Below, piece after piece: positions 1 through 49,559 of a stretch of DNA of 49,559 nt. Source of the DNA: Candidatus Altimarinota bacterium (GTDB lineage: Bacteria; Patescibacteriota; Gracilibacteria; BD1-5; UBA6164); the NCBI GenBank assembly GCA_028696815.1, contig JAQVGG010000008.1:1-49559 (forward strand). Reading direction: 5' to 3'. The stretch's first letter is position 1, and each line of letters begins with the position of its first letter. The notes below the pieces were generated by a model, which made no database searches, had not been told where the DNA came from, and saw only the letters and a program-made list of their open reading frames with translations. The position numbers and the translations under genes were made by a program.

Positions 1-2
1 AT

Positions 3-641
3 TTACTTTTTCTTTTTTTTGTAATAATTACATACATAATTAATAGGACAGATCTCGCATTTAGGAGATCTTGCAGTGCAATGATATCTTCAAAACATGA
101 TAAGTGAATGATGAAGTTTGTGTAAATCATCTGTATTTAATATCTTTTCAGCTTTTTTATCTGTTTCTAAAGGAGTTTTAGCCTTAACAATTCAAACTCT
201 ATTTAACACTCTATGGACATGAGTATCAACAGCTAAAAAAGGAGCATCATCTATAACTGCTAAAAAAACTTTTGCAGTTTTTATTCATACTCAGGGAAGC
301 TTTATGAGTTCTCAAATAGTTTTATACTCATCAAGTTTTTTAGAACCTACTAAAATCTGACAAGTGGCAAATATATTTTTTGCTTTGTTGTTAAAAAATG
401 AAATAGTTTTTATGTAGTCTTTAATCTTTGCTTCTCAGAGTTTTATTCAATCTTCGGGAGTTTTTAGGTATTTGAAAAAAGTCTTATTTACTTTATTTAC
501 CTGTTTATCAGTAGTTTGAGCTGACATGATAATAGCTATTAGAAGCTGAAAACTATTTGAGTACTCAAGTTCTGTGACGGCATCTGGAAACATCTCAAAA
601 ACTCAAGTTTTAAATATGTCTATTTTTTCTCTTAGTTTCAT
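3..641 (-). CDS. nth: Endonuclease III (DNA glycosylase/AP lyase)
   Basis: Removes oxidised pyrimidines and cleaves abasic sites in base excision repair. The 212-residue product has the helix-hairpin-helix LPGVGIKTA with the catalytic Lys, followed by VDTHVHRVLNRVG with the catalytic Asp. Near the C-terminus are the four cysteines of the [4Fe-4S] loop in the exact C-x6-C-x2-C-x5-C spacing (CTARSPKC, EIC, PINYVC), then a Lys-rich tail and a TAA stop two bases from the window edge. Both HhH glycines GV and GI contexts include TGA codons, so the protein is intact only with TGA=Gly. Length is normal for the family (about 210). Identification is secure. Confidence 0.95.
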
Positions 642-659
642 GATTTTAATTAGAAGTTA

Positions 660-902
660 ATTTTAGGTTCTTTCCCTTTTACTTTTGTGACCAAAAGTAA
701 CAAAAGTCTTTAAGGCTTACCGCAGCCTTAAAAATCTGCGAGAGACTTTTTCAAAGCCAAAAAACATTTAAATCTTTGTTTTTTAATAATAATTATATTT
801 ACCCCAAAGCTTTATTTAAAAATACTTATATATAAAAAACTTTCAAGTTTTGTTTGTTTTGGATATACTAAAAACAAATTTAATTTTTATATTTAATTAA
901 AA
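660..902. other. Intergenic, hairpin-rich, no gene seen
   Basis: Between nth and the UPF0489 gene, which are divergently oriented. It holds a perfect hairpin at 679-700 (TTACTTTTG, loop TGAC, CAAAAGTAA) and a smaller one near 712-734 (AAGGCT/AGCCTT). The rest is A/T-rich and probably contains promoters for both genes. No open frame of useful length was found on either strand, even with TGA read as Gly. Confidence 0.6.
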
Positions 903-1703
903 GTGTATACAAAGTGATTTTACATTACAGAACCTGTTTGAAACAACGCACTGTCTTATGGTGATAGAGAAAATAAAAGCTTGTATGTACCAAGTATTGC
1001 AGAGGCTACTATAGATGATGTGAAAAAGTGAGTAGAGATAGTTTTTGAAGATTTTGATTTTAACTGAAAACTTAGAGCTTTTACTGGTTTACAAAATTTT
1101 TATAGGATAGCTTGGCAAGGTAAAGAAATAGTACTTTTTGACAATCATAATCATGCATTTTATTTTTGGTATGAAGCAAGGAGTAAGTGACTTATTTGAA
1201 ATAATTGTTTATTAATGCATATAGATGAACACTCTGATATGAGAGATCCATGAACAACTTTAGAAAAACCAAAAACTGAAAGCTTGCAAGAAGTATTTAG
1301 ATTTACAAACCATACTTTAAATGTCTGAAACTATATAGTTCCAGCTTTGAGAGAGGGACTTGTATGAGATGTAGTTCAGATAAGAAATGAAACTAACTTG
1401 CGAGATTATTTAGAAAAATATAGCCCTCACCCTACCCCTCTCCCAAGGGGAGAGGGAATAGAACAATCTGTGGCTACTTCTCTCCCTTTGGGAGAGATTG
1501 AGTGAGGGCAAAGTAGAGATATTATATTGAATCTCGATCTTGATTTTTTTCAACCTGACCTTGATTTTATAGATTATGAACTAAAGAAAAAAGTTGTGCT
1601 TGATGTGGCTAAAAGAGCTAAAGTTATAACGGTAGCAAGCTCACCTTTTTTTATAGACCAAGATTTAGCTTTAAAAGTATTTAAAGATTTATTTGGAAAT
1701 TAA
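903..1703 (+). CDS. UPF0489 family protein carrying an in-frame palindromic repeat
   Basis: The 266-residue product matches the UPF0489 family: FDNHNHAFYFW, then LLMHIDEHSDM and NLDLDFF, His/Asp-rich motifs recalling arginase-like metal sites. Biochemical role in bacteria is not established. The only start after the upstream in-frame stop is GTG at 903, so I chose it. Residues of about 174-202 (SPHPTPLPRGEG ... LPLGEIEGG) are encoded by a GC-rich 87-bp palindromic repeat (1423-1509) that also occurs elsewhere in the window, so this stretch looks like an insertion rather than part of the family fold. Several conserved glycines are TGA. Confidence 0.85.
1423..1509. repeat. Palindromic repeat inserted in frame in the UPF0489 gene
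   Basis: An 87-bp GC-rich element bounded by inverted ends GCCCTCAC and GTGAGGGC, with two internal hairpins (CTCCCAAGGGGAG and TCTCCCTTTGGGAGA). Related copies or half copies lie at 21350-21395, 22601-22638, 22998-23088 and 27767-27856. It has no stop in the frame used by the host gene. Confidence 0.85.
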
Positions 1704-1728
1704 AAAATCGTGATAGTCACGATTTTTT
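1702..1728. terminator. Bidirectional rho-independent terminator
   Basis: AAAAAATCGTGA, loop tag, TCACGATTTTTT between convergent genes; serves both strands. Confidence 0.85.
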
Positions 1729-1731
1729 AAT

Positions 1732-2271
1732 TTATGTTTTTGGTATTACTGCTTCTATCGCAGCAAAACTTGCTTGTTTTCAGGCTGGAAGTATAATAGT
1801 TACATTATCTCATACTTCTCATTTAAAGTGAGTTATAGCTGCAGTTAGTACATCATACGTTTCTCAATCTGCAATTACTTGATATTTTCAGTGTTCTTTT
1901 GTTAGTAATCCAACTTTAGTTTCTCTTTCAATAGGCGCTATTTGTTTGTAAGTCATTCTACCACTTCTATCAATTGTAAGTTTCATTTTATCTCATTGAA
2001 CAAGTTTTGATTTAGAGGCATAATTTACAGGAACAGGGTATTTATTATTTTCACTATCTAGCATCTCTTCTCAAGTAAAAACTCATTCTATTATCTTATT
2101 TCCCTCATCACTATAACTATGTAATCATGAAGTATCAAGACTTACTTCAGTATCTAAATTAATTCAACTTTCTTCACTTAAATCTTTTAATAATTTTTTC
2201 GCATTTTTCAATGACTTTTCAGCCGTAGCTATAAAATCACTAATTGCTAAGATGGCTTTTTTGTTTTTCAT
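1732..2271 (-). CDS. Conserved hypothetical protein (CPR type)
   Basis: A 179-residue soluble protein; function unknown. The N-terminal ~50 residues are Lys/Glu/Ala-rich and likely helical (ATAEKSLKNAKKLLKDL). The C-terminal half is beta-rich, with KLTIDRSGRMTYKQIAPIERETKVG followed by a small domain reading YQVIADGETYDVLTAAITHFKGEVGDNVTI; the last part recalls a KOW/SH3-like fold, but this is only inference. No signal peptide or membrane segment is present. Several glycines are TGA. It shares a terminator with the UPF0489 gene. Confidence 0.8.
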
Positions 2272-2348
2272 AAATTATTTTTATTTTTAAACTACTATAT
2301 ATTATATCCATAAATGCTCTATTAGTAAAAAAAAATGTATTTACAAAC

Positions 2349-3374
2349 CTAAAAGTATAGCTTTAATAAATTTAAGATTTCATTTTGATAAAATATAGTA
2401 ACAAAAAATCATATAGCTAAAAAAGGTCAAAAAGGGATTTGAGTATTTAACTTTCAACCTTTGTTTTTTATTTTAGAAATAATAATTACAACTATACCTA
2501 TTAAGCTTCATGCTATATAAGTCATGAAAGTTCAAGCTACTGTCAAGCTTATTCAAAGTAGTAATCATATAAGGATAGCTATCCTTAAATCTCAACCTCA
2601 AAGCCATGCTCAACGACTTATAACAATCTGTAAAAAGAAAAATGTAAATATTCAAAAAGCTCAGACTGTGGCACTTATGGCTGGAAAAGTATTTAATGCC
2701 TCTCAGTTACTAAAAAATACACTAAATACATATATTAGAGCTCAGATTCATACTAATATCAAGAAATCCCATATTTCATGTAATCATATAAGCATAATTG
2801 TATAAAAACCTATTAGGCTTAAAAGTAATATTAATATGGATATATATATTGATGATAAGTTTGCATTTAAATTAAAAGTAAGAGTTGATATTATATCTAT
2901 GATTCAGAGGCTCTGTATTATTACTCAAAAAATAGCTAGTAAGATTCATGTTAACATTATTCATTCATGGATTTCTAAAAAAAGTATGTCATAAAATGTA
3001 TAAATTATAGTTATAAATCAAATAGATAGCCAAAAAAGAAGTTTAATTATCTCAGCTATATTTCCTGACAATATTAGATTTGGATCAATCAAAAAATATC
3101 ATATAAGCATAAAAAGTGTTCAAGTTGAAAGTTCAAGTAGAGGGTAAATAGAGCTAATTTTGCTTTTACAATATCTACACCTTGCTTTGTTAACTAGCCA
3201 AGAAAAAATTGGTATCAAATCTAGAGCATCAAGAATATGATTACAGTTTGCACAATGACTTCTACCTCCAAGTATTCATTTTTCTTCTGATTTAAGTCTA
3301 TAGATAACTACAGAAGAAAAACTTCAAAAAAGTACTCAAAATAAGAAAAGGCAGACTAAGAAAAGCAGTTCCAT
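2349..3374 (-). CDS. pilD: Type IV prepilin peptidase / N-methyltransferase
   Basis: Membrane aspartic protease that cleaves class III signal peptides of pilins and N-methylates the new N-terminus. The 341-residue product begins with a membrane segment and GSFSSVVIYRL, then two CxxC pairs (HCANCNH and RCRYCKS) of the methyltransferase domain. Eight or so membrane helices follow. The catalytic GGGDLRIAILIGLLLG and the C-terminal IPFGPFLAIG are classic. The first Asp lies in the YTFYDILFLEI segment. Its obvious substrate in this window is the pilin at 27368. Ten or more TGA codons encode glycines, including those of the GGGD motif. Confidence 0.95.
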
Positions 3375-3500
3375 ATGTTTTTTGTTTTTACAAAATAATC
3401 TAGTGTATTATATTAAAAAATCTAAACTTAGAAATTTTAATTTTTACTTTTTTAAATTTTTTAATAAAATCTTTTAAAAATTTATTATAATTATTTATTT

Positions 3501-5384
3501 ATGGAACTGAGTAAAATTAGAAATTTTTGTATAATTGCACACATAGATCATGGTAAATCAACACTTGCAGATAGACTGCTTGAGATAACTTGAACTATAG
3601 ATAAAAGAGATATGAAACATGGGCAAATGCTTGATACTATGGAACTTGAACAAGAAAGATGAATAACTATCAAACTTCAACCAGTACGCATGCAATGGAA
3701 GTGATATGAATTAAATATTATAGATACACCTGGTCATGTTGATTTTCAATATGAAGTTTCTAGAAGTTTAGCTTCTGTAGAATGAGTTCTTTTAATTGTA
3801 GATGCAGCCCAATGAATAGAAGCTCAAACACTATCAAATGTTTATATGGCTATAGAGCTAGACTTAGATATTATACCAGTTATAAACAAGATAGATTTGC
3901 CTGCTGCTGATGTTCCAAAAGTAACAGAAGAAATTGTAAACTTGCTTGGTTGTAATCCAGATGATATCATACCTATATCAGCTAAAACATGACAAAATGT
4001 AGAAGCAGTACTTGAAGCTGTAATAGATAGAATCAAAGAACCAGAAGTTTATAATAAATGATGAAATAATGAGAAAGATGAACTAAAAGCACTTGTTTTT
4101 GATAGCCAATATGATCCATACAGATGAGTTGTTTCATATGTAAAGGTGTTTAAATGAGAGATAAAAAAATGAGATAATTTAACTTTTTTGCATACGGCTA
4201 AAAAGATAGAAGCGTTAGATGTAGGGTATTTTTCACCTAGATATACTTCAAGTCCAAAGATAGAAAACTGATCAGTTTGATATGTGGTAACATGATTAAA
4301 AACACTAGAACATGCAAAAGTGTGAGATACTTTATGGAAACCAGCAGATATAGAGTGACCAAAAGAAAAAGCAGAAAATGCAACACCGATAGAATGATTT
4401 AGTGAGGCTAAACCATTTATCTATGCAGGTATTTTTCCTATGGATAGTTCAGAGTATCCATTACTTAAAGACTCAATGGAGAAATTAGTATTAAATGATT
4501 CTGCTTTAAGCGTTGAATCAACTGTTTCACCAGCTCTAGGTCATGGTTATAGATGTGGATTTTTAGGATTATTGCATCTTGATATAGTAAAAGAAAGACT
4601 TTTTAGAGAGTTTGATATGGATGTAATTATGACATCTCCTCAAGTTACGTATAGAATCAAGATGATGTGAGATAAAAGTAGTGAATATTCTAGGTTTTTA
4701 CCGGAAGTATTTGAGTTAAATTGACAGACTTTTACTTACAGCTATATCTCAAATCCAGAAGATTTACCAGCTAGGGAAAGGTATATAAGTATAGAAGAAC
4801 CAATCGCAAAAGTTGAAATAATAACTCCAACAAGCTATATTTGAACATTGATGCAACTTAGTCAGGAAAGAAGATGAATATTTAAAAATCAACAGTTTAT
4901 AGATAGTGAGAGAGTGATGATTACTTATGAACTACCTATGAATGAACTTATCTGAGATTTTTACGATGAGATTAAGTCTTTGAGTAGTGGATATGCTTCA
5001 CTAAACTACGAGTTTATCAAGTTTAAAGAAGATGATATGGTTAAACTTGATATACTTATAGCTGATGAGAGGGTAGAAGCTCTTGCTTTTATTTGTCATA
5101 GAGAACAAGCTCATTATATAGGTGAAAAAATTTGTGCTAAACTTAAAGAAGTTATACCAAGAGCGCTTTTTACAATTAAAATACAAGCAACAGTTTGAGG
5201 AAAAGTAGTTGCAAGAGAAGATTTGTCAGCTATGAGAAAAGATGTAACAGCTAAGCTTTATGGTTGAGATGTGTCTCGTAAAAGAAAGCTTCTAGATAAA
5301 CAGAAAAAATGAAAGAAAAAGATGAAACAGTTTGGTAAGGTAAGTTTACCAAGTGAAGCATTTGTTAATTTGTTGAAAAAATAG
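3501..5384 (+). CDS. lepA: Elongation factor 4 (back-translocating GTPase LepA)
   Basis: A translational GTPase that acts on stalled ribosomes. The 627-residue product has G1 [15 protein letters not shown]3 DTPGHVDF, G4 NKIDLP, the EF-Tu domain 2, and the LepA-specific C-terminal domain ending [22 protein letters not shown]. Conserved glycines (EITGTI, AAQGIEAQT, TVGGKVVARE, YGGDVSRKR) are TGA, making this the clearest proof of recoding in the window. In the standard code the gene breaks into several unusable fragments. The start at 3501 follows an AT-rich leader without a Shine-Dalgarno sequence. Confidence 0.98.
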
Positions 5385-5463
5385 CTTTTTTCTTTTGACA
5401 ACAAGGGGATTATTCATATAATCCTCTTACTTTTGTAAAAGAAGGGGTTGTTTTTGTGTATAT

Positions 5464-5541
5464 GGTGCCCGTAGTTCAGTTGGTTAGAACGCCAGATTGT
5501 GACTCTGGAGGTCGTGGGTTCGAGCCCCATCGGGCACCCCA
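5464..5541 (+). tRNA. tRNA-His (GTG)
   Basis: Cloverleaf with anticodon loop TTGTGAC (anticodon GTG), T arm GTGGG-TTCGAGC-CCCAT, the extra 5' G(-1) opposite C73 expected for tRNA-His, and an encoded CCA (5539-5541). Confidence 0.97.
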
Positions 5542-5563
5542 TTAAATACAGAAAAAAAAGATG

Positions 5564-5591
5564 TTGACATAACTTTAAGAGAGAATATAAT
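5564..5591 (+). promoter_or_regulatory. Consensus sigma-70 promoter upstream of rpsA
   Basis: Perfect TTGACA (5564-5569), 16-bp spacer, perfect TATAAT (5586-5591). It lies between tRNA-His and rpsA and would give an rpsA mRNA with a leader of about 260 bases. Confidence 0.85.
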
Positions 5592-5597
5592 ATTTGT

Positions 5598-5859
5598 CCA
5601 AATTAAAAGTTTTTAAGTAGAAAGTTTTGTTACTTTAAGCTTTTTACTACAGAAATTTTTAAAAAGAAAATAGATTTAAGTATTTTCAAATTAAAGCCTT
5701 GTAAAAACTGAAAATATTTTCTTTTTTTCTAAAAAGTTGTCTTTACCTTAAATCTGTTATCAAAATAAGGTTTCAAGTTAAGGGAGTTTAAGTAGCATAT
5801 AGTTTGTTTCTTAGAGTTACAAAGAAGACAATATTTATTTTTTAACCTAATTTGCTTAT
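5598..5859 (+). promoter_or_regulatory. Long structured 5' leader of rpsA
   Basis: About 260 bases with no ORF. AGATTTAAG (5672-5680) can pair with CTTAAATCT (5747-5755), and the directly adjoining TATTTTCA (5681-5688) with TGAAAATA (5709-5716), giving a long two-part helix with an internal T-rich strand. Ribosomal protein mRNAs are often autoregulated through such leaders; that role here is inference. Confidence 0.5.
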
Positions 5860-7092
5860 ATGACGGCAAAAGCAGATATAACTCTGTTTGAAGAGTTATT
5901 TAAAAATTCTCCTGAGATAAAATATCCAAAAATTGGAGATGTTATTTCAGGTTCTATTGTAAAAATAGAAAAGAAAAATATTTTAGTAAATGTTAACAAT
6001 CAATTTTCAGGATTAGTAGTATCTAAAGAATTAGGTAATACTGTTGATTTAAACGTTTTACAAGCTGGACAAGGTATTGATGTAATGGTTTTAGGTGATA
6101 GTGTTGAAAAAGGTCTTTTAATTTTATCATTAAAAAGAGCTAATCAAATCAAATCACTTACAAATCTTTCTAAATATTTTGAATGAGGTGAAGTAATAAA
6201 TGTTAAACCAACTGAAGCTAATAAATGAGGTTTACTTGTTGATATAGATGGTTTAAAAGGTTTTATACCTGTTTCTCAATTAACACCTCTTCATTATCCA
6301 AGAGTTGAAGGAGCGGATCCTGATAAAATTTTACAACATTTAGAAGGTTTAATTGGAAAAGACTTTAAAGTTAAAGTTATAAATGTTGATGAGGATGGTA
6401 AAAAAATTATCTTCTCTGAAAAAGCTGCTATCGAAGGAAAAAGAGGTGAAGCTTTAAAAGATTTAAAAGAAGGTGATGTTGTAGAATGAACTGTAAGTGG
6501 TATTTTATCATATGGTTTATTCGTTACATTTGATTGATTAGAAGGTTTAGTTCACGTTTCTGAAATAGATTGGGGACATGTTACTGATCCATCTAAATTT
6601 GCTAAAGTATGAATGAAAGTAAAAGTAAAAGTAATAGGACTTGATAGTGATAAAATATCATTATCTATAAAGAGATTAAAAGAAAATCCTTGGGATGTTT
6701 TAGCAAGCAAATACAAACTAAATGATACTATAAAAGCTCCAATTTCAAGAATTTCTCAATTTGGTGCATTTATGGAATTAGAAGGTGGTATACAAGGTTT
6801 AATTCACTTATCTGAAATATCTCACTGAGTTGTTAAAGATATAAGAGATCATGTTAAAGTAGGTGAAGAAGTTGAAGCTAAAATTATCAACTTTGATCCA
6901 AAGAAAAAAAGAATTGGTTTATCTCTAAAAGCTTTACAGGAAGCTCCTAAAGATGCTCCAAAAAAAGAGGATAAAGCTACTTCTGAAGAAAAAGCTGAAG
7001 ATAAAGCTACTAAAAAAGCTCCAGCTAAAAAAACTACTAAAAAATCTGTAGAAGAAACTGCTGAAGTCTCAGATTCAAGCGAAGAAAAATAA
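5860..7092 (+). CDS. rpsA: 30S ribosomal protein S1
   Basis: Binds mRNA on the 30S subunit and helps initiation, of interest in a genome where Shine-Dalgarno sequences are rare. The 410-residue protein contains four S1/OB repeats, roughly at residues 20-95, 108-190, 205-272 and 290-358, with typical SYGLFVTF and QFGAFMELEGGIQGLIHLSEIS signatures, then a low-complexity Lys/Ala/Glu/Thr tail. It is shorter than six-repeat proteobacterial S1. Only about six glycines use TGA; most use GGT or GGA, unlike lepA just upstream, suggesting selection against TGA in highly expressed genes. Confidence 0.95.
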
Positions 7093-7104
7093 TTTTAAAA
7101 TATT

Positions 7105-7228
7105 TTAAGTAATATCTGGGAATCCCACTAAAACGGGAACAGACATTACCATTTAAAGGCTTTCCTGTCCTTACGTAAAGTTCGTTAAGGGTTTGGCCTT
7201 GCTTTATATTAATAATAATAGGATAAAT
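7105..7228 (+). promoter_or_regulatory. Structured rpsB leader (candidate r-protein cis element)
   Basis: Two nested stem-loops sit between rpsA and rpsB. Helix 1 pairs GTAATATCTG (7109-7118) with CAGACATTAC (7140-7149), nine of ten pairs, closing an inner TCCC/GGGA stem. Helix 2 pairs AAGGC (7156-7160) with GCCTT (7196-7200) and encloses CCTTACG/CGTTAAGG. The block is more GC-rich than its surroundings and ends just before an AGGA-like site at 7220-7223. It resembles in position the autoregulatory leaders of other ribosomal protein genes, but I do not recognise it as a named family. Confidence 0.55.
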
Positions 7229-8038
7229 ATGGATAAGAATGTACTAAGTACAATGTTTGATAATTTATTACACATTGGTAATAAAACTAATTTTTGGAAT
7301 CCTAAAATGAAAGGTTATATTTATGGTTCTGTAAATGGTATACATGTTTTTAATTTAATTAAAACATGAGCTGAATTAGAAAATGTTAAAACATCTCTAA
7401 GAGCCTTAGCTTCAGAAGGGAAAAAAATACTTTTTGTTGCTACAAAATTACAAGCTAGAGATGCATTTGCTAAACTTGCTACTGAAACAGGTCACTACTA
7501 TGTAACAGAAAAATGGGTACCATGATTGTTAACAAATTTCAAAACTATAAAAAGAAGAATTGCTACTTACATGAGATTATTAAAAGAATCTGAAACAGGT
7601 GCACTTGATATTCTTACTAAAAAAGAAAAAGCTTCTAGATTATTAGAACTTGAAAAATTAGATAAAGCTTTTGGTTGATTAAAAGAAATGAAAAAAATTC
7701 CTGATATCGTATTTGCAATAGATGGTGCATTTGAAGAACAAGCATTAAGAGAAGCTAAATCATTAAATTTAACTGCTTTTGCTGTATTAAATACAAATGG
7801 TGATCCTGATATGGTTGAATGATTTATACCTGCAAATACAAATGCTGTTAAATCACTTGATTATGTTGCAGCTGAGTTAAAATCAGTATTATCAGGAGTT
7901 AAAGTATCTTCAGTTAAACCAAAAAATGCTATAAATAAGATAGAAGATACTACTGAAAAGAAAACTGTTGTTAAAAAAGAAACTACTGAAGTAAAAGCTC
8001 CAGCTAAAAAAGCTACAACTAAAAAAGAAGAAAAATAA
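7229..8038 (+). CDS. rpsB: 30S ribosomal protein S2
   Basis: Structural protein of the small subunit. The 269-residue product has the S2 signatures [44 protein letters not shown] and [11 protein letters not shown], and a Lys/Thr/Ala-rich tail like that of the neighbouring S1. Four glycines are TGA, the others GGN. It is followed by a small membrane protein gene and tsf, the common rpsB-tsf order with one gene interposed. Confidence 0.97.
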
Positions 8039-8108
8039 TTTTTTCTTCTTAAAATAGTAGTTAGTATATAAAAGACTAATTACTATTTTATCATTTAAAA
8101 AAATATGT

Positions 8109-8411
8109 ATGTCAGAAAATAAAAAAGATAATTTAAAATATGCACTTTGCTATATTCCATTTTTTTCAATTGTTATTTTCTTTATTGAAGATAAGAAGAC
8201 TGATGAACTAAGAAAACATATAAAATATGCTATATTTTTGCTTTTAGCTTATATTTTATTATATATGTTTTTAGGATGGATGATGGGAGCAATTTTATCT
8301 TTATTATACATAATTATATCAGTATTTTTGTGATATAAAGCATACAATTGAGAAAATGTTGATTTGGAGATAATAGATGATATAGAGAAAAAAATCAAAG
8401 ACAAGATGTAA
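8109..8411 (+). CDS. Small membrane protein, DUF4870/Tic20-like
   Basis: A 100-residue protein with a charged N-terminus, three hydrophobic segments (near residues 11-25, 39-56 and 58-76) and an acidic/Lys-rich cytosolic tail. The pattern YALCYIPFFSIVIFFIEDKKTDELRKHIKYA resembles DUF4870/Tic20-like proteins, in which a helix pair is separated by a charged H-K turn. Function unknown. A second ATG at 8105 is out of frame. Lies between rpsB and tsf and may be co-transcribed. Confidence 0.75.
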
Positions 8412-8441
8412 AAGTTTTGAAAAGCTACGAACTTTTTCGTC

Positions 8442-8457
8442 ATCCCGAGCTCGGGAT
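8442..8457. repeat. Perfect GC-rich palindrome
   Basis: ATCCCGAGCTCGGGAT, a 16-bp perfect palindrome within an AT-rich spacer, no T-run following; resembles REP-type elements rather than a terminator. Confidence 0.6.
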
Positions 8458-8522
8458 TCCTTGAATTTCTTGCTTTTGAAAACTTTACGAAAAAATAATT
8501 TATTTATTAATAAAATGAAATT

Positions 8523-9311
8523 ATGGCAATTTCAATGGACTTAATCAAAGAATTAAGAGAAAGAACAGGTATAGGTATGATGGAGTGTAAAAAAGCTCTT
8601 GAAGAAACAAACGGTGATATGGAATTAGCTATTGAAGAATTAAGAAAAAAAGGTTTAGCTAAAGCTGCTAAAAAAGCTGATAGAGAAACTGCTGAAGGTG
8701 GAATCAAAATCGAAGTAGAAGGTGGAAAAGTATACGTTGTTTCTGTATCTTGTGAAACTGATTTCCTTGCTAATTCTGATAAATTTAAAACTATGCTTGC
8801 TGATGTAGTTAATTTCTTAAAAGAAAATGGTGAAGCTACAAAAGAAGCTGCTCAAGAGTTTATAAACAAAAATTATGCTTTAGAGTTAGGAGAAAATTTA
8901 CAACTAAGAGATTATAAAATATTATCATGAGAAAAAGCAGGTGCTTATGTTCACTCAAATGGTAAACTAGCTGCTGTTGTTTTAGCTAAAACATCTACTA
9001 CAGATGAAGAAAAACTAAAACAAGTTGCTATGCACGTAACTGCTAGTTCTCCTGAATACTTATCTACTGCTGATATAAGTGAAGAAGTAGTAGAAAAAGA
9101 AAAAGCTATACAACTTGATATCATGAAAAATGATCCAAAGATGGCTAATAAACCTGAAGATGTTTTATTAAAAATCATCGAAGGTAAAATGGGGAAATTT
9201 AAAGATGAAATATCTTTACTAGAACAAGCATTTGTTATGAATCCAGATATAAAAATAAAAGATTTCATAGGGGCTGATAGTTTATCTGCTTTTGAGAAAT
9301 TTAGTGTTTAA
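8523..9311 (+). CDS. tsf: Elongation factor Ts
   Basis: Nucleotide exchange factor for EF-Tu. The 262-residue product opens with the UBA domain ([20 protein letters not shown]) and carries [12 protein letters not shown], the EF-Tu contact region. It contains one TGA codon (at the [14 protein letters not shown] segment) among many GGT/GGA glycines, again showing low TGA use in abundant translation proteins. In the standard code this single TGA splits the gene in two at about residue 136. Confidence 0.97.
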
Positions 9312-9317
9312 TAATTT

Positions 9318-9411
9318 AGGAGATAGGAGTTAGGACACAGGTTGCAGGTTTTTAAAAAAAGCCTACTACCTAAAAGAGCTTTGCTCGTCCTAAATCCTAC
9401 CACCTATTTTT
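9318..9411. repeat. Imperfect inverted repeat of the AGGTTGTAGGT-type family
   Basis: TAGGAGATAGGAGTTAGGAC on the left is roughly complementary to the right flank GTCCTAAATCCTACCACCTA. Similar sequence occurs at 32698-32765 and 36738-36790. Confidence 0.55.
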
Positions 9412-9412
9412 T

Positions 9413-9487
9413 AGCCCCATAGTTAATCGGCTATAACGCAGGACTCCAAATCCTGTATGCTAGGTTCGACTCCTAGTGGGGCTGCCA
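9413..9487 (+). tRNA. tRNA-Trp (CCA)
   Basis: Acceptor AGCCCCA/TGGGGCT, anticodon loop CTCCAAA (anticodon CCA), T arm CTAGG-TTCGACT-CCTAG, discriminator G and encoded CCA. The CCA anticodon reads UGG only, consistent with UGA not being read as Trp here. Confidence 0.97.
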
Positions 9488-9534
9488 TGAAATACCAAAA
9501 AATCATCCCTTGTGGATGATTTTTTAGTATTTCA
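9488..9534 (+). terminator. Terminator of tRNA-Trp
   Basis: AAAAAATCATCC/GGATGATTTTTT with outer GAAATAC/GTATTTC pairing. Confidence 0.85.
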
Positions 9535-9547
9535 ATGTTAGTGTTTT

Positions 9548-9648
9548 ACTAGGAGTCGAATGGAGAGTAAATTTTTGAAAAAAATTTAGAAAGGTCCTTT
9601 AGCGACCTTTCGGCTCGGGTGCCCGACTTGTGACGACTCCTAGTGGGG
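9548..9648. repeat. tRNA-Trp T-arm fragments in inverted orientation
   Basis: ACTAGGAGTCGAA (9548-9560) is the reverse complement, and CGACTCCTAGTGGGG (9634-9648) a direct copy, of the tRNA-Trp 3' part (9467-9481). They bracket about 75 bases with two hairpins (AAAGGTC/GACCTTT and CGGGTGCCCG). This looks like a small element or integration scar built from the tRNA end. Confidence 0.7.
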
Positions 9649-9663
9649 GTTATGGAAAAGTAT

Positions 9664-9692
9664 AAAAAAAGCCCTTAGCGAAAGCTAAGGGC
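9664..9692 (-). terminator. Strong minus-strand terminator
   Basis: Nine-base-pair stem GCCCTTAGC/GCTAAGGGC with tetraloop, followed on the minus strand by seven T. It ends the small ORF transcript at 9756-9884. Confidence 0.85.
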
Positions 9693-9755
9693 AATGTGTG
9701 CTTCTTTTTTCTACGCTCAAAATATAGTAAGCATAGAAAAATAGAGTAGTTCTTG

Positions 9756-9884
9756 TTAAGCCCGTATCGGAGGCCCTGCCTCCAGCGCCAAAGCTGGCTC
9801 GGGGCATTCTTCTTGAGGCTTTGCCTCTCCTTTTTTGTGTTCATTAGAACAATGCTCTTTGTAAATGCATGTTGTACAAGTCAT
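9756..9884 (-). CDS. Small Cys-rich ORF of foreign appearance
   Basis: Encodes 42 residues starting MTCTTCIYKEHC, a cluster of four cysteines that could bind metal, then a Pro/Glu-rich tail. It has a canonical GGGAGG Shine-Dalgarno sequence eight bases before its ATG, GC-rich codons and no TGA, all unlike the surrounding genes. A terminator lies downstream at 9664-9692. I do not recognise a family. It may be a transferred small gene; it could also be a chance ORF in a GC-rich repeat. Confidence 0.5.
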   Translation of the reverse strand: MTCTTCIYKEHCSNEHKKGEAKPQEECPEPALALEAGPPIRA

Positions 9885-10032
9885 AGTTGCCTCCCGTAGT
9901 AGAACTTTAAAAGCAAATGAAATATAACAATAAAGTTTATCATGTCAAGAATTTTTAAGCTTACTTAAATATTTGCTAAATAGTTTTTAAAAGTTATAAT
10001 TATAGGTTTTATTTACTTCTTAAAAAACTATT

Positions 10033-10173
10033 ATGTTAGAAACTATTGCAGTCATACTTATAATTCTTTGGCTTCTTTGAATTGTAAGTGCATATACTAT
10101 TTGATGATTTATTCATATATTTCTTGTAATTGCTATTATAGTGCTTCTTATAAGAATTATAAGAGGTAGATAA
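10033..10173 (+). CDS. Lmo0937-family small membrane protein
   Basis: A 46-residue protein with two hydrophobic helices: a first segment (IAVILIILWLLGIVSAYTIG), a short GFIH turn, then IFLVIAIIVLLIRIIRGR. This matches the widespread lmo0937/DUF5670 family in length and layout. Its three interior glycines are encoded by TGA. Function unknown; members in other bacteria are often stress-associated. Its own terminator follows. Confidence 0.85.
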
Positions 10174-10176
10174 AAA

Positions 10177-10208
10177 AATAATTCCAAATTAATTGGAATT
10201 ATTTTTTT
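10177..10208 (+). terminator. Terminator
   Basis: AATAATTCCAA/TTGGAATTATT followed by T-run. Confidence 0.8.
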
Positions 10209-10259
10209 GATATTTTTTCTAGAAGAGTATAATTATAAGTTATCCTCTAATTTTTACAT

Positions 10260-10784
10260 ATGGATAAAAAAAGCATAACTGTTATCCTTGGAACTGCTCG
10301 TGACTGAAACTGGTCACAAAAAGTCGCAAGTTATGTATGTGAAACACTTAAAGAAAGAAGTGATATTGATGTGACTTTTGTAAATGTAAAAGAGTATATT
10401 TATGGTCGTACAATTGCTCCTTGGGAAAACAATCCTATTATAAGTAATTGGGGAAAACTAGTTGATAAAACAGATATATTTATAATTGTATTTCCTGAAT
10501 ACAATCACGGTTATCCCGGGGAACTAAAAATATTACTTGATCAAGAATATACTTTATATAAACGAAAAAAAGTATGACTTTGTTGAGTATCAAAATGAAT
10601 ATTTGGTTGAGTTAGAGGGATAGAAAATATAAAACCAGTTTTAATAGAGTTATGATTAGTTGTGAATCAATATTCGGTTTATTTTTCTTGAGTACAAGAG
10701 TTATTTAAAAAACCAAAAGAGGAGATAGATACTCACTATAAAGACAGAGTAAATAAGCTGGTAGATTTACTTTTAAAAGATTAA
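10260..10784 (+). CDS. NADPH-dependent FMN reductase family protein
   Basis: A 174-residue flavodoxin-like protein. The N-terminal VILGTARDGNWSQKVASYV is the FMN phosphate-binding loop, and FPEYNHGYPGELKILLDQ is the family's P-E-Y-N-x-G-x-P motif. Expected to bind FMN and reduce flavin, quinone or azo substrates using NAD(P)H; the substrate is not predictable. TGA glycines occur at GLCGVSKGIFGG. Length is standard. Confidence 0.9.
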
Positions 10785-10856
10785 ATTTTTATTGAAATAA
10801 TTAAATTATAAAGTATAATATAAGGTTCTATTAACTTATTATTTAACTGTTTGATT

Positions 10857-11711
10857 ATGAAAAAAATAATTATTTTTTTGCTTCTTGGCTTGTTTATAGT
10901 TTGATGTACAGCCAATGATAATATGCAAAATTGAACTCAAACCTGAACTACATGAACTACAAATACATGACAAACAAATGATATAGATGATTTATCTAAA
11001 TCAGAACGTCACCAAGAATGGGTACAAATTGATAATAATTGAAAAACTATTAATACATGGGTTGTATATCCTGAAAGTGATGAAAATAGTAGCGTTGTAC
11101 TTTTGATACATGAAAACAAATGATTGACTGATTGGGTAAGAAATATAGCAGATAAACTGGCAGCAGAGTGATATATAGTAGTTGCACCTGACTTATTGTC
11201 ATGATACAGTGAAAATATGCAAGAAACAAGTGATTTTGAAACTGAAGATGCAGCGACGAAAGCTCTTTACTCAATTGAACAGGAAACAATTACTTCTGAC
11301 TTAATGGCTGTGCAAGATTATGCAGGTTGAATTGATGCCTCTAATTGAAAAATAGCTGTAGTTTGATTTTGTTGGTGATGAATCCAAGCATTTAACTTTG
11401 CAACTCAGGCAAGTGATTTAGATGCAGTACTTGTATTTTATTGAACTGCCCCAGAAGATGAAAATGTATATGATGAAATAGAAGCTCCTGTATATTGATT
11501 TTATGGATGAGATGATACAAGAGTAAATTCAACTTTGGGAGATACTATAAACTATATGGAGCAAAATCAAAAAACTTTTAACTATGAGATTTATAATGGA
11601 GCATGACACGCTTTCATGAGAACAGGAGAAACATCAGGGGCAAGTGAAACTGAAATGCAAGCAAGAGACAGAGCATGGGATAAGATGTTAGATATTTTAG
11701 AAAATATATAA
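10857..11711 (+). CDS. Dienelactone hydrolase family lipoprotein
   Basis: A 284-residue secreted alpha/beta hydrolase. The signal peptide ends in the lipobox IVGC (Cys17), followed by a Thr/Gly/Asn-rich linker in which most glycines are TGA. The catalytic triad is visible: Cys nucleophile in GFCWGG, Asp in GGDD, and His in GAGHAFMR. The family hydrolyses ester or lactone bonds; here the enzyme would be tethered outside the cytoplasmic membrane and may process host-derived or scavenged esters (inference). Confidence 0.92.
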
Positions 11712-11788
11712 AATATTAAAAAATATATTTGCAAAATGTATAATATTCGCTATAAAAAGTAAGTATTATATATTTTTAATTTTTTTTG

Positions 11789-12826
11789 ATGTCATTGATT
11801 GAAACAATGTCAGGTAGAATTTCAGAGATACATGACAAAGGTGGAATTATTCATTCTGATAGCCAAGAGATTATATCAAGCCAAGTATTTGATATACTTT
11901 CTATAGCAAAAAAATGTGATAGACAAGTTGCTTTAGCTTTAACCTGAGGTCCTTGAGCATGAAAATGATGAGCATTAAAGGCACTAGCAAAATATATGGC
12001 TATAAAATTGAGGAGAAAAAACTGAGATCCTAATGAATTTTTATTGTGAGATATCCACGCCCCTACACAAACACATGTTTTATATGTTATGCTTGATGCT
12101 TTTTTTAAAGAAATATGAGTTAAAAGACGTAGTGAGATGTTACAATCAATGGAAAATTTTATTGAAATGTTTTCAGATGATGGGAAGGCAATCTCTTTTA
12201 TGAGACAATATCTAGAAAGTTCAAATGAGTTTGAATTTGATAAACCAGTATATTTAAAAACTGATGAAGAGAGGCAGGCAAATGCTGCATTATCTAGATT
12301 TAAAGTAATATGAAAAGATACATCTAAAGGTTCACTTATGCTTATTGATTGAGTCAACGCTTTTCAATTAACTGATGATTTAGTTAGTCAGATGCAAAAT
12401 ATAGCACTTGATGTTATAAAGATGATGGTATATCCAAGGCTAGAGATGGCTTTTCAAAGAATAATCAGAAGAGATCATGTAGGTTCAAAAACAAAAACTT
12501 GAAAACCTATAAAAGATATTGTTAAGTTTAGACTCAAAGAACCTTTTTATTTATTTAGTAAGTTTACACTTCCTGCAATTAATCAAGAGTGAATATATAT
12601 GATAGATTTTACTCCGCACACAGATCATAAACTTACAAAAAGCGAAATTTTGGAAGTAATAAGATCTCTTGAAGAGTGTAGAGATGAATTATGAAATGAA
12701 AATTATTGAGATGAATTTAATGCTTATCTTGTAGATTATGTAGATTTGTTACTAGTCCATTTCAAATATATGATAAGTTATAAAAAGTATTTTTTTGGTG
12801 TAGATAGAGTAATAGAGGTAGCATAA
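11789..12826 (+). CDS. P-loop NTPase, kinase-like, function unknown
   Basis: A 345-residue protein with Walker A ALTGGPGAGKGG near residue 55, in which several glycines are TGA. A region reading GDIHAPTQTHVLYVMLDAFFKEIG and a possible Walker B-like SLMLIDGVNAFQL follow. The overall plan suggests a uridine kinase/phosphoribulokinase-like P-loop enzyme acting on a small molecule, but no family-specific motif allows a firm call. No membrane segment. A terminator follows directly. Confidence 0.75.
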
Positions 12827-12827
12827 C

Positions 12828-12861
12828 AAAAAAAGTTAATTTTTAAAATTAACTTTTTTTG
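12828..12861 (+). terminator. Terminator
   Basis: AAAAAAAGTTAATTTT paired with AAAATTAACTTTTTTT. Confidence 0.85.
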
Positions 12862-12935
12862 TATAAAACTTTGTATTTTTAATATTTTTAACTATAAACT
12901 CTTAGTTAAATTTTTTTATTAATTATTAATTATAA

Positions 12936-13070
12936 ATGAGACATATTCTTAATTATTTTTCTAATTATTTACCATTTTTAGCTTGGAAAGATAGAGTTAC
13001 AAAAAAATCAATTCTTTCACTTGTTTGATTTGAAAAAGTAAAATTGATTTTTTCTAAAAAATTAAAGTAA
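12936..13070 (+). CDS. Possible small protein (44 aa)
   Basis: ATG ORF reading MRHILNYFSNYLPFLAWKD ... KVKLIFSKKLK, with one TGA codon (Gly), between two terminators. Basic C-terminus, one moderately hydrophobic patch. Independent unit position supports a gene; no family recognised. Confidence 0.4.
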
Positions 13071-13080
13071 GTTTTTTAGA

Positions 13081-13111
13081 AAAAAAAACCTGCGTAAAGC
13101 AGGTTTTTTTT
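13081..13111. terminator. Bidirectional terminator
   Basis: AAAAAAAACCTGC, loop gtaaa, GCAGGTTTTTTTT. It ends the small ORF on the plus strand and the tRNA-like unit on the minus strand. Confidence 0.85.
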
Positions 13112-13164
13112 GTGTTCTTTATAGGACATACATTATTTTTATTATGAGTCCTGTAAAGATGTAT

Positions 13165-13239
13165 TGGTCGGTGTGAGGGGATTTGAACCCCCGACCTCCG
13201 TACATTGTACGGCGCTCTACCGGGCTGAGCTACACTCCG
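13165..13239 (-). tRNA. tRNA-Pro-like RNA with an abnormal anticodon arm
   Basis: On the minus strand it has acceptor CGGAGTG/CACACCG (one A-A mismatch), a normal D arm (GCTC-AGCCCGGTA-GAGC), variable loop AGGTC, T arm GGGGG-TTCAAAT-CCCCT, discriminator A and encoded CCA. The CGG acceptor and body look like tRNA-Pro. The anticodon arm is only 15 bases, CCGTACAATGTACGG, two short of normal: it pairs as five base pairs around a five-base loop and has no U33 or readable anticodon. It may be a degenerate tRNA or a tRNA-derived RNA with another role. Confidence 0.65.
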
Positions 13240-13243
13240 AATC

Positions 13244-13330
13244 TGGTGGCTAGTGAGGTATCGGACCTCTTACTCTACAATTTTAGCAAGAATGCTAATG
13301 CGGGGGTTGTTGCTAAAAGAGAGCCTAGCC
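13244..13330 (-). ncRNA. tRNA-like structured RNA ending in CCA
   Basis: An 84-base minus-strand segment followed by encoded CCA. Ends GGCTAG and CTAGCC pair as an acceptor-like stem with discriminator A. Next to it is a T-arm-like hairpin GAGG-TCCGATA-CCTC. In place of D and anticodon arms there is one long helix, CTCT/AGAG plus TTTTAGCAA/TTGCTAAAA, capped by a 20-base loop. I cannot fold a standard cloverleaf or find an anticodon. It precedes the tRNA-Pro-like RNA by five bases and is probably co-transcribed. Confidence 0.5.
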
Positions 13331-13355
13331 GGTGAATGCTTTACTAGCAGATTGA

Positions 13356-13383
13356 AGTGTATATTTTTTGTTTGTTTTGTCAA
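13356..13383 (-). promoter_or_regulatory. Promoter of the tRNA-like unit
   Basis: Minus strand TTGACA (13383-13378), 16-bp spacer, TACACT (13361-13356), about 25 bases before the tRNA-like RNA. Confidence 0.65.
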
Positions 13384-13387
13384 ATCT

Positions 13388-13777
13388 TTATACGAAAAAT
13401 CAGTTGTAAGTCAATAGAAGTCATAGTATTATGTAGATAACTCAGTACAAAGGACTAAGTCTCAGAGCTCATTTCATACTTAATGCTATTTTTTGCATTT
13501 GTCTTGGGAAGATTAGTAGAACTATTCATTTTATAGTTATTATCCATCAAAGTATTGTTAAAATAACAAGAATAGAATTTTCAAATGAGTTAGTATTTGA
13601 TACTACATAAAATCAAAATACTAGAGCAACAAATCATGAAATGAAAACAATAGATTCTGAATCAGAAAAATCTTTTACCATTTTTTTTAAAAATTTTCCA
13701 TTAAATAAAAGAGATATTCATATGATAGTAAGCAAAACTCAAAATAGTTGAGTTATAAAAAGTATTGGAGTATTCAT
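13388..13777 (-). CDS. Integral membrane protein, four predicted helices
   Basis: A 129-residue protein with four hydrophobic segments (about residues 3-25, 43-61, 68-92 and 104-126) and short charged loops such as GKFLKKMVKDFSDSES. No family recognised; the size and layout resemble small DUF-type inner membrane proteins. Nine glycines are TGA. Its stop lies five bases before the promoter of the downstream tRNA-like unit. Confidence 0.75.
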
Positions 13778-13949
13778 AATAAAAAAATTATAAAATAAAA
13801 CATCTTTTATGTTAGCAGAATGCCTTTAAAAATCAAGTTTTTTTTTGTTACTTTGAAAGTTTTTAATTTCTTATTTAGTTCTTAATTTAGAAACATACAA
13901 TTAAGAGAGTAACATACGTTACAATTTTAATTTTTAAAATAAATGTCTT

Positions 13950-14564
13950 ATGAAAAACAAGGTTTTAGCAACTATCGTATTAGCAACTCTTGCTACTGTA
14001 TGATTAGTATGATCTACTAGTGCAAATTTTTTATCATTTTCTCAGGAAAATAGAACTGAAATCAGAGAGCTTATGGAAAAAGTCAGGTCTTGAGAAACTT
14101 TAACTACAGAAGAACAAGCTAAGCTTGATGAATTAAAATATCAACTGCATCCAAAAGGTTTTACAAAAGGTAAAGATTGAGTTATGAAATGACTTACACA
14201 GGAAGAAAAAACATCTTTAGAATCGATGACTACTGAGGAAAGACAAGCTTTCTTTGAACAAAAAAAAGCAGAAATACAAGCTCAGATGGAAGTAAAAAAA
14301 GCTGAGAGAGATGCTCATGAATCCGTAATAGATAAACTTATAAATGGAGATTCTTTAAGTGCTGAGGAACAAGTTATACTTGAAGAAATTAAACAAAAAA
14401 GAGCTGAAAGACAGGAACTAAGAGCTTTGATGGATAAGCTTAGAGTTTGAGACGAGTTAACAGTCGAAGAGCAAGCAAAACATGATGAACTTAAATCAAG
14501 TTTTACTTGAAAAGTGGTGCAGGGAAGATGATTTACAAGGTGAGGATTTGGTATGCATAGATAA
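13950..14564 (+). CDS. Secreted LTxEEQ-repeat protein, possibly Spy/CpxP-like
   Basis: A 204-residue exported protein: signal peptide to about residue 25 (VGLVGSTSA), then a highly charged, all-helical body. It contains recurring LTxEEQ-type motifs: LTTEEQAKLDELK, LTQEEKTSLESMTTEERQ, LSAEEQVILEEIK and LTVEEQAKHDELK. These recall the LTxxQ motifs of periplasmic Spy/CpxP chaperones, although the match is by pattern only. The C-terminus is Gly/Arg-rich. It lies directly upstream of a response regulator and a histidine kinase, the same order as cpxP-cpxR-cpxA. Confidence 0.75.
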
Positions 14565-14600
14565 AAATAAAGTTCTACAATTTGTAGAACTTTATTTTTT
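14564..14600 (+). terminator. Terminator
   Basis: AAAATAAAGTTCTACAA paired with TTGTAGAACTTTATTTT, then T-run. Confidence 0.85.
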
Positions 14601-14663
14601 CTTACTCTTTTCTTAATTTTTATATATACTATTACTAGCAAATATTCTTCTTAAAAAAATATT

Positions 14664-15323
14664 ATGAAAATACTTGTGATAGAGGACAATTTATCTCTTT
14701 CAAGAAATATAATCAGGTACCTTAGTCTTAAAAACATACAAGCTGAAGCTAGTTTGGAATGAAAAGATGGACTTTACAAAGCTTCAACTAAGTATTATGA
14801 TGCTATTGTTTTAGATATAAATCTTCCTGAAATAAATTGACTAGAAGTTTGTAAAGAGTTGAGAAAAAAAGAAAAAGATACTCCGATAATCATGCTAACT
14901 TCTATGTGATCAAAAGATGATATAGTAACTTGACTTGAGTCTGGAGCAGATGATTATTTAATAAAACCATTTGATTATGAAGAGTTACTTGCTAGGATAA
15001 AATCTTTAACTAGAAGAAATTTAAAAAATAAATCAAATTTAATTCATGTTTGAGATTTTTATATTGACTTGGATAAAGTGGAAGTAAAAAAGTGAAAAAA
15101 AGAGATTAAACTTTCACACCTTGAATTTGATTTATTTAAGTATTTAGCACAAAATAAATGAAAAGCAGTTACAAGACAAGAACTTTATGAAAAAGTATGG
15201 TGAGAGTTTAGTTGAGATTTTATGTTTAGTAAAACAGTTGATGTATATATATGATACTTAAGAAAAAAACTTGATAGAGATTTGATTGAAACAAAAAAAT
15301 GAGTAGGCTATATGATAAAATAA
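14664..15323 (+). CDS. OmpR-family response regulator
   Basis: A 219-residue transcription factor. Receiver domain: acidic pair ED at residues 7-8, phosphoacceptor Asp51 in [15 protein letters not shown], switch Thr in IIMLTSMGS, and Lys in [14 protein letters not shown]. The C-terminal winged helix (from about 130) shows [15 protein letters not shown] and the recognition region KTVDVYIGYLRKKL, ending KKGVGYMIK. It is 11 bases upstream of the kinase gene, so the two form an operon. Many glycines, including the one after Asn in the receiver, are TGA. Confidence 0.95.
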
Positions 15324-15334
15324 TAAAAATATAA

Positions 15335-16579
15335 ATGAAAAAAAATAATCTAGATAGCATGAAAAAAAGATTAACTGTTATTTTTACTTTACTGGTATTT
15401 TTTATAGCAGTATTTTTAGAATTTGTATTTTTTTCAACTAAGTATTATGCATATATAAGTGAAGAAAAGCAAAACTTTAATTTAGTAACAAGTTCAATTG
15501 AAAACAGGTTTATTTCTATAAATGATTTTATAACTACATTTGATGTATGAAAGAGGTTATTTAAACTGAGACAATGACAGAAATTACAAAAATGACTCTG
15601 AAATGAAGAAAGTTTTGTAAGTTTACTTGTAATTGATAAAAATTCTAGAAATCTTATTTTTAATAACGTGGTAGAAGATGTTAGTGTCAGTTTTATAGAA
15701 AAGCAGTTAGAAGAGGATGATTATAATAAAATAGATCAGGAAAATAGATATTTAATTAAAAAGATACAGTTAAAAGATATTTTTTCAGAATATGATGTAA
15801 TTTTTATAAAAAATCTTAGGTATAGCTTTATAGATTACTTGAGAGATTTGTCTGGTTTTATACTTCTAACATTTTTATTTTCAGCTTTACTTTATTATAT
15901 ATGATATCAGTTTGTAAATAAAAACTTGGAGCCACTTGAACAAAATTTAAAGGATATGCAGGATTTTATCCACAATGCTGGACATGAATTAAAAACTCCT
16001 ATTTCAGTTATTATTTCAAATCTGCAACTACTTCATGAATTGAAAAAATACGATAAAAATCTGACAAAAGAATCTATTGATGAGATAAAAAGATTAAATA
16101 AACTTATCGACTGACTTGTTGAATTATCAGATATAAATATAACTTCAAAAAAACAAGATTTAAACTTAGAAGAAGAGATAAATGCAATTATAAAGGATTA
16201 TAATAAAGAAATAGAAAAAAAAGAAATTGATGTAGGTTTCAATGTAAAAAGTAATTTTAAATTAAGTGCAAATAGAGAGTATTTTTATATATTTTTTGGT
16301 AATCTATTAGCAAATGCTGTTAAATATAATAAAAAATGATGAAATATAAAAGTAGAATTAAATAAAAACAAACTAATTATAGAAGATAGTTGAATTGGAA
16401 TTAAAGATGAAGATAAAGAAAAAATATGGGATAGATTTTACCAAGCTGATAAATCAAGAAACTCTAAATGATTTGGTATATGATTATCATTAGTCCAAAA
16501 TATTGCAAAAATGTATAAGTGGACTATAAAAGTTTCAAGTAAAGTTTGAGATTGAACTAAGATTGAGATCAGTTTTTAA
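15335..16579 (+). CDS. Sensor histidine kinase
   Basis: A 414-residue membrane kinase pairing with the regulator just upstream. Membrane helix 1 at about residues 11-34, an extracytoplasmic sensor of about 135 residues, helix 2 at about 170-190, then a dimerisation domain with the phosphorylated His in HNAGHELKTPISVI. ATPase domain: N box FFGNLLANAVKYNKKGG, G1 box IEDSGIGI, F box RFYQADKSRN, G2 box KGFGIGLSLVQNIA. Key G-box glycines are TGA. The ligand is unknown; the upstream secreted protein is a candidate input. Confidence 0.95.
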
Positions 16580-16589
16580 AAATAAACAA

Positions 16590-16633
16590 AAATAAAATAG
16601 AGATATTATCTTTTATGAATATCTCTTTTATTT
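16590..16633. terminator. Terminator between convergent genes
   Basis: AAATAAAATAGAGATATT pairs with AATATCTCTTTTATTT; overlaps the 3' end of the minus-strand gene. Confidence 0.7.
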
Positions 16634-17112
16634 AATCAGTATTTTTTTTCTATATATTCTAATATCTCATCAAACTCCCTTCTTGTAAAAAATCTTTTAT
16701 CTCCATGGATATGTGATTTTACCTTTTTATATATATCTTCTGGAATATAAAAAGCATGTCTACTTACTATATATAAATGTAATTTAATGATTTTTCAATT
16801 ATATCTAAATCCCTTAGGGAATTCTATAGATTCGTTTGGTAATATACGGAAATTTCTATTTTTTTTCTGTTCTATTATTTTTTGAGATTCAGGTTTTAAT
16901 GGTTTATATGTAAGCTCATGTACTTGATCTTTTATCAGATGTGATGTTGTTTCATATAAGTCATATGATTTTTTCCCAATCTCGTTATCCTCAAAATTAT
17001 CAATTCAAAAAAGTAAAGAATCAACATCATCTTGTGTTAAACCATCATTAAATTCTTTTTTTCTATTTTCATTGTGTATATTACTAGCTAATCATTTTGC
17101 TGATTTGAACAT
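16606..17112 (-). CDS. Hypothetical protein
   Basis: A 168-residue soluble, charged protein. No membrane segment, signal or recognised domain. The central part is Lys/Glu-rich helical; the C-terminal half reads FRILPNESIEFPKGFRYNGKIIKLHLYIVSR and ends in a basic tail. Five codons are TGA. Convergent with the kinase gene. Function not predictable. Confidence 0.7.
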
Positions 17113-17257
17113 TTTAAATTTTTAATTATGTCTATTTTTAAATACTGCCACTTTATATTTAAGATTTTTATAAAGTCAATTTAAATTTCTTATAAAATAA
17201 AATTTATATTTTTTACATTTTTTGTATAATTATTAAAATTAAAATTTAATAAAAAAG

Positions 17258-18220
17258 ATGATAATTTATATAGAAAAAAAATATTTAGATAATTCTATAA
17301 CAAAAAAAATCCTAGCTAAATACAAAAGTGCTAAAGTTTTAGAAATAGATAACCATAAAAATATTTTTGATAAAAGTATAGCATGAAAAAGAGATCAAAA
17401 TATAATTATTGCATGAGCTAATAATGCTATATTAGAAGCTCCAGATTGATATTGACATAAATGAAAATGATACTTTTTAAAAAATTCATTAAATTGTATT
17501 TTTGATTGTAAGTATTGTTATTTAAAATGAGCTTTTAAAAATAATGATTTAGTTATATTTGTTAACTATGAAGATATAAAAAAGCAAATATTGGAACTTG
17601 TAAAAAAAAGAGAGGGTAATGAAACTATATGGTTTTATAGTTCTGATTATTCTGATAACTTAGCTATAGATAATCTCACTGATTTTACAAAAGAGTTTAT
17701 TCCATTTTTTGATAGTTTAGAAAATGTAAAAATGGAAATAAGAACAAAATCTGTAAATATATGAAATATGTTAAAGTTAAATGTATCAAAAAATATAGAA
17801 ATAGCATTTTCATTGAATCCTTTAGAAGTAATAAATAAATATGAATTAAAAACATGTTCTCTTGATGCCAGACTTGAAGCTATAAATAAACTACTAGATA
17901 CCGGGTGGCAAGTAGGAGTTAGATTTTTACCTCTTTTAGAAATAGATAATTATCAAGAAATATATCTAAGTTTTTTGAAATATGTTAGAGTTAAGTTAGA
18001 TTTTACTAAGATTTTCTCAGTTTATATTTGATGACTTTTATATACTCACGAAGATTATAATAAGATGTTAAAAAAAGAGCCTTATCTAGATTTGCTTTAT
18101 CGACTTGAAAAAGTTGATGATTGATTTTATAGAGAATCAAGAGTTGTAAGAGATTTTTTCTATAAGTTATTTTGAGATATGATAAAAGAACAAGAATGTA
18201 ATATATGCTTAGATAAATAG
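17258..18220 (+). CDS. Spore photoproduct lyase-like radical SAM protein
   Basis: A 320-residue protein with the CX3CX2C cluster NCIFDCKYCYLKG near residue 80, the spacing used by the radical SAM family. The preceding region (EAPDGYGHKGKGYFLKNSLNC) and the downstream MEIRTKSVNIGNM and ALNP-like FSLNPLEVINKYEL resemble spore photoproduct lyase (SplB) and its non-sporulating homologues. SplB repairs thymine-dimer spore photoproduct; in a non-sporulating CPR cell the substrate is unclear. The residue set supports the family but not the exact reaction. Confidence 0.8.
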
Positions 18221-18258
18221 GAAATTTTATGTTTTATATGCTAATCATAATTTTCTAC

Positions 18259-18293
18259 AAAAAAATAAAGTAGCTCTGCTACTTTATTTTTTT
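18259..18293. terminator. Bidirectional terminator
   Basis: AAAAAAATAAAGTAGC, loop TCT, GCTACTTTATTTTTTT. Confidence 0.85.
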
Positions 18294-18323
18294 GACTGAA
18301 AACTTAATACTTAAAAATTTTAT

Positions 18324-19979
18324 TTATTCTTCTATAAAAAATCTAATATTGTTATAGAAATTTGATACATTTTTTAAGAAAAATGGGTTTATGTCTATTT
18401 TTACATTACTTATTTTTGATTCATTTATAAGTATTTTTTCTGCTTCTTCTTTACTTAATCATGTAATAGTATTTTTTAGTCTTTGAACATAGTTATCATC
18501 CTCATTTTCAAAGTTGTGCGACAGAAATACTTCTATTTCAATAGTTGCTCTTAGAGAAAAGGGTTTTTCCTCTTTATTTATTATATTTGAAATTCTTATT
18601 GATTTATCATTTATAAAAAGTATTTTTTCTTTTTCAGGAATTATTCAAGCTTCTATTTCAGTTTTAAGTTTACTTATTATTGAATTAATATTGTAAGCAT
18701 ATGTATAAGCTGTTATTTTTCATTTTACTTTAAATGATTTAAGTTCTTCTCAGGTAGTTAGATTATTTAAAATTTCTATTTCTATATCTTTAAATGTATA
18801 AATATTATCTATATCTAATACTTTAAAAGTAATATTATTTGTTTCGTTTTGAATAGCTATTTCACTATAAATCTCTTCAATAGCTTGTTTTTGTAGCTTT
18901 TCTATCATCAACTTTTTTGCATTTTCTTCATCATTTTCAGCAACTATATTTATGTATTCATCTTTTCATCAAACTATAGGAGTTATAGTATTTGCATGCA
19001 TTTTTATATCGGTATTATCTAATCAAGGGATTGATAATATAACTCAAGTTTGACTAAGATTTCATCTTTCTCAGATAAAAAGTCATTTATTATCTATTAA
19101 TTTTGATCTTATTACAGCTTTTGTAATTCAAGGAATTAAATCTCAAGCTCAGTTTTTCTTTGCTCATGGAACTGTAATCCAGTTGGTAATCTCATATGTA
19201 ATTCATTCTTTTGATAAAAGTCTAGTTGATGGCCTAAGTTTTACCTCATCAGTATAATTGTTTATAAATTCTACTTCTCATGTTGCTCTATATCTTTCAT
19301 CTTGTTTGATTCAAGTAGTATTAAATTCTTTTTCTAAATTTATAGTTTTTTCAATTTTTAATAATTTTTCTTCTTTATTTCAAAAAATTTTATCATTTTC
19401 ATTCTCAGAAAATGTAAAGTTTAATGATTTAGTTTGGACCCTTATTGCTGGGGTAATATAAATACTTGTATTATTTAATGCAAAGTAAAAGATATATAAA
19501 AATATAAAAATTGTTAAAGTTAACAACGCTAAAAATAAGCTTATATTTGATTTTTGTTTGTAATATTTTTGATAGTATTTAGTAGAATCAATTATTTTTT
19601 TATTTTTGCTAAATATATATATAAATTTTTTAATGTATTTTTTTATTTCATACTTAAAATATTCAAAAAATGTATAATTATACTTTAATATATTTTTATC
19701 ATCTTCTATAAATCACTTATCTTTTATAATTGTATATTTTATTCAAAGTTCTTTTCATATTTTTTTTGAAGCTATGTCAGTAGTTGTTATTATAAGCTTT
19801 TTATCTCAAGCCTTATTTTTTAGACTTTTTAAGGCTAAGTAGTTATGTAAAACAGGATGTCAAAAAGGGATTTCAAGTATTATCTTTGATAGTGATTTTC
19901 ACGTTCAAGCTATACTTAAATCTTTTTCTATTTTATAAATTATATCATAGATATTGTCTGAAGCCTTTACTTTTATCAT
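18324..19979 (-). CDS. Baseplate J-like single-pass membrane protein (CPR type)
   Basis: A 551-residue protein. The N-terminal domain (about 1-95) has an IILEIPFGHPVLHNYLALKSL pattern of CPR proteins annotated baseplate J/gp47-like. A Lys-rich linker and one membrane helix (about 165-188) follow. The outer part has the typical ATGEVEFINNYTDEVKLRPS TRLLSKEG segment, then WITVPG and GNLSQTGVILSIPGL, beta-rich repeats seen in that group. The last 200 residues are mixed alpha/beta. It is probably a cell-envelope protein; a role in a phage-tail-like machine is not shown by the neighbours. Confidence 0.7.
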
Positions 19980-20113
19980 TTTTCTGATTTATGAATTGTG
20001 AAATAAAAATTAATCTTTTTTAGAATATATATTATTATCTAAATTTCAATTTTTCTTTACAAAAAACTTATTTAAATTAATATTTGTTAAATTAACTTTT
20101 TAAATGTCATATT

Positions 20114-21538
20114 TTGGAACATATTCAAAAATTAATTGATTTGATAGATTTATCTATAAAAGATGATGCTGATTTGCTTTTGACATGAGGAAATATAATT
20201 GCGAGTTGATATAATAAGCAAGTTGATGAGTATAGAGATGTGCTTATAAACTCAAAAGATTGGCTTGCAAACTATCAAGCATTACTTATAGAACAAACAT
20301 GAATTTCAACACTTAAAATCAAGTTTACAAATGTAAGTTGATATTTTATAGAAGTACCAAGATCTCAAACCTGAAAAATCCCAGATAGTTTTATACAAAA
20401 ACAAACATTAGTAAATGCTTCAAGATATATAACTCTTGAACTAAAAGATTTTGAAACTAAATTTGTTGAGGCAGAACAATCTCTAGCAGAATTAGAATAT
20501 AAATTATTTCAAGAAGTTAGGGAGGAAATACTTGATTCATATAAAGAGATAAAAGAGCTAAGCACAAAAACCGCTTTTTTAGATTTTACTTCAGGACTTG
20601 CTAGAGTTGCATATAAAAATAATTATACTAAACCTACTATGACTACTACATATGATCTCAATGTAAAATGATGAAGGCATGCGGTAGTTGAACAAATAGA
20701 AAGAGATTTTATAAGCAATGACCTAGATTTAAATAATAAAAGCTTTGTTCATATAATCACATGACCAAATATGTGAGGTAAATCAACATATCTAAGACAA
20801 AATGCTCTTATTATATTACTTGCTCATATAGGTAGTTATGTTCCTGCTAGAGAAGCTAGAATTCCATTAACTGATAGGATATTTTCAAGAGTATGAGCTC
20901 AAGATAATCTATTTTTCTGACAATCAACTTTTATGGTTGAGATGCAAGAAGTTGCAAATATAATGAATAATTCGACAGAAAAATCATTTGTTATCATCGA
21001 TGAAGTTGGAAGATGAACAAGTACTTATGATGGTATGAGTTTAGCTTGGGCTATTTTAAAAGAAAATCATGAAAATATAAAAGCTAAAACTTTGTTTGCT
21101 ACGCATTATCATGAGCTTATCGATAAAGCAAGAAGTCTAGATTGAGTCAGTAACTTTTCTGTTGCTGTAGGGGAAAACGAGGATAATTTAGTTTTTTTAA
21201 GAAAAATAATTCCTGGTTGAATCAAGAAATCTTTTGGTATAGAAGTGGCAAAATTGGCTTGAGTTTCTAACAAGATTTTAACAGAAGCAAGAAAAATGTT
21301 AAAAACTCTAGAACTTGAACACTCTAATACATGAGGAAATCAGTTAGAAATCCCCCTATCTAACTTTCCCCCAAAGGGAGAAAGAATAGCTACAGTACCA
21401 GAAATCCAGATTATAGAAAAAGAAGTGTTTAAAGAATCTGCTATAGAAAAGGAAATTAAAACTCTAGATGTAGATAGTCTTACTCCAATAGAGGCTTTAA
21501 ATAAACTAAATGATTTGAAAAGAAAGATAAAAAAATAA
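20114..21538 (+). CDS. mutS: MutS-family ATPase lacking N-terminal domains
   Basis: The C-terminal half of MutS: lever/clamp ([28 protein letters not shown]) then the ABC ATPase with Walker A ITGPNMGGKST, Walker [16 protein letters not shown], and ATHYHEL; the end [19 protein letters not shown] is typical. Length 474 against about 850 for full MutS, because mismatch-binding domain I, the connector and most of the core are missing. An in-frame stop at 20093 limits the start; TTG at 20114 is the likeliest, while an ATG at 20104 is out of frame. Residues 411-426 come from a palindromic repeat. It may be a truncated or specialised MutS. Confidence 0.85.
21350..21395. repeat. Half copy of the palindromic repeat, in frame in mutS
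   Basis: CCCCCTATCTAACTTTCCC then CCAAAGGGAGAAAGAATAGCTAC, related to the left half of the element at 1423-1509; gives the peptide [14 protein letters not shown]. Confidence 0.75.
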
Positions 21539-21599
21539 TTTTGCATATAATTATTTTTTTATATAATACTTTCTTGGTTTAAAACTAACTTTTTAATCT

Positions 21600-22997
21600 A
21601 TGCCAAAAATAATAAATCCAGCTGATTGAAGTGAACTGTACTCTTATGATTATATTTCAAGAGAAGAGTTAGATAAAAAAATAAAAAAAGCTGAGAATGC
21701 TTACGCTTATTGGAAAAATACAAGCTTTGAAGAAAGAAAAACTCTTTTTAAAAAGTTAGCAAGTTTGATGTTAGAAAATAAAGAAGAGCTAGCTAAACTT
21801 GATACACAAGAGATGGGTATGTTATATTCATGAGCACTTTGAGATGTATCAAAATCAGCTGCTGGTATATTATATACTGCTGATAATTTTGAAAACTGGA
21901 TATCTCCAAAAGAGTTTAATGAATGAGGTATTACTGGACAGATAGTTTATGAGTCTATGTGAATAGTTTATACAGTTAGTCCGTGGAATTTCCCATATAA
22001 TCAAGTATTTAGAAATGCAGCACCAAACATACTTGCTTGAAATGTTGTCTTATCAAAACATGCTTCAAATGTAGTTTGAGTAGCTAGAAAAATAGAAGAG
22101 TTATTTTTACAGGCTTGATTTCCAGAGTGAGTTTATCAAAATATAGAGATTTCAGCGTCAGAGTCTGAGTATATAATTTCTCATCCAAGTGTCAGATGAA
22201 CAAACATAACTGGCTGAGATAAAGCTTGAAGAGTCATAGGTTCTCTAGCTTGAAAATATATAAAACCTTCTGTTTTAGAACTTGGTTGATCTGATCCTTT
22301 TATACTACTTGATACTTCTAACTTAGATAAAGCGGTTGAATTAGCTGTAACATGAAGATTATCAAGTTGTGGTCAAAAATGTAATAGCTCAAAAAGACTT
22401 ATAGTTGTAGAAGAGCTTTATGAAGAGTTTTGTAAAAAACTAGCAAAAGCATTTTGAGAGTTAAAAGTTTGAGATCCATTTGATAGTGAAACAAAAGTAT
22501 GACCACTTGCAAAAGAAGATGCATTATGAGATTTAGAAACTCTAGTTAGTAAATCAATGAAAACTGGAGCAAAACTTCTTATCTGATGAAAGAGAATACA
22601 GCCCTCACCTCAGTCCTCTCCCAATGGTAGAGGAAGTAGTTCATGATGATTTTATTTTGAACCGACTGTAGTTTGTGATGTAGTACCAGGTATGAGCTTA
22701 TTTGATGAAGAAACTTTTTGACCAATAGCTGCTGTTATAAAAGCTAAAGATACAGATCATGCTATAGAACTTGCAAATAGTTCTAGATTTGGATTAACAG
22801 CTTGAGTATTTACAGATGACAAAGCAAAATTTGAATATGCTGCTTCTAGATTAGAATCTGGTAGTGTTTTCTGGAACAAGATACCAACTTCATATCCATT
22901 TTTACCATATTGAGGTATAAAAGACAGCTGATATGGTAGAGAGCTATGAGAAACTGGTATAAAAAATTTTATGAATGAAAAAGTAATTGCTTATTAA
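21600..22997 (+). CDS. NAD(P)-dependent aldehyde dehydrogenase
   Basis: Oxidises an aldehyde to its acid; closest in pattern to succinate-semialdehyde dehydrogenases. The 465-residue product has SPWNFPYNQVFRNAAP (cofactor and substrate region), the NTGGDKAGRVIGS-type loop, catalytic Glu in LELGGSDPFI, catalytic Cys in SCGQKCNSSKR, and FDEETFGPIAAV near the C-terminus. Residues of about 334-346 (QPSPQSSPNGRGS) come from a palindromic-repeat copy, read in a different frame than in the other host genes, in a surface-loop region. More than 25 glycines are TGA. Confidence 0.93.
22601..22638. repeat. Palindromic repeat fragment in the aldehyde dehydrogenase gene
   Basis: GCCCTCACCTCAGTCCTCTC followed by CCAATGGTAGAGGAAGTAG; homologous to the first half of the 1423-1509 element. 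Confidence 0.75.
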
Positions 22998-23088
22998 ACC
23001 TTACCCCTAACCCCTCTCCTTTGTGAGGAGAGGGGAATAGAACTTTCCTTGCTCCTTCTCCTCCAAAGGAGAAGGTTGGGATGAGGTC
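22998..23088. repeat. Full palindromic repeat, intergenic
   Basis: CCTTACCCCTAACCCCTCTC ... GAGAAGGTTGGGATGAGGTC, two internal hairpins (CTCTCCTTTGTGAGGAGAG and CTTCTCCTCCAAAGGAGAAG). Same family as 1423-1509, here between aldehyde dehydrogenase and tpiA. Confidence 0.85.
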
Positions 23089-23109
23089 TTATTTATTAAT
23101 CTTAATCTT

Positions 23110-23832
23110 ATGAAATACCTAATTTGAGCTAATTTCAAGATGAATAAATCTACAAAAGAGCTTAAAGAATATCTTGAGGTTTTTAAATCAAAATATGCTT
23201 GTTTTTTACATATAGATTTGATGATAGCACCTGTTACTTCAGGACTATGAATTGCATCAGAACTTCTTGAATGATCTTGTATAAATCTTTGATCTCAAAA
23301 TATGTATTTTGAGGAATCATGAGCTTATACTTGAGAGATTTCTCCAAGTATGTTAAATGAATTAAATTGCACATATGTTATTATATGACACTCTGAGAGA
23401 AGGCAATATTTCAATGAAACAAATGAATTTATAAATAAAAAAGTAAAAGCAGCTATTTCTCATCGTATAAGACCTATATTATGTATCTGAGAAAGTCTAG
23501 AACAAAAAAATAAGTGACTAACAAAAGAAGTACTTAAGATACAACTTATAGAAGGTCTTTGGTGAGTAGAAGATGTATCAAAAGTAGATATAGCTTATGA
23601 ACCAGTTTGGGCAATAGGTACATGAGAAACTGCGACTCCAGAATATATAGAGGAGATACATGATTATATAAGAGAATTGGTTTGAAACGATGAAAGTCGT
23701 ATCATATATGGTTGAAGTGTAAAACCAGATAATTCTAAACAACTTATATCAATAAAAAATGTAAACTGATTCTTAGTTTGATCAGCAAGTTTAGATCCAG
23801 AGAGTTTTTTAAAAATAGCAGAAGTTGAGTAA
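23110..23832 (+). CDS. tpiA: Triosephosphate isomerase
   Basis: Interconverts dihydroxyacetone phosphate and glyceraldehyde 3-phosphate. The 240-residue TIM barrel has Lys10 in GANFKMNKS, the electrophilic His in [11 protein letters not shown], catalytic Glu in [17 protein letters not shown] with the lid loop, and the phosphate-binding YGGSVKPDN and [13 protein letters not shown]. Most glycines in these motifs are TGA. Its presence implies at least part of lower glycolysis or triose phosphate use. Confidence 0.97.
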
Positions 23833-23898
23833 TAATAAAACTTTTGTTTGAAAATTATAGCCTTTTATATAAAAAAACATTAGCTTGAAAATAAAATC

Positions 23899-23934
23899 AA
23901 AAAAAGTAAACTTAATTTTAAGTTTACTTTTTTA
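23899..23934 (+). terminator. Terminator
   Basis: AAAAAAGTAAACTTAA/TTAAGTTTACTTTTTT. Confidence 0.85.
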
Positions 23935-23942
23935 TTTTGTTC

Positions 23943-24485
23943 ATGAAAATCTGAGTATTTATCGGTAGGTTAAATCCTCCTCATAAGTGACATATAAACA
24001 CTATAGAAAAATCTCTAGAGAGTGATGATAAAACTATAGTTATTTTGGGCTCTGCAAATATGATTGATGAAAATAATCCATTTTGAGTAGAAGAAAGATG
24101 AGAAATGTTAAAATCAAATTTTCCTGGACATTCATTTGTCTTAGAAGGCTTAGAAGATACAGAAAGTGATTTAGATTGGGTAGTTAGGATAAGAGAAATA
24201 GTTTTAAAACACGCTTGAGAGTTTAAAGAAATCTCATTTTATGGTTGAGACTTTGAAAATGATTCTGCTATAAAAGTACTTAAACAGTTTGAAAAAGAGT
24301 TAGGATTTAAAAGTATAAACTTTGTAGAGTACAGTAGGAAAACTTTATGTTTTATCCATAATTGAGAGACTTGTTATTATTCTTCTACTTTGGTGAGAGA
24401 TTGTATGAAAAGGTGAGATAAGGAGCTTTTGGAGAAGCTTTTGAGTAAGGATGTATTTAAAAGGTTAAAGAATATTCATTTTTAA
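23943..24485 (+). CDS. Nucleotidyltransferase, NadM-like
   Basis: A 180-residue Rossmann-type cytidylyltransferase-like protein. The N-terminal GVFIGRLNPPHKGHINTI contains the HxGH nucleotide-binding motif; SSTLVRDCMKRGD near the C-terminus is the ISSTxxR-type motif. Layout and length best fit nicotinamide-nucleotide adenylyltransferase (NAD synthesis), but a related adenylyltransferase is possible. The start is nine bases after the terminator, without a Shine-Dalgarno sequence. Confidence 0.85.
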
Positions 24486-24551
24486 TTTACAGTTTCTTTT
24501 TTTTGTATACAAAAATGAAACAAGCATGTTAAAAAAATGTTAAAAAAACTA

Positions 24552-24580
24552 TTGACAAATAGGGGGCTATAATATACAAT
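24552..24580 (+). promoter_or_regulatory. Promoter of the following hypothetical gene
   Basis: TTGACA (24552-24557), 17-bp spacer, TACAAT (24575-24580); an overlapping TATAAT at 24568 would leave only a 10-bp spacer. Confidence 0.6.
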
Positions 24581-24612
24581 GCGAAATTGTATTATATCTT
24601 AACTATTTACAT

Positions 24613-25125
24613 ATGGGCGTAGAGTGAGAAAAATATAGGTGAGTTGAATATCAATGAACAGAATTAGAAACTAATCAAGTTAGAGGTGATTTTAATGATA
24701 GATTATTTAGATTGCTTGAAGAGTGAAATTGATGTGAATGAGAAAAGTGTATAGAAATATTAATTTGAAACTTATACAAACTTGCTAGTGAGACTCAAGA
24801 AGATAGTTATGCAAATGAAATGATATTTAAAGTAATTAGTATATTAGATGGTTCCTTAATAACTGTTTATAATGAACCTTTTTGAAAAACATTTGAAGAA
24901 AAACAGCAATGGTTTATTGTGTTTTTATGAGCATTACATACTCATATTAAAAATTATGAAAATAAAAAAGATTATAAATATTGAAGATTTTTAAATTATT
25001 TAATAGATCAAGTTAAATTGTTATATAGTGTTTCAAATAATGAAATAAAAGCTAAACTTAAGAAATTTGCACAAATACTTAACAAAGACGCACCTAATTG
25101 AGTTGTTTATGTAAATAATATTTAA
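24613..25125 (+). CDS. Hypothetical protein
   Basis: A 170-residue soluble protein without recognised domain. Alpha-helical and charged; contains GNLYKLASETQEDSYANEMIF and LGALHTHIKNYENKKDYKYG. No signal peptide or membrane segment. About ten TGA codons. Single-gene unit with its own promoter and terminator. Confidence 0.7.
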
Positions 25126-25143
25126 AGATTTAAATTTTATTTT

Positions 25144-25172
25144 TTAAGCTACTGTGTAAAGTAGCTTTTTTA
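25144..25172 (+). terminator. Terminator
   Basis: AAGCTACT/AGTAGCTT then T-run. Confidence 0.8.
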
Positions 25173-25230
25173 TTTGACTTATTTTTCTCATATTTTATAC
25201 TCTGATTAGTTGCTGTAATAATACAAATAT

Positions 25231-26322
25231 ATGAAAAACAAAATCCTAATACTCCATGACACTTTTCTCTATAAATGAGGTTGAGAAAGGCTTATAATGA
25301 TGATGTGAAAAACACTATGTGCTGATATAGCATCTGGTTTTTTTAGTGAAGGAAGTTTTGACTTGAGAAAAGAGTGATTTAAGTGAAAGATGATTTCACT
25401 ATCAAATGAGATATTTAAAAAAGGGTTTAGACATATAAAACTAAAGTTTGCATTTTTGTTTAAGACACAATTTTTGAGAGATTATGATACTATTATATTT
25501 TCAGGTGACTCTATAAGTGCTGTTAGAAACTGTAGAGAAAACACTAAAAAAATCTATTATTGTCATACTCCACCTAGATATATCTATGATTTACACGAGT
25601 TATATCTACAAAAAGTACCTTTTATCATCAAACCAGCTTTTAAGCTTTTTTGTTTTGTATTTCAAAAGATGTATGAAAGAGATGTGAGACAAATGGATCT
25701 AATTTTAACTAACTCTATAAATACTCAAAAAAGGATTAAGAAATTTTTATGAATTGATGCTCATGTTTTATACCCACCTGTAGATTTAGATTTATTTAGA
25801 TATAAATGACAATGAGATTATTACTTGAGTTTTGCAAGGCTTAGTGATGCTAAAAGAGTAGATAAGATAGTTGAAGCTTTTAAAAATATGCTTGATAAAA
25901 AACTTGTTGTTATTTACTGAGAAAATGATCCTCAAAGACAAAAGGTATTTGATTTAGCTAGTTGATGCTCAAACATAAAGTTTGTTACACTTCCTTGAAA
26001 TGTATGATTTACTGATTATGTAGGGAACTGTATAGCTACTATTTACATACCAATTGATGAAGACTTTGGTATGAGTCCAGTTGAGAGTATGGCAGCTTGA
26101 AAACCAGTTTTATGAGTAAATGATTGATGATTAAAAGAAACTATTATAGACTGAAAAACTGGTTACTTAATAGATAAAGATGCAAGGATAGAAGATATAG
26201 TAGAAGCTATAAATAAACTTACTCCAGAAAAGTGTTTAGAGATGAAAGGAGATTGTGAAAAAAGAGCAGGAGATTTTAGTTTAGCTGAGTTTGAATTGAG
26301 ATTAAAGGAATTTGTAAGTTAG
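25231..26322 (+). CDS. Glycosyltransferase family 4 protein
   Basis: Transfers a sugar from a nucleotide donor, probably in surface glycan or glycolipid synthesis. The 363-residue GT-B enzyme begins LILHDTFLYKGGGERLIM (acceptor-side glycine loop), has YYCHTPPRYIYDL, LILTNSINTQKRIKKFLG and LYPPVDLDLF at the domain junction, YYLSFARLSDAKRVD at the start of the donor domain, and the retaining EX7E motif EDFGMSPVESMAAGKPVLG. The acceptor is unknown. Most loop glycines are TGA. Confidence 0.93.
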
Positions 26323-26361
26323 TATCATTTTGATTACGATGTTTGGATAGAACGACAATAA

Positions 26362-26401
26362 AAAAATAAGTATTAGATAATTTAATCTAATACTTATTTT
26401 T
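26362..26401. terminator. Bidirectional terminator
   Basis: AAAAATAAGTATTAGAT paired with ATCTAATACTTATTTTT. Confidence 0.85.
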
Positions 26402-26410
26402 AATTAGCAT

Positions 26411-26761
26411 TTATTTCATTTTTGCTTTTGCATCTTCTTCTGTATCAACAGTTGGTATTATAGTAGTTATACCTACAAGTTCAAGTACATCTTTAACTCC
26501 TTCATCACAGTCAGAGATATACATTTGACTATCATTATCTTCTATATTTGAGAATATATCTGCTATATAACCTATTGATTTAGAGTTTAGGTATTTTAAA
26601 CCTTTTAAATTAAAAATAATTTTTTTATTTTTAAAATCACCAACTTCATTATATATAGATGTAAAAGTTTTATCAGCATTTGTTTCATCAAGCTCTCAAG
26701 TAAATTCAAAAATAATGATTCAATTTTCTTCTTTTTTATTTACTTCTATTAGAGTTTCCAT
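26411..26761 (-). CDS. STAS-domain protein (anti-sigma-factor antagonist-like)
   Basis: A 116-residue single STAS domain: beta-start GIIIFEFTGELDETNADKTF, then KIIFNLKGLKYLNSKSIGYIADIF, where the Ser in NSKSIG occupies the position of the phosphorylated Ser in SpoIIAA/RsbV-type regulators. No kinase or sigma factor lies nearby, so partners are unknown. The domain might instead respond to a ligand. Two TGA codons. Confidence 0.85.
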
Positions 26762-26853
26762 AAACTACATGTTAATTATTAAATAAATTTATTAATTTAA
26801 TTATATACTAAAAAAACAATTAACGCAAATTTTAGTAGTAAATTTTTGTAGAT

Positions 26854-27249
26854 ATGAAGAAAAAATATGTTTTAAATAATATTAGTTCACTTAATTTGGA
26901 TATAAAAAGACCCTGTATTATATTTTTAAAAGGGGATTTATGAGCATGAAAAACAACTTTATCTAAATATATTTTAAACGATTTACTCTGAATAAAAAAA
27001 GAAATAACAAGCCCAACTTATACATATTATAATAAATATGATGAAAACTATCATTTTGATTTATATAGATTAGATAACTATGATGAGTTTTTTGCAATAT
27101 GAGGTGAAGAAATACTTGATAACAACTCATGAGTTATACTTATAGAATGGCCAGAGATAATAGAAGATTACTATAAACCAGATATAGAGATAAAGCTTAA
27201 CAAAACAGAAAATGAAGATGAAAGAGAAGTTGAGATAATTTATAAGTAA
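26854..27249 (+). CDS. tsaE: tRNA threonylcarbamoyladenosine biosynthesis ATPase TsaE
   Basis: Required with TsaB, TsaC and TsaD for the t6A37 modification of ANN-decoding tRNAs. The 131-residue product has Walker A LKGDLGAGKTTLSKYI, TSPTYTYYNKY, the HFDLYRL motif and IEWPE near the C-terminus. Family length is typically 130-160. The Walker A glycines LG and AG are TGA. Confidence 0.95.
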
Positions 27250-27325
27250 AAATAAAAATAAGAATAAATGTATATTAACTCTTTGTCAATTTAAAAAGAA
27301 TAAAAACTTTTGACACTTGTACATT

Positions 27326-27355
27326 AAAAAAGATAATACTAGTATTATCTTTTTT
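27326..27355 (+). terminator. Terminator (perfect palindrome)
   Basis: AAAAAAGATAATACTAG paired with its complement to a T6 tail. Confidence 0.8.
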
Positions 27356-27367
27356 AGTTTTAAATCA

Positions 27368-28396
27368 ATGAAAAAACACAAACAAGCTTTCACTCTAGTA
27401 GAACTAATTGTAGTAATTACTGTCCTAGCAATCCTAGCAACTATAGCCTTTATATCACTATCATGATACTCTCAAGATGCTAGAAACTCTGTTAGAGCAA
27501 GTGATGTAAAAAATATAGATAAATCATTACAATTATATTTAATAAAAAATAGAATATACCCAGAACCAGAAAACCCTCAAACTGTATCATACTCATGAGA
27601 AACAGTGTACTTACAATGAACATTTTGAGACTCACCATATAAAGAAGTATGAAATCTAAGTGATATACCACTAGATCCGTTAACGAATGAACAATATATA
27701 TACTCAATAACAGCTAAAAAAAATGAATATGAGATATTGGTAATATATGAGTGAGTTATAGTAATGACCACACCCCAACCCTCTCCTTATCAAGGAGAGG
27801 GAGTAGCTACAAATATTTCTATTCCTCTCCCTATGGGAGAGCTTAGGTGAGGGCTTATTTCACAAACTCAAGCAGCAAATGAATCATATAAACCAAAAGT
27901 AACAGGTACATATAACAAGATATATGTAAAAACAACAAACTACTATATCCCATTACCAAGTATAATAAATGCAGAAGTGTCTGGTACTTGAATCATACTA
28001 GATGAAACAAATATAAAATCACAAATAGTAACAAACTGAACTAACTTACCACAAATCTGAACAAGTATAACACAATCAACTTGAGCTATAGCAAACTTAA
28101 ATCTATCCGTATACACTTGATGAAAAATCACATTAACTTCAACTGATGACCAAAAAGTAGCACTAGCACAAAAGATTCAAGAAGCCTACTCTTGATCTGA
28201 TTTACAATCACAAGCTATTTACTCAAATATACTAAGCAAAACAACAATAAACCAACTAGTGGCTTTAATAGATAGTATAGTATTATGAAACTGAGCTAAT
28301 ATAATAACAAGTACAAATGATTCCTCAACTAGCTCAACAACTTGTGATTTTAGTTGAGATTTTAAATTTGATTGAACATGTTATTTTGGAGACTAA
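27368..28396 (+). CDS. Type IV pilin-like protein with in-frame repeat insertion
   Basis: A 342-residue prepilin: short basic leader MKKHKQA, cleavage before FTLVELIVVITVLAILATIAF with Glu at mature position 5, then a globular domain with Tyr/Ser/Asn-rich strands and a C-terminal Cys pair (TTCDFSGDFKFDGTCYFGD) likely forming a disulfide. Residues of about 134-163 (TPQPSPYQGEGVA ... LPLPMGELRGG, paraphrased) are encoded by a palindromic repeat, splitting the globular domain. Processing by the prepilin peptidase at 2349-3374 is expected. Many glycines are TGA. Confidence 0.9.
27767..27856. repeat. Full palindromic repeat inserted in frame in the pilin gene
   Basis: About 90 bp with hairpins CTCTCCTTATCAAGGAGAG and CTCTCCCTATGGGAGAG and end GTGAGGGC; same family and reading frame as at 1423-1509. 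Confidence 0.85.
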
Positions 28397-28485
28397 TTTT
28401 TTATTACTATAATATGAATACAAATATATGACCACCATTAATTTATTTATTTTATAAAACTTTTTAATTTTTAATAATAATTATT

Positions 28486-29073
28486 ATGAAATACTTTTTA
28501 AAACAAATAATGAAATCATCAATAAAAAGTATGATTTCGGCAGGAGTTTTTACTTTTACAGTTATAGCTATTGTAGTTTACGCAAGTGGTTGGACAGATG
28601 ATGTGACAACAGAAACACCATTAACAGCTACTTTATGGAATGAATTAAAAACTGAAGTAGTAAGAGTTTGAACTATCGTGATACCAGGTTTTGTAGATAC
28701 TACTACAACTCTCTGAACTTCCAACACTAAAGTCCCAAGTCAAAATGCAGTGAAGACTTATGTAGATGCTCAAGTCTGAGCAGCAGGAGGCTCTACAACC
28801 TGCCCAAGTGAGATATCTGATCAGCAATCATCTGCTACTTTAGCTAATGCTGTAAATACTTGTAGAAACTTAACTACAGACGGATGAGGTCGGAGACTAC
28901 CAACTTTTGAAGAACTATCTTGTTTTATACTTAATCCTAATAATTCTACTATTCTCTGGACTCGTACTCCGAGCTCAAGCAATGCTGGTTATTATTTGGT
29001 AATAACCCTTTCAGTTGGGGGTTGGGGTAGCTATACCAACACTGCTTCTTATGCTTTCCGTTGTGTTCGTTAG
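28486..29073 (+). CDS. Exported protein with DUF1566-like C-terminal domain
   Basis: A 195-residue protein with an N-terminal signal or membrane anchor (MISAGVFTFTVIAIVVYASG), a Thr-rich linker, two Cys (TCPSE, NTCRNL), then RRLPTFEELSC and a C-terminal YAFRCVR ending. RLPT ... RCVR is the signature of DUF1566/Fib_succ_major C-type-lectin-like folds. Glycines in the last 60 residues are all GGN, while the first part uses TGA, so the C-terminal domain has a different codon history. Adjacent to the pilin gene, so it could be an accessory surface or pilus-tip protein (inference). Confidence 0.8.
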
Positions 29074-29089
29074 GAATAAATAACATCTT

Positions 29090-29129
29090 AAAAAATACTC
29101 TCTATTTTGTAAATTTAGAGAGTATTTTT
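29090..29129 (+). terminator. Terminator
   Basis: AAAAAATACTCTCTA paired with TAGAGAGTATTTTT. Confidence 0.85.
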
Positions 29130-29177
29130 CAAAAAATCATATGTTATTAGTTAAATTAATTGTATTGTCATAATTAT

Positions 29178-29687
29178 ATGAAAATAAAATTTTTATTATT
29201 TACAATATTTTGTGTTTCTATTTCAACAATTTTTTTTATATATCAAAAAAATAAATGCTATCAAATTCTTGAAACTCAAGTGAACTGAACAAGTATGATA
29301 CCATTTTTTAGTGATTGACAAATTATTCAAGTTAAACAATGATATTATGATTGTCATGAAGTTGAAAGATGAGATATAGTTATTTATGGGAGTGCTGCCA
29401 AGTGACAACTCGTAAAACAAGTAAGAGTTTTGTGATGAGATAGAGTTCTTGTAGATTATGAAAATAATCAACTCATAGTAAACTCTCAAATACTTAAATC
29501 ACCTAGATGACAAGCTTACAGATTTACTCAGTGAGAACTAGATTTTTTGGCTTTGTTTATAAAAGACTGATACTTAAAACAAGATAACTATTTTATATTT
29601 TGAACTCATATATCTGGGGGATATGATAGTAGAAAATTTGCCGGAGTTTTGAAAAAAGATTTTATTTGAAAGGTAATTTATAGATAA
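29178..29687 (+). CDS. lepB: Signal peptidase I
   Basis: Removes signal peptides from exported proteins. The 169-residue product has one N-terminal membrane helix, the catalytic Ser39 in GTSMIPFFSDGQ, the general-base Lys80 in VKQVRVLGGDRV, and C-terminal SGGYDSRKFAGVL, corresponding to the SRxxG box. It is short, as expected of a minimal type I enzyme. Most motif glycines are TGA. Confidence 0.93.
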
Positions 29688-29692
29688 TTTTT

Positions 29693-31192
29693 TTACTCCT
29701 CTATACTTTTTATCACCTCTCTAAATCTAAAATACTCAGTTGCTCTCAATCATGTAAACTTACCTATAAGATAGTTTATCGGGATTAGAAGTAGAATCAT
29801 TTCAGGATATGCTAGTATAAAAGTTTGGATTAGGTTTATACTTAAAAATAAATATGAAATTATTGAATATAAAAGCGTAATAACTAAAGTTTCTTTATAT
29901 TCTCCAAACTCTTTAGAAACTATAACACTTATAAGTTTATCAGATATAAGTATAAAAAATATGATAAACATTATATCATTTATATTTACTTGGATAAACT
30001 CTTCAATAATCATATAATTAAGAACTATGATTAAAACTACTATGTTTATAATAGTTAGTAAAGTTGCTTTTGGTGTATAATGAAGTTTTGAAGAACTTAT
30101 AAGTCTAGATAGTACAAGATTTACAGATAAAAATACTAGAAGTATAATTAGTGTTGCAATTAATCATAGCTTAAACAAAAGCAGGGTAATTATAACTGGA
30201 ATCAAAGTTCAAGTTGGAGTAAGTCAGATAAAGTGTTTAAAGAAACTTACTCAAACAAGTAAAAATGGAATTATAAGTATCAGATATATATTATTGGTAC
30301 TAAATCATTTATTTGAAAGTATATTTATAAACTTTGAGATAAATAAAAATTGGCTTATTTCTTCAGAATCACTTAGATTTACATAATCATATCAGTTTTT
30401 ATTTATTTGTACTTCTAAGTTTTCTATACTATTTGGAGTTCTTATCACCTCAAATTTTGATCACTCATCAAGTAGTAGTATAGTTTTTATCCAAGACTTA
30501 TTTGCGATAAAATTCCCGAAATAACTTTCTAAAATATTTATATTAAATGATGAAACTAAAACTAGATTTAACTGTTCACTTGAGATTTTAGAGTTTATTT
30601 TTGAAATAGTATCAAATAAAAAATCTTTACTTCACCATATAACTAAATAATCAGAAGGTGATGGTAAAATATTTTTATACTGGTTTATTTTTTCTAAGAA
30701 ATTATATTTTTCTATATCTTTTATATTTAGAGTTCAGATACTATAAACAAAAACTCAAGCTTCGTTAGCTTTTATGATATACTCATTAATCTTTTCTCAT
30801 AGCTCATCCTCGAAAATCAATGCTATACTTTCTTTGTAAACAAAGAAGCTAAACTCTTTATTTAGTACCAACTCTTTAACATTTCTTCAAGTTTTATAAA
30901 TATTTAAGTTGATGCTTTTTTTGCCAAAAGTATCAAAGCTTTTTTCATAACTTGTTCAAGTTACTGTAGCTTCTCAAGTAGTACTCCATTCAAACAGTAT
31001 ATTTGAAGCATATTCACTTGATAATTGCTCACTTAAGCTATCAAGATTTATACTCCAAGTTTCTCATACCATAACATTTTGAGTATACTCAATATTGTTC
31101 AAAGCTCATGTACTTTCTACTTCTTGAGCAATACTTAAGTGGAAACTTAAGCTTAAAAATAAAGTTATAATAAGTAAGATTAATTTTTTCAT
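29693..31192 (-). CDS. Seven-TM membrane protein with large extracytoplasmic domain
   Basis: A 499-residue protein: signal peptide (about 1-22), an extracytoplasmic beta-rich region with WSTTGEATVTG, a Rossmann-like portion (YLVIWGSKDFLFD), and a C-terminal block of about seven membrane helices from residue 300. The block starts FFKHFIGLTPTGTLIPVIIT, which resembles the 7TM domain found fused to inactive transglutaminase-like domains (PF14402). Role unknown. It overlaps no neighbour and precedes no gene in its orientation except by distance. Confidence 0.75.
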
Positions 31193-31212
31193 AATAATTT
31201 TTAACAAGTAAG

Positions 31213-32688
31213 TTATCTATTGAGTAAAGTAGTTATAGTTTTTAATATAAGTTTTAAATCGAGTATTAAACTCCAGTTTTCTATATAAAATATATCCAAA
31301 GCAAGCTCATCTTCAAAATTATTTTTATCTCTTCAGTTTGTTTGAGCCATTCAAGTTACTCAAGGCTTTATGGTTAAAACTCTTTTTTGGTGTATTAAAT
31401 ACTTTTCTATCTCTCTTGGCTGATGAGGTCTTGGTCATACTAAACTCATATTTCATATAAGACAGTTGAAAAATTGAGGAATTTCATCGATAGAGTATCT
31501 TTCTATAAAATTTCAAATACGAGTTTTTCTTGGATCATTTTTTATTTTATATAGAGGTCATTCTCTTGTTGATATTTTTTTGATTAGTTCTTTTTCATAT
31601 TTCAAAGCTTCATCTTTTTCATGTTTAACTCAATAACACTCTTTTACGCAATGATCCCATTTCATGTACCTAAATTTATAGAGGTTAAACTCTTTTCATC
31701 AGAGTCATATCCTTCTGTTTTTGTATATGACAGGTCAACTTGGATCTTCTAATTTTATTAGTATGGCAACTATTAACATTAAAGGAGTAAGTACAATTAT
31801 TCAAACTATGCTTCAAATTATATCAAATAATCTTTTAAAAAATCTTCACCATATAGACTCCAAAGGAGTAGTTTTTATCTCTATTACAGGGATATTATTT
31901 ATAAGAGTGAGGTTGGTATTTAGAGCTGTTATATCAAAAGAGTTAGTTATATATCTGTATCTTATTCAAAATATCCTTGATAGGTCCCATAAATTGTGTA
32001 GTTCTTGTTTATCAAAATCGCTATCTATATAAAGTATCTCATCTACTTTTTTCTTTTCAAACAGTTTTTTTACTTTTTCTAAATCTCAAAGGTATTTTAT
32101 TTTATCATCCTTTAAGTGTTTTTTGTTTATATATCAGATTATTTCGTATATATACGCACTTTTTATATCTTTTATTATTTCTTTTATCTCGCTTTCTTTT
32201 TTATTGCTTACCAAAAGTAGTTTTATTCTTGGGATAATTCTTTTTTTAAGCAAATAGTTTCATAAATTGTTTAAAATTATTCTTTCTAAAATAATTCATA
32301 TAGTTCAGATAAAAAAAGCATATATAACTATAAGTCTAGGTATCTCAGTAAGCTCTAAAACAAATCATCTTGAGAAATATATAAAAACAGAGAAGAACAA
32401 AAATGCATAAATTCAGTATCTTATAATATCAAGTATCTCTTTAACTTTTGAATTACTTATTTTTGATGAGTATATAGAGTGAGAAATTAGGAGAAATATA
32501 TATAGAAAAGTTCAGATTGCAGCATATATAAATAAAGAATAATTATCAATTGTTTGTATTGGTAGACTTACATTTGGTATTAGATCTGTAACAAGTCTTA
32601 ATTGTTTCGCAATAAAAAAACTAGAAAATATGATAACTATATCTAGCGGCACTTTTATAATTGAAAATATTATTTCATGTTTTTTCAT
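31213..32688 (-). CDS. Polyprenyl glycosylphosphotransferase (sugar transferase)
   Basis: Transfers the first sugar phosphate onto undecaprenyl phosphate for surface polysaccharide. The 491-residue protein has an N-terminal block of four to five membrane helices, a CoA-binding-like middle domain, a re-entrant helix (FDIIGSIVGIIVLTPLMLIV), and the catalytic domain with PVIYKNRRIGLWGKEFNLYKFR, IDEIPQFFNCLIGNMSLVGPRP and KPGVTGMAQTNGR. It is the classical PF02397 plan. Works with glycosyltransferases such as the one at 25231. Loop glycines are mostly TGA. Confidence 0.95.
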
Positions 32689-32697
32689 AGTTAGAAA

Positions 32698-32765
32698 AGG
32701 TTGTAGGTTGTAGGTTATAGGTGTTGGGTTGTAAAGTTATTAATCCTATCACCTGTGAGCTAAGC
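32698..32765. repeat. AGGTTGTAGGT-type tandem repeat
   Basis: GGTTGTAGGTTGTAGGTTATAGG then CCTATCACC to the right, forming an imperfect inverted repeat; the unit also appears inverted at 36738-36790. Confidence 0.65.
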
Positions 32766-32869
32766 GTCCTTATGTTTATATAGATTGTATTTTTGTTTTA
32801 AAAAATTGCAAATGTAAGCATTATAAATATAATTTAGTTTAATATTTATATTTTAAATTGTATATATTT

Positions 32870-34012
32870 ATGGGACAATTAATAAAATCAATTTTTTTAG
32901 ATATACTTGAGTTATATAAGAACTTTTTACACTTCAATATTTCAAAAATATTAATTTATCTAGTTAGTTTATTGATTGCATTAGTTCTAGCTTTACCTTT
33001 TTTGATTATTTGATTTATATATCTAAGCAACAATGATTATTCTATAAATATTTACGATTTACTTGCTAATCAATTTTTACTGGTTGTTTGAAGTATTTTG
33101 TGACTAGTATTTTTATTTTTTGTTTCAGCTTGATATTATTATAGTTTTTTACTTTTAAATAATTTAAACTTAAACTATATAGAAAGAAAAAAACTAGATT
33201 TTACTAAAAACTATTACTTCAATTTTAAGATGTTTTGAAATTATATAAAACTATTTTTTTATAATTTCTTAATTTTGCTTTCTCCTGTAGTATTATTTAC
33301 AATCTGATTTTTTGTATTAATTATAATATTTTGAGGATATGATGCTTCATTAAATGCAGTATTAGCTTGAGCTAGTAATTCATTTTCTGTAAGTTTAGTT
33401 ATTTGGTTAATTATATGTTCTTTGATTTTCTTTTATTTATCATTTAGATTACTGTTTTCTTATGTGATTTTTGTTCAAGAATCTAAAGGAACTAAGTTTA
33501 AAAAAGCCAGCTACTATATAAAAGAATCATTTAATAAAACTAAAAATGCTTCAAAGATTTTTAAATTTTTAATTATCTGAATTTTAGTTTATATAATTAC
33601 TCTTCCAATTTACCTACCAGAAGGATATTTTGCTTTGAAACTTGAGAGAGTTACTGATTACATGACTATTAAATATAATGAGGTAAGTGAAAACCAGTAC
33701 AATCTGTACTATGCTCAGGATCTTGAATTAGAGTTTTCTAAATCTACTGAAGAAGAGCTATATGGAGACTATAATTTTTATAAAAATCTTGTAATTATAT
33801 TTTCAATTTTAGAGTTTTTATTTATAAACTGACTATTTAACATGATGATAGTATCTTTTTATAAAAGAGAATTAGAAACTAAAATTGAGACAAAAACTAA
33901 AGTTGAAAAAAAAGAAAAAATTGAACCTGAAGTAAAAGTAAAAACAAAAACTGTAACTAAGCCAAAAAAAGCAACTACAAAAAAAACTACTAGAAAACCT
34001 AAAGAGCTATAA
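32870..34012 (+). CDS. Integral membrane protein with Lys/Thr-rich tail
   Basis: A 380-residue protein with about six hydrophobic helices in the first 260 residues, one more near 305-325, an extramembrane stretch (LERVTDYMTIKYNEVSENQY), and a cytoplasmic tail rich in Lys/Thr/Glu (KPKKATTKKTTRKPKEL) resembling the tails of S1 and S2 in this genome. The plan suggests a DUF975/GlyK-type membrane protein, but no signature is decisive. Function unknown. Confidence 0.7.
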
Positions 34013-34045
34013 TTTACATATAGAGTAAAGGTCATTTTGAAAAAT

Positions 34046-34128
34046 TTGAGACCGGTCTTTTGAAAATAGGAAGCAATTTCTTAGATTTAAAATTATTCTT
34101 TCTAAATCACAAAGACCGGTCTCTTTTT
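34046..34128. repeat. Paired GACCGGTC palindromes forming a long hairpin/terminator
   Basis: GAGACCGGTCTTT (34048-34060) and AAAGACCGGTCTC (34111-34123) are perfect inverted copies, each itself containing the palindrome AGACCGGTCT. The 50-base loop holds a second inverted repeat (GATTTA/TAAATC). T5 follows the right arm, so it can act as a terminator of the membrane-protein gene. Confidence 0.65.
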
Positions 34129-34161
34129 ACCACTTATCATTATCATATAATTTCTTGTTAA

Positions 34162-34968
34162 ATGAAAATATTAATATTTTGAGATCTGTACTGAAGAGTT
34201 TGAAGAAAAGCCTTAAAAAAAGAACTACCAGGATTAAAAGATAAGTTTAATCCTGATTTTGTCGTGGTAAATGTGGAAAATGTTACATCTTGAAGATGAC
34301 CTATAGAAAAACATGTTTTAGAAATAGAGGCACTCTGAGTTGATGTAATGACTTGATGAGATCATATTTTTGATAATGAAGCCAAGATAAAAGATTATAT
34401 AGAAAAAAAAGATAGTAAACTTATAAGACCAGCAAATTTTTATGAAACTATAGATTATCCTGTATTTTGAAAAGGATACAAAATAGTTGAAAAATGATGA
34501 AAAAAACTTCTTGTTATTCATCTTATTTGAGAAGTTTTTATGAGATATTGTGTAGTAAATCCATTTTTAAAAGTTGAAGAAATCTTAAAAGAGTTTCAAG
34601 ATGTAGAGTTTGATTGAATAATAGTTGATTTCCATAAAGAGGCTACAGCTGAAATAGCTGCTATGAGTTTCTTTCTGGATTCTAAAGCTTCTTTTGTGTA
34701 TGGAACTCATACTCATGTACAAACAAACGATGAAGTAGTTCTCCCATGAGGAACTTGACATATATCAGACATAGGTATGACATGACCATTTCCTTCTGTG
34801 ATATGAGCTGATTTTGGGAGTGTAAGAAAGAGGTTTTTAACATGACTAGGAAAATGAAAGATAGAACAGTCATTAATTAATAGCTATGTTGTTAGTTGAG
34901 TTTGTGTTGAAATAGAAGAAAGGAAGTGTAAAAGTATAGAGAAGATTAGGATAAGGGGGAAATTATAA
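34162..34968 (+). CDS. YmdB-family metallophosphoesterase
   Basis: A 268-residue calcineurin-like phosphoesterase. Metal-site motifs: GDLYGRVGRKAL, VVVNVENVT, MTGGDHIFDN, IIVDFHKEATAEIAAMSFF and GTHTHVQTND, then DIGMTGP. In other bacteria YmdB hydrolyses 2',3'-cyclic nucleotides. Length and motif order match fully. The conserved glycines of the GGDH and GD motifs are TGA. Confidence 0.93.
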
Positions 34969-35001
34969 ATATTGCTCAAAAAACTTATACAAAACTTTTG
35001 T

Positions 35002-35043
35002 AAAAAAACACTTTTTAACTATTATGTTAAAAAGTGTTTTTTT
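35002..35043 (+). terminator. Terminator
   Basis: AAAAAAACACTTTTTAAC paired with GTTAAAAAGTGTTTTTTT. Confidence 0.9.
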
Positions 35044-35067
35044 GTTTATTTATAGCATTTATCTTAA

Positions 35068-35439
35068 ATGAAAAAGAGATTTTTACTCCTAGTCATATTA
35101 CTTATTTTTATCATAAGTTCTATAACATTTGTACTTATATTAAATTATTTTGATCCATACTCTGCACCAGTTATGGCTTTGAGTATGCTTGTTGTAACTT
35201 TTATATTGTCTATTTCAGGTTTCTTGAGTCTAGTTTTATACATTATAAAAAAGATTCATTATAGATGAGATGTAAATATGTATCATGTTAAAACAAGTTT
35301 TAGACAAGCTATATTCTTTTCGCTATTTATTATCTGAGTTATTATATTTAAAATATTTTCTGCCCCTGTAGTTATAAGCTCTATAGCTTTATGAGTTTTC
35401 TTTTTGTTTTTAGAACTTTTTATACAAAATTTAAATTAA
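35068..35439 (+). CDS. Small four-helix membrane protein
   Basis: A 123-residue protein with four hydrophobic segments and a short cytoplasmic loop (IIKKIHYRGDVNMYHVKTSFRQ). It lacks a recognised family signature; CPR genomes often carry such short membrane proteins next to metabolic genes. Fourteen bases separate it from the aminotransferase start, suggesting co-transcription. Confidence 0.7.
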
Positions 35440-35453
35440 ATATTAACTAACTT

Positions 35454-36737
35454 ATGAGAAAAAATTTATTACATCCTGGAGCTTCTGAGCTTAGCTATGA
35501 GATAAGAGAAATAGTTGAAGTTGCTAGAAAGATAGAAAAAACAGGTATGAAAATCACTTGGGAAAATATATGAGACCCGGTAGAAAAATGAGAAGCAATA
35601 CCAACTTGGTTGAAAGAGATAGTTTGTAGAGCTTGTACTAAAGATGAAGTTTATGCTTACTCTCCAACTAGATGACTTGATAAAACTCTTGAATATTTAT
35701 CAAAAAATAATCCAAGACTAGAAAAAACAGATATACTTTTTTTTAACTGACTTTGAGACGCAATAAATAAGATTTATAAATCTCTTGCTTTTGATTCTAG
35801 GGTTATCTGACCGAATCCTGCATATTCAACACATAGTTCAGCTGAAGCAGCTCATGCTTGATCTCCTCATATAACATATAAACTTGATTTAGAAAATAAT
35901 TGGAATCCAGATTTAGTGGACCTTGAAAATAAAGTACAGTATAATCCAAACATAGTTTGAATATTAGTTATAAATCCAGATAATCCAACTTGAGCAGTTT
36001 TTAAAAAGGAAGTATTAGAAAAAATCATAGATATAGCAAGACGTTATGATTTATTTGTAGTTTTTGATGAGATATATGAAAAACTTATATTTTCTGGGGA
36101 TGATAGAGTTTTGCTTTCAGATATTATATGAGAAGTACCTTGAATCTCTATGAAAGGTATAAGTAAAGAGTTGCCTTGGCCAGGAGCTAGATGTTGATGG
36201 ATAGAAGTATATAACAAAGATAAAAATCCAAACTTTTCTAGATACATAAACTCTATACTTGCATCAAAGATGCTTGAAGTTTGTTCTACAACTCTTCCTC
36301 AATATGTAATACCTGAGGTTTACGAAAATAAAGAGTTTTATGCACACTTAAAAGAAAGAAGAAAAAAATATAAGCTTAGGGCAGATTTAGCAAGTGAGGT
36401 TTTTTCTTGAATGTCTGAGGTTACATTTGTAGCTCCAAAATGAGCATTTTATTCTTCAATAGTTTTTAATCTTGATAAATTAAACAAAGATTATAAAATG
36501 GAGTTTGAAAATAAGGGGGTAAATGAATTGATTTCATGAATAGTAACAAATTCTTCTAGATTTGATAAAAAGTTTTGTTATTACTTACTTGCAAAAAAAT
36601 GAGTTTGTATAGTTCCACTTAGTTGATTTAATAGTACTTATGATGGTTTTAGGATGACTTTACTCGAAGATGATTTAGAAAAATACAAAAGAACACTTAA
36701 TACAATTAAAGAGTTTATTTTAGAGTTTAAAAAATAG
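35454..36737 (+). CDS. PLP-dependent aminotransferase, class I/II
   Basis: A 427-residue fold-type I aminotransferase. AYSPTRGLDKTLEYL and FFNGLGDAINKIYK form the PLP phosphate cradle, NPDNPTGAVF and VVFDEIYEKLIF hold the Asn and Asp that contact PLP, and the Schiff-base Lys lies in MKGISKELPWPGARCGW. Close in pattern to AlaA-like alanine aminotransferases. The substrate cannot be assigned from sequence alone. Many glycines are TGA. Confidence 0.9.
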
Positions 36738-36790
36738 GCGATAGGTGATAGGAAATAACCTACAACCTGTAACCTACAACCTGTAACCTA
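36738..36790. repeat. Tandem ACCTACAACCTGTA repeat
   Basis: Nearly three head-to-tail copies of ACCTACAACCTGTA following a GATAGGTGATAGG motif; same family as 32698-32765 in opposite orientation. Confidence 0.8.
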
Positions 36791-36797
36791 CAATCTA

Positions 36798-38819
36798 ATG
36801 TTTAAAAGGAGAATTACATCGTTTGTTTTAATTTTGTTTATCATAAGCCCTGTTTTTGCTTTTACTACTGATCAAAAAGCATCTATTTTATCAAAATTTA
36901 AAGAAAAAGAAGAGGAACTTATATTTGAATGAGAGTTTGATATATGAGATTTTTCTGTTTCAGACTTGTTTAGATCAAACAATAAAATAGATATATATGA
37001 AAATATAAGAGACAAAGTTCAAAAAGATAAAGATGATTTAGAAATTCAAAGACAAAATGTACTTGATGAGATAATGTCTTTAGAATCTTCTGTAAAATCT
37101 TTGGAAGATGATATACTTTCTTTAACAAAAGAAACAAACAAGATAAATTCTGAAGTTGTATCAATCAAAGAAAAAATAAAATCTAACGAGCAACAAGTAG
37201 AACTTTTAACAAAAAGAATAGAAGATTCAACAGATGTAATAATTGATTATCTAATATATCTATATAAAAAGTGAAATCTAGTTTATACTGATTGAGAAAT
37301 GGATAATCTAAAAGCAGTTATTTTGAGTTCTTGAAACTTAGACGAGATTTTATGAGATATTTATTATAAACAACTTATATCACTAGCTTGAAAAAACTTA
37401 ATAGATAAGCACAAAACATACATCTTTTCACTTTATGTAGAACAAAAAGAACTAGAGGAATCAAGTATAGAGTTAAAAAGTTTAAGAAAAGATTTTATCA
37501 TAAAAAAGAAATTATTAAGTGATAAAAAAGACTTTAAGGAAAAGATGCTTGAAATATCAAAATGAAAAGATGACTTATATAAAAAATATATAGAATGAAA
37601 GATAAATATAGAAAAACAACTTAGAATAAAGGAGTTTAAAGAGAAGATAAAGTTTAATCAGGTTTCTGAAGAAATACTTTGAAGATATGGGTGCAAATTT
37701 GTTGATTTATCAAAAAATACTCCTGAAACAAGAGCTCTACAATGAACTTGTTTAGAGCTAAATAAACTTCTATTTGCTGAATCAAAATTAAAACCTTTTC
37801 CTGCAAATGTTCAAAATATATTTGAGTGGCCATTAGCGCCTATTAAGTGATTAAGTGCATACTTCAATGATGAAGGATATAAAAAAGATTTTTGAATAGA
37901 TCATGAATGAGTTGATATGCCAATTGATGAGTGAACATCAGTTGCTGCAGCAGCTGATGGGTATGTGATGTATATAGAGGAACCAGATAGTCCTGATTAT
38001 GCTTTTATAGCACTCAAGCATGCGGACTGATTTGTAAGTGTATACTGACATATAAGTGAGGTGATGGTTAAACAGTATGATGTTGTTAAAGCTTGAGATA
38101 TAATAGCAAAGTCTTGATGAGAGTATGGTACTAATTGAGCATGATATATGACTACATGACAACACCTACATTTTCAATTATTTAGAGATAAAGAGCGTAG
38201 AGATCCTTTAGAATACCTAAATATATCAATTCTTGATTATGAGTACTTACCCTCAAAATATAGATTAAAATACTTTGCAGACTTTAAAGAAAGAACATGA
38301 AAAGAGTTTAGAGATATTAGTGGAAATTGAAAAGTACTTAAACTAGATGGAAGCACAGAAATAGAAAGACAAAAAAGTTTATTACAAAAATATGCTAGAT
38401 CAGATTTTAATGATTGGAATATGTGGGTAGAGGAAGCTCTTGATTGGAATGTTGATCCTACATTTATGATGTGTATATGACTTGCTGAATCAAGTTTGTG
38501 AAACTATTTAAAAACTCCATACAATATCTGAAATGTATGAAATACAGATTCTTGATGAACTCGGGATTTTGATAGTCCAAGAACATGAGTTTACTGGATA
38601 TGAAGAACTTTAAATAATAAATACTTTAAAGATGTAAATAGTATATGATTATTATCTTGATCTGGTAGAAAAGTTCTGTGAGCTCCAGAGTGTAATTCTT
38701 GACCTAACTCTTTTTGTTATGCAACAGATCCAAATCATTGGCATAATAATGTAATTAAATGTATGAGTTTTATTAAGTGAAAATTTATACCTGATGATTA
38801 TAATTTTAGGTTACAATAA
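36798..38819 (+). CDS. Peptidoglycan hydrolase: coiled coil, M23 and lysozyme-like fusion
   Basis: A 673-residue secreted protein: signal peptide (about 1-22), long EnvC-like coiled coil (about 60-300), LytM/M23 domain with HEGVDMPIDEGTSVAAAADGYV and the zinc-site GQHLHFQLFRD, and a C-terminal domain with VDPTFMMCIGLAESSLGNY resembling goose lysozyme/SLT folds with its catalytic Glu. The first HxxxD His/Asp and the HLH pair are intact, so the M23 part is predicted active. EnvC-type proteins normally activate amidases; here a second glycan-cleaving domain is fused on. Such an enzyme could remodel its own or a host wall. Confidence 0.88.
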
Positions 38820-38838
38820 TTATTTTTACATATGAAAA

Positions 38839-38870
38839 TTAAGTCCGGACTCTTTAGAGTCCGGACTTTT
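38839..38870 (+). terminator. Terminator
   Basis: AAGTCCGGACTCT, loop tt, AGAGTCCGGACTT then T-run. Confidence 0.9.
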
Positions 38871-38883
38871 AAAGTATATTTTT

Positions 38884-39108
38884 TTATTTTGACTTCAATT
38901 CATTTAAACTAAAATCATCGATTAATAGTATTAAAACTCAAATCATAATTCATAACATATTTGAAAGTATAAACATATCTGGCATTAAATAATAATCTAG
39001 TAGATTCCAAACTCATCTCCAGATTAATATAATTCATGTAGCAAGAAAAAAGACTTTAATATTTTTTATAGTTCTTTTGATGATTTTCTTTTTTTTAGAC
39101 CTTTTCAT
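38884..39108 (-). CDS. Small membrane protein
   Basis: A 74-residue protein with a strongly basic N-terminus (KRSKKKKIIKR), two hydrophobic segments (VFFLATGIILIWRGVWNLL and MFILSNMLGIMIGVLILLI), and an acidic end. Four TGA codons. Family not recognised, but two-helix basic-start proteins of this length are common in CPR genomes. Confidence 0.7.
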
Positions 39109-39190
39109 AAATATTAATCATTAGTTATTTATTTCATTATATCATACTTATTTTAAAAATAAAAAATTTTGTTTTTATGTTATTATTTTA

Positions 39191-39259
39191 AAAAACTATA
39201 TAATTTTTATAGTAAAAAGTATTTGATTTTTATAGTAAAAACTATATAATTCTTATAGT
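39191..39259 (+). promoter_or_regulatory. Three tandem 23-bp repeats, candidate operator array
   Basis: Three head-to-tail units of exactly 23 bp (39191-39213, 39214-39236, 39237-39259), each beginning AAAAA and ending TTATAGT, copies 1 and 3 almost identical, ending 33 bases before a wHTH-protein gene. The period of two helical turns suits a cooperative array for that protein; this is inference. Confidence 0.7.
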
Positions 39260-39292
39260 TTGATTTACACTTTATATAGCTAATAAATATAT

Positions 39293-40081
39293 ATGATTAG
39301 TTTTAACAAAATTGTTAATAAATTGTCAAAAAAATGTGGAAAAGTGATTTTTAAAAATGATATTTTTGAACTTATTGATCCAGAACTAAAAAAAGAAAAT
39401 AACACACTTGTTGATAAAACTATTTATAAGTTGAAATCACAGTGAGTTATTGTTTCTGTTAGAAATTGAGTTTATATAGTACCAGATAAACTTGATAAAA
39501 ATTTAAATGAAGTAGATTTAATTGAAAAATACTATTATAATCTATTGAAAAAATACATTAGTTTTACAGTTTGAGCTAGTTATTATATATCATGAGAAAA
39601 AGCTTTAGAACTTCATATGAAAAACTTTGAGATACCTGAAAAGATAGTAGTTGTAAATAGAAGTGTAAATAAAAAGATACTTATTTGAAATTACACTATT
39701 ATATTTAAAACGATTTTATCTACAGAAAATCAAAAAAAGATTAATTTATACTCTAGGCTATCTAGATTTACAGACAGCATATATTATAATTCTATACAAT
39801 TTAAAGTATCAAACATTGAATTATCACTTATTGAATCTGGAGTTATAAATGACAATGAAAATTGATTAAATATAAGTTTAATAACAAAGGCTATAAAAAA
39901 GTATGGCTGAGTTTTTAAACATGATACTTTTAGGGAGATTGCAAAATTTAAATATATAATGTCATTTAATAGATTAAAAGAGTTATCAAGAAATATAAAC
40001 CCTAGTTTAAGTGCTTTGTTTTTAGATGTCATAAAACAAAATTGATGACTTTTTATATGAGAAGGCTTGAGAGGAGTATAA
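39293..40081 (+). CDS. AbiEi-like winged-helix protein (possible type IV antitoxin)
   Basis: A 262-residue protein. Residues of about 5-70 form a winged-helix-like unit (KCGKVIFKNDIFELIDP ... KLKSQGVIVSVRNGVYIVPD), followed by YYISGEKALELHMKNFEIPEKIVVVNRS, which matches the AbiEi C-terminal pattern of AbiE/type IV toxin-antitoxin antitoxins. AbiEi represses its own operon through inverted or tandem operators and neutralises the AbiEii nucleotidyltransferase toxin. No AbiEii gene lies beside it, so it may be an orphan or a regulator with another partner. Confidence 0.7.
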
Positions 40082-40082
40082 A

Positions 40083-40130
40083 AAAATTAACAATTCAAAT
40101 TACGAATTACGAATTACGAATTAATAATTT
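40083..40130. repeat. ATTACGAATTACGAATTA microsatellite
   Basis: Tandem TTACGAA units between the wHTH gene and its terminator; the related array at 42806-42872 contains the same units in both orientations. Confidence 0.75.
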
Positions 40131-40158
40131 AGGTTAGCATTTGAGTGTTTTTTTCAAT

Positions 40159-40190
40159 TAAAAAATCCCGCAGAGTTGCGGAATTTTTTA
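40159..40190. terminator. Terminator between convergent genes
   Basis: AAAAAATCCCGCA, loop gagt, TGCGGAATTTTTT. Confidence 0.85.
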
Positions 40191-40216
40191 ATTTTTAATT
40201 ATACATTGTTAATTTA

Positions 40217-41635
40217 TTATGCTCTTCTTTTAATCATGAAGAATCCAAATCATAGTAGTAGAGATAATATAAGTAGTATTATCATCTCAGGTCATGTTTG
40301 TATCTCAGTTGCATCAGATAAGTTTCATTCAAATGTTGATCAGGTTCCATTTTCCATATATGCTTTTACCGCAAATAGTTGATATTTTATTTCTTCTCAC
40401 GTAACTTCTACTTCATATCTTGGTTCTTTAACAGTTTCAACTAAAACTGCATTTTCTTCATCTACTTTTTTATACACATTGTATCAGTCAGCTTTTTCTA
40501 TTTTGTCCCAAGTAAGTACTGATTTATTTTTTAGTTTTACAAGTTTTAATCAACTTATATCTAGCTCATTTATATTAAATTCTGTTTCAGGAGTTTCATT
40601 TACAACTTCTTCATTTTTTTCTTCTTTAATAGATGCTACAGGAAGTTCCACTTTTGTTACTTTTATATTTGCAACATCTTTTTCTGTACTAGTGTGTCAT
40701 AAATTATCTTTCATTATAACATCTATACTATACTCGTTTGTATCACTATCTTTGAAGTCAGGAGCATTGAAATTACCTACATATACTCAAGCATCAGTTT
40801 CAGCAAGTGTTATAATAGAATCATTTACTATTATGTTAACTTCTGTTAAATCGCTTGTTGCAAATACATTAACTAGTATATTTTTTCATTCTTCTACTTC
40901 TCAGCTTGAACTTAGAGGCATTAATGTTATTTTTTTAAATTGAGGTAGATTTGCACTTATGTTTATCAAAACTCTATTTGATTCTCAAATCTTTTGATCA
41001 TCAGAGTTAAGTATAAATGCTTGTATAAAGTTTTCTCAGTCTTCTAATCAATCTACAGTTTTTTCAAATATTCAATCATTGTTTGATGTAGTGTAAAAAG
41101 CATTTTTATCATTTATCATGATAAGTATTTTGTGATTTTTCTTAGATTCTCAAGATACTGAAATAGAACTTTTTCAGATAGTTAAATTATCTTGTGGAGA
41201 AATAATTTCGATACTTTCACTGACAATTGGAGTATCATTTTTATTTACATTTATTATTCAGATTCAAATAATATTTTCAGAGGCATCTGTATCATAAATA
41301 GATAATTCTTGTTCTCAAGTATTCATAAACTTAACAGCATTTTCAAATTTTACAATTCACTCATTTGATAGAGTAAAAGTATATCAATCATCATTTACTA
41401 ATTCACTTGGTAGTTCTACTTCATCATCAGTTTCAGAAAATCAAACTATATTTCAAGTATAGTCTTTTACTATATTTCAATTTATATCAACTACTTCGAT
41501 TATCAGATCAATAGCTTCTCATGCTTTTACCTCGTCTTTAGAAAAAGTTACATTAAAGTGGTCTGCTACAGCAGCAAATGCAGAAGCTGTATTTAGAATC
41601 AATCCTAAAAACAAAAGTGCTTTAAGTATTTTCAT
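40217..41635 (-). CDS. Surface protein with Ig/FN3-like domains and C-terminal anchor
   Basis: A 472-residue secreted protein: signal peptide (1-21, ending ASAFA), Ig-like beta domains (FNVTFSKDEVKAGEAIDLIIEVVDINGN; EIISPQDNLTIGKSSISVSGES), an acidic linker (KEEKNEEVVNETPETE), an FN3-like region (LTWDKIEKADGYNVYKKVDEENA), and a C-terminal membrane helix (IILLILSLLLGFGFFMIKRRA) followed by a basic cap, as in PEF/LPXTG-type anchors but without a sortase motif. About 25 glycines are TGA. Likely a cell-surface adhesin or structural protein. Confidence 0.8.
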
Positions 41636-41756
41636 ATGTAGTATTTTTAAGTTTTAAAAAGACTTTAACTTTTCACATTAATTGTATTTTATTCTTTTAA
41701 GCTAATTTTTCCAATTTTAATGTACTTTTTAAATTTACTTTTGTAAATAAGTATGT

Positions 41757-42803
41757 CTAATTTAGAAAAACAGAATTATGTTCCCCTGTGTTTTTGGCTT
41801 TGATAACGCTAATAATAGTTTGGTATCAATTTAATTTTTTAAGAAGCATATTTTTATGATTTTCATCAAGTTCTGACAGTAAATCATCAATTAATAGTAT
41901 CGGTTGTTTTTGAGAGCATTTTTCTATAAACTTTACTTCAATTAGTTTCAAGTATAATATGATACTTTTAACTTCTCAGCGTGATGCAAATTCTGTTATT
42001 GGTATTGAGTCAATAAGTATATCAAAATCATCTATATGAGGTCATATGGCAGTAGTTCATAAAATGATATCTCTATCTAAGTTTTTTTCTAAGTATGATT
42101 TTATATCTGTTTCTAGATTTTCTTTGCTAACTTTGCTTTTGTATACAAATTCCACTTTTTCTGATTTTCATAAAAAATACTCTTTTGATTCAGAGATATT
42201 TTCTTTTATGTAATCTATAAGTCCAAATCTATAATTATAAATAATCTTGCATGCTTCTATAAACTTACTATCCCAAAACTTTATTTCAGACTTATCACTC
42301 TTTGCTTCTTTGATATTTTTTAGAAGTTTGTTTCTGTTTGTAAGTATTAGTTTATAGTTTTTTAGGTGTTTTTCATAGTTTTCAAAACTTGAGCTAAGTA
42401 CATCATCTAAAAAATCCCTTCTAAGAGATGGGGATAGATATAGCATATTCATAATAAGGGGAGAAAAAACTACTGATTTAATAGTGTATTTTGCTAGTTT
42501 TAATTTTGTAGTTTTTTTTCTGTTTATAAAGTAAGTTTTTTTGTTTTTTTCTAGGTCGTATGATATAGCTATTTTTGTATTGTCGCTTAAAATAGCTTCT
42601 ATATAAAATATATTTTCACCTTTTTTTACTAGGTTTTCAAATCCGATTTTTACTAAACTATTTAAACTTATTAAACTGATTGATTCTAGGATATTTGTTT
42701 TTCATTTTCAATTTTCTCAGACGATAAAATTTTTTTTATCATCAAAAAAAAGTTCTTTATTTTCAAAATTTCTAAAATTTTTTAGTTTTAAACTTGTAAT
42801 CAT
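41757..42803 (-). CDS. recF: DNA replication and repair protein RecF
   Basis: SMC-like ATPase that helps load RecA at gaps. The 348-residue product has LKLKNFRNFENKELFF and Walker A VGENGKGKTNILESI, the signature SLRRDFLDDVLSS, and Walker B ILLIDDLLSELDENH near the C-terminus. Length is slightly below the usual 360. The glycines of Walker A are TGA. It lies downstream of gatC rather than next to dnaN or gyrB, where it is often found. Confidence 0.95.
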
Positions 42804-42805
42804 TT

Positions 42806-42872
42806 TATATCAATTAAAAATTACGAATTAAAAATTACGAAAAAATATTCGTAATTCGTAATTGTAAATTGA
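42806..42872. repeat. ATTACGAATTA repeat array between recF and gatC
   Basis: AATTAAAAATTACGAATTAAA, then ATTCGTAATTCGTAATT in the opposite sense, forming an imperfect hairpin. Confidence 0.7.
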
Positions 42873-42882
42873 GAATTAAGTA

Positions 42883-43170
42883 TTACTTCATTATATTTGG
42901 TATAGCTATTTGATTTCAAACTACTTTTTGTTTTGAACAAGCTAAGAGTTCGTTTGGTCCTGCTATTTTTGGTATTTCTATATCTTCTCTCAAAATACTT
43001 TCTTTTTCTGTAACGTTGTAAGTAGGTTCTACTCAAGTAGTATCAACCTCTGAAAGTAGTTCAAAATACTCAATTATATTGTTCATATCTGTTCCTAGTT
43101 TTCAGTCATTTGCAGGGATTTTACTTAGATTTTCTGCTATTTTTTTAATTTGTTCTTGTGTTAAACTCAT
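42883..43170 (-). CDS. gatC: Asp/Glu-tRNA amidotransferase subunit C
   Basis: The small structural subunit of the GatCAB amidotransferase that converts Glu-tRNA(Gln) and Asp-tRNA(Asn). The 95-residue product has LTQEQIKKIAENLSKIP, MNNIIEYFELLSEVDTTGVEPTY and the C-terminal wrap-around segment. GatA and GatB are not in this window. Three glycines are TGA. Confidence 0.92.
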
Positions 43171-43236
43171 TTCTATATAATATATTAAAGATTTAAATTT
43201 GACTTAACTATATTTTTAAAATAAAAAAAATCAAGT

Positions 43237-43566
43237 ATGAGCTTCAAAGAAACTTTAAAAACTTCTTTTAATGATACAGAAAAAATGACAAGTAACAGAT
43301 TTAAAGCATCATCAATTATGTTTATATCTGTTACTTTATTATTTTTTTTAAATTATTTTTTCGTTTGAGCTAACTTTTATTATGAGTATTTTATCAAGAC
43401 TCTACCATATATTTACATACTTTTCTTATTATCATTTTTAATGTATTTTTATTTTGCAATTATAAGTATTTTTAAAATCTCTAAGCCACTTTATGGATAT
43501 TTAATACTTTTTGTTTTAGTTATAATTTTTGTTTTATTTTCAACTTTATTTGTTGTTAGATTTTAA
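43237..43566 (+). CDS. Small three-helix membrane protein
   Basis: A 109-residue protein with three to four hydrophobic segments and a basic loop (FKISKPLYGY). Its stop overlaps by two bases the region just before the lipoprotein start, so the two genes are probably co-transcribed. No family recognised. Confidence 0.7.
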
Positions 43567-43568
43567 AT

Positions 43569-44132
43569 ATGATAAAAAAAATATTATTAGTCACATTTGC
43601 GATATTTTTCTTAAGCTCATGTTTTTGATGAGACATTTCTGAGTTTTGAGATGCTTGATTAGTACTTTATAAATCAGAAGAATTTTCTATAAATACTCCT
43701 GCTAGTTGGGATACAATAACTGATAATAAAAACATATTACCAAAACCTTCAACTTGAACTATATCTTTAGCAGTTAGTTCTGATAGAGAATTAAATGGTT
43801 TTTTAAACAATCTAGTTATATTATCTGAGGAATTAAAAGAAAATATTAGCTCAACAGAGTATTCAAATCTAAACAATATATGATCAAAAAATGACTATTA
43901 TCAATATAAACTATTAAGTGAAAGTGATATAGAGTTTGAGTGATCTGAAATAATATCAAAATTATACATATTTGAAGCAAGATATTCACAAAAAACACCA
44001 AAAGTAAACTTCCTACAAACAGCTATAGTTTGTCCAAATAATAAATGACATTTATTAACGATAGGTCTTAGCCAAACTTTAACAGAGTTTACAAGATATA
44101 TAGATATATTTGAAAGTTTTGAGTGTAACTAA
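43569..44132 (+). CDS. Lipoprotein, PsbP-like pattern
   Basis: A 187-residue protein with a lipobox LSSC (Cys18) and a mature domain beginning GLVLYKSEEFSINTPASW, a pattern seen in PsbP/DUF-type small lipoproteins. Mixed alpha/beta; a single extra Cys pair (VCPNN, FECN) may form a disulfide. Seven TGA codons. It is two bases downstream of the small membrane protein gene. Confidence 0.8.
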
Positions 44133-44136
44133 AATT

Positions 44137-44185
44137 AAAAAACTCGTTTTTTAAAAATTAAATTTGAAATAAAAACGAGTTTTTA
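44137..44185 (+). terminator. Terminator
   Basis: AAAAAACTCGTTTTT and AAAAACGAGTTTTT. Confidence 0.8.
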
Positions 44186-44211
44186 TATAATTCGTTTACT
44201 TTAAAACCTCT

Positions 44212-44285
44212 GGTGCCTTAGCAAAGTGGTTATGCACGGGTCTGCAACACCCTCTACACCGGTTCGAACCCGGTAGGCACCTCCA
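44212..44285 (+). tRNA. tRNA-Cys (GCA)
   Basis: Acceptor GGTGCCT/AGGCACC, anticodon loop CTGCAAC (anticodon GCA), T arm CCGGT-TCGAACC-CGGT, discriminator U, encoded CCA. Confidence 0.96.
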
Positions 44286-44297
44286 ATGTTAAAAACT

Positions 44298-44333
44298 AAA
44301 TAAAAACTGCTAGTAATAGCGGTTTTTATTTTT
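44298..44333 (+). terminator. Terminator of tRNA-Cys
   Basis: AAATAAAAACTGCTA, loop gtaa, TAGCGGTTTTTATTT. Confidence 0.85.
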
Positions 44334-44408
44334 ATATCAAAAATTTAATATGAAATTAATATATAGTTAATATAATGGTTGCAAATTATTATATTTTAAT
44401 TTAGTAAT

Positions 44409-46031
44409 ATGGATATTAGAGCTGAAGAGTATTTGAAGTATACAAGAGTATATGAGTATAGAAATAAAGTTAATGAATATAAAGAAAAAATTTTATGAAA
44501 TAACTTGTCTGAAATAATATCATTATTTAGAGATATAGGTAGTTCTTTTAGACAGGTTCTTAATATGTTAGATGGTAAATATACCTCAGACTTTTTTAAT
44601 AATACTCATAATATAAATGAAGAAAATTTAAAATGAATTTTACACATTTTTGATAAATATTTATTAAGTGAGACTCTTGAGGAGAATATAAATATAGTAT
44701 GAGATATTGAAATTTGAAATGATGACTTTTCTAAAGATATAATACTTTGTTCTAAAATAGAAGTTTTATTTAATTGAAAAGTTACATTAAATAATGCTGA
44801 AGAAAAATTAATAAAAAATTGTACTTTTCAAAGTAATGTTATTTTTCCATCAAATATTTGAATTAATTGATTAAAGTTTGAAGATTGTATTTTTGATTGA
44901 AATATAGTTATCAAAAAGAAATTTAATAGTATACATTCTATTTCATTTATTAATTGTATATTCAATGCAGATATAAAATTTGAAGAATTTACGTGATGAG
45001 ATGCATGAGGATGAAAATATAATTGAAAACTATTTTTTACAAATTCTAATTTTAAGAAACTAAGCTTTAATCATGTTAAATTCTCTGAGTTAAAAATAGA
45101 GTTTGATAAAGATTTTAAAGTAAAAGAATGATATGAAAATAATGTATCGCTTGAAAGAGTAAATTTTAGTAAAATAAGAATCGCTTGAGAGGATATTAAA
45201 AATAGACCTAATATTTGAGAATTTAATATTTTTCATTGTAAATTTTCAAAAGAATCGGAAGTTTATATTAGTTATATAATGATAAATAATTTCAATATTG
45301 CATCAACAACTAATCTCACAGATGCTTTTAAAATAACTAATGTTAAAATTAAAAAGGAATTTAAAATAGAAGATGTTGATTTTTGAAAAATTATTTTTAA
45401 TTGATTAGATTTAGAGGATGCTAAATTAAATTTTAAACATCCAACTTTTAATAATTGTATTTTTAATAGTATAACTTGGAGTAAAGATTGTGAAATTAAA
45501 AATGAAAATGATGATGAATTAAGAGATATTTATAGACAGATGAAACATGTAATGGATAAGTCTTGAGACTCAATTACAGGTTCAAAATTTTATAGAAATG
45601 AAATGGATATTCAAAGAAAATTGATCAAAAAATCGTGAAAAACAGAAAAATTAGTTTTTTGGTTTTGATATAATGTTAATAATTTTTGACAAGATTGGTT
45701 TAGACCATTATTGATACTATTTATAGTAAATTTTATATTTTGGTTACTAAGTAAGTTTGGTATTATTTGATTTCTGAGTTTAATATATGATTATATATAT
45801 TTTATATGATTAAATTTATATGAGAAGATTAAATTAACATTAACTTTTTCTTTAAATAATAAACTCAATGTTAGTTGATTATTTTCTGATTTTTCTAGTT
45901 ATATTTCATACTTAACACCTTTTAGGAAACTTGAACAGAATCCTAATTTATGGGATATATTAGCAAGAATTATATCAGCTCTTTTAATTTACCAAAGTGC
46001 AATTGCTATGAGAAGGAAGATAGAAAGATAA
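44409..46031 (+). CDS. Pentapeptide-repeat-like membrane protein
   Basis: A 540-residue protein with an N-terminal helical region, a central block of right-handed beta-helix-like strands with repeated FxNCxF/FxxCIF units (SISFINCIFNADIKFEEF, FNNCIFNS), then DIYRQMKHVMDKSGDS and FYRNEMDIQRKLI, followed by two or three membrane helices (residues about 430-480). This C-terminal layout, with a conserved F-Y-R-x-E-M-x segment before the membrane part, is typical of membrane-bound pentapeptide-repeat proteins of unknown role. Many glycines are TGA, including a run in TGGDAGGGKYNG. Confidence 0.8.
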
Positions 46032-46085
46032 AAAAAATTAACAACTTTATGATATCAAAAGACCAAACTCTAAACCTAAATAATC

Positions 46086-46115
46086 AAAAATTAAAAGACC
46101 ACATCCGTGTGGTCT
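46086..46115 (-). terminator. Terminator of the TGA-free membrane gene
   Basis: AGACCACA, loop tccg, TGTGGTCT, followed on the minus strand by TTTAATTTTT. Confidence 0.8.
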
Positions 46116-46116
46116 G

Positions 46117-46878
46117 TTAAGTTGAGCTAAGTAGCTTCAGAATCCTAAGTGTTCTGAAATCTTTCTCATCAACTTTTTCTATATACCTGTGAGCATTTCT
46201 CTTAAAACCGAAGAATGCAATCAAGGTAATAAAAAACGCTGATAGAGCTGCTGCTGGAACTACTCCAGGAGAGCTAAACTGGATAATTATGTCTATAAAA
46301 GCTCCAAGAAGTAACAGAGCAACAGACATAATCCTTCCAAGGTAGACTTTTGGTGAATCAGTCATACCAAGGAAAACAGGGAATAGGGTGTATCCGAGAA
46401 TCTGTATCCAAGTGTAACTATATACCAAATCCATTTGATAATATAGATACGCAAGAATTCCAGCAATAAAAGCAGTGAGCTTGTAGTTGAAGAGCTCTTT
46501 TCCTTTTATCTCCCATGCATCCATGATCTGGTATATATTAGCTACAAAAAATGGGGCTGTTCCTAGGAAATACTGCCAATTTTTGTTTTCTGTTGATTGC
46601 AGTACCGCTATAAGCCCGACAAGAACAAAAAAACTACTTGATGCTGCCATGTAGACTGCACCAGATTTTTTTTGTCCCCATGAATACTTTGTTAAGGACA
46701 TGATCATCATCACATCTCCAAATACGTGGAGAGTTATGACAAACATGTTTACAAACAGATTTCCTTTACCAAAGTACTGAAAAGCAAAGACGGTAAGCAA
46801 GCAAACCATCAATACCTTCCTATTATCTCTCACAAATTCATCAAAATCTGTGAAAAATAGATTTAGTCCACTTTTCAT
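46117..46878 (-). CDS. Multi-pass membrane protein in standard-code style (no TGA)
   Basis: A 253-residue protein with about seven membrane helices. It has no TGA: all 16 glycines are GGN. A canonical GGAGGAA Shine-Dalgarno sequence lies about eight bases before the ATG, its GC content is visibly higher than its neighbours, and its own terminator follows. None of this is normal for the window. It looks like a recent arrival from an organism using the standard code, and it would translate identically under either code. Fold suggests a DUF-type seven-helix protein; function unknown. Some codons such as CTC and TCT are still AT-biased. Confidence 0.85.
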   Translation of the reverse strand: MKSGLNLFFTDFDEFVRDNRKVLMVCLLTVFAFQYFGKGNLFVNMFVITLHVFGDVMMIMSLTKYSWGQKKSGAVYMAASSSFFVLVGLIAVLQSTENKNWQYFLGTAPFFVANIYQIMDAWEIKGKELFNYKLTAFIAGILAYLYYQMDLVYSYTWIQILGYTLFPVFLGMTDSPKVYLGRIMSVALLLLGAFIDIIIQFSSPGVVPAAALSAFFITLIAFFGFKRNAHRYIEKVDEKDFRTLRILKLLSST

Positions 46879-47012
46879 GGTCTATTCCTCCAGATTAGAG
46901 AGTTTGGATAAATATATCATAGTATAAATATATTAAAAATCAAGTTTATATTGACTAAAATTAATAAATATTTATTATTTAATTTAAATAATAGATTAAT
47001 TTATTTAAAAAA

Positions 47013-47711
47013 ATGGATTGAGAAGTATTAACTAGAGATTATGTTTTAAATCTTTTAGAGCCATATAGTGGAGAAGAACTAGATGAAAAGATAGAAGAAC
47101 TTATAGAAGAGACAGAGTCAATTTTGCCTGATGTATTGTGAAAAAAATGATTTGAAATTTTTGATTCTCTTTCTGATATTCCAAGGGCTTGATGGGTAAG
47201 GCCTCAGGTTTGAGTACCAGTTCATATAGCAGAGTCAGTTATGGAACATAGTTTAAATATGAAAAGAGCATGTACTTGTGTTGTAAAATGAACTCCAGAA
47301 AAAGTAGAAAATCACGAAAGATTTCCAAAGCTTTGAAAACGGCATGATATACTTGAGTATCATAAAGTTTTACTTGATATTACACCTCACTGTTGATACA
47401 CAGATGAGCAAAAAGCTTTATTAGAAAGATATGTATTTTTATTACTTTGCAAAATATTAAAAGAAGATTGAGTAGAAGTTCTAAGTATTATAAAAGAATA
47501 TATGGAGCAAACTTCTCCTAATTCTAAGTTATGTCATTTACTTGATAAACTAGATGCTTGAATAAAAGCATTTGAGTATGAGAAACTTTGATATAATGTA
47601 GCTGAATTTTTTCCTTATGCTTTAGAAAAGGTTAAGTGAGATAAGTATTTAACTATTGTTTATGAGGTATTGCTTGAGAGAGAGTTCACGGAATTGGATT
47701 ATCAATTTTAA
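47013..47711 (+). CDS. HD-domain protein
   Basis: A 232-residue HD-superfamily protein. PVHIAESVMEHSLNMKRACT, KRHDILEYHKVLLDITPHCGYTDEQ contain the His and the HD pair of a metal-binding phosphohydrolase core, with N-terminal acidic helices (GEELDEKIEELIEETESIL). The start ATG at 47013 reads MDG. The substrate is unknown; similar HD proteins hydrolyse nucleotides. Ten or more TGA glycines. Confidence 0.75.
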
Positions 47712-48037
47712 TACTTTAGTTTACTTGAACTGGCTTGAGATTATGATGAGTGGAGGAGAAGAATTTTAGATACAAGGAATTTTTTATAACTAAACTTCAT
47801 CCAAAATTTTCCTTAAAGTTCAATAATCTCTCAGAAAAGCACCCTCATAACTAAAAGACCGACTGAATTTTTTACCTACTTACTTTTTATCTTTTATAGA
47901 TAACTTAGAAACTCTAGAAAAATTAGTCTTAATAACAAAAAATATAGATAATATCTTTGAGGTTATCTATATTTTTTTGTTTTTAATTTAAAAGTATGAT
48001 AAAATAATTAAGAAATTTTATTATAAAAAATAAACTT
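47712..48037. other. Intergenic, terminator only
   Basis: About 325 bases. 47937-47979 is a terminator (ATATAGATAAT/TTATCTATAT, then T-run). Just after the HD gene the plus strand could read SLLELAGDYDEWRRRILDTRNFL with TGA as Gly, but no start or upstream frame supports it, so I leave it unannotated. No other ORF was seen. Confidence 0.6.
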
Positions 48038-49057
48038 ATGTGATTAAATACTTTATCTTGAAATAATTCTGTAAAAGAACAAAGAGAAGAGTTATTAAAA
48101 CTAAATAATGATTTACTTTATTGAGTATATTCTTTAATAAATGAGTCAGATAATTGATTTGAATTGGAATATTTAGAAGATGTTTTGACTTGTTATCCAA
48201 ATCAATTAGAAAATTTAAAATGATTAAAAGATAATGAAGATATAACAATTGTTAATTTAGGAGCTTTAAGAAAATGAAATATAGAAATATTATCATGAAA
48301 AAATAAAGTTATTAATAATCCAGTTTTACTATCAAATTGAGTTATTGAATTAGTAGAAGCAAAAAATAATGATTGAGAAATAAAAATTCATTTAATTTCA
48401 ACACTTAGAGATTGATGAGCTGCAGATGAATTACAAAGAACTACAACTGCAGGAAGAAATTCAACTGATGATTTAAATGAAGATTTAGAAAGAGAACATA
48501 TAGAAGAATCTCCTTTTTTATGATATAATAAAGATTGAAATTTAGCTCTAGCTACTATTGATAATTCAGAAGAATCACTAGAAATATTGGGAAAATCTAT
48601 TAATTTCTTTTTAGAAAGAAAATATTTAAAGGATTGAGATGAAAAATTTGAGTTTGCAAAAAAGAATTTTGAAAGGAATTTTCCTTGAATTAAATATGAA
48701 GATTTATGAAAGCTTTTAAAAGATATAATTAAAGATAAAAGAGTACTTACTTACTCAACTGAAAATATTGAAAGATTTGAATGAGTAAATGATGATATGA
48801 AAAAAGTTTCATTATGAAATACTAAATGAAAATATTTTGTTTATTTTGATAAGGCTAATAATACTATTGAATATAGATTACTTAGAAAAATAACTTGATT
48901 CAATGATTGATTTAGACCATTATCAAAAAGACCGTCTAGGTTATATTTAGAAAGTGAAAATCAATATTCAAGAGTCCCAAGACTTGAAAATGCAAGTAAT
49001 TGATATGTTCCTACTATAAAATATTTTAGTGAAAAAATTAATATAACTCTAGACTAA
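48038..49057 (+). CDS. Hypothetical protein with Nudix-box-like segment
   Basis: A 339-residue protein beginning MGLNTLSGNN (second codon TGA). Near residue 150 is GRNSTDDLNEDLEREHIEES; its REHIEE matches the REUxEE core of the Nudix box, though the spacing to the upstream Gly is off by one. The rest is mixed alpha/beta and polar, with no membrane segment or signal. It may be a divergent Nudix hydrolase; I treat this as a weak hint. More than 25 codons are TGA. Confidence 0.65.
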
Positions 49058-49123
49058 AAATATAGAGTTTTTCTTTTAACGAATCTTAAACATAATGTGG
49101 TAAAAAGTTCAGTCGTTAAAGTT

Positions 49124-49134
49124 GGCACCTCCAA
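49124..49134 (+). other. Eleven-base copy of the tRNA-Cys 3' end
   Basis: GGCACCTCCAA, identical to tRNA-Cys positions 44276-44286 (acceptor strand, discriminator, CCA and one base). Such duplications mark att sites of elements inserted in tRNA genes. Confidence 0.5.
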
Positions 49135-49190
49135 ATTAAAAAATATTGAACATTTTGGCAACATTACTTTAAAATAGATAGAAAGTAATG

Positions 49191-49240
49191 AAAAAAATAC
49201 GAAGTTTTTACCTATTTAGGGGGAAATGTCGTATTTTTTT
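49191..49240 (+). terminator. Terminator-like hairpin
   Basis: AAAAAAATACGA and TCGTATTTTTTT enclosing 26 bases. Confidence 0.7.
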
Positions 49241-49302
49241 ATAATTTAAAAATTGACTTATTTTTAAATATCAATATATATTGATATACTGATTTATTTA
49301 CA

Positions 49303-49395
49303 AATGATGGGTTCTAAACCCCTACTTTTAAGTAGAGAGGAGGACCACATTTGCACAATGGGTTTAAACCCCACGGCTTCAGCCTGATTGTAAAA
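49303..49395. repeat. GC-rich structured segment
   Basis: Hairpins in succession: GGGTTCTAAACCC, CTACTTTTAAGTAG, GGGTTTAAACCC and GGCTTCAGCC, in an otherwise AT-rich area. The CCCACGGCTTCAGCC part is reminiscent of the ends of IS200/IS605-type elements, though no transposase or TnpB reading frame is visible here. Confidence 0.5.
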
Positions 49396-49558
49396 GAAAA
49401 AGTGGTAAAAATCAATAGAATAAATAAAATAGTTCTATCGTCCCGTTTCAAATCGGACCACTTTTACTAGAATCTAGAAATTCATAGAATTGATCTAGAT
49501 AATTATTATTTAAAAGTGTAATTTCTTTTGAGGCTAAATCAAATTTATTTTCTTTTAA
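49364..49558 (-). CDS. Partial protein, 3' end at window edge
   Basis: The minus strand is open from the window edge for 65 codons with three TGA codons read as Gly, ending in TAA at 49364. The C-terminal 64 residues include FYEFLDSSKSGPIGNGTIE and a hydrophobic segment (LFYLFYGFLPLFLLQS). The last residues come from the GC-rich structured segment, so the true stop of the ancestral gene may lie elsewhere. Family not recognised. Confidence 0.45.
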
Positions 49559-49559
49559 A

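Follow-up and report, generated by a model that had tools for sequence, protein, structure and literature searches.

A probable retired tRNA-Pro isoacceptor, without anticodon, traced across four genera of bacteria that read UGA as glycine

To our knowledge, pseudo-tRNAs that are kept by selection are known from few bacteria. Staphylococcus sets glycyl tRNAs aside for peptidoglycan synthesis, and the rod formed by the acceptor stem and T arm, with its CCA end, is contacted by tRNA-processing and tRNA-binding proteins. The closest described case to RNA2, the main subject of this work, is tRNAOther of Bacillus cereus, a pseudo-tRNA for which a role as the tRNA-like element of a regulatory RNA has been proposed (PMC3399842). 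RNA2 is encoded together with a second tRNA-like RNA, RNA1, in the window, by which we mean the whole stretch of 49,559 nucleotides that was analysed, contig 4 of a genome bin of 1.19 Mb in 41 contigs. We argue that RNA2 is probably a redundant tRNA-Pro isoacceptor that was retired and exapted as a non-decoding, tRNA-shaped RNA, or "pseudo-tRNA". The open frames of this genome require that UGA be read as glycine, and a tRNA(UCA) of glycine type is present; this is code 25 of the Gracilibacteria/Absconditabacteria group.

Both RNAs lie on the minus strand, in a unit that runs from a promoter (13383-13356) through RNA1, a spacer, RNA2 and a hairpin to a terminator (Table 1). The initial annotation of the locus had described two tRNA-like, non-decoding RNAs in one unit with a promoter and a terminator, and this description is supported: the TTGACA-16-TACACT promoter and the closing terminator are both found on reading the sequence, as is the 15-base anticodon arm of RNA2 without U33. 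Some details needed correction. RNA1 does have an acceptor stem, a T-arm-like hairpin, a CCA end and one long helix, but it is 87 nt long counting the encoded CCA, rather than 84, and 4 nt, not 5, separate it from RNA2. The acceptor ends, which had been called intact, do keep CCA, but RNA1 has only 6 + 4 bp and RNA2 carries one mismatch.

Table 1 Features of the two-RNA unit, with positions in the window
Feature	Position	Strand	Basis
-35 hexamer TTGACA	13378..13383	-	sequence; similar promoter 13-19 nt 5' of eight RNA2 relatives and of the 136-nt RNA of contig C41
-10 hexamer TACACT, spacer 16 nt	13356..13361	-	sequence
RNA1, D-less tRNA-like RNA: 6-bp acceptor stem, long helix, T-like arm, A73, encoded CCA	13244..13330	-	
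RNA1 long interrupted helix CTCTC-TTTTAGCAA / TTGCTAAAA-TTGT-AGAG, 20-nt loop with AACCCCCG	13273..13323	-	inverted repeat I17
RNA1 T-like arm GAGG-TCCGATA-CCTC	13255..13269	-	
RNA2, tRNA-Pro-like: C1-G72, A73, CCA, A4xA69 mismatch	13165..13239	-	
RNA2 15-nt arm replacing anticodon arm, CCGTA-CAATG-TACGG	13198..13212	-	5/5 stem pairs covary across RNA2 family
RNA2 T arm GGGGG-TTCAAAT-CCCCT	13176..13192	-	
Hairpin TCTTTACAGGAC / GTCCTATAAAGA between RNA2 and terminator	13116..13159	-	inverted repeat I20
Intrinsic terminator CCTGC-TTTAC-GCAGG and T run, usable on either strand	13081..13111	-	

RNA2 is a cloverleaf of 75 nt that ARAGORN reports as "tRNA-Ile(aat)" and that scores 52 bits with the Rfam tRNA model RF00005; with the family model R1, itself built from RNA2 and six of its relatives, the score is 91.1 bits. 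The Pro-like body proposed by the initial annotation is borne out by comparison: among stretches fetched from bacterial and viral collections, 201 of the 208 matches with the acceptor/D-arm pattern of RNA2 bear a Pro anticodon (CGG or UGG). The window genome has a separate canonical tRNA-Pro(UGG), and other families of the class possess a second canonical tRNA-Pro, with the body CGGGGTGTAGCTCAGTTGGCTAGAGC and the anticodon UGG or CGG. In the simplest history suggested by these sequences, redundancy of the second isoacceptor would have been followed by loss of its anticodon in the family considered here. All ten members of the RNA2 family that we found have the cloverleaf body of a tRNA-Pro, with C1-G72, A73 and CCA (A4xA69 in the window copy), and none has the 7-nt loop with U33 and NGG that decoding calls for; their arms, which range from 15 to ~90 nt, contain no plausible anticodon. 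In 9 of the 10, pair 3:70 or 4:69 is not of Watson-Crick type. The family is tRNA-derived, as judged from the body sequence, and unable to decode, as a pseudo-tRNA should be.

The relatives come from four genera of a single UGA-glycine family, g1 (the window), g4, g11 and g14. In g4, the RNA occupies one locus in each of the five genomes in which the flanking gene could be located (G003, G072, G035, G029 and G021), and in g11 it lies beside polA in three genomes (G026, G076 and G010). Three g4 species carry a form of 103-104 nt, in which a hairpin of ~43 nt replaces the anticodon arm. G029 and G021 at first appeared to be without RNA2; the same site behind a VTT-domain gene, with a similar promoter and terminator, holds an RNA whose acceptor stem and CCA are the same but whose D region is remodelled and whose arm is long. 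The g11 forms are short-armed in G026 (76 nt) and G076 (74 nt), while the syntenic form of G010 measures 142 nt and has a branched arm. A promoter is recognisable upstream of 9 of the 10 members, in g4 and g11 as TTGAC(A/T)-15-TATA(A/G)T at 13-19 nt 5' of the RNA; a strict promoter scan found none for the g14 copy. Between the RNA and the terminator, the g11 genomes (L111, L112 and L386) have two hairpins each, with loops sharing UUACCG.

The family spans at least these four genera; its long-armed members score among ordinary tRNAs. A BLAST search with the whole unit against 60 relatives returned canonical tRNAs and just part of the RNA2 family, and in most other genera no candidate surfaced in searches that would miss long-armed members. 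In G018, no RNA2-type gene was present in the 1.2 of 1.34 Mb examined (89%), a weak match at an edge being tmRNA. A phage origin was rejected, phage matches being canonical tRNA-Pro only, and among 98 viral stretches with the body pattern the 80 that were read contained only canonical or interrupted/truncated genes and no odd-arm counterpart. No neighbouring gene is common to the RNA2 loci of different genera, and thus no partner is indicated. In the g14 genome (G067), the gene divergent from the RNA2 relative encodes a glycyl-tRNA synthetase, not ProRS (L113:5325-6725).

The variation in arm length bears on the idea that these genes encode intron-containing or edited tRNA precursors, in which the long arms would be spliced out as introns to give back a Pro anticodon. 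ARAGORN does model some of the long-armed members as intron-bearing tRNAs, but the anticodons that it implies (AAT, AGT and ATC) conflict with the RNA2 body, no U33-NGG can be assembled by eye from the g4 arms, and the 15-nt arm of the window copy and the arms of G026 and G076 are too short for an intron, although these genes are members of the one family. On arm length we reject this reading, which we regard as very improbable.

A more serious concern is whether the genes are decaying pseudogenes, that is, redundant and functionless tRNA genes on their way out whose promoters and terminators remain. RNA2 is dispensable given the canonical tRNA-Pro(UGG), its family is patchily distributed, and the acceptor stem is mismatched at pair 4:69 in both the window and g14 copies; several odd tRNA-like genes in the window genome (on contigs C41, C32 and C21) also look as if redundant tRNAs were degenerating. 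Against this reading stand the stems themselves. In an alignment of seven RNA2 sequences, hand-trimmed to line up the stems by shortening the loops and variable region, which favours structure, 98.0% of stem cells are paired (column shuffles give 84.5%, slid controls 40-62%), and both sides have changed in ten pairs, among them all five anticodon-stem pairs. For the acceptor stem and T arm alone, in eight sequences, 97.9% are paired, with double changes in six pairs, and in all ten members these stems are kept with compensatory changes. Such changes continue between close species after the loss of the anticodon: in a g11 pair with the loops CAAAAAA and CAAAA, neither with U33, two anticodon-stem pairs have changed on both sides (A-U to C-G and C-G to U-A).

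The three g4 sequences alone are too similar for significant covariation; here the RNA is 88-95% identical, the upstream intergenic DNA 55-70% and the downstream sequence 79-90%, although in one of the three comparisons the RNA, at 89%, is no more conserved than the downstream sequence (88-90%). Of the syntenic sites examined, eight across g4 and g11, every one has a folded copy with a promoter and CCA, and in the nearly complete genome G010 33 of 34 tRNA-like genes are canonical, the sole odd one that it keeps being the RNA2 relative. We consequently view decay as rather unlikely. The compensatory stem changes are a mark of maintenance by selection, and for RNA2 they support the claim of the initial annotation that the genes are in use. 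That annotation had also proposed a search of related genomes for the pair, which yielded relatives of RNA2 with a covarying counterpart of the 15-base arm and no homologue of RNA1; of the combination that it named as counting against use, a canonical tRNA-Pro elsewhere with decayed sister copies, the first half holds, while the sister copies keep compensated stems and are not decayed.

The conservation of the acceptor end also raises the question of whether RNA2 is still charged, perhaps with proline, or in some species with alanine, and delivers its amino acid outside the ribosome in the manner of the glycyl tRNAs of peptidoglycan synthesis. C1-G72 and A73, kept along with CCA throughout the family, are part of bacterial proline identity, and the alanine determinant G3-U70 is present in the G010 copy. 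However, bacterial ProRS needs G35 and G36 as well, and since both are gone in every member, ProRS is unlikely to charge these RNAs; the same holds in general for AlaRS, as the other nine members are without G3-U70. A transferase or synthetase was not found as a conserved neighbour. Such an aminoacyl donor seems to us an improbable function.

In RNA1, the acceptor stem of 6 bp (GGCTAG/CTAGCC) is followed by one unpaired A and a T stem of 4 bp (GAGG/CCTC), position 55 in the T loop TCCGATA is C instead of U, and the interrupted helix of ~14 bp stands for both D and anticodon arms. The fold has an energy of -25.7 kcal/mol (z of -3.6 to -4.0), which none of 200 shuffles equals. A descriptor that specified a paired acceptor stem, a T arm and CCA and left the middle free matched three times in 256 kb of the window genome, at RNA1, at a 136-nt RNA (C41) and at a 103-115-nt RNA (C32), and once in G010, at the RNA2 relative; it had no match in 1.03 Mb of shuffled sequence from the same genome and no unannotated match in 1.2 Mb of G018. 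As the descriptor was loosened after RNA1 had been seen, RNA1 is found by construction, and the weight lies in the empty controls. RNA1 and RNA2, the latter with homologues in four genera, are not chance structures. The RNA1 loop AACCCCCG is perfectly complementary to CGGGGGTT of RNA2 over 8 nt, a match reached by 1.5% of loop shuffles. The C32 gene (L017:1078-1192, minus strand) encodes a D-less tRNA-like RNA built like RNA1, with the acceptor stem GCTGGTC/GACCAGC, a T arm, U73-CCA and a long helix; the gene has a terminator of its own. Since no homologue of RNA1 was detected (plasmids were searched with RNA1 alone, viral contigs by pattern), we infer its function by analogy only, from predicted co-transcription with RNA2, fold, rarity and the D-less C32 RNA.

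The initial annotation had seen in RNA1 the tmRNA architecture in miniature, a comparison that is not supported. The RF00023 model gives 15.8 bits on this part of the window against a cut-off of 47, neither RNA has an evident tag ORF, and the G3-U70 pair is absent from both (C3-G70 in RNA1, G3-C70 in RNA2). A substitute for tmRNA is rejected in view of the normal tmRNA genes of the genome, which are two different ones in one bin (C28:22060-22518 and C5:117-562) and may reflect its contamination of 6.24%. One could also speculate that the T arm of RNA1 and the D arm of RNA2 form the tRNA-like module of one Ro60-bound RNA, a bacterial Y RNA of YrlA type, as there is a weak match of Rfam RF02553 over these arms (17.4 bits, E 0.38). 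This is far under the cut-off of 69 bits; a T arm before a D arm arises from any two tandem tRNAs, the relatives of RNA2 are solitary genes, and no TROVE (Ro60) domain was found in the genome. The Y RNA reading is already largely refuted, and we give it next to no credence.

The window genome holds further unusual tRNA-like genes. The 136-nt RNA (C41:5910-6045, minus strand; L029/L115) has D and T arms and ends in G73-CCA; its acceptor stem measures 7 bp, and a long helix stands where a tRNA has the anticodon loop. The gene has its own upstream promoter, TTGACA-16-TATAAT, and 77 genomes of the order contain no relative. A Gln-like tRNA with a 4-nt anticodon loop lies just 3' of tRNA-Gln(CUG) (C21, L063:265-339), and the 5' half of tRNA-Asn recurs, in part and altered, directly 5' of the real tRNA-Asn gene (C20, L397:4379-4460). 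A tRNA(CCG) with A1-U72, G73 and tryptophan-type identity (C31, L062:205-281), also present in G010 (L385) and G018, fits the reading of CGG as Trp reported for Absconditabacteria and some Gracilibacteria (PMC8629427). Tentatively, RNA1, RNA2 and the C41 and C32 genes might belong to a new class of small RNA in Gracilibacteria/Absconditabacteria, with these several genes in one genome. A fixed acceptor-T-arm rod would serve as chassis for a domain that evolves fast and replaces the D and anticodon arms, and the members would differ in acceptor stem and discriminator base; we put this forward as a possibility that we would not yet favour.

For RNA2 itself, the following course of events can be envisaged. 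A tRNA-Pro isoacceptor with the body type CGGGGTGTAGCTCAG..., which other families of the class retain in canonical form, would have lost its anticodon in this family and been retained as a tRNA-shaped non-coding RNA with, presumably, transcription from a promoter of its own. What is conserved is the rod of acceptor stem and T arm, together with C1-G72, A73 and CCA, presumably gripped by proteins that mature or bind tRNAs; the former anticodon arm, and in some species the D arm too, would have been freed as a structural domain that changes fast and still forms a hairpin. Most likely, although with low certainty, RNA2 would be a pseudo-tRNA that acts in trans as a regulator or decoy. The rod would perhaps let it be processed and stabilised like a tRNA and dock on a protein that binds tRNAs, while the specific work would fall to the variable arm; processing by RNase P, use of the CCA, a partner and a target are all presumed. 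In the window genome, RNA2 would be made together with RNA1, which is D-less and of the same general build. The pseudo-tRNA can be traced across genera with its stems conserved and its anticodon domain rewritten, and within two genera with its locus and promoter kept, in hosts whose genetic code is altered and whose tRNA sets are small; it offers a concrete, testable case of a redundant tRNA gene becoming a non-coding RNA. Annotation programs mislabel genes of this type as tRNA-Ile, tRNA-Phe or tRNA-Thr, which matters when codes are inferred from tRNA sets.

Compared with known systems, RNA1 is like tmRNA (RF00023) in that an acceptor/T-arm domain is joined to a long helix with no D stem, but it is 87 nt long, shows no evident tag ORF or pseudoknots and lacks G3-U70. 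YrlA (RF02553) shares with the RNAs described here a tRNA-mimicking module without a decoding anticodon, but its arms are in permuted order and its partner Ro60 is absent here. RNA2 agrees with tRNA (RF00005), and tRNA-Pro in particular, in its cloverleaf body, C1-G72, A73, CCA and D and T arms, and its family differs in having neither U33 nor a Pro anticodon, an arm of 15 to ~90 nt, and a D arm that is reduced or remodelled in G029 and G021. The Staphylococcus glycyl tRNAs are likewise isoacceptors removed from translation, but they keep the Gly anticodon for charging, whereas the RNA2 family keeps none. RNA2 resembles tRNAOther in being tRNA-derived, outside translation, beside a normal isoacceptor and with its own transcription, predicted in the case of RNA2 (PMC3399842). 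The Trp anticodon is retained in tRNAOther, whose gene lies at the flank of a genomic island (PMC3399842). In RNA2 the anticodon is gone and the length of the arm that replaces it is hypervariable; no island is seen, and species of one genus share the gene in synteny.
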